Shown: one piece after another, positions 1 through 64,000 of the stretch
Layout of the letters: each line of letters begins with the position of its first letter
Position numbering within the stretch: the stretch's first letter is position 1
Notes under the pieces: generated by a model
Told to the model about the DNA's origin: nothing
Databases searched by the model: none
What the model saw: the letters and a program-made list of their open reading frames with translations, nothing else
Assembly (NCBI RefSeq): GCF_036711975.1
Contig: NC_091971.1
Span: forward strand, 18,235,501-18,299,500
Source: Onthophagus taurus
Taxonomy: Eukaryota; Arthropoda; Insecta; Coleoptera; Scarabaeidae
Direction of reading: 5' to 3'
Length of the DNA stretch: 64,000 nucleotides
Program-made: the position numbers and the translations under genes

Positions 1-1180
1 TAAATCATATTCTTTCTGACCAAACCATTGAAGAAAAAATAACAAACGTTCAACAACATTTAACTAAATTAAAAAGTGATTTAGAAGAAAACGTTGTGCC
101 TTTACCCCTTTTGGTGATTACGAAACAATTAACAAAAAATCCTAAAGAATATTCAGAAAAGAATGCTTTAACCCACGTTCAAGTAGCTTTACGTTATAAT
201 TCTAAAGGTGGTAAACAATTACAAAACGGCGATACAGTTCCTTATATAATATGCGAAGATGGAACATCGAACGCAGCTACACAACGCGGTTATCACATCG
301 AAGAATTTAAAAATTCAACAACGTTAAAATTAGATGTTAAATATTATTTAGCCCAACAAATTCATCCTGTTATTTCAAGATTATGTAGTCCAATACCGGA
401 ATTAGACTCATATCAAATTGCAAATTGGCTTGGTTTGGATACAACACATTTTAAGAAACCTAATAATAACGAATCCTCTTCAATCAACAAAAATGATATG
501 GTTCAATATAATGATGAGATTCGATATCGAAATTGCGAGCCTTTTATTTTTACGTGTTATTTTTGTAAACATTTGAATACAATAACCGATTTGATTATGG
601 ATAATCAACCATTTTTAAATAAGTGTATGAACCAAGAGTGTAGTGTCAGACCTTTGGATTATTTAGGAAACGTTCAAAACCAACTTTCTCTAGCTATAAA
701 TAAATATATAAGAAAATTTTATCAATTTGAAATGACATGTGAGGATCCATCTTGTACATATGACACGAATCATGTTTCAACGCGAATATTCAATAAATAT
801 ACAGTTTGTAAAATGTGTAATGAAGCAGTTATGTATGTTAAGTATCCAGCTAAAGATCTTCATATGCAATTGATGTATTTTCAAAAGTTGGTTGATGTTG
901 GTAAACATTCTAAAAGTAAGTTGTACAAAAATGTATTATGTTTCATATTTAATTTATTTTTTTTAAAGAACATTTGGTTAATTCATCATTAGAAGTAGGT
1001 TACAATGCTTTAAAAGAAACCGTTGATAGAATGTTGATACATTCAAATTTTAATGTTATAAATTTGGAAGAAATGTTTGCGCCGTTTGCGCATAAAAAAG
1101 AATACAATGGAAAAACATTGGAAACAACTAAAATTGAAGATGAAGATTTTGATGATCCTGAAGAAAACGATGATGAGTAA
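1..1180 (+). CDS. POLA1: DNA polymerase alpha catalytic subunit, C-terminal part (5' partial)
   Basis: This is the end of the large subunit of the polymerase alpha-primase complex, which starts Okazaki fragments in the nucleus. The reading frame is open from the left edge (codons from base 3), so the start lies outside the window. Exon 3-915 joins exon 969-1180 across a 53-bp GT-AG intron (916-968); the split codon AAA keeps the frame. The family's end-of-polymerase block (ITKQLTKNP, HVQVALR) is followed by the C-terminal zinc module: CYFC and CMNQEC, then CEDPSC and CKMC, the two four-cysteine sites that bind the B subunit and primase. The protein ends in an acidic tail (DEDFDDPEENDDE). Stop TAA is at 1178-1180. 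No defect is visible. The family assignment is secure. Confidence 0.95.
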
Positions 1181-1738
1181 AATCGTATTGTTTTTTATTA
1201 ATGTGAGATTTATTTTTAAAAGAACTATTTTAATTTATACTTGTAGTGAAGATTAAATATATTTTTTTTGTATGTAAAGTTTTTATTCTTGACACGTCAT
1301 TTCATAAAGTTAAACTTAACACATTCAGTGCTCACAAAGTTGGTGAAAACTGCACTGAACGTCTTAAAGAATAAGTGGGGTTACAGAAGTAAGGACTAAT
1401 GAAGAAGTAAATGGAAATAAGAGGTTCTCTAATATTATTATCTAATTATATTTAGAATGAATACATTGCGAAAACGCCTTAGGGATTAAACCGATGTCTA
1501 CTGATTATAAAATTTTGAAAATTGTTAGTTATATAACGCATGTTTTTCTCTGTCCATTCAAAGTTTCCTTGCTTATATTATAATATCTAGCTGATATAGC
1601 GTACTCGGCTATAACGTACATCGATTGGGTTTGGTTAAAAAAAAATTACTCTAAGGTTAGAGTATTTTCATCTTAGAATTCATTTGTTGTTGGCTAACTA
1701 ACTTATAAGTGCCTAAAATTTAGAGAAATTTTCGTTCT
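1181..1738. other. Intergenic, nothing recognised
   Basis: AT-rich sequence downstream of the polymerase gene. I see no coding similarity, repeat or RNA gene. Confidence 0.5.
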
Positions 1739-2250
1739 TTGTTTACTGGGTATCAATTTGATTTGAAATTCAAAGTGAAATTTTTCAAGCATCAATCAGT
1801 AGAAGAAAAATATTGCGAAAACTGCGACTTCTACGATATGGATCAACAGAAAGGAATACTAGAAGCATATCAAGATGAATCACATAAAATGCTTTTATTG
1901 TGGGATGAAGAGTTGGGACGAAAACAGAAAATCTTACTTTTAGTGGACAACTCTGCTGCTCACTACTGTAAAAATATATTAGGAAAATTGATTAAAAAGT
2001 CGGATGATGGGAAAAAATTAGTACCATCGTTATTGGATTCCATTTGAATACGATTTGACCGTTGCTGAATCACTACGATGAAACAACAGTATGGTGCTGA
2101 TTGGTTGTAAAGTCATGTTGGTGGTCCATTTGCAACAGAAAAATTACTTGGGTTGGAAAACTTTGTTGATATTGACAAAGATCTCGTTACATCGGAGGAA
2201 ATGCATGTTTACCTACTTATTTGGAAGCTATGTAAGGTATTAGAACAGTC
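1739..2250 (+). pseudogene. Tigger/pogo-like DDE transposase fragment
   Basis: The frame at 1739-2047 carries a motif typical of the DDE_1 (pogo/Tigger/jerky) transposase core: WDEELGRKQKILLLVDNSAAH-like order, with the aspartate of LLVDNSAAH at the expected second catalytic position. Beyond 2047, further pieces with frame changes can be read (a phrase resembling ENFVDIDKDLVTSEEM), as in the C-terminal part of such transposases. There is no N-terminal DNA-binding part and there are no inverted repeats around it. It is an old, truncated copy. The assignment rests on motif resemblance only. Confidence 0.5.
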
Positions 2251-3299
2251 GAGTCGTTAAACACATGGAACAGTCTGCAAATATTAGTGACGATATTTTA
2301 AACTCGGCATTTAAATTCGTACATATTTTTATTTTTTGAATAACACTTTTTGATAATGAAACATCCTTTGCATTTCCTGCTCAACCGTAGTGTTTGGCCG
2401 AAGATTTACAAATCTAGAAAAATATTCTAGGAGAAATTATTTTATTTTACATAGTGTCCGTGACGCTGAAATAGAATCGTTTGACATAAATTGTGCTTTT
2501 ACCATTAGTAAACTTTAATATGGGGAACTGACCAATACTGTTATTCATTATGTATTGTTTTTATTGATTGAGACGTAATACTAATAGACTAGTAGTAGAA
2601 GATGTCTCAAATTCGATGTTATCGTAGGCTATCTCAGATTTTTTTGACCAATCATGGTTTGTAATAAAAAAAATGAAGTTTAATACTAAATCTCGAAAAT
2701 GAGACATGGAATAAATTTTCTCGTCACGCCACTCTATTATTGGTAAAAAGTTACCAATATTTAATATTTTGTATTGAATATTCTAAAACAATAAGAAATA
2801 GACCTGTCAAACCCTATATTTTTGTAATCAGCGGTTGTTTCCATTTCAAAAAAATGAAAATTGTCATAATATTTCAAAATCTAAAACCGAAATAATTTTT
2901 TTGGCTACGTCATCAAATTCTCGATAAAAAGGTGTCATATAATGTCTTAGCTATAACACTGCACCTATAATAATAACCAAGATAATTGCACTTGCTGGTT
3001 TTACGATATTTTCAATTTTGGCCTCTAGGGGAAAAACAAAAGACGATAACGCTTTGACGTTTTCGACATTGGAATTTATTAAAAAAAAAACGGGACATGT
3101 AAACTACTTTTTTTTCTAACTCGTATAGTTTCGGACATACATAGCCTATTCGTACATCGAATTTGAACCAGTCTGTACATAACAAGAGTCGGTCAGTTAT
3201 CATTAGAAGCTGAAAGGTACCCGGCTGATTGTCATCAAATCATTGTCTGATGAGTATCTCCAAGTTTATGCGATACATTGACAAGTCTTGAAAATGTAT
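2251..3299. other. Intergenic, nothing recognised
   Basis: AT-rich stretch with short chance ORFs only. No motif or repeat structure stands out. Confidence 0.4.
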
Positions 3300-3510
3300 A
3301 GTTAATATAAGTACGAAGGCTTTCACGGCCGGTGTAAATTAAACTAAAATTAAAACTAAGTAAGTGATCCGTCACTTCGAACCAGTTTCTGAAGAAGGTT
3401 GCAACATGGCATCCGAAACATCAAACCTTTTATTAAAAGACGCACGGCAAAACCCGAAAGTTTCTAGTGTTAGTTCTAATTTTAGTTTAATTGTATGGTT
3501 AATATTCAAG
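3300..3510 (+). repeat. Possible Penelope-like element tail
   Basis: The block with AAGGCTTTCACGGCCGGTGT, followed about 80 bases on by a phrase reading GAAGAAGGTTGCAACATGGC, resembles the end region often seen in insect Penelope-like retroelements. This is recall of a sequence style, not a domain match. A separate Penelope-type reverse-transcriptase fragment lies at 20185-20418. Confidence 0.25.
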
Positions 3511-3695
3511 ATGTATTAAGAATATATTGATTCTCATTATAATATTGATCTTTTATTAGATCTTTATCATTTTTGGTCCAGAGTCATTATGATTTTCGAT
3601 GTATGCAGTTTTAGGATTTTTTGAAATATTTAACCAAATTAATTATAGGTGGTGTTTTAAACTTTGAAGAGAATTAAATTTTGTCTATCTTTATA

Positions 3696-4878
3696 CAGGG
3701 TGTTTCGGGGACTCGGGGAACAAATGTAACCACATATACTAGAGTGAAAATGATGACGATTCATGTAAAAAAAATTAATAAATGTCCTCACATTGTAAAG
3801 ATACAGACCATCAAAGCTAGGAAATTTTAACACATTTTTCTAAATATCTTAAACACTATTTATGGTAAAGCGTTGAAATTTGGTATAGTGTAAACTAATA
3901 TCACGTAAAATCACTAGGCAATTTTTGAGTTGGATCGGTACGCGGGAACAATGCTATACAGGCTGTTCCTAAAGTTTGTTTGATCAGAACTTTTTTATTC
4001 TATCAAAACCCTACATTTATTTTTGCAGTTTCTAATAGTAAATTTAGTTTAAAAACTTTTATCACTCTTAGAGAACATTGATAAAAACCACCGTTTTCGT
4101 ATTAAATGCAAAAATGTTAGGTTCCGAATTCAATAACACTAAAAAAAAAAATAAATAATCTGAATTGGCAATGACAAGTGAAAATCGAACTGAGCTGTCA
4201 TAACTAATATGTATGCAACATGTCCAAGTGTAGATTTAGCTAAATCACATTTTTAATTTGTTTTAGTTGGTTTAATAAAAGAATGCAAAAACAATAAATT
4301 AAAAATCAACAAAATATAAACAAAAAAACGACAACACTAACAGGAATAATAAAAAAGGTACATAAAATTACAAGACAAGTAATAAAAAATACTAAAGGAA
4401 ATGTTCAAAAACTTAGATTTCTTTTTTTTTAGTGCTATTATTGAAATCGGAACTCAACATTTTTGCATTTAACACAAAACCGGTGATTTTTATCAATATT
4501 ATCTAAGAGTAATAAAAGTTTCTAAACTAAATTTACTATTAGAAACTGCAAAAATAAATGTAGGGTTATGATGGAATAAAAAAGTTGTGAGCAAACAAAC
4601 TTTAGGAACAGCCTGTATAGTATTGTTCCCGCGGACCGATCCAACTCATAAATTGCCTAACGATTTTACATCACATTGATTTATACTGTACCAAATTTCA
4701 GCGCTTTACTGTAAATAGTGTTTAAGATATTTGGAAAAATGTGTTAAAATTTCTTAACTTTGATGGCCTGTATCTTTGAAATTTGAAGACTTTTACTAAT
4801 TTTTTTTACATGAATCGTCATCATTTTCACTCTAGTATATGTGGTTAAATTTGTTCCCCGAGTCACCGAAACACCCTG
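3696..4878. mobile_element. Non-autonomous mariner-type element with ~440-bp inverted repeats
   Basis: The ends read CAGGGTGTTTCGG...and its inverse, flanked by TA on both sides (3694-3695, 4879-4880), the mariner target duplication. The two arms (about 3696-4140 and 4433-4878) are imperfect inverted copies of each other along their whole length. The centre is AT-rich and non-coding. A second, truncated member of the same family is at 48839-49215. With no transposase it must have been moved by a related autonomous element. Confidence 0.85.
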
Positions 4879-5130
4879 TAAAGAGGTCGCTTTAATTATT
4901 TTTAAATAATTCTTATTAAACGAATTTTTAATAATTATTAATAATAATTAGGCATTTAAAGTTTTTAAATAAATAAAGTTTTAATTGTTATAAATTTTAT
5001 TTTTTTTATTATTTAGAGTTTTAGCATTTAGACTTACAAACGTACATAAACTAAAGTATTGAGATTTATTGGTATCGTGTGCAAAACGGAGAATAGTACC
5101 GTGTGTAGAAAAACGTGCTGTGTGAAAAAC
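4879..5130. other. 3' flank of metallothionein copy 1
   Basis: AT-rich. On the minus strand it contains the likely 3' UTR and poly(A) signal region of the metallothionein gene at 5131-5468. The phrase around the T-rich block resembles the 3' flanks of the other two copies. Confidence 0.4.
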
Positions 5131-5468
5131 TTAACACTCACAACTACATTCACATCTATACTTTACTTCCCCGGATTCTGTTACAATCTTTTGGGCGGTT
5201 TCTAAAGTACAAACGCAATTACAAACACATTCAACGCAATTTTTTCCGGATTTGTTGGTACATCTACAGACGCATTCGCATTCTTTTTTGCCATCAGGAG
5301 TTTCAAGAGTGCACATTTTTTTCAAAGTACAAGACCCATCTTCGGTTTTGGTACCTAAAAGCAATTATAAAAAATTTTGTTTATATTATTAAATTATTAT
5401 GTGTACTAAATTTTTTAAGTATTATCTATGTATTATTTACCTTTGCAACAAGCTGTTGTTGTAGACAT
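5131..5468 (-). CDS. Metallothionein-like protein, copy 1
   Basis: A small cysteine-rich metal-binding protein, probably a cytosolic metallothionein. Exon 1 is 5441-5468 (ATG at 5466-5468) and exon 2 is 5131-5354, joined across an 86-bp GT-AG intron that splits a GGT codon. The product is 83 residues with 17 cysteines, mostly in C-x-C runs (CECVCRC, CVCNCVC, CECSCEC), arranged as a short N-terminal CC and three clusters. There are no aromatic residues except one Tyr near the end, as usual for metallothioneins. Stop is TAA at 5131. Copies 2 and 3 have the same two-exon plan, the same intron position and the same C-terminal block (TAQKIVTE.GEVKYRCEC). Metal binding is inferred from composition and from the metal-response elements upstream. 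Confidence 0.85.
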
Positions 5469-5547
5469 CTTTACTTCTTACTAAATGTTGGATGTTTGTA
5501 TACAGAGAGAACTTTCTTGTTTATGAAGTGGGAAGAAACCTGTAGAA

Positions 5548-5653
5548 TTTATATACTAAACGAGAAACGAAATATAAACGAGTGCATTTTTGTATTGGTG
5601 CTGTGCGCAAAAACGTTCCTAGTGAACAAACTCGAATAATCCGAGCTCTTATC
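5548..5653 (-). promoter_or_regulatory. Metallothionein copy 1 promoter: TATA, two MRE cores, GATA
   Basis: On the minus strand, going upstream of the gene: TATATAAA at 5548-5555, metal-response-element core TGCACTC at 5580-5586, core TGCGCAC at 5603-5609 (consensus TGCRCNC), and GATAAG at 5648-5653. The MRE is the site bound by the zinc-finger factor MTF-1. The same order and spacing recur in front of copies 2 and 3. Confidence 0.75.
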
Positions 5654-5655
5654 AG

Positions 5656-6003
5656 TATAAACACCAATTCGTTCGGTTTTGGGCTACGCTACGAATATAA
5701 CGTGGTTTGGCTCTTTTTTTATCCAATTAATTTTTTTTAATCGATTTACTTTGAAATTGTTCTAGGATAACAAAATAGCGGTAGAAAGTCGAAGTCATTA
5801 GAGTTATCTCCGATATTTATAGTTAACTCTTTATTTAAATAATAAATAGAATATTATAAAAACCCACCCTCACCACCCCAGAAGCTAGGTATTATGACTA
5901 TAACATTTTTACCAAATAATATGTAAGGTTTTGTACTTTCTAATTGAACTATGTTCTAAAAGTATTAAAATACAATAATATAATTAACAACATATAAAAA
6001 TGG
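5656..6003. other. Intergenic, nothing recognised
   Basis: AT-rich upstream flank of metallothionein copy 1. The part up to about 5720 is still similar to the flank of copy 2; the rest shows nothing. Confidence 0.4.
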
Positions 6004-6447
6004 TATAGTAGAAACCACGAGAGCTGGCAGTGACAGATCGCTTAGAAATGGTATGAATCAAGATATGGACGTACGACTTAGATTATTTCACCACATACAT
6101 TTAAATGTAGGTTACGTTAGTAATGGAGGTTATATGTCAAACATTGTCAAAAATATTATTTAATGATTTTCCTTTCAAAGAAAACATTTTCGGCTTGTGA
6201 AAACACTGACAGATTCATGACAACGCTCACAAGACGTTTCGATTTGAGGTTATAATTATAGAGTTACATCCCTTAGAAGAACAGACGTACTTTTTCGACG
6301 TGGCCATTTGAATTGGACAGCAGACATATTAAACTAATGCTATCTCTTTCTAACACACATTACTCTCTAGCGGTTTGTGAACTACGTATGGCATTTGTAA
6401 GAGCGGAAAATGATGATTTACTGCCAGCTCTCGTGGCGTCTACTATA
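6004..6447. mobile_element. Short inverted-repeat element (MITE)
   Basis: Terminal inverted repeats of about 28 bp begin TATAGTAGA and contain CACGAGAGCTGGCAGT. They lie at 6004-6031 and, inverted, 6420-6447. The interior is non-coding. The TA at each outer end could be the target duplication. The superfamily is not clear. Confidence 0.65.
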
Positions 6448-6841
6448 TTTGGAATTCTGATGGAATTTTAAAAGTTAAGTCGGAGTTAAATGAAGAATCT
6501 GGTGTTCAGCCTGTTCAATGATAACTAGAGCTAAATCAATTATCGATAAATTTCTCATTAATGTTTTTCAATCCTTCTTATTCCTCATATTTGCGTTAAG
6601 AATTCTTTGAAATTTTAAACCTGGCATGCTTTAATCGTGACGAAATCTGTTACAAATCCTGATTAGTTACACATTTTGATGTTATTATTTTCGTATATAT
6701 TTGACTTAATTATTCCCAATATCTCCAGGATTTTCTAAGGTTGTATATAGTCATAAGTACAGAAAAGAAGTTAAAGGATGTTGATCATTATTATGGTTAA
6801 ATTGGCTTGCAATTTAAATTAATATAATAATAATATAAAAT
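6448..6841. other. Intergenic, nothing recognised
   Basis: AT-rich gap between two transposons. No feature seen. Confidence 0.4.
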
Positions 6842-8481
6842 AATGGTGATTCATTAGCTCTATGACAAACTTTGGCAGATGAAAGGTGATGCGATTCTAA
6901 GGAAAAAATGTTATATGAATATGGGTCCGATTCATTTTGGTTAAAGAGTTACAAGCCTTTGAAAATTTTACACAGTTTAATAGGCAAATGAAAATGTAAC
7001 ATAAAAAATAAGTTTAAAAGTTACAAAAATTGTTCGAAATGTCCGCCTTCAGCTTGAATGCACGCTTCACATCGACGAAGGAAAGATTTGCAACAATCGC
7101 AACAATAATTATGAAACACAAATACAGAGTTGGCTGTGATAACAAAACTGAGTTCTTTATGTCAAACATTTCAATTTACTCTATTCTGTGTGTTTCAAAG
7201 TTTATAATTGTCAGAGTTTTGATCGAAAACGAAAATGCATGTATTTACGACTGAAGAATATGCAGATATTATTTTTGTATACGGGCTTTGTAACGGAAAC
7301 GCTCGGCAAGCAGCAAGAGAATACCTTCGTAGGTTTCCAAATAGACATCAACCTGCCCATACAGTGTTTAATGCATCATTTCGCAGACTGAGAGAAACAG
7401 GTAACCCCGCTCCACTACATTCCGTTCGTCCCCATGATGTGAATGTACAAAATGAAGAACGTGTTATTGATTTAGTACTTGACGACCCTTCAATTAGTAC
7501 ACGGCGTACAGCGAGCATGTTACAAATATCCCAAAGTTTTGTATGGCGTGTATTGAATCGAGAAATGTTACATCCGTTTCATCGCCAAAATGGTCAAGCA
7601 TTACATCCTGGAGATACTGAGCAACGCTTAGCATTTTGCCACTGGATTATTCAGCAACATGCTCAAAATAATAACTTCATTTCCCAAGTTCTGTGGTCTG
7701 ATGAAGCGTGTTTCACCAGGGACTGCATAAATAATTATCATAACGAATATGTGTGGTCCTTGCAAAATCCACATGCAATTAGACCAGGAAGATTTCAGCA
7801 ACGGTTTAGTGTAAACGTTTGGGGTGGCATTTTTAACATTTCTTTGCTACCTGTATGGGTGATAAATGAACGCTTAAATGCAAATATGTACAGAAATTTC
7901 TTGAGACATAACCTTTTCGATTTTATCGACGACGTACCACTTAACATCGTTCAAAATATGTGGTATCAGCACGATAGTGCACCACCACATCGAGGAAGAG
8001 AAGTCATCGCTTGGTTACATGAACATTTTCCAAACAAATGGATTGGCAATGGAGGTCCAATAGTCTGGCCACCACGATCCCCAGATCCAAATCCGCTGGA
8101 TTATTATTTCTGGGGACACATGAAGCAGCTTGTGTACCATGTAGAAATTACTACCCGTCAGCAACTACTGGACAGAATTCAAGATGCAGCTAATAGCATA
8201 CGGAATGATCCAAATATCATACGTCGTGTGATAGAATCTTTACTTCGTCGATGTGAGGCGTGCATTCAAGCTGAAGGCGAACATTTCGAACAATTTTTGT
8301 AATTTTTAAACTTATTTTTTATGTTACATTTTCATTTGCCTATTAAACTGTGTAAAATTTTCAAAGGCTTGTAACTCTTTAACCAAAATGAATCGAACTC
8401 ATATTCATATAACATTTTTTCCTTAGAATCGCATCACCTTTCATCTGCCAAAGTTTGTCATAAAGCTAATGAATCACCCTG
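6842..8481 (+). mobile_element. Autonomous DD41D mariner-type transposon, copy 1
   Basis: About 200-bp terminal inverted repeats bracket one long ORF. The left arm runs from 6842 to about 7043 and the right arm from about 8282 to 8481, sharing GGTGATTCATTAGC and long stretches inward. The last base of the left end and the flanking TA have changed, so the element is not brand new. The repeats begin just outside the ORF, and the inverted repeat includes the end of the coding region. Confidence 0.88.
7235..8302 (+). CDS. DD41D mariner-family transposase with DUF4817-type N-terminus
   Basis: A 355-residue uninterrupted transposase. The N-terminus (FTTEEYADIIFVYGLCNGNA..., about residues 1-60) is the helix-turn-helix type called DUF4817 in insect proteins. 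A second HTH follows (STRRTASMLQISQSFVWRVL, about 90-110). The catalytic core has D1 in WSDEACF, D2 in QHDSAPPH and D3 in PDPNPLDYYFWG. Counting from D2 to D3 gives 41 residues between them, so this is a DD41D enzyme rather than the classical DD34D mariner. It acts by cut-and-paste at TA sites. The start ATG at 7235 fits the homologues below. This copy could still encode an active enzyme; the other three copies in the window are broken. Confidence 0.9.
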   Translation: MHVFTTEEYADIIFVYGLCNGNARQAAREYLRRFPNRHQPAHTVFNASFRRLRETGNPAPLHSVRPHDVNVQNEERVIDLVLDDPSISTRRTASMLQISQSFVWRVLNREMLHPFHRQNGQALHPGDTEQRLAFCHWIIQQHAQNNNFISQVLWSDEACFTRDCINNYHNEYVWSLQNPHAIRPGRFQQRFSVNVWGGIFNISLLPVWVINERLNANMYRNFLRHNLFDFIDDVPLNIVQNMWYQHDSAPPHRGREVIAWLHEHFPNKWIGNGGPIVWPPRSPDPNPLDYYFWGHMKQLVYHVEITTRQQLLDRIQDAANSIRNDPNIIRRVIESLLRRCEACIQAEGEHFEQFL

Positions 8482-9573
8482 CAAAATTGTTTATTAGCAC
8501 TAGAAATGCTACATCGAAGTTGGTAAAAAGATTAAAATCTAAAACTATTACTATTTATTTATAAAATGGCGACCCAGCCATCCCAAACCATCCGTCAAAT
8601 GGTTGCATCAAATCTTGTTCTGGAACATCAGAATATACATATAGAGTCAACAATTAAAAAAGTACGATGTGGTTAATGGCAGTAGATTACTTGGAATGTG
8701 AGGTATCGAAGTAAGAGAAGTCTGGAATTTAATGCCCCTTCAATGTGTTAAAACCATGTATACGTCAGTGGAAATGAGGCGAACTCCGAGGATTGAGCAT
8801 AATGAACAATGAATGAATGAATCTCCTCAAAGCGCTAAAAAATATATTAGTGGCCAAGTTTGAAATTAAGCTCAGATGGGTAGCTATACAAATAAAAATC
8901 TTCGATTGAGTCTGACTTTGAAAAAGCAGAGATACTTCTTGATCCAAGAAACTGTTCAAAATTAATTCATTTAAACGCTCGTGTACGGAAAAAGAGCGTG
9001 TTTATAATCAAAGGATAAAGTAGAGTGTTTAGAACCTTCCTACCATATTTTGGATGAGTCTTTTGGAGTGTCGACTTGATTTTGTCTGCACGACGTATCC
9101 TTTGAAATGTCTACACAAGACTTCTTAAATTCTGCCAATATTTAACCCAGTAATAGGGTTAGCGAGGAAATCGTTTATAGGCTTTAATTGATTCAATATG
9201 GTTTTAATACTTTCTAATAGAATAACAAGAGGTGTAACGGCACAAAGTTAAGCACAAGTTAAATTTATATTGACTTGAATAAATTGGTCTTGAACCTATT
9301 AGAAGCAAGTAAGGCGCAATGAATAGTTATTGTTGTCTAGTATCTTCAATTCAGAGATTTCTGATTCATTCTGCGACACAAAAAATCTTCGTCCATTCTT
9401 ATCAGAACTATCTTGTTAATTTTAATAATTACTTATTAAAAGGAAACTAGAGTTTTGAAATAAGTTGTTTTTACAATTATAATTATTTTTATTTCTTTTT
9501 ATTATTGCATTTAGAGTTACAAATTTTAATACAGCTATTAATTGGTGCCGTAGTTAACTAGATTACGAAAATC
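8482..9573. other. Intergenic, nothing recognised
   Basis: About 1.1 kb of AT-rich DNA between the mariner element and metallothionein copy 2. No ORF of note. The last 90 bases hold a likely poly(A) signal (AATAAA on the minus strand near 9489) for the metallothionein gene. Confidence 0.4.
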
Positions 9574-9968
9574 TTAGCATTCACAAGTACATTCACATCT
9601 ATACTTTACTTCCCCGGTTTCTGTTACAATTTTCTGTGCGGTTTCTAAAGTACAAACACAATTGCAAACGCATTCCATGCAATCTTTCCCGGATTTATTG
9701 CAACATCTACAGATGCATTCGCATTCTTTTTTGCCATCAGAAGTTCCGATAATGTACATTTTTTTCAAAGTACAAGATCCTTCTTCATATTTAGTACCTA
9801 AAAGTAATAATAAAAAAATTGTAAAAAGGTTGATTAATTTTTTTTAATCAAAAGGAGCAATTTTTAATATATTAAGCTTGAAAGATTTATACTAAAATTT
9901 TATATCAAATTTTTCAAAGTATAATTTATTTATTATTTACCTTTGCAACAAGCTGATGTTGTAGACAT
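9574..9968 (-). CDS. Metallothionein-like protein, copy 2
   Basis: Same two-exon gene as copy 1: exon 1 is 9941-9968 and exon 2 is 9574-9797, with the intron (9798-9940) in the same codon. The product is 83 residues with 17 cysteines. It has lost one cysteine of copy 1 (KKMC is now KKMY) but gained another (CRCCNKSG). The C-terminal third is almost identical to the other copies. Stop is TAA at 9574. Together with copies 1 and 3 it forms a tandem family on one strand. Confidence 0.85.
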
Positions 9969-10047
9969 TTTTATTTCTCACTTTATGTTGTATGATTGAA
10001 TACGAAAAGAAATTTTTTGTTTATGAAGTGAGAAGAAATCTGTAGAA

Positions 10048-10152
10048 TTTATATACTAAATCAAAAATTAAATAAAACGAGTGCATTTTTGTATTGGTAC
10101 CGTGTGCAAAAACGTTCCTAGTGAACAAACTTGGATGAACCAGGTTCTTATC
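10048..10152 (-). promoter_or_regulatory. Metallothionein copy 2 promoter: TATA, two MRE cores, GATA
   Basis: TATATAAA lies at 10048-10055, MRE core TGCACTC at 10079-10085, core TGCACAC at 10102-10108, and GATAAG at 10147-10152, all read on the minus strand. The layout matches copy 1 to within a few bases. Confidence 0.75.
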
Positions 10153-10159
10153 AGCATAA

Positions 10160-10565
10160 ACACCAATTTCATTCGGTTTTGAGCTCCAGTATAAATATAA
10201 CGTGGTTTGCAGTTTTTATCCATTTCGCTTTTTTTTTAATCAATGTACTTTTAAATGAAACAATTAATACATAACGGTTATAGAGGTATTAGAGAAGTGT
10301 TTTCAACAAGTAAATGAATATTCTAGATTTTCCTTTTTTTTGTTATTCGCTTAAAATATCTAAAACGCATCATCACTTTAAACGTTTTTACAAAATATAT
10401 TTTGATGATAAAACATTGACATTAAAGTGTTCTCATTCTTCTATCTAATAAAGGTTTTAAGCTTTCATTTGGTGGAACAGTTAACTTTTAGCTTACATAG
10501 ACGATTTTTTTAAATGTATGTTCTCCATTTTAATTTAAAAATTAATAGATAGTTGTCTTATATAA
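10160..10565. other. Upstream flank of metallothionein copy 2
   Basis: AT-rich, no feature seen. It ends at the TAA that flanks element A. Confidence 0.4.
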
Positions 10566-11399
10566 CACTAGTCTACAAAAAAAAATCATAAAATGTACAT
10601 TTGACGCCACTGTATTTTTCTTATGTAGTTTGGTCCCCTAAACTCAAAAATCACATTTAAAATTTTTTCTATGGATACGTTTTGGAGCTATAAATTTTTT
10701 TTTTTTTTTAGATGTACTTTGACTATTTGAAGCATATCTCGAGTTAGAGATGACCGATCTGGTGGTGCTATTCATCAAATTAAAGAGTATTGTATAGCCA
10801 ATAAATGGTATTAATGCTTATTCCAATCGGTTCGGTAGTTTTAAACTAATGGCCCATAATATGTGAAAAAAGAATTTTTTTAGACAAAATGTGAACCAAA
10901 AATTCATTCAATATCCGTGTAGAGTCGCAGAAAAATTCTTTTTTACTTTCTATGTAAGGTTTGCTCTTTTTAGAAGACAATAAGGTACACAGGATGAGAA
11001 TCGGTGGCGAAATTACCGGAAATTATGATCTTCTATATGTGAGAGCACAGCTTTTTCTTGTACAAGAAATTCCGCGCAAGTATACCGTTAGAAATTTTTA
11101 GGTTTCATGTTTCATACGTTTCTGAGATTTTACGTATAGGAGCTATTCTATTCATCACCGGTGTGAAGACAGCAGTAAAAGATAGCAGTAAAAATTTCCG
11201 ATGATACCCGAACGCCCATAGACGTCCGTAATACCGGACACACGGGGGCCCAATTTTTTCAAACAAAGAAACATTACATTATCAACTTAAGAAGTTAATT
11301 ACAGTATATTAAAAGTAATTAGACAAAATTAAAATATATTTATCACTAATATCAAGGTACAATCAGCAATTTTAATTAAAATAACTGGCTGCAGCTCCC

Positions 11400-12228
11400 G
11401 TATTGGTTCGAAGATCCGAACTAAACTTTATATACGCCTTCTAGGCATGATAAGAAGTATATTTATCGAAAGAAATTCCGCTTGCAAAGGGTCCGCGGGG
11501 GTGAACTACCCCGCAGTAGATTATAATTTACTCTACCGCCCTTATTCGGTTGAAGATCCGAACCAAACTTTACACAAATCTTCTAGACTACATTAGAATC
11601 AAATATCCGTTAATAATTTTCACTTGCATAGGGACCGCGGGGGTGAACTACCCACCAGTAGATTTTAATTACCCCTACCGCCCTTATTCGGTCGAAGATC
11701 CGAACCAAACTTTACACAAATCTTCTAGACTACATTAGAATCAAATATCCGTTAACAATTTTGACTTGCATAGGGACCGCGGGGGTGAACTACCCACCAG
11801 TACATTTTAATTACCCCTACCGCCCTTATTCGGTCGAAGATCCGAACCAAACTTTACACAAATCTTCTAGACTACATTAGAATCAAATATCCGTTAACAA
11901 TTTTCACTTGCATAGGGACCGCGGGGGTGAACTACCCACCAGTAGATTTTAATTACCCCTACCGCCCTTATTCGGTCGAAGATCCGAACCAAACTTTACA
12001 CAAATCTTCTAGACTACATTAGAATCCAATATCCGTTAACAATTTTCACTTGCATAGGGACCGTGGGGGTGAACTACCCACCAGTAGATTTTAAATACCC
12101 CTACTGCCCTTATTCGGTCGAAGATCCGAACCAAACTTTACACAAATCTTCTAGACTACATTAGAATCAAATATTCGTTAACAATTCTCACTTGCATAGG
12201 GACCGCGGGGGTGTACTACCCACCAGTA
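11400..12228 (+). repeat. 142-bp tandem satellite, left arm of foldback element 1
   Basis: The phrase GGGACCGCGGGGGTGAAC recurs at 11631, 11773, 11915, 12057 (GTGG variant) and 12199, exactly 142 bases apart. A diverged edge unit is at 11489 (GGGTCCGCGG). A still more diverged unit can be traced from about 11400 into the terminal repeat. Confidence 0.95.
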
Positions 12229-13932
12229 GAATTTATATTTTTTATCCAAATCTAATTTTTGTTTTCATTGTTTCATTTACTTGTTGGTATTTTTGGCAAA
12301 TTAAACCTAGTAAACCAAAAGATAAGAATGTCATGGCCTTCTAACAAAAACACATGGTTTTTGGAAATCTATGTATGATTTTGATAAATTTGTCAATATT
12401 AGGGAAACTACAATAAATAAGTATATGAATATTTATAGATAATTTGTAGAGAATAAAATTCCCTTCTGGTAGGCTAAAAAAATTTGAGGGGTTCCATTTA
12501 AAATTTTCGATTTTTTTACTGTAGCGAGCTATCAGCGAATTTATCTTTTTATGTTGCTAAGTTATTTATTACTATGTTTATAAAAAACAATTATTATTAT
12601 TAATTTCGTAATAACGTTATCATTAAAATTAAATACATTTTATTACAACAAATTTTTTTATAAAAAAATTAAAATACGCTTTACACGTACCATTGAATAT
12701 GCAGAAACGGTAATATAAACCTGTATGCAGAAACCTGTATACAGGTTTCTGCATACAGGTACTGTAATACTGTAATAAAACAAATGATAATTTATTTGAC
12801 AACATCTGAAGAGTAAACGTACCAATTTAGAGCATTTTCGAATGAAGGTTGCTGAGATATGGGATTATAAAGAGCATAATAATAAAAAGTAGCATATAGT
12901 ATAATTTGCCAAAAGGAAATTCAAATCAAAATAAGTCGAAAACGAAACATGTTAGGTGCTAATAACTTTTATCAAAGTCAACCTATTTTTTGGTTTAGCC
13001 CTGCTTGATTAAAGACTAATTTTAAACGTATTTTCAATTTTTAAAAAACAAGTGAGCCTTGACAGTGAAAGAAAAACTCTTTTTGTGGCAGCTAAAGTAC
13101 CTTTTCTGTTTACAGTACGTGAAAGTGTTACTAAGAAGTTTTGTTCAGAATGAAAAACTTTGATAAAAATCCATATCAAACAAAATTACTTTCCTGTCAA
13201 TGTTAATCTGTCAAACTGTAATTTAGTAAACTTAAAGTGTTTTTTAAATACAATATTAATTAAAATTAATTAAAAGAAGTACTTGTTGGCGTTTAATCAA
13301 AAGATTTCTTACAGCAGGAAGTGTTCACTATACGAGAAAAAATTATGATGAAACTGATTAACTGTCTTCTTTTGTGGGTGAATAAACACTTAATTTTTTG
13401 TGAACATTTTAAGAACGGTTTGTTTATTTCTCCCGAACAATCTGAATCTCAAAACAAGAAATCGTTATAATGTACTATTGACGAAAATAATAAACAATGG
13501 GTTTTATCAAAGTAGGCCGATGATTCCGACAATTTGCATATGGTCATAACTTTTCATTCTGAATAAAATTTCTTAGTAACATTTTAGCATATTGTAAAGT
13601 GAAAAGGTACTTTACCTGACGAACAAGAAGTTTTCGCTTCAGTATCAACACTCACTTTTATATGTTCTAAATAAGTTTTTAACCAAGAAGGGCTAAATCC
13701 CAAAAGATGACAATTAATATCGACAAAATTTTAAATTTTATAAAAGTCGTTTTACCTATCCGGGAACACACTGCATATTAAAATATAAAAAATAAATAGC
13801 TGTTAAGAATATATTCAGCAATGTAAAGCAATGTTGCTACAATAATTATTTGAGTGAATAGGCGATGAAATTTCACCCTAACCACCAAAGTAGTTTTATA
13901 ATATTAAAATAACATACATTCCAAAACCGTTG
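12229..13932. other. Centre of foldback element 1
   Basis: AT-rich and non-coding. It contains a 42-bp perfect palindrome (12719-12760). It also has a diverged inverted-repeat pair, about 12940-13250 against 13490-13740, sharing for example TTTAGCCCTGCTTG and CAAGAAGGGCTAAA. This looks like the remains of a further short inverted-repeat element. No gene is seen. Confidence 0.55.
12719..12760. repeat. 42-bp perfect palindrome
   Basis: The half-site ACCTGTATGCAGAAACCTGTA is followed at once by its exact reverse complement, with no loop. Confidence 0.9.
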
Positions 13933-16140
13933 AAAATTGTTAACGGATATTTGATTCTAATGTAGTCTAGAAGATTTGTGTAAAGTTTGGTTCGGATCTT
14001 CGACCGAATAACGGCGGTAGGGGTAATTAAAATCTACTGGTGGGTAGTTCACCCCCGCGGTCCCTATGCAAGTGAAAATTGTTAACGGATATTTGATTCT
14101 AATGTAGTCTAGAAGATTTGTGTAAAGTTTGGTTCGGATCTTCGACCGAATAAGGGCGGTAGGGGTAATTAAAATTTACTGGTGGGTAGTTCACCCCCGC
14201 GGTCCCTATGCAAGTCAAAATTGTTAACAGATATTTGATTCTAATGTAGTCTAGAAGATTTGTGTAAAGTTTGGTTCGGATCTTCGACCGAATAACGGCG
14301 GTAGGGGTAATTAAAATCTACTGGTGGGTAGTTCACCCCCGCGGTCCCTATGCAAGTCAAAATTGTTAACAGATATTTGATTCTAATGTAGTCTAGAAGA
14401 TTTGTGTAAAGTTTGGTTCGGATCTTCGACCGAATAACGGCGGTAGGGGTAATTAAAATCTACTGGTGGGTAGTTCACCCCCGCGGTCCCTATGCAAGTC
14501 AAAATTGTTAACGGATATTTGATTCTAATGTAGTCTAGAAGATTTGTGTAAAGTTTGGTTCGGATCTTCGACCGAATAAGGGCGGTAGGGGTAATTAAAA
14601 TCTACTGGTGGGTAGTTCACCCCCGCGGTCCCTATGCAAGTCAAAATTGTTAACGGATATTTGATTCTAATGTAGTCTAGAAGATTTGTGTAAAGTTTGG
14701 TTCGGATCTTCGACCGAATAAGGGCGGTAGGGGTAATTAAAATCTACTGGTGGGTAGTTCACCCCCGCGGTCCCTATGCAAGTCAAAATTGTTAACGGAT
14801 ATTTGATTCTAATGTAGTCTAGAAGATTTGTGTAAAGTTTGGTTCGGATCTTCGACCGAATAAGGGCGGTAGGGGTAATTAAAATTTACTGGTGGGTAGT
14901 TCACCCCCGCGGTCCCTATGCAAGTCAAAATTGTTAACGGATATTTGATTCTAATGTAGTCTAGAAGATTTGTGTAAAGTTTGGTTCGGATCTTCGACCG
15001 AATAAGGGCGGTAGGGGTAATTAAAATCTACTGGTGGGTAGTTCACCCCCGCGGTCTCTATGCAAGTGGAAATTGTTAACGGATATTTGATTCTAATGTA
15101 GTCTAGAAGATTTGTGTAAAGTTTGGTTCGGATCTTCGACCGAATAACGGCGGTAGGGGTAATTAAAATCTACTGGTGGGTAGTTCACCCCCGCGGTCCC
15201 TATGCAAGTGAAAATTGTTAACGGATATTTGATTCTAATGTAGTCTAGAAGATTTGTGTAAAGTTTGGTTCGGATCTTCGACCGAATAACGGCGGTAGGG
15301 GTAATTAAAATCTACTGGTGGGTAGTTCACCCCCGCGGTCCCTATGCAAGTGAAAATTGTTAACGGATATTTGATTCTAATGTAGTCTAGAAGATTTGTG
15401 TAAAGTTTGGTTCGGATCTTCGACCGAATAAGGGCGGTAGGGGTAATTAAAATCTACTGGTGGGTAGTTCACCCCCGCGGTCTCTATGCAAGTGGAAATT
15501 GTTAACGGATATTTGATTCTAATGTAGTCTAGAAGATTTGTGTAAAGTTTGGTTCGGATCTTCGACCGAATAACGGCGGTAGGGGTAATTAAAATCTACT
15601 GGTGGGTAGTTCACCCCCGCGGTCCCTATGCAAGTGAAAATTGTTAACGGATATTTGATTCTAATGTAGTCTAGAAGATTTGTGTAAAGTTTGGTTCGGA
15701 TCTTCGACCGAATAAGGGCGGTAGGGGTAATTAAAATGTACTGGTGGGTAGTTCACCCCCGCGGTCCCTATGCAAGTCAAAATTGTTAACGGATATTTGA
15801 TTCTAATGTAGTCTAGAAGATTTGTGTAAAGTTTGGTTCGGATCTTCGACCGAATAAGGGCGGTAGGGGTAATTAAAATCTACTGGTGGGTAGTTCACCC
15901 CCGCGGTCCCTATGCAAGTGAAAATTATTAACGGATATTTGATTCTAATGTAGTCTAGAAGATTTGTGTAAAGTTTGGTTCGGATCTTCAACCGAATAAG
16001 GGCGGTAGAGTAAATTATAATCTACTGCGGGGTAGTTCACCCCCGCGGACCCTTTGCAAGCGGAATTTCTTTCGATAAATATACTTCTTATCATGCCTAG
16101 AAGGCGTATATAAAGTTTAGTTCGGATCTTCGAACCAATA
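13933..16140 (-). repeat. 142-bp tandem satellite, right arm of foldback element 1
   Basis: The inverted form of the left-arm unit. The GCGGTCCCTATGCAAG phrase recurs from 14057 to 15903 in 142-base steps, with a diverged edge unit (GCGGACCCTTTGCAAG) at 16045, so 15 units. Units fall into subtypes by small differences: TCAAAATT, GTGAAAATT or GTGGAAATT, and AACGGCGG or AAGGGCGG. Confidence 0.95.
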
Positions 16141-17042
16141 CGGGAGCTGCAGCCAGTTATTTTAATTAAAATTGCTGATTGTACCTTGATATTAGTGATA
16201 AATATATTTTAATTTTGTCTAATTACTTTTAATATACTGTAATTAACTTCTTAAGTTGATAATGTAATGTTTCTTTGTTTGAAAAAATTGGGCCCCCGTG
16301 TGTCCGGTATTACGGACGTCTATGGGCGTTCGGGTATCATCGGAAATTTTTACTGCTATCTTTTACTGCTGTCTTCACACCGGTCTATTCATCCCAATCT
16401 TTCGATTTAAAATAATTTCAAGATGGCTGTCACATCCAGTGTACCGGAAGTAGCCTACAACTTCGATATTTTAAATGGAAGACTGCAATTTTTATTGGAT
16501 ATTTGAATTGAAAAACGGTTTTTTTAATCAAAAATCACAATACAAAATTCACTTAAACACCTTGGAGAGCCGCAAAAATTCCGTCTTATTTTTTACATAA
16601 GGTTTGTACTTTTACAATAGGAAGATGCCCAGGTCTTTCCTGTTTCTATATTTTTCGGTATTCCTAACGTATATTGCCGTTTTACTCATCAGTGAATTAA
16701 GTTTACTTGAAAAAGGATATTTGAGGTACCAGTGCATTTTATTATTCTTGGAAAACTATCGGTTTTAGAACAAAGGTTCTTCGCACACAGGTTTGTCCCA
16801 TCTTTTTTTACCAATTTGAACAATATTAAAATAAATACGTTTCTCGTGGACAAATGAAAAGGTTGTTTCCCGGAATGTTAAGAAAAAAGTGAGCATCATA
16901 AAAACCCCCACTGTACCGTAAGGGAAGGTTTCGTGGAGACTAAGATTGCTAAAGTTATTCATTCGAGTTCCATATTCAGCGTTAAACAGTTGTTCACAAA
17001 TTGTATCGTATAATATAGTTTAATTGCATGCTTGATTATAAA

Positions 17043-19022
17043 ATGAGTAAAAGACAACCAATTTTTGAGTGTGAAAACGACCCCCTTAATTTCTGTTATG
17101 TGTGTGGTGAATATGTCGTCAAGAAAAACATACGTAAATTTACCAATTCGGTACAAGAAAATTATCTCCAATATTTTGGAATACCAGCTGAGAATCTTCA
17201 AGAACAATGGACACCAAGTTTTTTATGTCTTAATTGTCATATAAATCTTAGTGGATGGGCCTCCGGCGCGCCAGGGTATGTGTTTCATGTTAAAAATACT
17301 TTATAATTTATAACTTTTTTTAACATTAGGCGGTACATGAAATTTGGCGTACCAATGATTTGGAAAGAACCACTTTGTCATACAACCGACTGCTACTTTT
17401 GCCTAAGTAAACAAACCGGAATTGGGAAAAATATGCGATGGGTTTATGCAAATGTACCATCTGTCACGTTTCCAGTTCCGCATTCAGATACACTTCCCAT
17501 CCCCAACTGCCCTGATTTATCTCAGTCCCAAACTTCCGTTATATCTCAGTCCTCAACTACTGATACGTCAGATTTCCGAAGTGATTTAACTGAATGTCAA
17601 GGACAGCATGAACAGCATCATCTAACACAGGAAGAACTGAATGATTAGGTGAGAGACTTGGAGCTTTCAAAGGAGAAAGCAGAATTACATGCATCTCGTA
17701 TGAAGCAATATCACTTTTTGGATACGAGTGTTAAAGTAACATATTACAGAGACCGTGACAGGCCTTACACAAAGTATTATACGTCAACTGATAACATATG
17801 CTTTTGCAAAGACATTCCCGGTTTGTTCGAGGAGCTTGGCCAGCCTTATAATGCATACGAGTGGCGGTTATTTATTGATAGCAATAAAAGTAGTTTGAAA
17901 GCAGTTCTCTTGCATAATGGAAATGAAGAACCATCAATTCCGATCGCGCATGCTGTAAATACCAAAGAATCGTACGAAACAATGGTTAAACTATTAAAAT
18001 CTCTTAATTACGAAGACCATGACTGGAAAGTTTGTGCCGATTTAAAAGTCACAGGCATGTTATGTGGTTTACAAAGCGGCTACACGAAATATTGTTGTTT
18101 CCTTTGTCTTTGGGACAGCCGCGCAAGGGAACACCATTATAAGAGGAAGCAATGGCCTGAAAGAAAAAGCCACACCCTCGGCGAGGGCAACATTAAATAC
18201 TTGCCTCTTATTAAAAAAGAAAACATCCTTCTACCGCCATTACATATTAAACTTGGACTCTTCAAGAATTTTGTGAAAGCGCTGGATATAGAAGGCCAAG
18301 CGTTTGCTTATTTAAGAACCTTATTTGAAAATCTTTCATTCGCAAAAATCAAGGAAGGTGTTTTCAACGGTCCACAAATAAAAAAACTTTTAAAAGATGA
18401 CAAATTTCAAACCTATTTATCATCCGTTGAAGCTGCAGCCTGGAATTCGTTTCAGTTAATTGTTTCTGATTTTCTTGGAAACAATAAAAGCCTGAATTAC
18501 GAGACAATTGTTGAAAATTTGCTTCAGAATTATGCAAAAATGTGTATAGATCATTATTATTATTATTCCGGGTATCCGTAAAGTACCGGCATCCCTGCAG
18601 GTTCCGAGTTAAGAGACATTTTGATTCAGAATAAAAAAACAATGAAGGAATGACACGTTTTTTATTCTGAATTTAATTTCGATGTACATTTCAAAAGCTA
18701 TGGGTATGCAGGCAGTTCACAAATACACGTTATTTCATTATTTTCAGTTATACGTTTAATTTTATTTTAATTTTTTCCAACAGGTGTAAATATGTCTCTA
18801 AAAATTCATTTTTTACACTCACACTTAAATTTCTTCCCGGAGAATCTTGGTGACGTAAGTGACGAACATGGCGAAAGATTCCACCAACAAATGAAGAACA
18901 TTGAGCGGCGTTATCAGGGAATTTGGGATGAAAGAATGATGGGAGACTATATCTGGTTCCTTATAAGAGAGACGGATTCTCAAAGAAACAGAAGGCAAAG
19001 CGGGGGGCAAACTTATTTCTAA
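17043..19022 (+). pseudogene. Element A transposase-like gene, one nonsense codon
   Basis: Three exons: 17043-17275, 17330-18543 and 18784-19022. Both introns are GT-AG and both split codons rejoin in frame, giving 561 codons plus stop. One in-frame TAG at 17646-17648 breaks it. The N-terminus has cysteine pairs of a zinc-binding module (FCYVC, LCLNC, DCYFC). The core has the order WRLFIDSN, then VCADLKV with GYTKYCCFLCLWD, then LPPLHIKLGLFKNFVKAL, and finally SDEHGERFHQ, which may supply the acidic residues of a DDE/RNase H-like catalytic site. I recognise this as a transposase-like family widespread in insects and usually annotated as an uncharacterised protein. The superfamily is not established here. 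Confidence 0.75.
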
Positions 19023-20184
19023 GACTTGTGCATACTATTTTATAAATACCTAAGTGTTACAATCAAAATAAACTGAATGAAGAACTGTATTTCGTGCTTT
19101 TTGAGAAAAATTACAGAAACAGGAAAAGCTGGATGTTGGCACTTTGACTCACAAATGATCATAATTTCGATATTTCTCTGTAGGCTTTGGTCGTAAATAC
19201 TGTCTTCCTATTGTAAAAGTACAAACTGTATGTAAAAAATAAGACGAAATTTTTGAGTTTCTCTTTTTGCGAGTGAATTTTGTATTGTCATTTTTGATTA
19301 AAAAAACCGTTTTCAATTCAAATATCCAATAAAGATTGCAGCATTCCGTTTAAAATAACGAAATTGTAGGCTACTTCCGGTACACTAGATGTGGCAGCCA
19401 TCTTGAAATTATTTTAAATCGAAGGATTGGGATGAATAGCTCCTACACGTAAAATCTCAGAAACGTATGAACATGAAACCTAAAAATTTCTAACGGTCTA
19501 GTTGCGCGGAATTTTTTGTACAAGAAAAAGCTGTGCTCTCACATATAGAAGATCATAATTTTTGGTAATTTCTCCACCGTTTCTCATCCTGCGTACCTTA
19601 TTGTCTTCTAAAAAGAGCAAACTTTACGTAGAAGGTAAAAAAGAATTTTTCTGCGACTCTACACGGATATTGAATGAATTTTTGGTTCACATTTTGTCTA
19701 AAAAAATCCTTTTTTCACATATTATGGGCCATTGTTTTAAAACTACCGAACCGATTGGAATAAGCATTAATACCATTTATTGGCTATACAATACTCTTTA
19801 ATTTGATGAATAGCACCACCAGATCGGTCATCTCTAACTCGAAATATGCTGCAAATAGTCAAAGTACCTCTAAAAAAAAAAAAAAAAATCATAGCTCCAA
19901 AACGTATCCATAGAAAAAATTTTAAATGTGATTTTTGAGTTTAGGGGACCAAACTACATAAGAAAAATACAGTGGCGTCAGATGTACATTTTATGATTTT
20001 TTTTTTGTAGACTAGTGTAATTATTCTTTCAAACTGAGACAATATCTTTAATGTTTATTTTTACATCTTTTATACTTCTTGATTTTCTGCCAATTCAATC
20101 CGATTGAAATAATGTAAAAATGAAATGTCTCGTGAATAGAGATTCTACATCGAATCTTACTTAGGATATCCTGTCGATCTAACT

Positions 20185-20418
20185 TCATACTTCTGATTGA
20201 TTCCACAAAATGTGTAGAACCTCTGACACATAAGGAGACAGAATTGTGGCAAAGTGTTTTGTCATCTGATACGTAGGAGAATTTTTAGGACTGATAATAG
20301 GGCGTAGTGGGATATCCGATTTATGGATTTTAGGTAATCCATATATTCGTGTTGGTACTGGGGCCTCTACGAATAAACTTCTCTGTTCTTCTGCTGGGAT
20401 TTCTGTAGATTTTACCAA
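20185..20418 (-). pseudogene. Penelope-like element reverse transcriptase fragment
   Basis: The minus-strand frame reads [18 protein letters not shown] followed by [14 protein letters not shown]. This is the hallmark YGLPKIHK...LRPI block of Penelope-like reverse transcriptases. Only this block remains, with no endonuclease domain or long repeats. Confidence 0.8.
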
Positions 20419-21177
20419 TTCTTACATTTTCCTTATTATCGTCTCGGTTATGTCCTTTTTTATTTTTTTATAGGTGGCAGATTTTAATTTCCACATACTT
20501 GTGGTGTTCATAAAAATTTATTGGATATTATATGGATGAATTGTAAATGTTATATACAGATTTTTTATTTTATTACTTTATAACATTCTTTTACATAATA
20601 TATTCTTATATAAAATCAATAAGTAAAGCGATTCTGGTGTGTCTTACTGGAGCTCCAACATGGCATACCATTTGGACAATTGGGCTCCATTGTCAAATGC
20701 GAAAAAGATCCAAACAACGCAACAAAAGTAATGGAGTATTCTTTAACCAATAAAAATATTTATTAAATTAACTATTTAGAGAAAAACTACTTTGATAAAA
20801 GTATCTAAGGTTAGTAGTAGAGCGAGAGAAGAAGTTTCTTGTATGATTTATTATAACACAAGCAATATAACTTAATGCTGGTCTTGTATTTATCTTCCCC
20901 ATTCATAAATACGGAATGCGTCTAGAAATTAAATTATAAAACACCAACAAATACAATTTTTTTATCTATTTGGGGAAAATCAATTTGAAATAAATATTCA
21001 TTAAAGGGAATTTTGAGATAATAAATAAAATTATTTATATTGTTATAATATTTTTTTTATTTCTTTTTATTATTGCATTTAGAGAACTACAATTTTTAAT
21101 AAAATAAAAGTGCTATGCACATATTTATTGATGCCGTGTTGTAACTCTGGAGCTTTGTCGTATGCTGTACGAAAATC
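20419..21177. other. Intergenic, nothing recognised
   Basis: AT-rich, without recognisable coding content. The end nearest 21177 is the 3' flank of metallothionein copy 3. Confidence 0.4.
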
Positions 21178-21584
21178 TTAGCATTCACAAGTACATTCAC
21201 ATCTATACTTTACTTCCCCGGTTTCTGTTACAATTTTCTGGGCAGTATTTAAAGTACAAACGCAATTGCATTCGCAGTCGATGCATTCTTTTCCGGATTT
21301 ATTGAAACATTTACAGATGCATTGGCATTCTTTTGTACCATCGGGAGTTTCAATAGTAGACATTTTTATCAAAGTACAAGATCCATCCTCGTTCTTAGTA
21401 GCTAAAAGAAATGATAAAAAGAAGCAAATTAAAATTAAATTACATTTAGAATGTTTTGTTATTTATTTTTAATTATATTAGCTCAAAATGAAATGGTTAA
21501 ATAGAATTGATTTTTAATAAAGATAACATTCTTTTATGTTATTTATTTATATTTACCTTTGCAACAAGCTATTGGTGCAGACAT
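21178..21584 (-). CDS. Metallothionein-like protein, copy 3
   Basis: Exon 1 is 21557-21584 and exon 2 is 21178-21401, with the intron in the same codon as in the other copies. The product is 83 residues with 16 cysteines. It is the most diverged copy: the start is MSAPIACCKATK, the middle is TKECQCICKCFNKSGKEC, and the third cluster is CECNCVC. The C-terminal block is the same as in copy 2. Stop is TAA at 21178. It now lies 11 kb from copy 2, but about 9.5 kb of that is element A. Confidence 0.85.
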
Positions 21585-21664
21585 CTTTGTTTCTTACTTT
21601 TTGTATTGTTCGATTGAATACAGAAAAAATTTTTTGTTTATGCATTTAGTAGAAACCTGTAGAA

Positions 21665-21726
21665 TTTATATACCAATTCAAAAACTACATAAAAGCGAGT
21701 GCACATTTGTATTGGTATCGTGTGCA
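21665..21726 (-). promoter_or_regulatory. Metallothionein copy 3 promoter: TATA and two MRE cores
   Basis: TATATAAA lies at 21665-21672, MRE core TGCACTC at 21697-21703 and core TGCACAC at 21720-21726, read on the minus strand. The GATAAG seen further up in copies 1 and 2 is absent; the matching place reads GATATC. Confidence 0.75.
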
Positions 21727-21749
21727 AAAACGGCCCGAGTGAACGATAA

Positions 21750-22249
21750 AGCAAGTCGATATCAATGTAAGCAACAATTTCATACGCGTTTGAGCTCTTG
21801 TATAAATACAACGTTTTATCCGTATTTTATCCAATTTCTAAGTAATATGTGTTTAATGTTTTACTTGAAATAAAACGTATTTCGAATTTCTTAAAGAAAA
21901 AAAATGCAAAGATAAGTATTTTCTTTTATAATTGTATTTAGAGGAAATTTATAATAAAACAAATCAAATGAAAAAATTTTAATTGAAATTAAAAATCGTT
22001 CTTTAGAAAATAAAAATTGACTATTCTTTACCTTTAGTTTTGTCTTTACTTTGTCTTTACAACTTTCAACAAAAACTTATTCTTTTTCATGAAGTACCAA
22101 AACCGATCTATTCCTGCTATTTCATCGTCGGTTTAAGACGTTGAATTTTTTTGATTATGCATACCATAACGTACATAGCTATAACCACCGCGCGTAATTT
22201 AGCCGAACCACAGAATAATGCAGGTTGAAAACGATCAATGTTAACTGTA
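21750..22249. other. Upstream flank of metallothionein copy 3
   Basis: AT-rich. The first 80 bases still resemble the flanks of copies 1 and 2. Nothing else is seen. Confidence 0.4.
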
Positions 22250-22935
22250 AAATTTTTGTTTCAAAAAATGGTAAAATGTTTATTATATTTTTTAAGTACT
22301 TTGAATAGCCCTTCAAATCTACAGGACAATGCGCCTCTCATAACTTCCAATTTAAGGAATACTAAATCAGATTTAAATAAATCTCTGTGAACGAAAGGTT
22401 TTGTAGATGAATGGGATGGCTTTAATTTTGAAAATGTTTCACGCAAGCAATGAGTAAAGGTTCGTAGACCGTAGTAGACCTGAGTCCAAGAAGTATCATT
22501 GGGAGTTCTTCATACCATCGATTGGTGTTACATTTGGCTATAATGGACGTTTGGAGAGTTTTATGGAACCTCTCTAAAATGCCATTGCTCTGAGGATGAA
22601 AAGATGAAGTATGGATCTATTTTTAATGCCGAATCTGGAAAAGTAGTGGTATAAAACAGTAATAGCCATTGTGTTTGCTGATATATCTTTTACAGGAAAA
22701 GCTTCTGGTCAACGTGTAAAGCTGTGGTACTTTTTTTTTTTGTACGCTGGCCACATAAGATGGAACACAATTGAATAATGTAATGTAAGTAACGAATTTG
22801 ACGAGGTGTTTTGTCTGTTTTAGAATGTATAGAGTATAATAATGTTTTGTGGTCAGTATAAATTGTGAATTGGTGTCCGTGCAAGAACTGCTTAAAAATT
22901 TTTATTGCTGAATATTGATAAAAGTTCTCTGTCAA
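22250..22935 (-). pseudogene. Ty3/gypsy retrotransposon fragment (RNase H and integrase)
   Basis: Two pieces lie in pol order on the minus strand. 22935-22690 matches the RNase H block (AIKIFKQFLHGHQFTIYTDH). About 22640-22250 matches the integrase C-terminal core (SSFHPQSNGILERFH, then LPMILLGLRST). Reverse transcriptase, gag and long terminal repeats are missing, and frames are broken between the pieces. A dead fragment. Confidence 0.8.
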
Positions 22936-23126
22936 ACGTAGAATCGAAGAAAATTAAAAATAATTTTATGGGAATTTTAAAGCAACATATATTTTTAATA
23001 TTTTGAAAGTCGCTATTTCATTATAAATACAGTATATCTACTGAATAATAACGCATTAGTATAAACGCCTGTATATCAATTCAATGTTTTAATAGTTAAA
23101 TATTTTTTGTTTACCAGTTTGAAATT

Positions 23127-25296
23127 TTAACTATATAACTTAATAGCATTTAACGTTTTTGTTTGTCCATATGCGATTTCTGTGTTTTCCGGAATAATTA
23201 ATATTCCAGCAAATTCATTGAAAATGTTGCTAATGTTATCATTTCTATCAACTAAAACAATTTCAGTAATCCCATTACATTCTCTTCTTGATAATTTTAT
23301 TCTCTTGAAATTTCGACGATGACTACTTACATTTCCCTAAAATTTCAAACATTATTAGTAAATATATTAATCTCAAAGAATTGTAATAATACATACCAAT
23401 CCCTGATAAGAAACCTTATAATAGTTATATGGATCACATAAACTTTTCTCATATTGCCGTAAAGCGGGAATGACCAATAACCTGCATGAAATCATCACTG
23501 AGGCAAAATCTCCAGGCAGCGCAAAAATAAATTTTGAAGAACCATCAAAAGAACATGTTGCAAAACTTGTCAAATACCTAATATATAAAATTGTAACATT
23601 ACAATTTAATTAAAAACGGTATGTAATTACCCTGGTTCCATATTAACTCGACCAAAATGTATTAAGGCCCCAAAATCTAATTCCAAAACTTCCTTTACCA
23701 TCTCATACTCATCAATAGAGACACCTCCAGTTGTTATAATAACATCGTGTTGAGTAAGGGCTTTGTATAATGCTTGTTTCAATAAATTCGGACTTTAAAG
23801 ATAAAATAATAATGAAACAATGTTAAAAGTAAGTGTAACTATGTTTACTTAAGTTTTACAATTCCAAGATCATTCGCAGCATAACCAAATGTTTGCAAAA
23901 AATTTAATATAAACAAGTTGTTATCGTTTTTGGAATGGCCAGGAGTAGAATGTGTGGTGCTTTGTGAATATAATGCATCACCTGTTGCCAATATTCCCAC
24001 TCGTGGACACCTATCATTCAATAATTTAATATAGAATTGAAACGTGTTATATGATATATTAAAGTAAACATACTTGTAAGTTTTTATTTTAAAAATTCCT
24101 AAAGTTGCTAATATTCGAATGTGAGCTGACGTAATATGATGTCGCGAATAAAATTTAACATTGTCTTCAGATCTAGAAAGTACAATTTGCTCTGCAATTG
24201 GTTTAACACATACATAGAAGTTTATAGAACAAAAAATCGCATCCAGAATACTCTATCACACCCTCACTATTACTTACTTTACATGCAAATTAATTTTTGG
24301 TACACTATTAAACATAATTTTAGTTTCGTTTGCAGAAACTGAAACTACACATGCATCTTCTATTGGCACCACAGCATTGGCTCCTTTTGGAAGGCAACAT
24401 CCCATACTAACACGTATAGCTTCGTTAGATTGAAGAACAAAATCCGATTGCTTAAAGACCGTTTACAATGAACAAAAAAATATACCTCAAAATTTATAAT
24501 TACATCGTCATGTTGAGTAAAATAATTTCGTTTTAATATACGTTCAGCACCATCTTCAGCTACCACTGCGTAACCGTCCACTTTGGATATTTTCAAAGAA
24601 ACTGGCAATATTTTGAGTTCATCATCGGGTGCTAAAACTCGATTAAGAGAATTTTCGATTTCAATTTCTTCCACCTCGCCAACGTATTTTGTGGCATCAC
24701 ATACTATAGATAAAGCACGCTCAAAGCTGTGCTTTTTAAACGAATAGCAACGTTTATTTCGGTATGGTGATGTTGTAACATTAAAATAAGATGACTTAAA
24801 ATTTGCTTCGTCTTCCAACGAGTCTTCCTTTTCGTCTAGTGCAGAAGTATCATCATCTTTTTTAGGCTTACGGATTGAGTCTATTGTAGGCGGTATGATA
24901 GATTTGATAAGCCCAAAACATTCTAACGCGCTTGTTAAGTTTCCGGGTAAATTTATCATCAAAGAATTACCTTTAACGCCGACAACGGCGCGTGCTAACG
25001 TTCCTATATCATTGGCTTGTAAATTAGTACCACCCGCCGTCAAAATAAGATTGATATCGTGCTTGCAAAGAATTTCTAGCGAAACAACAATTTCATCTGG
25101 AACATCGGGAACTACAGTACATGAATATATATGAATATATTTTTTATAGCTTCCGCTAATGCTGGTCCACATTTGTCTACGGCGGTTTTATTGAAACATG
25201 CATCGCTCACTAAAAATAAAATTAGTTAAATTTAATAATAACAAAATTTTTAATACTATGTTATGAACCGATAAGTACTGCACATGTAAATTTCAT
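23127..25296 (-). CDS. cin: Molybdenum cofactor synthesis protein (gephyrin/cinnamon), with a 2-base frameshift
   Basis: A two-domain enzyme of the last cofactor steps: the MogA-like domain adenylates molybdopterin and the MoeA-like domain inserts molybdate. Exons on the minus strand: 25269-25296, 24486-25209, 24283-24450, 24074-24189, 23849-24010, 23631-23792, 23397-23577, 23127-23336. All introns are GT-AG and phases agree. The acceptor chosen for exon 4 is the second AG of CAGAG, because it keeps the frame. MogA shows LILTAGGTN and LPGNLTSALE. MoeA shows KVDGYAV, ITTGGVS and FALPGDFASVMISC. The reading frame is lost in exon 2 near 25128-25140, where an AT run is 2 bases too long; removing that gives 582 residues, close to the family length. 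This may be an assembly error or a true null allele. Confidence 0.85.
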
Positions 25297-25639
25297 TGTG
25301 TTTAGGATAATGAAATAGCTCCCACACAGCTGGTTTTAAAGAGAGGAAAAATCAACTCGTCCACGCGTTCATACCCAAAAGTTATCAAAAAAACTCACCT
25401 TCAATACGCGCGATAATAAAATTTCAAAATCTACTCCCTCCCTCTATAATTTAAAAGAAGAAATTAAAAATGTTAATAAAAAGGATAATGAAATAAGAAA
25501 GTTTAGGAATTGTAGGATTTCGTGTTTCCAAATTCGGTTTGTTGTAAACAAAAAAAACAAAACTATTAATAAACTATCAAAATAAAAAAAAATTTAATCT
25601 TTTAATCTTGTAAATATAAATAAACAATATACTTGGAAA
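25297..25639. other. Upstream flank of the gephyrin gene
   Basis: Probable 5' flank. A good donor site on the minus strand near 25397 (GAAG|GTGAGT) could belong to an untranslated first exon, but nothing else supports this. Confidence 0.3.
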
Positions 25640-27846
25640 GTGCTGCAAGTAATAATAATAGTAATAGACTTTATTGTCAAACCACACAGCAATTACAGAA
25701 ATAAAACAATATAATATAGCAAGATAATATAACCAAAAATAAAAACAATAAATGATTCGAAAGAAAAAAAAAAGATACAAAATAAAACTATCTAAACAAA
25801 AGAGAGCTATTATAGCATAGTGCGGCAAGCAATTCACGAGGCGCAGATTCAGGAAAATAAAATCCTGTTCTTCCATCTGGACCTCGATAACAAAAAGAGG
25901 TATTAAACATTAATAATTGAAGACGTAACAAACACAAAACACAAAAAAAAATTATTAAATTAGTTGTAAATAATAAACTAATTATCTAAACTCGATTCCG
26001 TGACATGCGCAACGCAACTCGATATCGGGACCCCTTGCAACAGAGAAGCACACTGACATCTGAATAATCTTTCAAATAACCGAGACCTGAACGTCGATAC
26101 ACTTAACTTCCTATCAGCCATCGAAATAAGATTATAGGATTTGTAAACATGGTATGAGAAAGATCTCTCAAACAAACCCGTGCGATGGACAGGTGGAGAA
26201 ATAAAGGAAATAAACCTAGTCAATCGATTATGAACGTTACTTCTAAAATTAATCTTCCTATATAAATAACTTGGAGTCTTACTCAACATTAGTTTATGAT
26301 AAACCACCAATGTCTGAAGCACTCTTCTGTTCCCCATCGACAACCATCCAGCGTCAACTAACTTATGAGATCTCTTATCATATTTTCGTATGCCATAAAT
26401 AAAACGTAAACAGCAGTTTTGAATTTTTTGGATTCTATTTGAATCAAAAGCAGTTAACGCTGGATGGTATACAGGAACCATGTAATTAAATTGAGACAAA
26501 ACAAGAGCATCGCATAACATCCGCTTGACATCTATGGGTAAGTAAGACCTATGCGGAAAAAGTAGCCTGAGGGCGAAATAAGCGTTTTTAACATATTTAC
26601 TGACCTGAGACGAATACCTAAAAGAACTATCAATTTCCAAACCAAGACTTTTATGACTATCAACTACAGGTAATTTCGTACTATTCATGACAATACCAAA
26701 GGGCCGAGCCACTTTTGAAGTGAATTTTGTATTCTCAAAGATCATGACCGCCGATTTATCAGGATTGATCCTCAGACAGTGTGCAGTGGATGCCTCATAA
26801 ACACAATGGAGATCAGTATTGATGCGACGAATAGCCTCCCGCCATTGGGAGGGATGAAAGGAGTGAACCAACTGCGTATCATCCGCGTAAACATACTGTG
26901 TACCATGTTGAATCCGATCAAAAAGATGAGCTGTATAAATGGAGAACAAAATCGGTCCCAGAATAGAGCCCTGTGGAACCCCGGAGATAACCTCACGACA
27001 CTCGGATGCCACCCATCAATAACAACCGACTGTGATCTACCATTCACCTTAATCATATCGGCGCTAATACCATCACTACCCTCAGAACATGACCTTAAAT
27101 CATACACAAGTTTCTCGACCAAAGTAGGACAAACAGTAGAAAATTCAAAAACACCTCCATTATTAGGCAAACTAGTATAAAAATCCAAAACCGATTGATC
27201 AAGAGGCATTGAATCAAGAATATCAGAGATACTGTTAAGAAAGTAATCATTCAGTTCATTAACATTTTTTAAAGCATCAGGGATACCAGATACTGACTTC
27301 TTTTTCAAACTAAGTGACCCTAGTTTAAACCACAATTGTCTTCTGTCACGCATATTACCAATATGACGAAAATAAGCTCTTTTCTCTGCCTTCACAGTAA
27401 ATGCCGTTAAGTTCCGCAGAGACTTATAATAGTCCCATCTAGCGGAAGACGGATTCTTCTTCAAGTTCGCTTTCGCCTTATCTCGCAATGAGATCATAAA
27501 TTTTAAGTTGTCAGTGAGCCAGGGTGGTCTTATCCTACTGCTTTTCGGTCTACACACCACAGGTGAAAAAACATCAAAGGCAGAAAGAATGCCATTATTG
27601 AGAAAAGCAAGCTTCTCGTTAATGTCCTCAATAAAAAAATATGATTAAAAGAAATTTGCTTTAAAAATTCCCTAAAACCTGCTGCATCGATCGTACCCAG
27701 ACTTCTCCCGACCCTAAAAGAAACTGTGGAGAAAGATTCAGCTAACAATAACTCACAAAAGATGATATCGTGATCAGAAAATAAGTATGTAGTATTTTGA
27801 CTGATAAGTTTTGTTACTAAACTAAAAGTAGTAGTATACTCTATAT
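25640..27846 (-). pseudogene. LINE (non-LTR retrotransposon), internally deleted
   Basis: On the minus strand the pieces run in LINE order. First comes the end of an apurinic endonuclease domain (LFSDHDIIFCEL near 27760). The linker to reverse transcriptase follows (27560 to about 27010; RPPWLTDN, SEGSDGISADMIK). The reverse transcriptase then resumes at VISGVPQGSILGPILF and runs to YVYADDTQLVHS and a long C-terminal region ending at 25978. The N-terminal half of the reverse transcriptase is missing between DGISADMIK and VISGVPQGS, and the frame changes near 27000. AT-rich sequence below 25978 is the probable 3' UTR. It cannot move by itself. Confidence 0.85.
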
Positions 27847-27876
27847 AAAGGTTCCCGAACAGACGATTGCCTAATA
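27847..27876 (+). repeat. 30-bp copy of transposase sequence beside the LINE
   Basis: Thirty bases, starting AAAGGTTCCCGAACAGACGA, are identical to 28511-28540 inside the neighbouring transposase gene and lie exactly at the 5' edge of the LINE. Confidence 0.9.
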
Positions 27877-28132
27877 AAAATTCTATTTTATTTTTCTGTT
27901 TAAAAAATAGATTTGATGTAACAATTATTAACGTTTTGTGATCATGAAAGAAATAGTTCTAGTAGCAAGAAATGTTAGGTGCAAGAAACCAAAAAGCCAA
28001 CATTACAGAAAATATTATCAAAATATATAAGAAAATTAAATATAATTACAGACTTTCAATGAAACTTTTTAGACTTTATTTCATACCGGATATTTCCTCA
28101 TAGTCGGGTATCTTCTATCATAATCTTTTATA
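27877..28132. other. Gap between LINE and mariner copy 2
   Basis: AT-rich, nothing recognised. Confidence 0.4.
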
Positions 28133-29843
28133 CAGGGTGTCCCGCAACGATTGTACAAAACTGCATCAGCGTATGCTATGATCAAAAATAAACAAAAAAA
28201 GCCTTATAAACATAGGTTCGAAAATGGACCATTTTCGAGATATTCAAAGATTTAGTTTCATAAGTTGATATTGTTAACATCATGAATTTAAATTTGTTTT
28301 TATAATAATTAAGTCGTTACTATGATTACGATAAGTTGTCTAATCAAAAAAAAATAATAATACTTCACAAAATTATTATTTTACTATTTAATTTAATAAA
28401 ACTATTAAGTATGGCTCCTATTAATTACTCTAAGGAAGAGATGGCGGATATGGTGTATTGTTACGGACTAGCTGATGGAAATGCGTCGTTAGCAGCTCGT
28501 CATTACGCGCAAAGGTTCCCGAACAGACGATTGCCTAATAGTCACACCTTTAGCAGACTATTTCTCAGATTAAAAGAAACGGGAAGCGTAATCCACAGCC
28601 ATTCCACGGAGAGACATTACACAAGGCCGGTGGAATTAGAAGAAGCAGTTTTGAGAAGAGTCGATGAAAATACCTCAACCAGCATTAGAAGAATTTTTGC
28701 ACAAGAAAACATTAACAAAACAACCATTCACCGCATTTTAAGGGAGCAGTTGCTTTATCCTTATCATTACAACACCGTTCAAGCTCTAACAGAAAATGAT
28801 GGCGAAAAAAGAGAGATTTTTTGTAGGTGGGCCATACAGGAAGAGGTAGTAAACATCGACTTTCCCATAAACATTGTATTTACGGATAAAGCAACATTTA
28901 CTCAAAGCGGAATTTTTAATATTCATAATGCGCACGTTTGGAGCGATGAAAATCCCCATGCAATACTAGAAACTCATCATCAGTGGCGATTCAGTGCTAA
29001 TGTATGGGCTGGAGTTATAGGTGATCAGTTATGAGGTCCATTTTTTCTTCCAAAGAGATTGACAGCCGATGCCTACATACATTTTTTACAAAATGACCTT
29101 ACAGAGGCATTTGATGAATTACCTCAACAAATTCTAGAAGATTGCTACTTTATGCACGATGGAGCACCAGCACATTATGCACGCGCTACTCGAGCATACT
29201 TAAATAACAGATTTGGCAATAAGTGGATTGGCCGAGGAGGTCCTGTCCCGTGGCCACCTCGTTCACCAGATTTAAATCCGTTAGATTTTTGGTTTTGGGG
29301 ACATTTAAAACAAATTGTTTATTCTGAAGACGTTCAAAATGTGCAGGATTTGAAGAATAAAATTAGTAACGCATTTGACACAGTAAAACAAATTCCTGGT
29401 ATCTTTGAACGCATTAGAAGTTCATTTAGAAAACGTATCCGTTTGTGTTTAGAAGCAAATGGTGCGTATATTGAACATTTATTATGACATGAATCTTTTC
29501 CAATTTGTTAAATATTCGTTGTTTTTATGCTGGTTGAACGATTTTCTTCGACAATCTTTGTTACTTGTTTTGTTAAATTATTAATGAACTGTGTTAATTA
29601 ACTTAATATTATCTTATTATTTATTAAACTTTATCTTAACCATCGTAACCATGGTTATCATATAATTACTGCATCTAAATCGTTAGAATTAATGATGTTT
29701 ACAATAGGTCAGCTTATGAAACTAAAACTTTGAATATCTCGAAATTGGCCCATTTTCGGATCTATGTTTATTAGACTTTTCTTGTCTGTTTTCGATCAGA
29801 GAATACGCTGATGCAGTATTGCACAATCGTTGCGGGACACCTG
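28133..29843 (+). mobile_element. DD41D mariner-type transposon, copy 2
   Basis: The ends CAGGGTGTCCCGCAACGATT and the inverse CAGGTGTCCCGCAACGATT are flanked by TA (28131-28132, 29844-29845). The inverted repeats extend about 150 bp with scattered mismatches. One transposase gene fills the inside. Confidence 0.88.
28411..29487 (+). pseudogene. DD41D transposase, copy 2, one in-frame stop
   Basis: ATG at 28411 (MAPINYSKEEMADMVYCYG) aligns with the start of copy 1. The single defect is TGA at 29032-29034; the frame continues unchanged beyond it to TGA at 29485. The N-terminal DUF4817-type HTH is present. D1 is in FTDKATF (Lys replaces the usual Glu after the Asp), D2 in MHDGAPAH and D3 in PDLNPLDFWFWG, with 41 residues between D2 and D3. 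The protein would be about 358 residues without the stop. This is a different lineage from copy 1, recently inactivated. Confidence 0.88.
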
Positions 29844-30789
29844 TAGAAATTATTTACAAAAAAAAATGAAATAAAAACGTAAAAGGAATCATTTAGTAAT
29901 AGTAATGCTTTTTATTGTTAATTAAAAGTTTACAATTTCCTATACCGGGTGTTAAAAAAGTCTTACAAGGGAAGTATCAGAACTGTCCCTAACCGATTTT
30001 GTTGAAATTTGGTACAACGATAGTATGGCCAAAAATAAGGTTTACGTGTTTTTTTATACGTGCTAATAAAGCCCCTGGGGCGAGTTATAAGGGTTGGAAA
30101 TCGGGGCGAAATACATATATTCGCTTATAGGCTGAAATCGAAAATAGCTATCGAAATGTGGTAAATGTAAACTGATATTCATTTTCAAAGAGCTTTCCAT
30201 TGATATATCACACATATATCTGAGGGCTTCAGGGGGTAAACTACCCCTAGTTTTTTGGAATATTTTAAAAACTACCCTGTCGATTTTGGCGATATTATGT
30301 ATCCTTATAGTACGTTTAAAAATATTAATGACGTGTTTTTTCTTATTTGCCTCTGACCATCCCATGCAAAGTTACGGGGTATGATAGATAACCCCTTTCC
30401 TTAAGAATAATGTGATAAACTGTTACACTTTTGAATAATATTTTGAAGAAAACCATTAATTAGATGTAAATTAAGATTTACGCAGTAAAATAAACCCTAT
30501 ACGGCATTAAGGGATGGCGGGGGTTAACTACCCTAACCACCCCAAATAAATTTTTTTTTGCGAAAATTGTTTGTCGATTTTGGAGCAATTTACCACGCTG
30601 ATTTTTTTATACGTTAGTACTATTGTAAGAACAAGGGTTAGAAGTTTGGGGTAAAAAATATATGTTCACTAATAACTTTCATACTCCTACAGAAAAAGCT
30701 TTTTTATCCTTATTCTATTTAAATAACACAAAAGCTAGGATAATTATATAAATATTTATTAATAATGAGTTAAAAAGCAACTGAAAAAA

Positions 30790-31490
30790 ATGGTTAAATA
30801 TCACAAATTGTATTCTACATTGTTAGAATCCTCTGGTACGTTTGGACCGAGGGTAATAAATACAATGTTCAAAGCAGATAACATATTCGTTTTGGCATCA
30901 AAGTCTGGTAAACTGACTTCTGCTCATATGAAAAATTGGCTACAAAATGTCTATTTCCCAAACACCGGACCCAAATTATTACTATTACTGGATTCTTGGA
31001 GTGGCCACTGCCCTGAAATTATTAGTAAAGTAACTCCATCGGATGTTAAGTTTAAATATTTATCTATACCTGCAGGAACAACAGGTCAAATTCAACCCCT
31101 GGATGTACTTGGTTTTAGAATATGGAATAATTTCATTAGAAGATTTTCTGATCAAATTATTCTCTACCAGTACGATGTCAATTTGCATCAGCAAGGTAAT
31201 ATTTTAAAATTGCAATCCCTAACGCATAACCAGTTGTCTTCCCCACGATTTATTAATGTTTTTAAATACGCGTGGCTTGCGTCTGGATCTATAGAGGAGA
31301 GAACAGTTTGAAAATCTCGTGGAGTTTTGCTTTTCCAATGAAAAACCTACGTGCGATATCTGTGGAGAAATAGCTGTTATAACTTGTGCATGGTGTAAAC
31401 ATATTTTTGTAATTCGCGACGGTAATGAAAGCTATTACAGTACTCAAACGGGTGCTGTAATGACACTACAGCATCCGATGCTGTAATGAG
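30790..31490 (+). pseudogene. Element B transposase-like gene, frameshifted
   Basis: The frame 30790-31311 reads LLLLLDSWSGHCPEII, then PAGTTGQIQPLDVLGFR and SLTHNQLSSPRF, an arrangement of the pogo/jerky-like DDE_1 core in which LLLLDSWSGH holds the second aspartate and QPLDV the third. The protein then continues in another frame from about 31308 (FENLVEFCFSNEK), ending in a C-x2-C pair module (CDICGEIAVITCAWC). The 5' part of the transposase, including the first aspartate, is missing. The family is common in insects as uncharacterised transposon proteins. Confidence 0.7.
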
Positions 31491-31499
31491 ATTTTAGTA

Positions 31500-32090
31500 A
31501 CATTTTATGGAATCAGTTCAAGTTGGTGACATTGGGTCATTAATTTTTCTAGTTGTCAATGTGACAATGTTTGTCTATGGATGTTTAAACACGTTCTTAA
31601 CTTCGAATACAAGGTCCACAATGATAAGGACATTGAACTCTGAGCAATTTCTCTTATTTTGGGAGGTGTACATGAAACATTTTTATCAGGTGAATCCTTT
31701 TTGTGTTTTGACAGTTTCTATTTGTCAATTCAAATTTCTATTTTCAAGTGTTACGGTGTTACCAACTGCTACATACCTATTTCCCTACATTGTCAAAATT
31801 TATTTTATTTTTGAGAAAAAAAAGGATAAAAACGCGAATTACAAAAAATAGCATAAAAAACACGTTTCATAAGACTTAAAGCACTCATTCATTAAAAAAC
31901 TCGTGGCTTCGCCACTCGTTTTTCAACTTGAATGAATGAAAACTTGTTTTTTAATATACTATTTTGTTTTAAATCGTTGTGTTTAAAACATTTTTTCCAT
32001 GATTTTCATTATTGCCAACAATACATTGAATAAAAAAAAGTAAAAAGAAAGAAATTAAATTAATAATGTAGAATATAATTTGTAATAGTC
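31500..32090. other. 3' part of element B interior
   Basis: AT-rich and non-coding between the broken transposase and the right inverted repeat. Confidence 0.4.
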
Positions 32091-33164
32091 AACCATTTCT
32101 TTGCCAGTTACTTTTTAACTCATTATTAATAAATATTTATATAACTACACTAACTTTTGTGTTATTTAAATAAAGTAAGGATAAAAAACGTTTTCTGTAG
32201 GATTATGAAAATTATTAGCGAAAATATATTTTCTACCCCAAACTTCTAACCCTTGTTCTTACAATAGTACTAACGTATAAAAAAATCATGGTCGTAAATT
32301 GCACAAAAATCGGTTTTTTTCGCAAAAAAATTTAATTTTTGGGGTGGTTAGGGTAGTTAACCCCAGCCACCCCTAAATGTCGTATAGGGTTTATTTTACA
32401 GCGTAAATCTTAATTTACATCTAATTTATGCTTTTCTTCAAAATATTGTTCAAAAGTGTAACAGTTTATCACATTATTCTTAAGGAAAGGGGTTATCTAT
32501 CATACCCCGTAACTTTGCATGGGATGGTCAGACGCAAATAAGAAAAAACACGTCATTAATATTTTTAAACGTACTATAAGGACACATAATATCGCCAAAA
32601 TCGACAGTTTAGTTTTTGAAATATTCCAAAAAACTAGGGGTAGTTTACCCCCTGAAGCCATCAGATATATGTCTGATACATCAATGGAAAGCTCTTTGAA
32701 AATGAATATCAGTTTATATTTACCACATTTCGATAGCTATTTTCGTTTTCAGCCTATAAGCAAATATATATATTTTGCCCCGATTTCCAACCCTTATAAC
32801 TCGCCCCAGGGGCTTTATTAGCACGTATAAAAAAATACGTAAACCTTATTTTTGGCTATACTATCGCTGTACCAAATTTCAACAAAATCGGTGAGGGACA
32901 GTTCTGATACTTCCCTTGTTAGTAAACCTAGGTCCTAAAAGCAACCGGTGTGAAGACAGCAGTAAAAATTTCCGATGATACCCGAACGCCCATAGACGTC
33001 CGTAATACCGGACACACGGGGGCTCAATTTTTTCTAACAAAAAAACATTACATTATCAACTTAAGAAGTTAATTACAGTATATTAAAAGTAATTAATATA
33101 TTTATCACTAATATCAAGGTACAATCAGCAATTTTAATTAAAATAACTGGCTCCAGCTCCCTTA

Positions 33165-34230
33165 TTGGTTCGAAGATCCGCATCAAACTTTATATACGCC
33201 TTCTAGACATGATAAGAAATATATTTATCGAAAGAAGTTCCACTTGCAAAGGGTCCGCGGGGGTGAACTACCCCGCAGTAGATTATAATTTGCTCTACCG
33301 CCCTTATTCGGTCAAAGATCCGAACCAAACTTTACACAAGTGATCTAGACTACCTTAGAATCAAATATCCGTTAACAATTTCCACTTGCATAGGGACCGC
33401 GGGGGTGAACTACCCACCAGTAGATTTTAATTACCCCTACCGCCCTTATTCGGTCGAAGATCCGAACCAAACTATACACAAATCTTCTAAACTACATTAG
33501 AATCAAATATCCGTTAACAATTTCCACTTGCATAGGGACCGCGGGGGTGAACTACCCACCAGTAGATTTTAATTACCCCTACCGCCCTTATTCGGTCAAA
33601 GATCCGAACCAAACTATACACAAATCTTCTAAACTACATTAGAATCAAATATCCGTTAACAATTTCCACTTGCATAGGGACCGCGGGGGTGAACTACCCA
33701 CCAGTAGATTTTAATTACCCCTACGGCCCTTATTCGGTCCAAGATCCGAACCAAACTTTACACAAATCTTCTAAACTACATTAGAATCAAATATCCGTTA
33801 ACAATTTCCACTTGCATAGGGACCGCGGGGGTGAACTACCCACCAGTAGATTTTAATTATCCCTACCGCCCTTATTCGGGCGAAGATCCGAACCAAACTT
33901 TACACAAATCTTCTAAACTACATTAGAATCAAATATCCGTTAACAATTTCCACTTGCATAGGGACCGCGGGGGTGAACTACCCACCAGTAGATTTTAATT
34001 ATCCCTACCGCCCTTATTCGGTCGAAGATCCGAACCAAACTTTACACAAATCTTCTAAACTACATTAGAATCAAATATCCGTTAACAATTTCCACTTGCA
34101 TAGGGACCGCGGGGGTGAACTACCCACCAGTAGATTTTAATTACCCCTACCGCCCTTATTCGGGCGAAGATCCGAACCAAACTTTACACTAGTGATCTAG
34201 ACTACCTTAGAATCAAATATCCGTTGACAA
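33165..34230 (+). repeat. 142-bp tandem satellite, left arm of foldback element 2
   Basis: GGGACCGCGGGGGTGAAC occurs at 33393, 33535, 33677, 33819, 33961 and 34103, with the diverged edge unit at 33251. All are 142 bases apart. Confidence 0.95.
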
Positions 34231-34272
34231 TTTTAAGACATTCTAAAATAATTAAAAAAAAAATTAATATTA

Positions 34273-34524
34273 TTATGAGTCATCTGAATTATTGGGATCA
34301 TTACATTTGAGATAAACTTGTTTTCTAATCAGATGCTTTTTGCACCTAAATTCATAGCACTCATCACATGTTTTTGTTGTATAATTATTTTTAGCCCTAC
34401 CACATAATTGGCATCGTTCTCTGATTTTTCTTGCATGTGGATCTGTTTGCTGCGATGTCGATGGAGTGTCTATATCTGTTGGTTCTTGGAGCTTTCCCTT
34501 TTGGGTTTTAACTACCCTGTTGGT
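34273..34524 (-). pseudogene. piggyBac-like C-terminal cysteine-rich domain
   Basis: An open minus-strand frame of about 83 codons ends at TAA 34273-34275. After a polar linker (PTDIDTPSTSQQTD) it has ERCQLCGRA, then TCDECYEFRCKKH, a C-x2-C...C-x2-C-x4-C-x3-H order like the C-terminal zinc domain of piggyBac transposases. The catalytic domain is not present. The assignment to piggyBac is by cysteine pattern. Confidence 0.45.
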
Positions 34525-34815
34525 TCAGGGTAGTTATTTGGCTTCTTTCAATCAAAAATCCGTTCATCTTCAATGCCAAATTTTTTAGAAAATCTTTTCT
34601 AAATTACGGCTTTGCTTTTGTTTTGTCGCTGAAACTGTACAAAATGTGGGCATTTATTCCTGCCATATTTATTGTTGAAAAAAGAGGATTCAAATTCGAA
34701 TTTATTTAGTATAAATGTTAACAATATTTATATAAATACGTCAGCAGTCTTAACTTTAGTACTTAACAAAAAAATCATCGAACATCCCGTTGTTTACAGA
34801 ACAAAAACATTAACA

Positions 34816-35220
34816 TTAACCACCAAAGTCACGCAGGTGTATGGTGTCGCACAAATAGTTAGAGTACGAATAGTAGGCCTTCCGAATTAAAAAAGTTTTA
34901 ATTTTATTCTTGAACAGTTCAGGAGGCAACCGAGCAATGTCGTTCGGTATTTTGTTATAGAATTTTACTCAAAGAAATTTAAAGTGGCACTGACTTCGAC
35001 CTAGTCTACAAAAGGCCGGTCTCAGTTGGGTACCGTTTCTAGTCCGATATTTATGTAAAGTGTCATGACTAATAAAGTCGTCGAGATTTCGCCTTACAAA
35101 TATTACACATTCCAAAATGTACAATGACGGAAAGGTCAGTATATTATGGTTTGTAAAGGACCTACGGCAATCATCCATGTATGTTAGCGAGTTTATTATG
35201 TCACGAACCTCAACAAATGT
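34816..35220 (-). pseudogene. LINE ORF2 C-terminal tail
   Basis: The minus-strand frame reads ILTFPSLYILECVIFVRRNL, then HDTLHKYRTRN, then VKFYNKIPNDIARLPPE and a final stop TAA at 34816-34818. These phrases are standard in the last 150 residues of insect non-LTR retrotransposon polyproteins. One in-frame TGA lies between FKFL and VKFYNK. It is inside the centre of foldback element 2. Confidence 0.75.
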
Positions 35221-35489
35221 TGCTTGATCAATGGAAAACCCACAATCAGCAACATTAATTGTTTACAAAAGGCAATTCAAGAGGTACCTTAATAAAGTAA
35301 TCATTAACATCATTTGGATCGAATTTGGCTTTAATTTTGTCTATTTTGTTTCACGCGTTTTTTATTAATTATTTCCCATATAATTTTACCCGAAAGGATA
35401 AAGTCGACCTCCTGGTTTTTCTACTTACTGTATAGGTTTGACACATTTGACCATTTGTGTCAACGCCCCCCTTCGTATTGGTAATTTAA

Positions 35490-35900
35490 ATCTACCGGTA
35501 GCTAGTTTACCCCCGCGGTCCCTATGCAAGTGGAAATTGTTAACGGATATTTGATTCTAATGTAGTTTAGAAGATTTGTGTAAAGTTTGGTTCGGATCTT
35601 CGCCCGAATAAGGGCGGTAGGGGTAATTAAAATCTACTGGTGGGTAGTTCACCCCCGCGGTCCCTATGCAAGTGGAAATTGTTCACGGATACTTGATTCT
35701 AATGTAGTCTAGATCACTTGTGTAAAGTTTGGTTCGGATCTTTGACCGAATAAGGGCGGTAGAGCAAATTATAATCTACTGCGGGGTAGTTCACCCCCGC
35801 GGACCCTTTGCAAGTGAAATTTCTTTCGATAAATATATTTCTTATCATGTCTAGAAGGCGTATATAAAGTTTGGTGCGGATCTTCGAACCAATAAGGGAG
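35490..35900 (-). repeat. 142-bp tandem satellite, right arm of foldback element 2
   Basis: Inverted units have GCGG anchors at 35515, 35657 and 35799, the last being the diverged edge form (GCGGACCCTTTGCAAG), as in foldback element 1. Confidence 0.95.
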
Positions 35901-36239
35901 CTGGAGCCAGTTATTTTAATTAAAATTGCTGATTGTACCTTGATATTAGTGATAAATATATTAATTACGTTTAATATACTGTAATAAACTTCTTAAGTTG
36001 ATAATGTAATGTTTTTTTGTTCGAAAAAATTGAGCCCCCGTGTGTCCGGTATTACGGACGTCTATGGGCGTTCGGGTATCATCGGAAATTTTTACTGCTG
36101 TCTTCACACCGGTCTAAAAGCAGTGGTTTCGAAGATACAAGCAATTCCAATATTATTAGTGAATGAAACGTCTTGGTCTTCAAATGTTTATTTCATTGGG
36201 GAAAATACAAACAGAACATAAAAACTGAACACAAAATGC

Positions 36240-37060
36240 TTAAAGCAAATGCTCTACATGACCTCCCTCCATTTGAAGAGATGCTTGAGATCTTCGTACA
36301 AAAGAAGAGTCTCACATGCATTTTGTATTCTTTGCTGGAAATCCTCCAAGTTATTAACATGTGCTGAATACACTAATGATTTTAAGTAACCCCATGCAAA
36401 AAAGTCTAGAAGATTTAAATCAGTTGATCTAGGTGGCCAAACTATTGAACCTCCTCTTCCTATCCATCTACTATAAAGTTCAGTATTAAGAAAATTACGA
36501 ACAATGATCGCAAAATGTGCAGGCGCGCCATCATGCATGAACCTGAATATTTGTAGCCTATCCTGGAGAGGTACATCTTCGAATAATATCGGCAAAGTAT
36601 TTAGCAGAAAGTCCAAATAAGTTTCACCAGTTAAGCGATTGAGAAGAATCGTTGGTCCTATCAATCGGTCACCAAGTATACCAAGCCAAACATTTACAAA
36701 AAACTATACTGGCTTCTTGATTGTACAATAGCGTGAGGATTTTCATCCACCTAAACGTGATTGTTATGAAAAAATTCCGTTTTTTGTAAAAGCAGCTTTG
36801 TCAGTGAATAAAACACTAGCACTTCACCAAATGCTCTTCTCGAAACGTACTCAGGAGCGACAAGTACTTGTACTCGTTGAACATGGTAAGGATAAAATTG
36901 TTGCTGACGTAAAATTTTCCAAACTAGAGAGGCATTAATGTTTACTGCAGCAGAGATCCTTCTTACACTCGTACCTGGATTTTCTTCAACCCTTCTCAAA
37001 ACACCCTATTCTACTGCAGGAGTACTCACAGATCGAGGTCGCCCTGCATCGTCCTTTACC
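36240..37060 (-). pseudogene. DD41D mariner transposase, copy 3, broken
   Basis: Minus-strand pieces: GRPRSVSTPAVE and ENPGTSVRRISAAVNINAS (HTH region, about 37055-36850), then a frame break, then 36664-36254 with D2 in MHDGAPAHF and D3 in STDLNLLDFFAWG. The D2-D3 spacing is 41. The first catalytic aspartate region is degraded and the N-terminus is missing. Inverted repeats are not obvious. It is a third distinct DD41D lineage. Confidence 0.8.
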
Positions 37061-38540
37061 ATATCTAATCTTCTCCTCCATAACTTCCTTCCAACACTTC
37101 CCCCAGATCCCGTAGTATGGTCTAATTTATCCTTTCTTCATATTTAATTGCTCTTCTGGCCGCCCTTCTTCCCTCACAATATACCCCGGTGTTACCCTCG
37201 CCAGGTCCAGAACCCGCCTCCGGTACCGATTCCGTACGTCCTCAAGAATATCCTGCTTCTTCCATCCCCAAACCACCGCCCCGTATATCATTGCACTCCT
37301 CGCCAACCCATCAAACATAATCTTTCTCTTTCTGATATCCCTCTCAAACACTCTTTCACCCCATCCCCATCTCCAGACCCACCCCATCACATTATTCGCC
37401 CTTTGAATCTATAGCCCAGGTATGTGAATTCTCTCACCTCCTCAATCTCCCTCCCTTCCCATCTCCATTCTTCCCTCCTTTTTCTCTCACCTTGCAGAAC
37501 TTCATTAACTTTGTCTTTGCTACATTCACCTCCAACCTTTTTCCTTCTCCTGAAATACCTCTCCAAGTGCCTCACCATCCTTCTCATCTCCACCGCTTCC
37601 TTCACCACGTGAACCTTTCTCCCCCCTACCACTACTCCTCCCATTTGCTCCTTCTCCAGTCTGTTTTCCAAATCCGCCGTATACAAGGCAAAAAGGCTGG
37701 GGCTTGTCGTTTCCCTACTCTAATTCTAGCCGTCGTTTCCCTGTATATCTCTTTCACCCTCTTTTTAAGCTGCTCCATGACCCTCCTCCTCTCCATCTCC
37801 TCCCACAACTTCTCCCTGTCCACCTTATCGAATGTCGCCCTCAAATTTATGAAGAGGGCATACAACTTCGCTCCCTTCTTATCCAACGCTATATTCACCA
37901 GATGTTTTAAGATATACACGTTGTCAATCGCCCCTGTCCCCTTCTCAATCTAAATCTCTTCCACCAATCTTCCCAGCAATACCTTCGCATAAATCTTGTA
38001 GGAGGAGTCGAGTAGTTTGATTTCCCTGTAGCTACCCACTGCTCGCTAACTTCCCTTGTTGTACAAGGTGCATATTATATCCATCCTCCCACAATTCGGA
38101 AACATCTCCCCCCCACACGTTGTTCAACGCCTCTTACAGCTTCCTTCTCACCTCTCTCGTCGTCTCTAACTATGCCTCGTTCGGTACCTCATCCTCCCCC
38201 GGTGCCCTTCCCTTCTTCTATCTTCGCAACACCGTTCCTAACTCTTCTTCCGTAGTTTCCTCACCCCCTTAGTCCTCTCCTCCTCCTTCACCACCTGCCT
38301 ATCTTCTACCTCTCTCAACAATTTCATAAAGTGACTCCTCCATTCCGCCATTTCTATTTCGTTACTGACCTCCTCTCTTCCGTTACTCAACTTATGCAAA
38401 TAGCTCCATACATCCTTTTCACATCTTATCTCCTTAATCCTTGCTGATTCCCAAATATTTCTTTGTACTTTCTTCTTGCCTCCTTATATCTTTGTTAGAC
38501 GTATCCTTATATCTGTCCACCAGAACCTCTCTTCTTCGCC
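37061..38540 (-). pseudogene. LINE of the purine-rich family, copy 1
   Basis: The minus strand is strongly purine-rich and reads, with frame breaks, from about 38500 down: RT core KLYALFINLRATFDKVDREK (37870 region), VKEIYRETTARIRVG, then EEVREFTYLGYRFKGRIM (37400), FERDIRKRKIMFDGLA and TPGYIVREE (37200). This is the endonuclease-reverse transcriptase type common in insect genomes. The YADD region and the N-terminus are too degraded to read. It is the longest of four copies in the window, all in this orientation. Confidence 0.8.
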
Positions 38541-38929
38541 ACTATCTCAATCTTCTCCTTGCCTCCCTTTTCTGCCCTTGACTGCTTCTACCAAAAAGGA
38601 ATCGTTTATTGATATTGCAAATAGGATTTGTTTATTTAGTGTATGCTTTATTCTAGGGGCTTGATGCATTAATTTGCTTTCATGAAATAAACGAATATTA
38701 ATAAAATTTCTTATGAATAATTTAATTAATTGGATATTATACCGATCTATAAAATCGTCGAATGCATTCTCGCCAAAAAAATCATAGATATTATAAGGCA
38801 TATTTAACAGAATTGAAATGGTTAATTTTATAAGTATGTTTGTTTTGAACAACATGATTTGTCTTTTGTATTCTGGTATAACCTTGGTATACCCTCTCAT
38901 GGAATTGACATTTGCAGAAAGTTTTACAC
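38541..38929. other. Gap between two LINE fragments
   Basis: AT-rich, nothing recognised. Confidence 0.4.
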
Positions 38930-39440
38930 AAAGCTAGATTATCCTTGTGGACTTGTCGTAGTCTTTGTGGAAAAAATTGGGACTTACCCCTGAAAGACTG
39001 TACGGGCTCTATGTGACTATGGTTAGACCTATGATCACATACGGAGCCACAGCCTGGTATAGGACAGCCCGACAGTTGTCAGTAAACTTTCACGAATTCA
39101 ACGAGAAGCTGAATTGGCAATCTCTGGCACGATAAGCACAACGCCAACTTTAGCAATGAATGTTCTGCTTGGCTTGTCACTTTTGCATTTGTATATACAG
39201 AAAGTGGCTCAAACTACTATTTACAGGTCAGATGGGAAGGGATCACTACCAGTGATTTATGCTCGATATCAGATTGTCCTGAATCGAAAACGAAAATTCT
39301 CTAGTTCAGGGAGATATCTGCATGTTCACAGATGGATCAAAAACGCCGCAAGGGATCGGGGCAGGAATATACTGCCAGACATTTCGGATTAAGCAAGCTT
39401 ACACCCTTACAACTAAGTACTACCCGGTATATAATTTATG
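38930..39440 (+). pseudogene. LINE reverse transcriptase/RNase H fragment
   Basis: The plus-strand frames read WKKLGLTPERLYGLYVTMV then RPMITYGATAWY (end of the reverse transcriptase region), TPTLAMNVLLGLSLLHL, and then the RNase H start MFTDGSKTPQGIGAGIYC. Stops and frame shifts separate them. The RNase H domain suggests an I- or R1-like clade. Confidence 0.8.
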
Positions 39441-39797
39441 TATTGTAATGTAATATTTAACATTCGGGAATGCTCGGTGATAATCGGACGGTGGTCCGAT
39501 CTGTGCACTTTCTCGGTTTCGACAAAGTTTGTTAGTATTAGTAAACAACCCGCGTGTTATGTTGGCTTCAAGTTTTATTGTTTACAACTGCTCCTATATA
39601 TACAATTTCTTTGGATTCTACCGTTCTTGAGAAAAAACATACAAATTAATTTGGTTATTTCATATTTGTGTAAGTTGGTATCAGTTGGTAATGTTGGTAT
39701 CTAACTTCAGTTCATTTAAATACAATTTCTCGTCATCAGAAATAAGGTTATGTTTTGAAATTTAACATTAATTTTTTAAATATAACAAATAAACAGA
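39441..39797. other. 5' flank of PSTK
   Basis: AT-rich upstream region. No TATA box or other site stands out. Confidence 0.4.
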
Positions 39798-40550
39798 ATG
39801 TGTGTGGATAAAACAAATTGTTTAATTGTCTGTATCGGTTTACCAGGAGCAGGTAAAACAACATTTTGCAAGAAATTAAAGGAAATATGGTTAGATTATG
39901 AAATTATACACATAAACTATGATGAAATAATAGGAAGTAATTATTCGTCTGATAAGAGAAAAGAAATCTTAAATGATGTTCATCAATTAATCAGTAACTT
40001 ACAAAGCAATAAAACCTTAATTTTAATTGATGATAATATGTACTATAAAAGTATGCGATACGAATACCTACAATTAGCAAGAAGACATAGTATTTCTTTT
40101 CTGCAACTATACTTTGAAGTAACTTTAAATGTAGCTTTAAAAAGGAATGAAGTCCGAACTAATCCAGTTCCTGATGAGATTATTAAAGAAATGAATCATA
40201 AAATGGAAGTACCTCATCAAGATTTTTATTTTATCCCTGAAAGTTTTCAATTTACAGCAAAAGAATTGTCTGATTTAAAGGATGTTATAGATAAATCTTT
40301 TAATAATCCTATGTGTAATACAAAATATATCCCAAAAATACAACACAATATAAATGAAAGTAAATTTCATAGGATTGATTTAATTTTGAGAAAAATTGTA
40401 TCTACTAAAATTAAATATGACCAAAAAAATTCATTAAATTATGTAAAAACACGTAAAGACGTTTTAAAAAAGATTAAAAATGGGGAATATTGTGAACTGG
40501 AGAATTTAGATGAAGAAAATATTGAGAAAGTTTTAAGCAAATTATTTTAA
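39798..40550 (+). CDS. PSTK: L-seryl-tRNA(Sec) kinase
   Basis: Phosphorylates serine on Ser-tRNA(Sec), the step before SepSecS makes selenocysteinyl-tRNA. A single-exon ORF of 250 residues. The P-loop is GLPGAGKTT at residues 13-21. The family's second signature, LIDDNMYYKSMRYEYLQLAR (about 75-94), matches the DDNFYYQSMRYE block of known kinases. PVPDEIIKEMNHKMEVP follows, and the C-terminal lysine-rich part is shorter than in vertebrates. The ATG at 39798 lies just before the P-loop, as expected. The frame is intact. HAO1 begins 154 bp downstream on the same strand, but the two functions are unrelated. Confidence 0.93.
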   Translation: MCVDKTNCLIVCIGLPGAGKTTFCKKLKEIWLDYEIIHINYDEIIGSNYSSDKRKEILNDVHQLISNLQSNKTLILIDDNMYYKSMRYEYLQLARRHSISFLQLYFEVTLNVALKRNEVRTNPVPDEIIKEMNHKMEVPHQDFYFIPESFQFTAKELSDLKDVIDKSFNNPMCNTKYIPKIQHNINESKFHRIDLILRKIVSTKIKYDQKNSLNYVKTRKDVLKKIKNGEYCELENLDEENIEKVLSKLF

Positions 40551-40704
40551 TTTGTATCATGATCTTTTATAAGTATCATGGTAGGGATATCAAATAAGTT
40601 TATCAAGAAAAAAGTAAAATGATTCATGTTTGACCTATGTTATCAACTAAGTAGACTTAGAACCTATTTAGTTTCTTAACGAATCGAGTTAAGTAACAAT
40701 CAAA

Positions 40705-42016
40705 ATGGATAATTTGGTGTGTGTCAGTGATTTTGAAAGCCAAGCCTCTAAAATTTTATCTAGAAACGCTTTAGATTATTATAAAAGCGGTGCTGGACAA
40801 CAAACAACCCTTCAAAATAATAAAACAGCTTTTACAAAGTAACAAAAACTATCATCTAAATAATTATATAAATAACACAAAATATTTTTATAGATTACGA
40901 ATACGCCCAAGATTTTTAACAAATGTTTCAAATCGAGACTTATCAACAACCATTTTGGGTGAAAAAATTTCTATACCGATTGGAATCTCACCAACTGCAA
41001 TGCAAAGAATGGCTCATCCCGGCGGAGAATGTTCAAACGCAAAAGCAGCTGAATCTTTTAATACAATATTTACACTAAGCACCATAGCTACAAGTAGTAT
41101 TGAAGAAATTGCTGAAGCTGCACCACATGGATTAAAATGGTTTCAATTATACATCTACATTGATCGAAATGTAACTTTAAATCTTATTAGAAGAGCTGAA
41201 AAAGCGGGGTTTAAAGCAATTGCCTTAACAGTTGATACTCCCATGTTTGGTTTACGTTTAGCTGATGTCAGAAATAAATTTACTTTACCTCCTCATTTAA
41301 AATTTGCTAATTTTGAAGGTGAAAAATCCACTAAGATTAATACAACGCAGGATGGTTCTGGTTTAAATAATTATGTGGAGAAATTATTTGATACTTCCTT
41401 AACTTGGGATGATGTAAAGTGGTTAAAATCGGTTACAAATCTTCCTGTGGTTATTAAAGGGATATTAACCGCGGAAGATGCGAAAATTGCTGTTGATATT
41501 GGCGTGGAGGGGATTTGGGTTTCAAATCATGGAGCTAGACAAGTTGATGGAGTCCCAGCTTCAGTAAATATTTTAGTTTTTTAATAATAAATGTTTTGAG
41601 TATTTTTTTTGTTATAGATTGAAGCTTTACCAGAAATTGTTAAAGCTGTTGAAGGAAAAGTAGAGGTTTATCTTGATGGAGGAGTTACAGATGGAACTGA
41701 TGTTTTTAAAGCTTTGGCTTTAGGAGCTAAAATGGTACAATTATTAATTTGTAATGAGTAGGTTATGTAACGACATTTTTTAGGTTTTTATTGGCAGACC
41801 TACTTTATGGGGATTAGCTTGTAACGGAGAAGAGGGTGTAAAAAAAATTCTTGAGATATTACGTAAAGAATTTGATTTTGCTTTAGCTTTAACAGGTAGT
41901 GCAAATATAAAATTATTTTTCAAATTAAACATCTTTCTTCTTTGTTAGGTTGTTCTTCTGTTGTTGATATTAAAAAAGAAATGGTTGTCCATGAGAGTTA
42001 TTATGCGAAAATTTAA
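40705..42016 (+). CDS. HAO1: 2-hydroxyacid (glycolate) oxidase
   Basis: An FMN-dependent oxidase of glycolate and other 2-hydroxyacids that makes H2O2, normally in peroxisomes. Five exons: 40705-40838, 40894-41563, 41618-41734, 41784-41895, 41949-42016. All introns are short and GT-AG, with phases agreeing, for 366 residues (family about 370). FMN-binding and catalytic residues are in place: YYKSGAG near the start, [37 protein letters not shown] (lysine), [10 protein letters not shown] (catalytic His and Arg), [12 protein letters not shown] and [10 protein letters not shown]. The protein ends in YAKI; AKI could serve as a weak PTS1 peroxisome signal, like the SKI end of the vertebrate enzyme. 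No defect is visible. Confidence 0.95.
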
Positions 42017-42109
42017 AAGCTTTTATTTTTATATATCTTTTATTGTCACTTTCTTTGTACAATTAAAACACAATAGCTACAATACATAATCTACAACTTA
42101 CACACTAAT

Positions 42110-42330
42110 ATCACTTCCTCCTCAAATCCATCAAGTTCACTCACCCACTCTATACCTCCTTACCTAAAATCGCTGCACCTTAGTATATGATCAATTGTCT
42201 TTCAATCATCCCCATACAATCTACATGTCTTCTCCTCATCCCTCTGTAGCATTACAACCCAGGGTGGATCTTCACGGAATTTGCCTACATTTGCTGTGGT
42301 CCAACATTAGTTCCTCTGGTCGTTCGATAT
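42110..42330 (-). pseudogene. LINE of the purine-rich family, 3' tail
   Basis: The minus strand reads EEKTCRLYGDD and DHILRCSDF with a preceding PWVVMLQRDE, matching the C-terminal ECRLCGE...HVL zinc motif of the same LINE type as at 37061-38540. Frames are broken. Confidence 0.55.
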
Positions 42331-42612
42331 ATATATCTGTATCTGAGAGTTAAAGGGACATAAGTCCAAAATGACTTAATCGTAGAATAGCCGAAAATGT
42401 CTAATTTTTTACTTCAAATAATAATAAATTGAAATAATTAATAATTCTCATGCTCTTACCTCACAAATAAAGCTCGGAAATATGGGTATTTTTTATATTA
42501 ATAGTCTGTAAATATTCATTAATACCATATTTTTATCAAAAATCTTTATTTCCACAAAATTATTGGACTTACTACATTTTGGCTCTAAAAAATTAAATGA
42601 TTATAGTCTATA
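42331..42612. other. Gap, nothing recognised
   Basis: AT-rich, no feature. Confidence 0.4.
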
Positions 42613-43813
42613 CCGGGTGTCCCTCAGGAAGTGAGTACTAATTTTGCTAGTTTTTTAAATCTATAATTTTTTTTTCTTCAGTTGGATTGACAGCATAATT
42701 TCACATAACTTTTACTTAAAAAAATTTTTACGATTGCTTCTAATTTTTAAAAAAAACATTTTTTTCGTTATTTTTTAGCGTTTTAGTACCTTCGGAAAAT
42801 GTATTACAACTTTTGACGCATAGTAGCTAGGTTAATAGTATAAATTACGCTATGTTCCTCTTGATTTGCTATTTCTCGAGCACTGATCACTGGTATGCTT
42901 CAGTCACTGGTTCTTACGTTATCGTGTTTTTTTAATACAGTTAATCCAAATTATAATGTACAATGGACATTGTACATTGTAAGTTACTATCAGCTACAGA
43001 ACATTTAGTGTAAAAGAACAAAAAATCAAAGATCAAAAATAATTGAATTAAACTTAATTGTTCTTAAATTAATTGTCTTAATTGTAACTTAATTGTCTTA
43101 AATGTTCTGTAGCTGATAGTAACTTACAATGTACAATGTCCATTGTACATTATAATTTGGATTGTTTACTTTATTTTGGTTAAAACCTTCCAGGTTATCT
43201 GACCTTACACCTTTAGATTCCTTCTTATGGGGCAAAATCAAAAATGAGGTGTATAATACGCCTGTAAGGTCTCATGAGGCATTAGAAAATAAATTTTCTA
43301 TTGCCTCACGCGTTTATTCGCGTTTTTCTTTTAAAACTAATTTAATACAACTGTTAACTTACACTATTATTAAAAAAGAACCACTGACGAAAGCAGTGAT
43401 GAAATAGCAGTGATCACTGCTCGAGAAATAGTAAATCAAGAGGAACACAGCGTAATTTATACTATTAACCTAGCTACTATGCGTCAAAAGTTATAGTACA
43501 TTTTCCGAAGGTACTAAACGTTAAAAAACAATGAAAATAATTTTTTTTCAAAAATTATAAACGATCGTGAAAATTTGTTCAAGTAAAAGTTATGTGAAAT
43601 TATGCTGTCTACACAACTGAAGAACAAAAAATTTATAAATTTAAAAAAATAGCGAAATTAGTACTCACATCCGGTATAACCGGAAGTACAAAGTAAATGA
43701 TTTCATGTCGTAATAATCCGTTTTAACGGCCTAATTATGCATTTCAAATGGTTTTCTTATATCACTAATAATAAAAAAAATATGGGGGTGAGCCACTTCT
43801 GAGGGACGCCCGG
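42613..43813. mobile_element. Decayed mariner-type element with internal inverted repeats
   Basis: The ends CCGGGTGTCCCTCAG and the inverse of CTGAGGGACGCCCGG lie inside TA (42611-42612, 43814-43815). The long inverted arms (about 42613-42900 and 43420-43680) are interrupted on the right by about 130 bp of extra sequence. Inside, a frame at 43162-43330 reads LSDLTPLDSFLWGKIKNEVY, the third-aspartate block and tail of a mariner transposase. It is a deletion derivative. Confidence 0.75.
42943..43163. repeat. 65-bp perfect inverted repeat with 91-bp loop
   Basis: 42943-43007 is exactly the reverse complement of 43099-43163 (both contain GTACAATGGACATTGTACAT). The loop is AT-rich. Confidence 0.92.
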
Positions 43814-43869
43814 TATAGTCTTTTTTAAAAAGTATGAACCTAATGTTTCTCGTCGAATTTGGGGCTAAA

Positions 43870-45320
43870 CGACGCCCTCCATTACTTTTTTTCTTGATAT
43901 GAATGGTGCTGTTAATGATGAGTAAAATGTACTAACATTTTTAAAATCTAGACTCGGAGAATATATTAAATGGGTGTTGTTTACAATCACGAATAAAATT
44001 AATCCAATCATTGCAAGTAAAAATTGTAAATGGTTTAGTTTTCTTTTTTCCACGTTCAACAACGATATGCTGACAATTTACTTCCATATGAGTATGGGCT
44101 CGTAATAAAAATTTATGATTTATAACCTGAATGCTGGGAAATACATGTACATTACAATCATTATCATATTTCAGTTTTTTCCGGCACAGTTGTCAGTCCA
44201 AAGTGTTAATGTTTCAATTTTTGATTTCTATAAGTAGCCATTTAAAAAAAACAGGAAGCCTTTTCATTACAACCTTCTCTAGCTTTGGTTTCATCACACA
44301 TCATACACCAAGTGTTCTTAGTACAAGGATTATGTATTGTGTAATTTAGGGACCACAACTTTTGAAAATGAATTAGAATTAGTCAAAAAGGGAGACACTT
44401 TTGAAGAGCGGCCGTTACCACTTGTAAATTTTCATTACTTTCTAAAGCACATTTCTTGTCTTCATTTTTCATTTGATATCTATTATTTGCATCATCTAAA
44501 CGTGAATCTCACTCTTTAGAAATGGCTTGTTTTTCTTCTGCACTAAGATTAGCGTTAAAATACATTAAAATAATCACACATATCACATGTGTCGTCGTCT
44601 GGTAAATGGAACGACAAATTCAACATTTCGTAGAAGATTTTTCTAAAAAGCCATTTCTTAGCTGATTCTTCACCTTCCTTCCTAAGTTCTTCGCAATCAA
44701 GATACTTATTAGCAGACCTTTCTCCAGAATAATGGTTTTTATACGTAGGGTAGAAGTCAATGTGCTTAGTGATTTTTTCAATACTTCATCAGAAATTTTA
44801 TTGGTAGGTACTTTTCTACCTCTTCAATCAGGCACTGACGTATTATATGTAGACTTCTTTTTTAGAGCGTTATAAAAAAAATTTTCATTGTCGATAAAGT
44901 GTTTATAATAAATAATTTACAGTCTGATGTTTTTGTTTTCAATGAAGAAATTATATAGAGTTGTGTACGCAATTTTGTAGATAGAGGGTCTCTTAGTCTA
45001 CGTCGTTTTACATCTTTAGTAAATACGCAAGAATTAATGAGCTGCTTCCCAGAACTTACACTTCCAAGAAAGAACTTTTTTCCAAAAATCATTATGAATC
45101 TGCTGGCATTGATTTTCAGATATTTTTAGTAGACAAATATAATTCACCTTGTTGTCTCCTAACTTTTCGTACATTTTTCTTCCAATTATCTTCATACCTC
45201 ATTCGTTTTTTATACTTTCATTTAGGTTTTGTGGTTAAATCACTTTCTATATCTGAGTCAGATGAGGAATATGACACTAATTTGACAAACGTTGCTTCAT
45301 CATTAGTTTCCATGATTATC
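43870..45320 (-). pseudogene. Decayed insect transposase-like gene
   Basis: From about 45315 down the minus strand, broken frames give METNDEATFVKLVSYSSSDS, then RYEDNWKKNVRKVRRQQGE, and further down EEKQAISKE. This has the style of a long insect transposon protein with a basic N-terminus (RKNWKRNVRKRKRQ.GE.Y) and a later RRGK.P.NK segment (here RGRKVPTNK). Many stops interrupt it. The family name is unknown to me. Confidence 0.4.
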
Positions 45321-45479
45321 AGAATAAAATGATTAGAAGACAGAAATAAGGTTTTTTAAAATAATATTACTAAAAATGAAATACTGGGTTTTAGAGCATT
45401 CTTATTTAAGCATTAGTTCATTTTTGTTAAAAGTGGACATACACCCCTTTAGCTCTCAAGTACAGCTATAAGGTCCGTA

Positions 45480-45650
45480 GATTCGCTCCAATATTATCTC
45501 TCAACCACATCTTTGGTCTTCCCAGTGGCCATCTTCCTACACCACCTTGACGACACATTTGCCTTGTCTCCTAAGATGGTCGACCTATCTCAATCTTTCT
45601 GACTTTATTACTTATATTATATCTGGCTGGTTCTATAGTTTCTATTAGTC
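45480..45650 (-). pseudogene. LINE 3' end fragment
   Basis: The minus strand reads RWPLGRPKMWLRDNIGANLRTL, like the last residues (GRP..RW.D.I..DL) of RTE- or CR1-type non-LTR retrotransposons. Confidence 0.5.
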
Positions 45651-46532
45651 TTTATTCTATGCTGATGTGTAATATTGCCCTTGACTGGTCAGTAGGTATA
45701 GGGTAATGTCACCTTGATTAGACCGCCAAAGGAAAAGTTTGAAAAAACTATTTGTGGAAGAAGATAACTCGTGGTTTTATATGTCAATATTTAGTTTATA
45801 TCACTAGATAACTTTTTAGGGTATGCGATCTCCGATTTGTTATTTGGCAGAAAAATATATCTATTTTGCTAAAAAAAAGTCAAATTTTTTGGGAAAAAAA
45901 TGTAAGTGAGTGAACCATCTTCGAAAGATTTCAAAGCAGGTGGAAAAAGTAATGAAATAGCAAAAGTTATTGAAGATTCTTTAATATAAATGATTCAGTT
46001 GTTCACTTTTGTTTAGGTGGTTTAACAAACACCAGTTATTCATTGTTCAGTTTATTTTTCTTTCTCTTTTTTTTGTAAAATTTCGTAAAATGTGTTGTTC
46101 ATAAGAGGAAATTATACAATTCATTCAATAGAGTTCGAACAGTTCAGGTGGTTTTCATTATTTTCGGCTAGCGTTAATAAATTCATTAAATTAAGAATTC
46201 AAGTGTTTTATTTTTTTAACTTCAAGGGGGTTGTGAGTAAACAAAATCTTTCTTTTTTTTGACTTTATAAACTTCTTTTATTACTATTCATTTCTTTCAA
46301 TATAACATATATGCAGAACAAAATTTATACGGCATCAGAGTCATAGTCATTATTAGTTAAGTGCTTGCATGTAGTGCTCTTGTTTTGAATTAACTTTAAT
46401 CTATCTTAGCACATTTGAGGTACACGGACCGCTGAAACTTGTACGCAATTGAATTGTTTCAATCTGGCAGATGATTTTGCCGAATTCTTTCTCTTGTTTT
46501 AGTTGCAATGTTTCAGGCAGTCACGTTCTGTC
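45651..46532. other. Intergenic, nothing recognised
   Basis: AT-rich with no recognisable coding or repeat structure. Confidence 0.4.
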
Positions 46533-46959
46533 CTATTCTATTTTGTCATTCTGTTCCTGTAATCGTATATTTTGTTTTATCTTCGTTGTTTCGTAATCGC
46601 TTGCAGCAATTTCCATTTGAATGAACTCCTCCTTGACATCCCCCACTCCAGACTTAACCTCCCTCCAACATTCTCCCAAAATATTAAAGTCGCTCCTCTG
46701 CTCCAGTCTATTCGCGTACTTTATCGCCATTTTGCTTGCTTCCGCCCTCATCTTCTCCAGTTTCCACTCCTCTCTCAGTATATATCCCGGATACTTTCTC
46801 CTCAACCCTAAGATTCACCTCCAATATCTCTTCCATCTTGTATTCCTTCCACCCCATCTTTTCGCTTCCATACATTATCACACTCTTCACCGATCCATCA
46901 AATATTATTTTTCGCCTGCACAAATCTTTTCCAAATATTTGTTCCTCCAGGCCCATATC
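46533..46959 (-). pseudogene. LINE of the purine-rich family, copy 3
   Basis: The minus strand reads EEQIFGKDLCRRKIIFDGSV, then YPGYILREEWKLEKMRAEA, the same segment as FERDIRKRKIMFDGLA and TPGYIVREE in the copy at 37 kb. Cut off on the high side by the mariner element at 46960. Confidence 0.75.
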
Positions 46960-48836
46960 CAGGGTGATTTATAACATACGGAGGAGACTAAATGGGTAGA
47001 TACTTGAGGTCAAACTGAAGAGATTTTCTTAATAATGTTTTGTTAAAATCTTAATAGTTACATAGATATCGCATGTTAATTTTTTAAATAAGTTAGCGTC
47101 AACTTTTGAGAACCGCTGATATTCACTAAAGAACAATTAAAATACTTGTCAACGCCATCCTCATTTTTGAAGGAGCTGACAAAGTAGACAATTTAATTGT
47201 TTAGTTTTAATACGTAATTTATGAAAAGAAATAATAGATGTTAATTTATGAAACGGATAATAATAATGTTTTAAATGCAAAATTACAAAATCTCTAAAAC
47301 AAGAAAATAACAATAATAATAATAATAATAATCTCTTTATAACATATGTTCAAAGTGCTGTCCTTTCATTTCGACGCACAACTGCGCACGACGAATCCAA
47401 TTTAACGATAATCGTGGAAATCGTGGACGTATGTCCTCTGTAGCGGCAGTGATGCGATGTCGTAGTTCGTCGATTGTATTAACCTCGGTGGCATATACTC
47501 TATCCTTCATGAATCCCCATAAAAAAAGTCCAATGGGTTAAGATCGGGACTACGTGGTGGCCATGGAATAGGTCCACCTCAACCAATCCATTTTTGCCGA
47601 AAAGCATTATCGAGGAAATCTCGTACATTATGACTAAAATGTGCAGGACAACCGTCGTGCATAAACCACATCTCACGTCGCATAAGTAGCGGAATATCTT
47701 CCAGGAGTACTGGCAGATTTTCTTGTAAAAACTGTAAATAAGAAGTTCCATTAAGAGTTCCTGGTAATGCGAAAGGTCTTATTAACGTATTTTTCACAAT
47801 TCCCGCCCATAGATTCACTCTGAATCGTTGTTGAAAAGAGCCTTGACGAATAACGTGTGGATTTTCGTCCGACCACACATGGGAATTGTGAACATTTAGA
47901 ACACCATTTCTGGTAAAACAGCATTCATCCGTTACCAGTATACTGTCCGCAAAATCTGCTTCTCTGTTGGTACCATTTAGTAGCCACTCGCAAAATTGCA
48001 ACCGCAAAGGATAGTCAGCGGGAGTCAGTCTTTGCACTTTTTGAAAATGATAGGGGTGTAAACCGTTACTTTTCAACGTACGCCAAACAAAATTCTGGGA
48101 TACCTCGAGTTGGTGAGAAATTTGACGAGTACTCGTGCTTCGATCCGCTTCCACAATTTCTAGAATTTCTTCTTCCACATTCACTCCATGTCTGTTTAGT
48201 CTACCGCCACCAAGACATTTCTTAGGTTGCCAATTTCCTGTCTCTCTTCCCCGCTGGATTAACCGAAGAAAAATGTTTTCAGTAGGGATCTGTCGATTTG
48301 GATATCGTTCTAAATACAGACGCCTTGCGTGTGCAGCGTTTCCTCCAGCAGCTCCATAAATAATAACCATATCTACGTATGCCTCGTTACTGTAAATTGC
48401 CATTGTACTTTTTGATTTGTAATAGTTCTACTCATGTTCTAATTTTGACGTTAAATGACATTGATTATTAAAATTAAATGACATGTCCGTTGCTAGGTAA
48501 CCAAGTCAACTGGATTGACAGCAATAAAAACATGGTATCAGCGGTTCTCAAAAAACAAACACCAGTTTTTTAAATAGCCGTAACTGCCATATTACAAAGA
48601 TTTTATTATTGGTGCTAATCAGGCATTGCTTAAGTAACCCCGAAATATTCGCAGTTTGAATTTAAACGTAGTGTAATACCGTATATCGTAAGAAATACTG
48701 GGCAATTAATTCAACTTTAATGCTCTATATCTTTGTGATTATTACGTTGTAGTCAAAACATTATTAAGAAAATATCTTCAGTTTGGCCCCTAGTACTTGC
48801 TCTTTTAATCTGCTCCGTATGTTATAAATCACCCTG
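46960..48836 (-). mobile_element. DD41D mariner-type transposon, copy 4
   Basis: The ends CAGGGTGATTTATAACATAC and its inverse are present; TA remains on the right (48837-48838), and the left flank has mutated. Similarity between the arms goes on in blocks for more than 100 bp, with a second shared block GAGAACCGCTGATA further in. An AAT microsatellite lies at about 47310-47332. Confidence 0.85.
47337..48403 (-). pseudogene. DD41D transposase, copy 4, stop and frameshift
   Basis: Starts at 48403 (MAIYSNEAYVDMVIIYG) and would end at TAA 47337-47339, about 355 residues. D1 is in VTDECCF, D2 in MHDGCPAHF and D3 in SPDLNPLDFF, with D2-D3 spacing 41. Two defects: TGA at 47579-47581 in place of the usual Arg codon in IGRGGP, and one base missing from a T run near 47521-47527. 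Otherwise the coding sequence is well kept, so inactivation is recent. Confidence 0.88.
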
Positions 48837-48838
48837 TA

Positions 48839-49215
48839 TAGGATGTTTCGGTGACTCAGGGAACAAATTTAACCACATATACTAGAGTGAAATTGATGAC
48901 GATTCATGTAAAAAAATATTAGTAAAAGTCTTTAAATTTCAAAGATACAGGCCATCAAAGTTAGAAAATTTTAACACATTTTTCCAAATATCTCAAACAC
49001 TATTTAAAGTAAAGCGCTGAAATTTGGTACAGTATAAATCAATTTGATGTAAAATTGTTAGGCAATTTATGAGTTGGAACGGTCCGTGGGAACAATGCTA
49101 TACAGTTGCTACTATTTCTTTTAGTATTTTTTATTACTTGTCTTGTTATTTTATATACTTTTTTTATTATTCCTGTTAGTGTTGTCGTTTTTTTGTTCAT
49201 TTTTTGTTTCTCTTA
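48839..49215. mobile_element. Truncated member of the 3696-4878 element family
   Basis: From AGGATGTTTCGGTGACTC on, the sequence follows the end of the family at 3696-4878 for about 260 bp. It then jumps to an inner segment that matches 4310-4410 reversed. It starts at the same TA that ends mariner copy 4. Confidence 0.8.
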
Positions 49216-49571
49216 GGAGTAACTTTTCTGGACTCACTTTGCAACTCTACTCTTCTACTTCTTCTTTAGTTTTCGACTATTGTTGTCTGCGTCTTTGGTT
49301 TATGGACTGCTACATACATCTGGACTTCCTTCTTGACTGGACTGAACTAGACTACGAACTACTGCCGAACTGAACTGTCTTGAAAATACTCTGTTCGTCT
49401 AAGTCTCCCGACCAGGTCTTCAATTTTACAAAAATCGCTACCACCATTTGATGTGTTGTTTGGCTTTTACTATTATGGCATCCAAATGCTATACCAAACT
49501 GCAGCTCGCGAATTGAGTTATGTCGCAAAGGTAAACCATATTGGGTGTAATGATTAATGATATATACTGTG
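49216..49571. other. Gap, nothing recognised
   Basis: No feature except the flank of the SINE. Confidence 0.4.
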
Positions 49572-49984
49572 TACCCCTTGGTACAGGGGGCGTGATGGCT
49601 CAGCGTGTTAGCTCTCGGGTTAACACGCAGACGTCCCGGGTTCGAACCCCGGTGAATTCACGTCGAGTCGCCCCCCGTCCTTCGGAGGGGACGTTAAGCC
49701 GTCGGTCCCGGCAACCAGTCTAACATCTCTGGTTGTCGTTAGCACGCATGTGTGTGAGGCTCGACTTATAGGGACGAATGCGCGTGAGCGCCCTCTGACC
49801 CCTCGGGGTCGGGGCGGCGGTAACTCGTCATTGGAAACGAGTAAGCGGTATCGTCACCTAACGAGATCTTCTCTACCATCTCGAGCCTCCAAGGGAGTAT
49901 GCACAAGGGGCCCACTGGGGCCTAAGTGCGCGTAAAAATTACGCACCCCTCTCTCTACATACATACATACATACCCCTTGGTAC
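49572..49984 (+). mobile_element. Intact tRNA-derived SINE with 13-bp target duplication
   Basis: The SINE body is 49585-49971. Perfect 13-bp direct repeats TACCCCTTGGTAC flank it at 49572-49584 and 49972-49984. The 5' part is tRNA-like: an A-box-like TGGCTCAGCGTG at 49596-49607 and a perfect B box GGTTCGAACCC at 49639-49649, the internal RNA polymerase III promoter. A GC-rich body follows (CCGTCCTTCGGAGGGGACGT), and the 3' tail is a TACA repeat. Base composition is very unlike the surrounding DNA. It needs a LINE for movement. Confidence 0.9.
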
Positions 49985-50219
49985 CCTTTATAATAGAACA
50001 AATCATGGATACATAGATGCTTGTTTATCTTTCCAAAAATTCCACTACCCTCACTCAACCTGCGGATGTTGTTTAGATTATTTTGTAAGGAAAGATTAGT
50101 GACGTATCCGAGTTCTTTTCCACATTTTTCATTTTTTTAATCAATTCTACTCTAAATGATGATAATTTTGCTATTTAATGTCAAAAAAAATTAGAAATCT
50201 TTTTCTGAAATGAATAGGA

Positions 50220-51060
50220 TGAAAATATTTATGATCCTATTTCCGTCTCCCTTGGAGAATTTTATTATTTTCGGCTTTTCAACCTCCCTCAAAGTATGTC
50301 TCCATCGATCTCATCTTCTCTTTAGCCTCTGTAGCCACCACGACCAGATCATCTGAATATGCCAACGAATGATGTATCTTTTCTGTCCCTTTTTTAACCC
50401 CCTATATATGCCGCAAATAATAAAGGGCTTAATGGGCATCTTTTTCAACTATATCTTTTTCATTTTCTCTATTAGATATTCACTAATTCCCCTGTTTCTT
50501 AGCTCCTTCCACAATTTCTCTCTATTTGTTGTATCAAATGGTGCTCTTAGATCTATGAATAGTGCATACAACTTTCTCCCTTTTTATCAAGATCCCTGGT
50601 CATCAGATGTCTCAATATGAATATGTTGTCTCTAGTCCCTTTTCCCCTTCTGAAACCTGACTGTCCATCTGGTAAAATATCATCTTTTTCAGCCTTTCGC
50701 CCAGTATTCTTTTATGCAGTATTCAACAGGGTTATCTCGCTATAACTTTGTGTAATTTCGACCAGCCACTGCCAAGGGAATTCCTCGCCCATCCACACCT
50801 CTTCTGTTGCCTTTAGCCATGCCTCATTTTGCAACCTATCCTCCCCAGCTGCTTTTCATTTCTTCAACTGCGTCAGTATCACCTCACTTATTCCACCATC
50901 TCGATTTCCCCTGCACCTTTTTTCCCACTCTCCTCCCCACAACCCTCCACTGTCGGTGTTCACATTCTTCCAATTACATGAAATGTCCTTTCCAACTATA
51001 CATAGATTTCCTGCTACTCATCTCCTCCCTACTTCTTTCTCTTTCTGTACTTCCATAGAT
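50220..51060 (-). pseudogene. LINE of the purine-rich family, copy 4
   Basis: The minus strand reads KLYALFIDLRAPFDTTNREK (about 50560-50510) and further on AYSDDLVVVATEA (about 50360), the reverse-transcriptase blocks of the family at 37 kb; here YSDD replaces YADD. The upper part to 51060 is purine-rich on the minus strand but not readable. Frames are broken. Confidence 0.75.
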
Positions 51061-51272
51061 TTTGGTAATACTAAAGCATAATATTTTAAAACAAAGGATT
51101 TGAGATTTACAATTTAAGTCAATTTCAATATGAGTTGATCTTTAAGCTTTATTAGATACATATTAATCTAGAAAATACAAAAAAAATCCTTAACTTTTAA
51201 GCAAGTTTTGCTTAGATGCTAGTTATTATTGAAACAAAATAGACTTAAAAAAAAGAATATTTAAAACACGTA

Positions 51273-52226
51273 TCATTTCACAGTTTGTTTAAATCGTTCT
51301 AATCGTTGTTGTAATTTGTCATTTTGAGACGACCCATTAGCAGCTGAACCAAAACGTTCCTGTCGCTTCTTTTTTCTCTCCTCGTTATTCAGATTTTGTA
51401 TGGTTGCTGTTGGCGCCAAACCAAATCTTTCAGCGCGTTGTTTTAACACATCTGTAGTCAATGAATTTGTTGGCGCTGAAATTTTTTCAGATCCCCCAAA
51501 ACGTTCAGCACGAGCTATTTTTTTAGCATTATCTGATAATTCAACCCCAAATTTTTTGGCACGCATTTCAAGTCTCTGAAAAATACGAATAAAATATAAA
51601 GTTTTTAAGATATTTTTATCAACATACATCTTTTGCACTTAATTCTGAAAGTTTAACAACTTTTTTTTCATCCTCCTTTTCTTTACTATCAATTAATGAC
51701 TTAGTATCTTCTTGGACGGCTTCAGAAACTGAAGATGTTCGGTTTAAAATAACTTTCTTAGCCGGTTTTGCGATACCTTGAACTTCGTCGGATTTACGTT
51801 TACCCTTTTGATTCATTGAAATATCCATACTTCCATCAATATCTGTTATACCTGACTCAGATCCATCTAAATGGCCCATTGAAGCATCGTCATCATCCTA
51901 AAAACATTCCAACTTAGTAATTTAGTTTATAAAATTGATTTATCATACATTTAAGAGATCCTCTTCGAGATCATCAACAGATTCTCCAACTGTATCGTCC
52001 AGCTTAGATTTCATCGAGTTTTTCAATCGTTCAAGAAGTTCGGTTTTGTTTCCGGTAGCGCTTAAACCTCTCAGTTTTAATTCGCGCTTTAAATCCGGTA
52101 CCTGTGACAACATAACCTCAATGTTTTTATATTCATTTTGGAAGGGTGAAGGAAAAGGGTGGAAAAACTGCGAGTACTCACCTTCATTTTACTTATATCA
52201 AGAATTGGATCTAATTCTGTGTCCAT
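51273..52226 (-). CDS. SARNP: SAP domain ribonucleoprotein (SARNP/Tho1-like)
   Basis: A nuclear RNA/DNA-binding protein linked to the TREX mRNA export complex. Exons on the minus strand: 52182-52226, 51949-52101, 51628-51897, 51273-51575; all are GT-AG and phase 0, for 256 residues. The SAP domain is residues 13-47 (KVPDLKRELKLRGLSATGNK, then TELLERLKNS). A low-complexity acidic region follows. The C-terminal half repeats the RAERFG/KKFG motif (RAKKFGVE, RAERFGGS, RAERFGLA, RQERFGSA, RLERFKQT), the part that binds the export helicase UAP56. No defect is seen. It lies 400 bp downstream of the odorant-binding protein gene on the same strand. Confidence 0.93.
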
Positions 52227-52625
52227 ATTTACGAGTAACGAGTATGTGGTGGGTTTAACAACAACAACAATTAGGTTAAGCACTTCTTTTGAAGGTTAGG
52301 GTAAAACTTTTAAGAGGAGTTGCTTAAAACTATAAATAGAGACAGAGATTATATGCTTTTTTAATTATTTGTGTTTCGTTTTAGTTTGATTAGATTAATT
52401 CGAAAGTATTAATCAAAATATAAGAAAATGAGAACGGGATAAGGAAACTGCAAAAATTGTTTTAATATTTCGATGATAGATGGCGCGTATACTAAAAAAT
52501 CCAAATTTTGAAATTGCATAGAATCTAGTTTATTCAGCTATTAAATAACGTTTTCTCAATTAATTATAATATTACTGATGTATATTTTTATTTAAAAACG
52601 ATATTGTTTTTTGGTTTGATTTGAG

Positions 52626-55600
52626 TTATACTAAAAAGTAAACCTGAAACAAATATTTTTTTAAAAATTTGTAAGTTTAGATTGATAATTTACCTCTTTA
52701 TTCGTATCGTAATAACATTTGTGTGTTTGATAAACAGTATCGCAAGGACTTGATCCCTCTAAACACAGTAAAGAAAGTTAATACAAAAAATTATAAGAAT
52801 TATTTATGAAAATATTACTTATAACACCACATTTTCTCATAATCGGAGCCGCATCGTCGGCCATTTCCTCAGGCAAAAGCGCTATAGCCGCTTCTACATC
52901 AATAACACCATCATCATCAACCTAAAATACCCATGTAAAAGAAATGACACTAAAAGAAATATAAGTTAAAAGGATTATAGTCGTTTTTACTCACGATGGC
53001 CATTTCATCCATTACACATTTTATGTAGCATTTTAGTAGATTCTCATCCGGGAAACCCTCTTTTTTTTGAACAGTAGTAATAAATGCTAAAAAAATATAT
53101 AGTTTTAAAATTTTGATGATATTGACATCCGGAAAGGATTTTTCTTTTGTGGGCCAGGGGTCCAGTGATCCGACTTTCATAGGATACTATGAGGACCCTC
53201 GGAAACTTGGATTACTTTAAATATATCACAGGCAAAGTCATTACCACCTTTATTATAGTAGAATGCCTGCAGATGTAACATATTTAGACAACAATGAGTC
53301 GGTAGCTAGCAATGATACCAGGTCAATTGGTAAATATATTATATGTTTCTTAAATAGACCTGCAAATAGTTTCTGTCGTTGATAGAGTATCTTGGACAGG
53401 TGAAAAAGATTTAATGCCAATTTTAAACAGATAGGTGGGACATAGCGCATGTCCTATGCTCAGTCTAGTAATGAGACTATAGAACTGGCGTGATACAAAG
53501 GGATCTTTTTTGAACCATGGAATTTTTTGTACCGTGGGTTGGCAAATAGCGTACCTAATCCCTTTAATTGAGCTGCTTCTAGTCCACTCTTGATCGCATT
53601 CATCAATATCTTGCTGATATAATTCTTTTCCATAGATGTTTACTCTGTAACCCTCCTCTTGGTGTCTCCTGTTCACCAATTCGTCAGCTTTTTCATTTCC
53701 ACTCACTCCCATATACCGTGTCATATCAATATCTTTTATGCCAAGAATAATAGGCTTAAAGCTCTATTGATAAAAGGATGTAATTTCTTTTCGAGGTTTG
53801 TGTTCTTAATACGCTCGAGTGATGGAATCTGTTATAATCTTTATAATCTCTTAAGATGGCAAAAGGACTTATATTCCAAGAAATGGATTTTATACGAATT
53901 TTTAAAAGTTAATCGGCGAAAATTGCAAAATTCGAAAAAGTGACGATCATCTCACGAACTGAAAGTGATTTTTCAAAACGGCTTGTTGCATTAAAAAGAG
54001 GATACTTTAATTAATAATTGGTGATATTTCCACAAGGATCTTTCAAGAAATTAATTTTATACCGCATTTTGAAAATTATCGTTCAAAATAGCAACATCGA
54101 AAATTTGATCAAAACTTCAAATATTGTTTTTTCAAAAACTAAAAGTTATTCTTCAAAAAGGGTTGGTTCGTTGGAAAGAGGACACTTTTATTAACACTTT
54201 GGGAAATTTTCATACTAATATTCCAAGAAATGGATTTTATACGAATTTTTAAAACTTAATTAGCGAAAATTGCAATATTCGAAAAAATTATCGATTATTT
54301 CAAAAATTTATTTCTCAAGAACTGAAAGTGATATTTCAAAACGGCTTTTTGCATTAAAAAGAGGATACGTTAATTAATAATTGGTGTTATTTAAACAAGG
54401 TTCCTTCAAGAAATTAATTTTATAGCGAATTTTGAAAATTATCGATGGAAATTGCAACATCGAAAATTTGATCAAAATTTCAAATATTGTTTTTTCAAAA
54501 ACTAAATGTTATTTTTCAAAAAGGGTGGGTTCATTGGAAAGAGGACATTTTTATTAACACTTTGGGAAATTTTCGTACTAACATTCCAAGAAATGGATTT
54601 TATACGAATTTTTAAAACTTAATCTGCGAAAATTGCAAAATTCGAAAAAATTGTCGATCATTTCAAAAATTTATTTCTCAAGAACTGAAAGTGATTTTTC
54701 AAAACGGCTTTTTGCATTAAAAAGAGGATACGTTAATTAATAATTGGTTATATTTCCACAAGGTTCCTTCAAGAAATTAATTTTATAGCGAATTTTGAAA
54801 ATTATCGATGGAAATTGCAACATCGAAAATTTGATCAAAATTTCAAATATTGTTTTCTCAAAAACTAAAAGTTACTTTTCAAAAAGGGATAGTTCATTGG
54901 AAAGAGGACACTTTTTTTAACAGTTTGGGAAATTTTCATACTAACATTCCAAGAAATGGATTTTATACGAATTTTTAAAACTCAATCGGCGAAAATTGCA
55001 AAATTAGAAAAAATTGTCGATTATTTCAAAAATTTATTTCTCAAAAATTGAAAGTGCTTTTTCAAAACGACTTTTTGCATTAAAAAGAGGATAGTTTAGT
55101 TAATAATTGGTGATATTTCCACAAGGATCCTTCAAGAAATTAATTTTATAGCGAATTTTGAAAATTATCGATGAAAATTGCAACATCGAAAATTTTATCA
55201 AAACTTCAAATATTGTTTTCTCAAAAACTAAAAGTTATTTTTCAAAATGGGTTGGTTCATTGAAAAGAGGACACTTTTATTAACACTTTGGGAAATTTTC
55301 ATATTCATATTCCAAAAAATGGATTTTATACGAATTTTTAAAACTTAATCGGCGAGAATTGCAAACTTCGAAAAAATTGTCGATCATTCCAAAAATTTAT
55401 TTCTCAAGAACTGAAAGTGATTTTTCAAAACGGCTTTTTGCATTAAAAAGAGGATACGTTAATTAATAATTGGTGATATTTCCACAAGGTTCCTTCAAGA
55501 AATTAATTTTATAGCGAATTTTGAAAGTTATCGATGAAAATTGCAACATCGAAAATTTTTTCAAAATTTCAAATATTGTTTTCTCAAAAATTAAAAGTTA

Positions 55601-57160
55601 TTTTTCAAAAAGGGTTAGTTCATTGGAAAGAGGACACTTTTATTAACACTTTGGGAAGTTTTCATACTCATATTCCAAGAAATGGATTTTATACGAATTT
55701 TTAAAACATAATCGACGAAAATTGCAAACTTCGATAAAATTGTCGATCATTTCAAAAATTTATTTCTCAAGAACTGAAAGTGATTTTTCAAAACGGGGTT
55801 TTGCATTAAAAAGAGGATACTTTAACTAATAATCGAAAGTGATAACAGCGACAGTTCTGTTAGTACCCTGATATAAATAAAGTTATATTCAATGAAAAAA
55901 GTCCTACTGGGGTTGAACTTGATTATTATCTGCAATGTCCAACACCTAAAAGAGGTACTAATTCCTGTGAATGGTGGAGTACTAAGTAATAGGTTTTTAA
56001 TATCCGGCTTTGGCCGGTAACTATCCGGTATCCGGCCGGATTTTAAAAAATGGCCGGGTAGGCCGGATACCGGATAGTTGCCTGATATCCGTTCCACCAC
56101 TAGTCCTTATATATACAATGTGCATCCGGTCATGTGTTCTTTATGTATTGCTAAATCCTACCATACTAATCATTTCACTATTTGATCTTAAGCATTTATA
56201 TGATCCGGGGACAAATGTTATCATCGGTACCAGCATTCTGACGTTATATTCCATGGTGTGCATATCATGCATTTGTTTTTTGTATAAATTTGGGATAGCA
56301 GGCTTGAGTTTTGAGTACATATTAGCAATCAAAGCTCAATTCTTTGCCAACGGCCGTGAGATGAAGATTTGCGAAATCCTATCTACTCTGTTGATCACTA
56401 ATTTAGTACACAACAGTCTTACTCTAACTTCAATAGATGTTTCACCTAGTTCAATCGTTAACGCATCTTTTGGAGAAGATCTCAGTGCACCCAGTACAGC
56501 CCTATAGGCTTCATAGCACGATACCTGAAGTTTATTCATCATAACTTTAGGAATAGGCATTAGCATCCACAAACCATGTTCATTTCTGGATTAGATTATT
56601 GCTCTATATAGGGTACTTAATATTATAGGATTAGGTTATTAGGAATACCTCCTTTGCAGGCCTTAACTATTGTATTGACTTATCCTTTCCAACTTAATTT
56701 CCCACAGGGCCACCATCATATCCAATGATTAGACGATGTATATTTCTTTTTCTAGTGAAAAGAACTGCTTTTGATTTTTCTAGTGATATCTCAAGTTGTT
56801 GTTTGCCTGAAAAGCATTTTACGACCTCTAGTGCTCGATTCATATGATTTCGCAGTTTCAATGTTAGCAGAAGTACAATATAATACTAAATCATCAGCAT
56901 ACAAATAAACTTCAAATTTGAGTAAAAACCCTTTTTAAGGTTATATTAAGCGTCAAAATAACTAAAAATATTACCTTCCACTGCTGCATCACCTATTTGT
57001 TCCACACAATCATTATGTAATTGTTTGGCTAATTCTTCCATTTCTTCTGACATTGCCTAAATATTTATAATTACATATAATTTATATTTTTGTATCATTA
57101 ACTTACTTGAATATTTGGAAAAAGTAAACACAAAATTAAAGAAAAGCACAGTTTAATCAT
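52626..57160 (-). CDS. Classic odorant-binding protein
   Basis: A secreted carrier of small hydrophobic ligands, typically in the sensillum lymph. Six exons on the minus strand: 57107-57160, 56975-57056, 52995-53086, 52828-52921, 52694-52758, 52626-52643. All introns are GT-AG with consistent phases; the protein is 134 residues. Residues 1-18 are a signal peptide (MIKLCFSLILCLLFPNIQ). The mature part has the six conserved cysteines: NDCVEQ, KCYIKC (C2-x3-C3), RKCEG, and CDTVYQTHKC (C5-x8-C6), the classic OBP spacing. Intron 2 (53087-56974) is 3.9 kb and full of repeats, while the others are 51-76 bp, except the 73-bp and similar small ones between exons 3-6. The last exon codes for only five residues (VYFLV). 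Confidence 0.93.
53250..53724 (-). pseudogene. LINE RNase H fragment in the OBP intron
   Basis: The minus strand begins RYMGVSGNEKADELVNR, the end of the RNase H domain (GH.G..GNE.AD) of I- or R1-like LINEs, and goes on with DECDQEWTRSS and RLSIGHALCPTYLFKI, the usual C-terminal region. No functional element remains. Confidence 0.8.
53800..55835. repeat. 363-bp tandem satellite made of two related ~182-bp halves
   Basis: The phrase AAATGGATTTTATACGAATT recurs at 53881, 54228, 54591, 54954, 55317 and 55680. The last four steps are exactly 363; the first is 347. Each 363-bp unit has two related halves, one with CTCAAGAACTGAAAGTGATT and one with CTCAAAAACTAAAAGTTATT, so it is a dimer. AT-rich, non-coding, inside intron 2 of the odorant-binding protein gene. 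Confidence 0.93.
55990..56101 (-). mobile_element. hAT-like transposon end with GC-rich inverted repeat
   Basis: Read on the minus strand from 56101 the sequence starts TAGTGGTGGAACGGATATC, the style of hAT termini. Within it AACTATCCGGTATCCGGCC is followed about 25 bases later by its exact inverse. No transposase or second end was found. Confidence 0.5.
56120..56940 (-). pseudogene. LINE reverse transcriptase fragment in the OBP intron
   Basis: The minus strand reads FEVYLYADDLVLYCTSANIE (about 56920-56860), the YADD active site. Then, in another frame, 56572-56336 reads LQVSCYEAYRAVLGALRSSP and IELGETSIEVRVRLL, the post-RT region of Jockey/I-like elements. Stops and shifts occur throughout. 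Confidence 0.75.
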
Positions 57161-58899
57161 TTTAATGTATTTGAAATGTATTTTATACGGTGAACAATCG
57201 CGCAATTATTAATCCAATGTTGTTTTATCCTTTTTATAGTTGCGTATGGTTTAATTCCTCCCATTCAACTTGTTCGAGAACGAAATAAGTATATTTTATT
57301 CAAATCCGGATGCGTAACGTTTCATTATAAAAGTTGAAGAATTGGCACGAAACTACAATTAACCCGTGAGTGATGAGACTCTGTCAATAGAAAAATGTGG
57401 TAACTATCAGTTTTCATAGACTGTAATCGGAAATCGATGGTCAAGATGGGTAGAATAAAGAAAGACAAGGTCAAGCGTATAATTTATTTACAAATGTTGT
57501 CAATAAAAATAAGTTCTTCAAAAATAATTATTATTTACAAACGCATTTAATTATTGCTTTGATATTAATTCGTTTGGTCTAAAATTATTTTGCTTTTTTC
57601 AAAAACTCAGATTACAGACCAAAACGAATAGTAATTTCTAATTTAATTTGCCACTGTTTCCATCTCCTTTCACACAAAGCTTTGGCGTTTCATTCATTAA
57701 TAAAATTAAAGACTGATTGGTCACGTTTTAGATGAACCTTCAAATTAAACTTGGACGATTATTACAACGAGCTACGTAATACATAATTCAAATCGTACAG
57801 CAATAAACTGATTTATAGGCGACATAAGTCGTATTTGTCAAAACGTTCTGTGTGCAGCTTTAACATTGGTGATTTATTGAGTTTGAGTTCATTTTAGATC
57901 ACATCTTTTAACCTTCCGCATACGAACTGGGGTACCATGCAAAGCGAAAATAATAACTCAAAATAATTCAAAAACAAAAAGACGCGAGAGGTCGTGTTCT
58001 ATGTAGAATTTTATAGAAATAATATTTTATTTGTGGGGCTCTTGATAAATTTATTCCATAGATAAATCCACCTCAATTCAAATCTCGCTTTAGCATCTTT
58101 TACGTAAGGTATCTACTGCTCGTGGCTTTATTCAAATGGTGTATGGGATGTTAGAACATAATCCACTTGAAGTTCTGTCATCTAGTTACTTGAATAGATG
58201 AAAAGTCAAAAGTGTTATTACTCTATAAGAGAATGTTTGTTAATAGTTTCAGCGTTCTGATTAGTTTTTCTTTATAACACTTTTAATTAAAATATGTTAG
58301 AAGTAGTTACATTGGGCTAAATCTAATTGATGAATAGATTTACTGAATGTAAAGTTACTACTTTGAATTGTGGTTACTTACTTCGCGCACGTAAACATAA
58401 ACACGTTGGAATTGACAAACATTGGACAAACGAGGAGCGAGGGGGTCGGTGGTACTGTTTATGTCTAACAATGAGACAAACAGCTATAAAAGCATAGCGA
58501 TAGCTCATCCAGAGAGAAGCGAAGCAAGTGAGGTCTAGATCGTTGGTTGGCACCATCTATTTATTCAAATTTCGACAAATAATTTGGTAACCTAATTTCT
58601 CTGTATTTAGTAACACCTGTTGGATTATATTACCACTAGATAACGAGACCTTATTTCAATGGGTTAAATTTAGATATAAAGTAAATCAATAATGCAATCA
58701 TGAGGCAAATCAATAACAATTCATAGTAATTAACACAAAAAGACATTCGTATTAACATAATTGAGCATAGGCCAACATTTGCTAATCAAAAAACAAAATG
58801 CAAGTTAGTGGATCCGGTTTTTTTATTACTTTTTCTAAATATCATAACCAACTAAAAAATGATTTTAACGGTTAATTTATTTTCTCCATAATTTATCAC
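57161..58899. other. 5' flank of the OBP gene and intergenic DNA
   Basis: About 1.7 kb with no convincing coding content. A GC-richer block at 58380-58560 stands out by composition but I cannot name it. Confidence 0.35.
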
Positions 58900-59262
58900 T
58901 AGGGTCGGCGTACCACTTATAGCCAGTTTAAGGATTGTTTTGAATTCCATGCCTTGTATTTTGCAAAGAATTGAATTGTCGTTAGATGCTATGATTCTTA
59001 ATGATAGATAATATAGTTTTTTTGCGATCATTGGTGGAAAAGTATTAAGAAAATAAAACGTAAATTCAACAAAAAACATAAAAAGGAAAAACTACCGTTT
59101 TTATTATAGCCACTTGATCACCATTTATAGCCTGGTGTATGCACTATATTTAGCCACCATACTTAATCTAAACTGAAATTATTGATAAATTGGGAATTTA
59201 ATTGATTGAAAACTACTATATAAAGATATAATGATTTGAAAAAGAAGTGCAACGATTAATAA

Positions 59263-62072
59263 TTATAATATATATGTACCTATATTCAGATAGATGTATA
59301 TAATATATGTATATCCAGACTCTTTCTGCGTGACTAAACACTTCATTGTCTTCAATTGAACCTCTTGAACTTCAGGAAACCAAGCTCTAATGTTTCCTTC
59401 GTTGTTTTTGGCTATTCGAGGATAACGTTTCAAAGAGGATTCGAACCATTTCCTTCCTGGTTTATTGTTTGTGAAAGGAGTGTCTAGACAGTTCTTCTCT
59501 AATATTTGCTGAACATAATACATTAGTCCTTCCTTGTTCACTGGAAATCCATGGCTCGCGTTTGTCAATATCTAGTGTTCAAGTTGATCTTCAATATCCT
59601 TGCCTAGAAATAATATAGGAATCAAACTGCCAAAACATGGGCTACTATTTGACATTGATTGGCTATAAACACTGCTGTCCAAGTAAACTTGTAGTTTCTT
59701 TACAGAAACAATGTTGTTTTTAGTTTTTAATCAGTGGTTATCTATTATTCTTAGCTAGAAAACACTTTTTTCCAACTTTTTGCATCTTTGCTGAAGTTTT
59801 ACCACTTAACTTATCACACAAAATTGTTCTAGGCACTGCAAAACTAGTGATGGGCGCTGGGTAAATACCCGGCGGGTAGGTATTTATAAAATGGGTATTT
59901 ATCTGGGTATTTACCCCGGCCCAGGGTAAATACCCAAAGAGTACATATAAAAGTGATACAAGTAAAAACATAACAGATTCAGACAAAAATGTAGAGGAAC
60001 ATGATGAAATGGGCGTTGAAGACGAAGAATTGTCAACGATCGAAGATGTAATATAATCAGGTAACCACTGCTCATTCTTCATTCTTGCGACGATAATCCG
60101 CCCAATTCCACTTGAGCTTTACCATAATGTTGACCGGATCATTTACGCCAGTTCTTCTTCGTAGGTCTTCATTTCGCATGTGGTCTCTAAGTTTTCTGTA
60201 GCCTGCCCTTCTGTTTAGTTCGCTTGTTCGATTATTATCTCTCGATACACGAACCTCATGGCTAAGATATATGGCTGCGATGCGAACCAACTGAGATGAG
60301 TACTTTAAGAACAATAGTGGAAAAAACAAGAAGAGATAGAGTTAGGAACAAAATTGTAAGAGAATTTTGTGGATTCGGAGATGTCATGAGATTTGCTAGG
60401 GGAAAAATAAAAAAAAAATTAATGAATGGAAGAAACCTGGCTGATTAAGACAGCAAGAGACCAAAGATTAGCTAGAAAGATATCCCGGGAGACCAGGAAG
60501 TTCGATTTCCAGCTCTAATGAAACACCATGAATGATGCGTAAAAAACAGGTTACAACCTGAATAAAAGAAGAAGAATAATAAGATCTTAAACGAACTACT
60601 TAATTTTCAATTGAAAATCAGCAATCTCATGGATCTTGGGATCTTGGATTTGATGGAAGTGCAATATGACTAGAAAAGAATCAAACAACAAGACTTAATG
60701 AAGCACAAAAACCTGAATTTAGTCATTAATATTAGACTTATACTCAATTCAGGACATTCAAAGCTGTTTTTCAAGCATTAAAGAAATCGTTCAATATTTT
60801 CGAAGAGTATTACGTAAACGAGATTGGTCGGTAGTGAAAATATAAACTTTCCCGAAATATGTATATGTACTACTTTAAAGCTAGTAACACCAGGAATGTG
60901 TATAAATTTGTTAGATAGTTAAGACACACGCACAAATCGCACATAGCTCTATGCTGAGATAGAACAGGAAAAATAATATGTGATAGTGAAATGAATGACA
61001 TTTGGAAACACTATTTCCAAAACCTATTAAGCATAGAAACTGATTTGGAAATAGACAGCAGTCCGTCACACCAAAGAAAGGATAGTGTCATGGAACCTAT
61101 ATCAATCAGTGAGGTTCAAAACGCAATCACTGCGTCAAAATATGGAAAGGCATCAGGGATTAATGACATACCATCGAAAGTATTCAAGATAGAAGTATTC
61201 ATTACCACCAATATTGATGTTAGAGCTTGCAACAAGATTTGTCCTAAATTTTGTTGATATTTAGCCCGACTCTTGCACACGCCTCCTGTATACGTTCAGC
61301 ATCAGGTTCATCTCTCCAAGGCTATCCGAAATGAGGACTATATCGTCCGCGTAGCGCAAATTACTTAGGACTCTCCAGGACTGTGATGAACAATTTGGGT
61401 TCAACATTATATCGCCTTGTACTCGCCTTATACCCACGCACAATGGGTATTCGAAACAATTCGAAACAATGAACCAAAGAGAATTGAGTCAGTTTGGCTA
61501 ACACCAATCAATGGTGTAAGCCTACTGTTTTTCATCAATCCTCAAATTAAATTACATACTACTAGTAGAAATTAAACTAAACGACACAATACGATGTACG
61601 TCGCAGAATCAAAAGAAAAAGAGAGAAAAAAGAGAACAAAACCAAAATGAAATGAGTTGAGAAAAAAATGGGTATTCGGTCAGTACTTTCATGCAATTTT
61701 ACCATCATTGTAGCATTCTTGTAAATGTAATAAATAAGTTTGGTGTATCAATAATGGACTCTGCATTCTTGAAGCACTTGCAAAACTGCCATCAACTCAA
61801 TTTAAATCAAATTTTATAAATACCTCTAAATACTCATCTTGGGTAAATACCCCCGGGTATATATCCAGGGAATTTTGCCTTGAAAATAAATACCCGGGTA
61901 TTTAACAATACTGTGCAAAACTACTACTGGTCTTTGCCACAGCCATTCCATCTTGTTCTACTGCTTGAAGTGCGCGTGCAAGTTGTTCTGAAGAGTATTG
62001 ATGAAGAGCACCTTTATTTCTTTGCATAGATCTATTAATATTTTCCTTTGTTTTCTTTTTTGATGGTGCCAT
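59263..62072 (-). pseudogene. Tigger-like transposase N-terminal half, interrupted
   Basis: Starts at ATG 62070-62072 (MAPSKKKTKENINRSMQRNK) and carries the first HTH (YSSEQLARALQAVEQDG) to 61922. It is cut by the insertion 59845-61913 and resumes at FAVPRTILCDKLSGK (59837 down to 59738), completing the psq/pogo HTH. After a further break, 59568-59263 holds the CENP-B-like second domain (GFPVNKEGLMYYVQ, FTNNKPGRKWFESSLKRYP). The DDE catalytic domain is absent, so this copy was internally deleted as well as interrupted. Confidence 0.8.
59845..61913. mobile_element. hAT-like insertion with 8-bp target duplication
   Basis: Target duplication TGCAAAAC lies at 59837-59844 and 61914-61921. The ends are TAGTGATGGGC and the inverse of CAGTATTGTTA. 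GC-rich short palindromic runs of GGGTAAATACCC type lie just inside both ends. No hAT transposase is seen. Instead the interior carries LINE fragments in both orientations: RRRTGVNDPVNIMVKLKWNW (60200, -), EPISISEVQNAITASKYGKA (61100, +) and LRYADDIVLISDSLGEMNL (61350, -). Confidence 0.75.
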
Positions 62073-62618
62073 TCTCAACAAACTACTAAAGCTAAAAACT
62101 AACTTGCCTATAATTGATACATCAATGATCTAAATATAGTCATATCCTGGCTAAAATTGGCACAACATTTGTCTAAATATAGCCATCTAAGTGACTATAC
62201 ATAGAAAAATATTTTATATGTGTTCTATTTATAGCCACTTTTAATTTATAGAAACTCATGAACAAAAATCACTAAATAAACGTATCTTTATAAGCACAAA
62301 CAAGATATAAATGTACAGACAAAACTTTACATAGTGCCAATGTTACCAGACATTAATTATACTATTTGTTACTTACCTGTGTTTTTAAGCAAACCGACAA
62401 GAATTTAGTGAAAACACGACCGGACTGGAAACACAACCACATACATTTTTAGGTTAGACTCTGTTGCTATGTGCTTGTGTGACGTCAAGCTAGATTGTTT
62501 GATTAACGATTTTAAACCTTAAGCGAAAGCAGTATAAAGCACATGTCTTAGGTATAAGGGAAAAAAATGGAAAGTGGCTATAACTGGAACAATGGCTATA
62601 ATTGATACACCGACCCTA

Positions 62619-63276
62619 CCATATTTAATATCTCTAATAGGGAACTTTCCATTTTTATTTTGTATCTATAATTATCTAATATCTTAGTCATTTAGTTATA
62701 TCTAAAAAGACTATTCCCCAAGTATAATTCCTTAGAAATAATTAATACCTTGGTAAAAAAGTATTAAAGTTTCGCGCGTTCCAAATACATTTCAAATGAC
62801 GTCCAAATCCCGCCATTGCTGCTGACGTCATAGAGTATGATTTTGAGTTACCGCATCACAGCTGTGCACGTAGCCGATATTATTGTTTGTATTTGGATTG
62901 CGCCGTGTTGTTTTTATGAGACGTATTGTGAACTTAAGCTTTTATTATGGTATTTATACAAATTACCAGCAAGCAACAAAAATTTCAAAGATATGAGGCA
63001 CAATTTACTACCAAATCAAAGAAATACTGACAAAAACGTGATAAACAAAGCTATTAATTTGTTATGACCTAACTTTTCTCATGGGCGTTGGAATAATTTA
63101 AATTTTATGGCATTTTAAATTATTTATAGTGGCCGTTTGAGACAGAAAAAAATAGTTTTTTTACTGATACGTGTTTTCACACAATATATATTTATGATAT
63201 GTAATAATTTTTCCCATTTAAATTTTTTGTAAAGTTCCCTATTGTCATCGTCCCTGACATCGTCATTAACCTCACG
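62619..63276. other. Intergenic, nothing recognised
   Basis: Between the Tigger element and the next LINE. Two TGACGTC motifs (near 62798 and 62823) are noted, with no further support. Confidence 0.35.
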
Positions 63277-64000
63277 CGATATATGGCATTACAACTCAAA
63301 TTTTTTGCTAAAGCTCCAGAACAATCCTTGCACTTATTAATGGATGTTCATTTTCCAGGTTCTCTGCAAGATTTTTCAACGCTTCCATACCAACTAAACA
63401 ACTCTCGCACCAGACATGACTGGCAGATAGCCAGCCAGGTTGTACAGAACGAGTTGATAGAGAGGGCCGTTGGCAGTTTTGAGCCCTTCAAAACACCGGA
63501 TCTGATGGTATTTTTCCTGCTCTTCTTCAATATAGCCTAGAAGATATGAAAACATACTTGATGAGGGTTTTTACAGCTTGTCCTTAGCCTTTAGCTTTAT
63601 AGCCTACACCTTTATACCGAAGAATGGAAAAAAGGACCCAAAGTATCTTAAAGCCTTTCGACCAATTAATCTCTCATCTTTTCTTTTAAAGCTTCTTGAA
63701 AGACTTTGTGATCATTACATTACAGAAAATGTACTTACAGCGTTTCCTTTGCATTTGCTGCATGCTTACATCAAAAGTAAATCTGTGGATACGGCCCTAC
63801 ACATGGTGGTGTGGCGCATTGAGCAAGTACTCGATTCGAAGAAGTAGTATATTGGGAGCTTTCCTTGACATAGGTGGAGCGTTTGACAAAACCACCTTTA
63901 AAAGTATTAATCTGGCACAGTATTAATGCTAGCAAGCAGAGTTATTCAGGGTAAGGCGAAAAGTCACACAGTACAGAGAGCTGTGGTTAGAGGCTGCCCA
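63277..64000 (+). pseudogene. LINE reverse transcriptase, runs off the right edge
   Basis: The plus strand reads RHDWQIASQVVQNELIERAV, then, after a frame break at about 63503, SDGIFPALLQYSLED, then KAFRPINLSSFLLKLLER with HAYIKSKSVDTALHMVV, and, after another break near 63845, YILGAFLDIGGAFDKTTF. These are the first reverse-transcriptase blocks (PISLTSFLLK, GAFLDIEGAFDNT) of a Jockey-like LINE. At least two frameshifts make it inactive as read. Confidence 0.85.

Follow-up and report, generated by a model that had tools for sequence, protein, structure and literature searches.

A satellite-armed foldback transposon, very probably of the Rehavkus type, and its relatives in the genome of the beetle Onthophagus taurus

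The window analyzed here, a 64,000-nucleotide stretch of the Onthophagus taurus genome, contains two members of one transposon family (Table 1). The first, referred to as W1, is a complete foldback transposon. A single mobile unit with precise ends, a perfect 9-bp target-site duplication, and two opposed arrays of the same 142-bp unit had been predicted at this position, and our analysis confirms that observation, with exact coordinates. The terminal letters of W1 are ACCGGTG, and its arms (11157 to 12235 and 15306 to 16384) are 99% complementary over 1,079 nt. Tandem arrays with a period of 142 were computed at 11481 to 12235 and 13931 to 16060, and counting units by anchors agreed with the predicted 6 left and 15 right units in opposite orientation. 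The interior contains no open frame longer than 71 amino acids (aa). A paralogous sequence on the minus strand (19180 to 19640) matches the W1 target sequence without interruption and thus shows the target before insertion; relative to this empty site, the left flank of W1 (11143 to 11156) contains five additional bases, CTATT, next to the duplication. The second element has the same termini as W1, its own 9-bp duplication, and an interior that matches one end of the interior of a coding copy found elsewhere in the genome. Both window elements are noncoding derivatives. Elsewhere in the window lie a separate tandem array (53950 to 55833; period, 363 bp, with a subperiod of ~180; 5.2 copies) and mariner-like transposase frames, judged by eye, at 7223 to 8302, 28309 to 29487, and 47579 to 48427.

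Table 1. Positions of the two family elements and associated features (window coordinates unless a contig end is named)
Feature	Position	Strand	Details
Left target-site duplication, W1	11148..11156	.	9 bp, CTATTCATC
Foldback element W1, type A	11157..16384	.	5,228 bp; termini ACCGGTGTGAAG / CTTCACACCGGT
Left terminal domain, W1	11157..11396	+	~240 bp, outside the array
Left array, W1	11397..12235	+	142-bp units; 6 anchors; outermost unit diverged
Interior, W1	12236..13930	.	frames all ≤71 aa
Right array, W1	13931..16144	-	142-bp units; 15 anchors; inverted relative to left array
Right terminal domain, W1	16145..16384	-	
Right target-site duplication, W1	16385..16393	.	9 bp, CTATTCATC
Paralogous empty target site	19431..19439	-	single CTATTCATC in sequence matching both W1 flanks
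Left duplication, second element	32935..32943	.	CTAAAAGCA
Second family element, type B	32944..36113	.	3,170 bp; 7 + 3 units
Right duplication, second element	36114..36122	.	CTAAAAGCA
TTGGG telomere-like repeat	contig ends C1 (both), C2 start, C6 end, C7 end		

The expectation of a mobile element with precise ends was borne out across the genome. Allowing up to three mismatches, a 24-base terminus occurs at least 69 times in the 290.8-Mb assembly in many dispersed copies, and the reversed control occurs 0 times. The original prediction had proposed looking for 9-bp duplications in other copies. We read 26 terminus pairs, 25 of which have perfect 9-bp duplications, while one (L020) matches at 8 of 9 positions. 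Since L032 and L033/L034 share one site, a duplicated locus, duplications are perfect at 24 of 25 independent sites. When left and right 9-mers were paired between different copies, none of 600 cross-pairs reached 8 of 9, and the duplications are not due to chance. The remaining 17 termini comprise 16 unpaired ends, 3 of which were read (L035, L048, and L049), and one extra right end in L031 (C2:28668129-28671765), where the right end and its flanking 9 bases are present twice, 593 bp apart.

The 25 joined elements hold 442 units of 142 bp, from 1 to 81 per arm, with no counted unit in 3 of the 50 arms (L020 right, L030 left, and L031 right). When each array is followed up to its first break, the distance between consecutive units is exactly 142 in 388 of 395 cases. 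The first and last units of the arrays are the most diverged. The 81-unit arm contains repeated runs of identical units with their order kept, the trace expected of unequal exchange or slippage. The interiors of W1, L015, and L028 are 99.4 to 99.7% identical, with 6/15, 10/14, and 19/14 units, respectively (arms as on the plus strand), indicating that unit number changes faster than sequence. Homogenization between the two arms of one element was considered and rejected, as an element's own other arm was the nearest in only 3 of 22 tests. Two private variants qualified as markers of arm exchange, and neither was present in both arms. The two terminal domains of an element (first 240 bp) are more alike than re-paired domains in a shuffle test on 22 elements (L020, L030, and L031 left out), with 0 of 10,000 shuffles as low; likewise, in 11 of 11 elements, array units are closer to those of their own other arm than to foreign units on average. 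In 19 of 22 tests, a foreign arm is nevertheless nearer than the element's own second arm, and we take this likeness to reflect subfamilies rather than exchange.

A coding copy of the family lies on C3 (1634305-1654128). This 19.8-kb element has 12 and 81 units, a perfect 9-bp duplication, and arms that are 98.5% identical over 1,925 bp. Its minus strand contains a 977-aa frame and, in frame upstream of it, a 257-aa frame, with one stop between them; the C6 copy (L048) is open where the C3 copy has the stop but is interrupted elsewhere. The 977-aa protein has a Ulp1/C48 domain (Pfam Peptidase_C48; E value, 2e-10) and a PHD-like finger (PF00628; E value, 0.0015) that, at 19.0 bits, falls below the cutoff of 24; the finger of the L059 relative (21.8 bits) is likewise below the Pfam cutoff. 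Residues D241, D314, C361xxH364, and E526 are the same in all four proteins of an alignment that includes one near-identical pair. This D-D-CxxH-E pattern marks MULE/hAT-like enzymes. The 977-aa protein matched no NCBIfam profile, and viral contigs yielded no relative of it.

Pieces at least 80% identical to the 977-aa protein occur at seven loci in the genome. Six lie between termini of the family or within 10 kb of one (L013, L030, L048, and L049 by reading; C8:18894030 and C8:15748906 by distance alone), and the seventh (C8:18958459) has no terminus nearby. One end of the coding interior is found again in type B interiors, and both ends are found again in L024, a pattern expected of internal deletion. 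No match to the interior of the coding copy was obtained with type A interiors (the W1 type), and L019 holds pieces of both type A and type B interiors. We therefore infer the enzyme that moves type A copies from the shared termini and the duplication length, which point to the 977-aa protein.

Other frames inside family copies were assigned differently. A DUF7869 frame in L019 (5060 to 6007 in C5:9435521-9444990) was rejected as the transposase, being a member of a multicopy family (535 first-look candidates in the genome, 150 of them scored) and lying between 142-bp array fragments of the right arm, so that it appears nested. L020 (C6:19372817-19382152), the copy whose right arm lacks a counted unit, carries on its minus strand (5668 to 7818) a 716-aa frame similar to the solved transposase 6pqn (E value, 2.5e-99). 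We take 6pqn to be Transib and the frame to be a nested element. Two interior frames of L013 (2285 to 2722 and 3219 to 3470) gave no significant Pfam match; by eye, they presumably represent a reverse transcriptase piece and a piggyBac-like cysteine-rich piece.

Collectively, the D-D-CxxH-E core, the PHD-like finger, the 9-bp duplication, and the repeat-built ends make W1 very probably a nonautonomous copy of a Rehavkus-type (MULE-related) DNA transposon, with Rehavkus compared by its published description. The long inverted tandem-repeat arms with a flanking target-site duplication are those of a foldback (FB-like) element, and Dfam groups NOF/foldback elements with Rehavkus. Rehavkus elements, reported from arthropod or annelid hosts, are described as having 9-bp duplications, a PHD-finger transposase, and a repeat array near the terminal inverted repeat (TIR), and they serve as an outgroup or early relative of MULEs (PMC6446971). 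The present family shares the 9-bp duplication (24 of 25 independent copies) and the adjoining array, with 142-bp arrays in both arms beside the terminal domains. Its PHD-like finger scores below the Pfam cutoff. A C48 domain goes unmentioned in the portion of the Rehavkus description available (PMC6446971). In Tribolium castaneum, the inverted termini of Rehavkus-1_TC reportedly contain a satellite of 164 bp (PMC10218199), compared with a 142-bp unit and up to 81 units per arm here. The unit is far longer than the short FB repeats, as had been pointed out, but such length has precedents in Rehavkus-1_TC and in Tetris.

The original prediction had named a MULE-type foldback. The mobile foldback, its 9-bp duplications, and a coding relative were all found, but the transposase of that relative has no Pfam MULE domain and fits the MULE-related Rehavkus elements instead. 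It would still be conceivable that W1 belongs to the canonical MULE or Phantom foldbacks and that a transposase with a MULE domain, encoded elsewhere, moves it: MULEs usually create 9-bp duplications, 16 matches to the MULE profile PF10551 exist in the genome, and Tm1 of Meloidogyne, a foldback of the Phantom type, likewise has duplications of 9 bp (PMC3169594). We consider this unlikely, because none of the 16 PF10551 matches lies within the elements read and because pieces of the D-D-CxxH-E/C48 protein occur in or near copies with these termini. The 977-aa frame itself gave no PF10551 match up to an E value of 1, and neither did two of its distant relatives. Tm1 differs further in its 13- to 15-bp repeat and its Phantom-type MULE transposase with a FLYWCH domain (PMC3169594).

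The probable Rehavkus-type transposase has relatives with arms of their own. Among 56 genome matches to the transposase, we examined the flanking sequence at nine distant loci, which represent eight lineages. Inverted arms were found with a 141-bp unit (L056, 23 and 11 units, cut by the ends of the stretch; L057, 9 and 12 units), with a 162-bp unit (L058, 18 and 16 units, again limited by where the stretch ends), and with a 176-bp unit (L060, 4.5 and 4.1 units). In L059, a short array (143 bp) lies on one side only, and four of the eight lineages (L061 to L064) have no arms in the stretch read; there, similarity is fragmentary or frames are short, the longest being 670 aa (L064). The three long transposase proteins are 24 to 32% identical in amino acid sequence and have the same motifs, and the C48 domain is present in all four armed families. 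Homology of the units between families was not detected, with 10 of 10 unit pairs within the shuffled range.

Two of these families could be followed through their termini. For the 176-bp family, we counted 121 + 121 terminus matches (control, 0), and its duplications are 9/9 at 7 of 9 sampled sites and 8/9 at 2, with 9/9 also in L060, the one copy in which interior and arms were read. The 141-bp family has 36 terminus matches; its duplications are 9/9 at 4 of 9 sites, 8/9 at 2, and absent at 3, and 0 of 72 cross-pairs reach 8/9. The three sites lacking a duplication may be recombinants or old copies. From these comparisons of sequence, satellite arms look like a trait of the lineage in which the repeat itself is replaced over time; we found no earlier comparison of several satellite-armed families within one genome among the open-licence papers searched. 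A bolder idea, which we raise tentatively and hold to be rather doubtful, is that satellite ends are a rule in this lineage, with inverted arrays of roughly nucleosome-sized units (141, 142, 162, and 176 bp) forming part of the working transposition end and the unit sequence freely replaced. If so, a new satellite would arise with every family, and the lineage would be a lasting source of new satellite DNA.

The original prediction had also held that the element carries and can spread satellite DNA, to be compared with long free arrays of the same unit. A genome search with two 142-bp units gave 266 matches, of which 150 were listed, and 39 of 84 candidate places were scored, so that the counts are a lower bound. 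Of the 150 listed matches, paired elements account for 146 and L046 for the other 4; the array of L046 runs on into element interior while the outer end is absent from the stretch read, which identifies L046 as a truncated copy. Thus, no free array of the 142-bp unit was found outside element copies among the 150 listed matches (of 266), and the satellite has not so far been seen apart from the transposon; rare or unassembled free arrays may still exist. These data bear on whether a preexisting free satellite was captured by a transposon that now spreads it. The unit length is typical of satellites, arrays reach 81 units, and a search that scored 39 of 84 candidate places is blind to unassembled satellite. 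We nevertheless regard capture as quite unlikely, since all 150 listed matches, including those in truncated L046, fall in element copies and since three related families with arms of unrelated repeats would require capture to have happened repeatedly. A 142-bp satellite of Tenebrio molitor (PMC13192020), compared by its description, was not taken as a relative, with unit length being the only link. That the inverted arms are an assembly artifact is hardly credible: long inverted repeats are difficult to assemble, but 25 independent copies have different flanks and unit numbers, 24 of them have perfect duplications, and a paralogous empty site exists.

For the probable Rehavkus-type element, we propose that the transposase of the large copies would recognize the ends, cut, and reinsert coding and noncoding copies alike, creating the 9-bp duplication. 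A cut-and-paste mechanism driven by this DDE enzyme agrees with the sequence features, and such a mechanism is established for related elements. Unit number would then shift through unequal exchange or slippage within each array, as suggested by the recurring blocks of identical units and by the near-identical interiors with different unit numbers. The array itself probably contributes to the function of the end, most likely by supplying the transposase with repeated binding or spacing DNA, given that four families keep the design with wholly different unit sequences. A role as binding DNA is also suggested by Galileo, whose internal repeats are said to carry secondary binding sites (PMC3573991). 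The periods of 141 to 176 bp are near nucleosome size; satellites of 140 to 180 bp are reported to be common in beetles anyway (PMC10218199).

Galileo (Drosophila, P superfamily) resembles the present family in its long TIRs, whose internal tandem repeats (~210 bp) undergo expansion and contraction, and it differs in its 7-bp duplications, P-type transposase, and two or three repeat copies (PMC3573991). Tetris of Drosophila virilis is also alike, being a foldback with 8- to 10-bp duplications and ~220-bp tandem repeats in its TIRs, in arrays that reach 66 copies (PMC4079207). In the part of the Tetris report available, a transposase-coding copy was not found and repeat-only arrays are described (PMC4079207), whereas here a coding copy is present and no array lies outside the element among the 150 listed matches. 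The original prediction had proposed looking for a relative that encodes a MULE transposase; a coding copy was found, and its transposase lacks PF10551. With it, a satellite-armed foldback is now tied to a coding copy, the link missing in that account of Tetris. That the unit derives from the terminal domain, an origin suggested for Tetris, was rejected here, as just 7- to 12-base matches were found (best E value, 0.09).

How new satellite DNAs originate is an open question. This one genome holds four related satellite-armed families with unrelated units, at 1 to 81 units per arm in the 142-bp family, and three of the four have long open transposase frames. The recurrence of the design in a single genome makes two ideas testable, namely that the arrays are functional and hence kept and that they seed satellites.

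Finally, the ends of the Onthophagus contigs carry a tandem repeat of their own: (TTGGG)n is present at 5 of the 10 ends read, and 2 of the 10 consist of N (Table 1). For Tenebrionoidea, TCAGG telomeres are reported (PMC8233369), and the TTGGG motif is reported for scarabaeoid beetles (PMC8233369) and for a neuropteran (PMC12564400).
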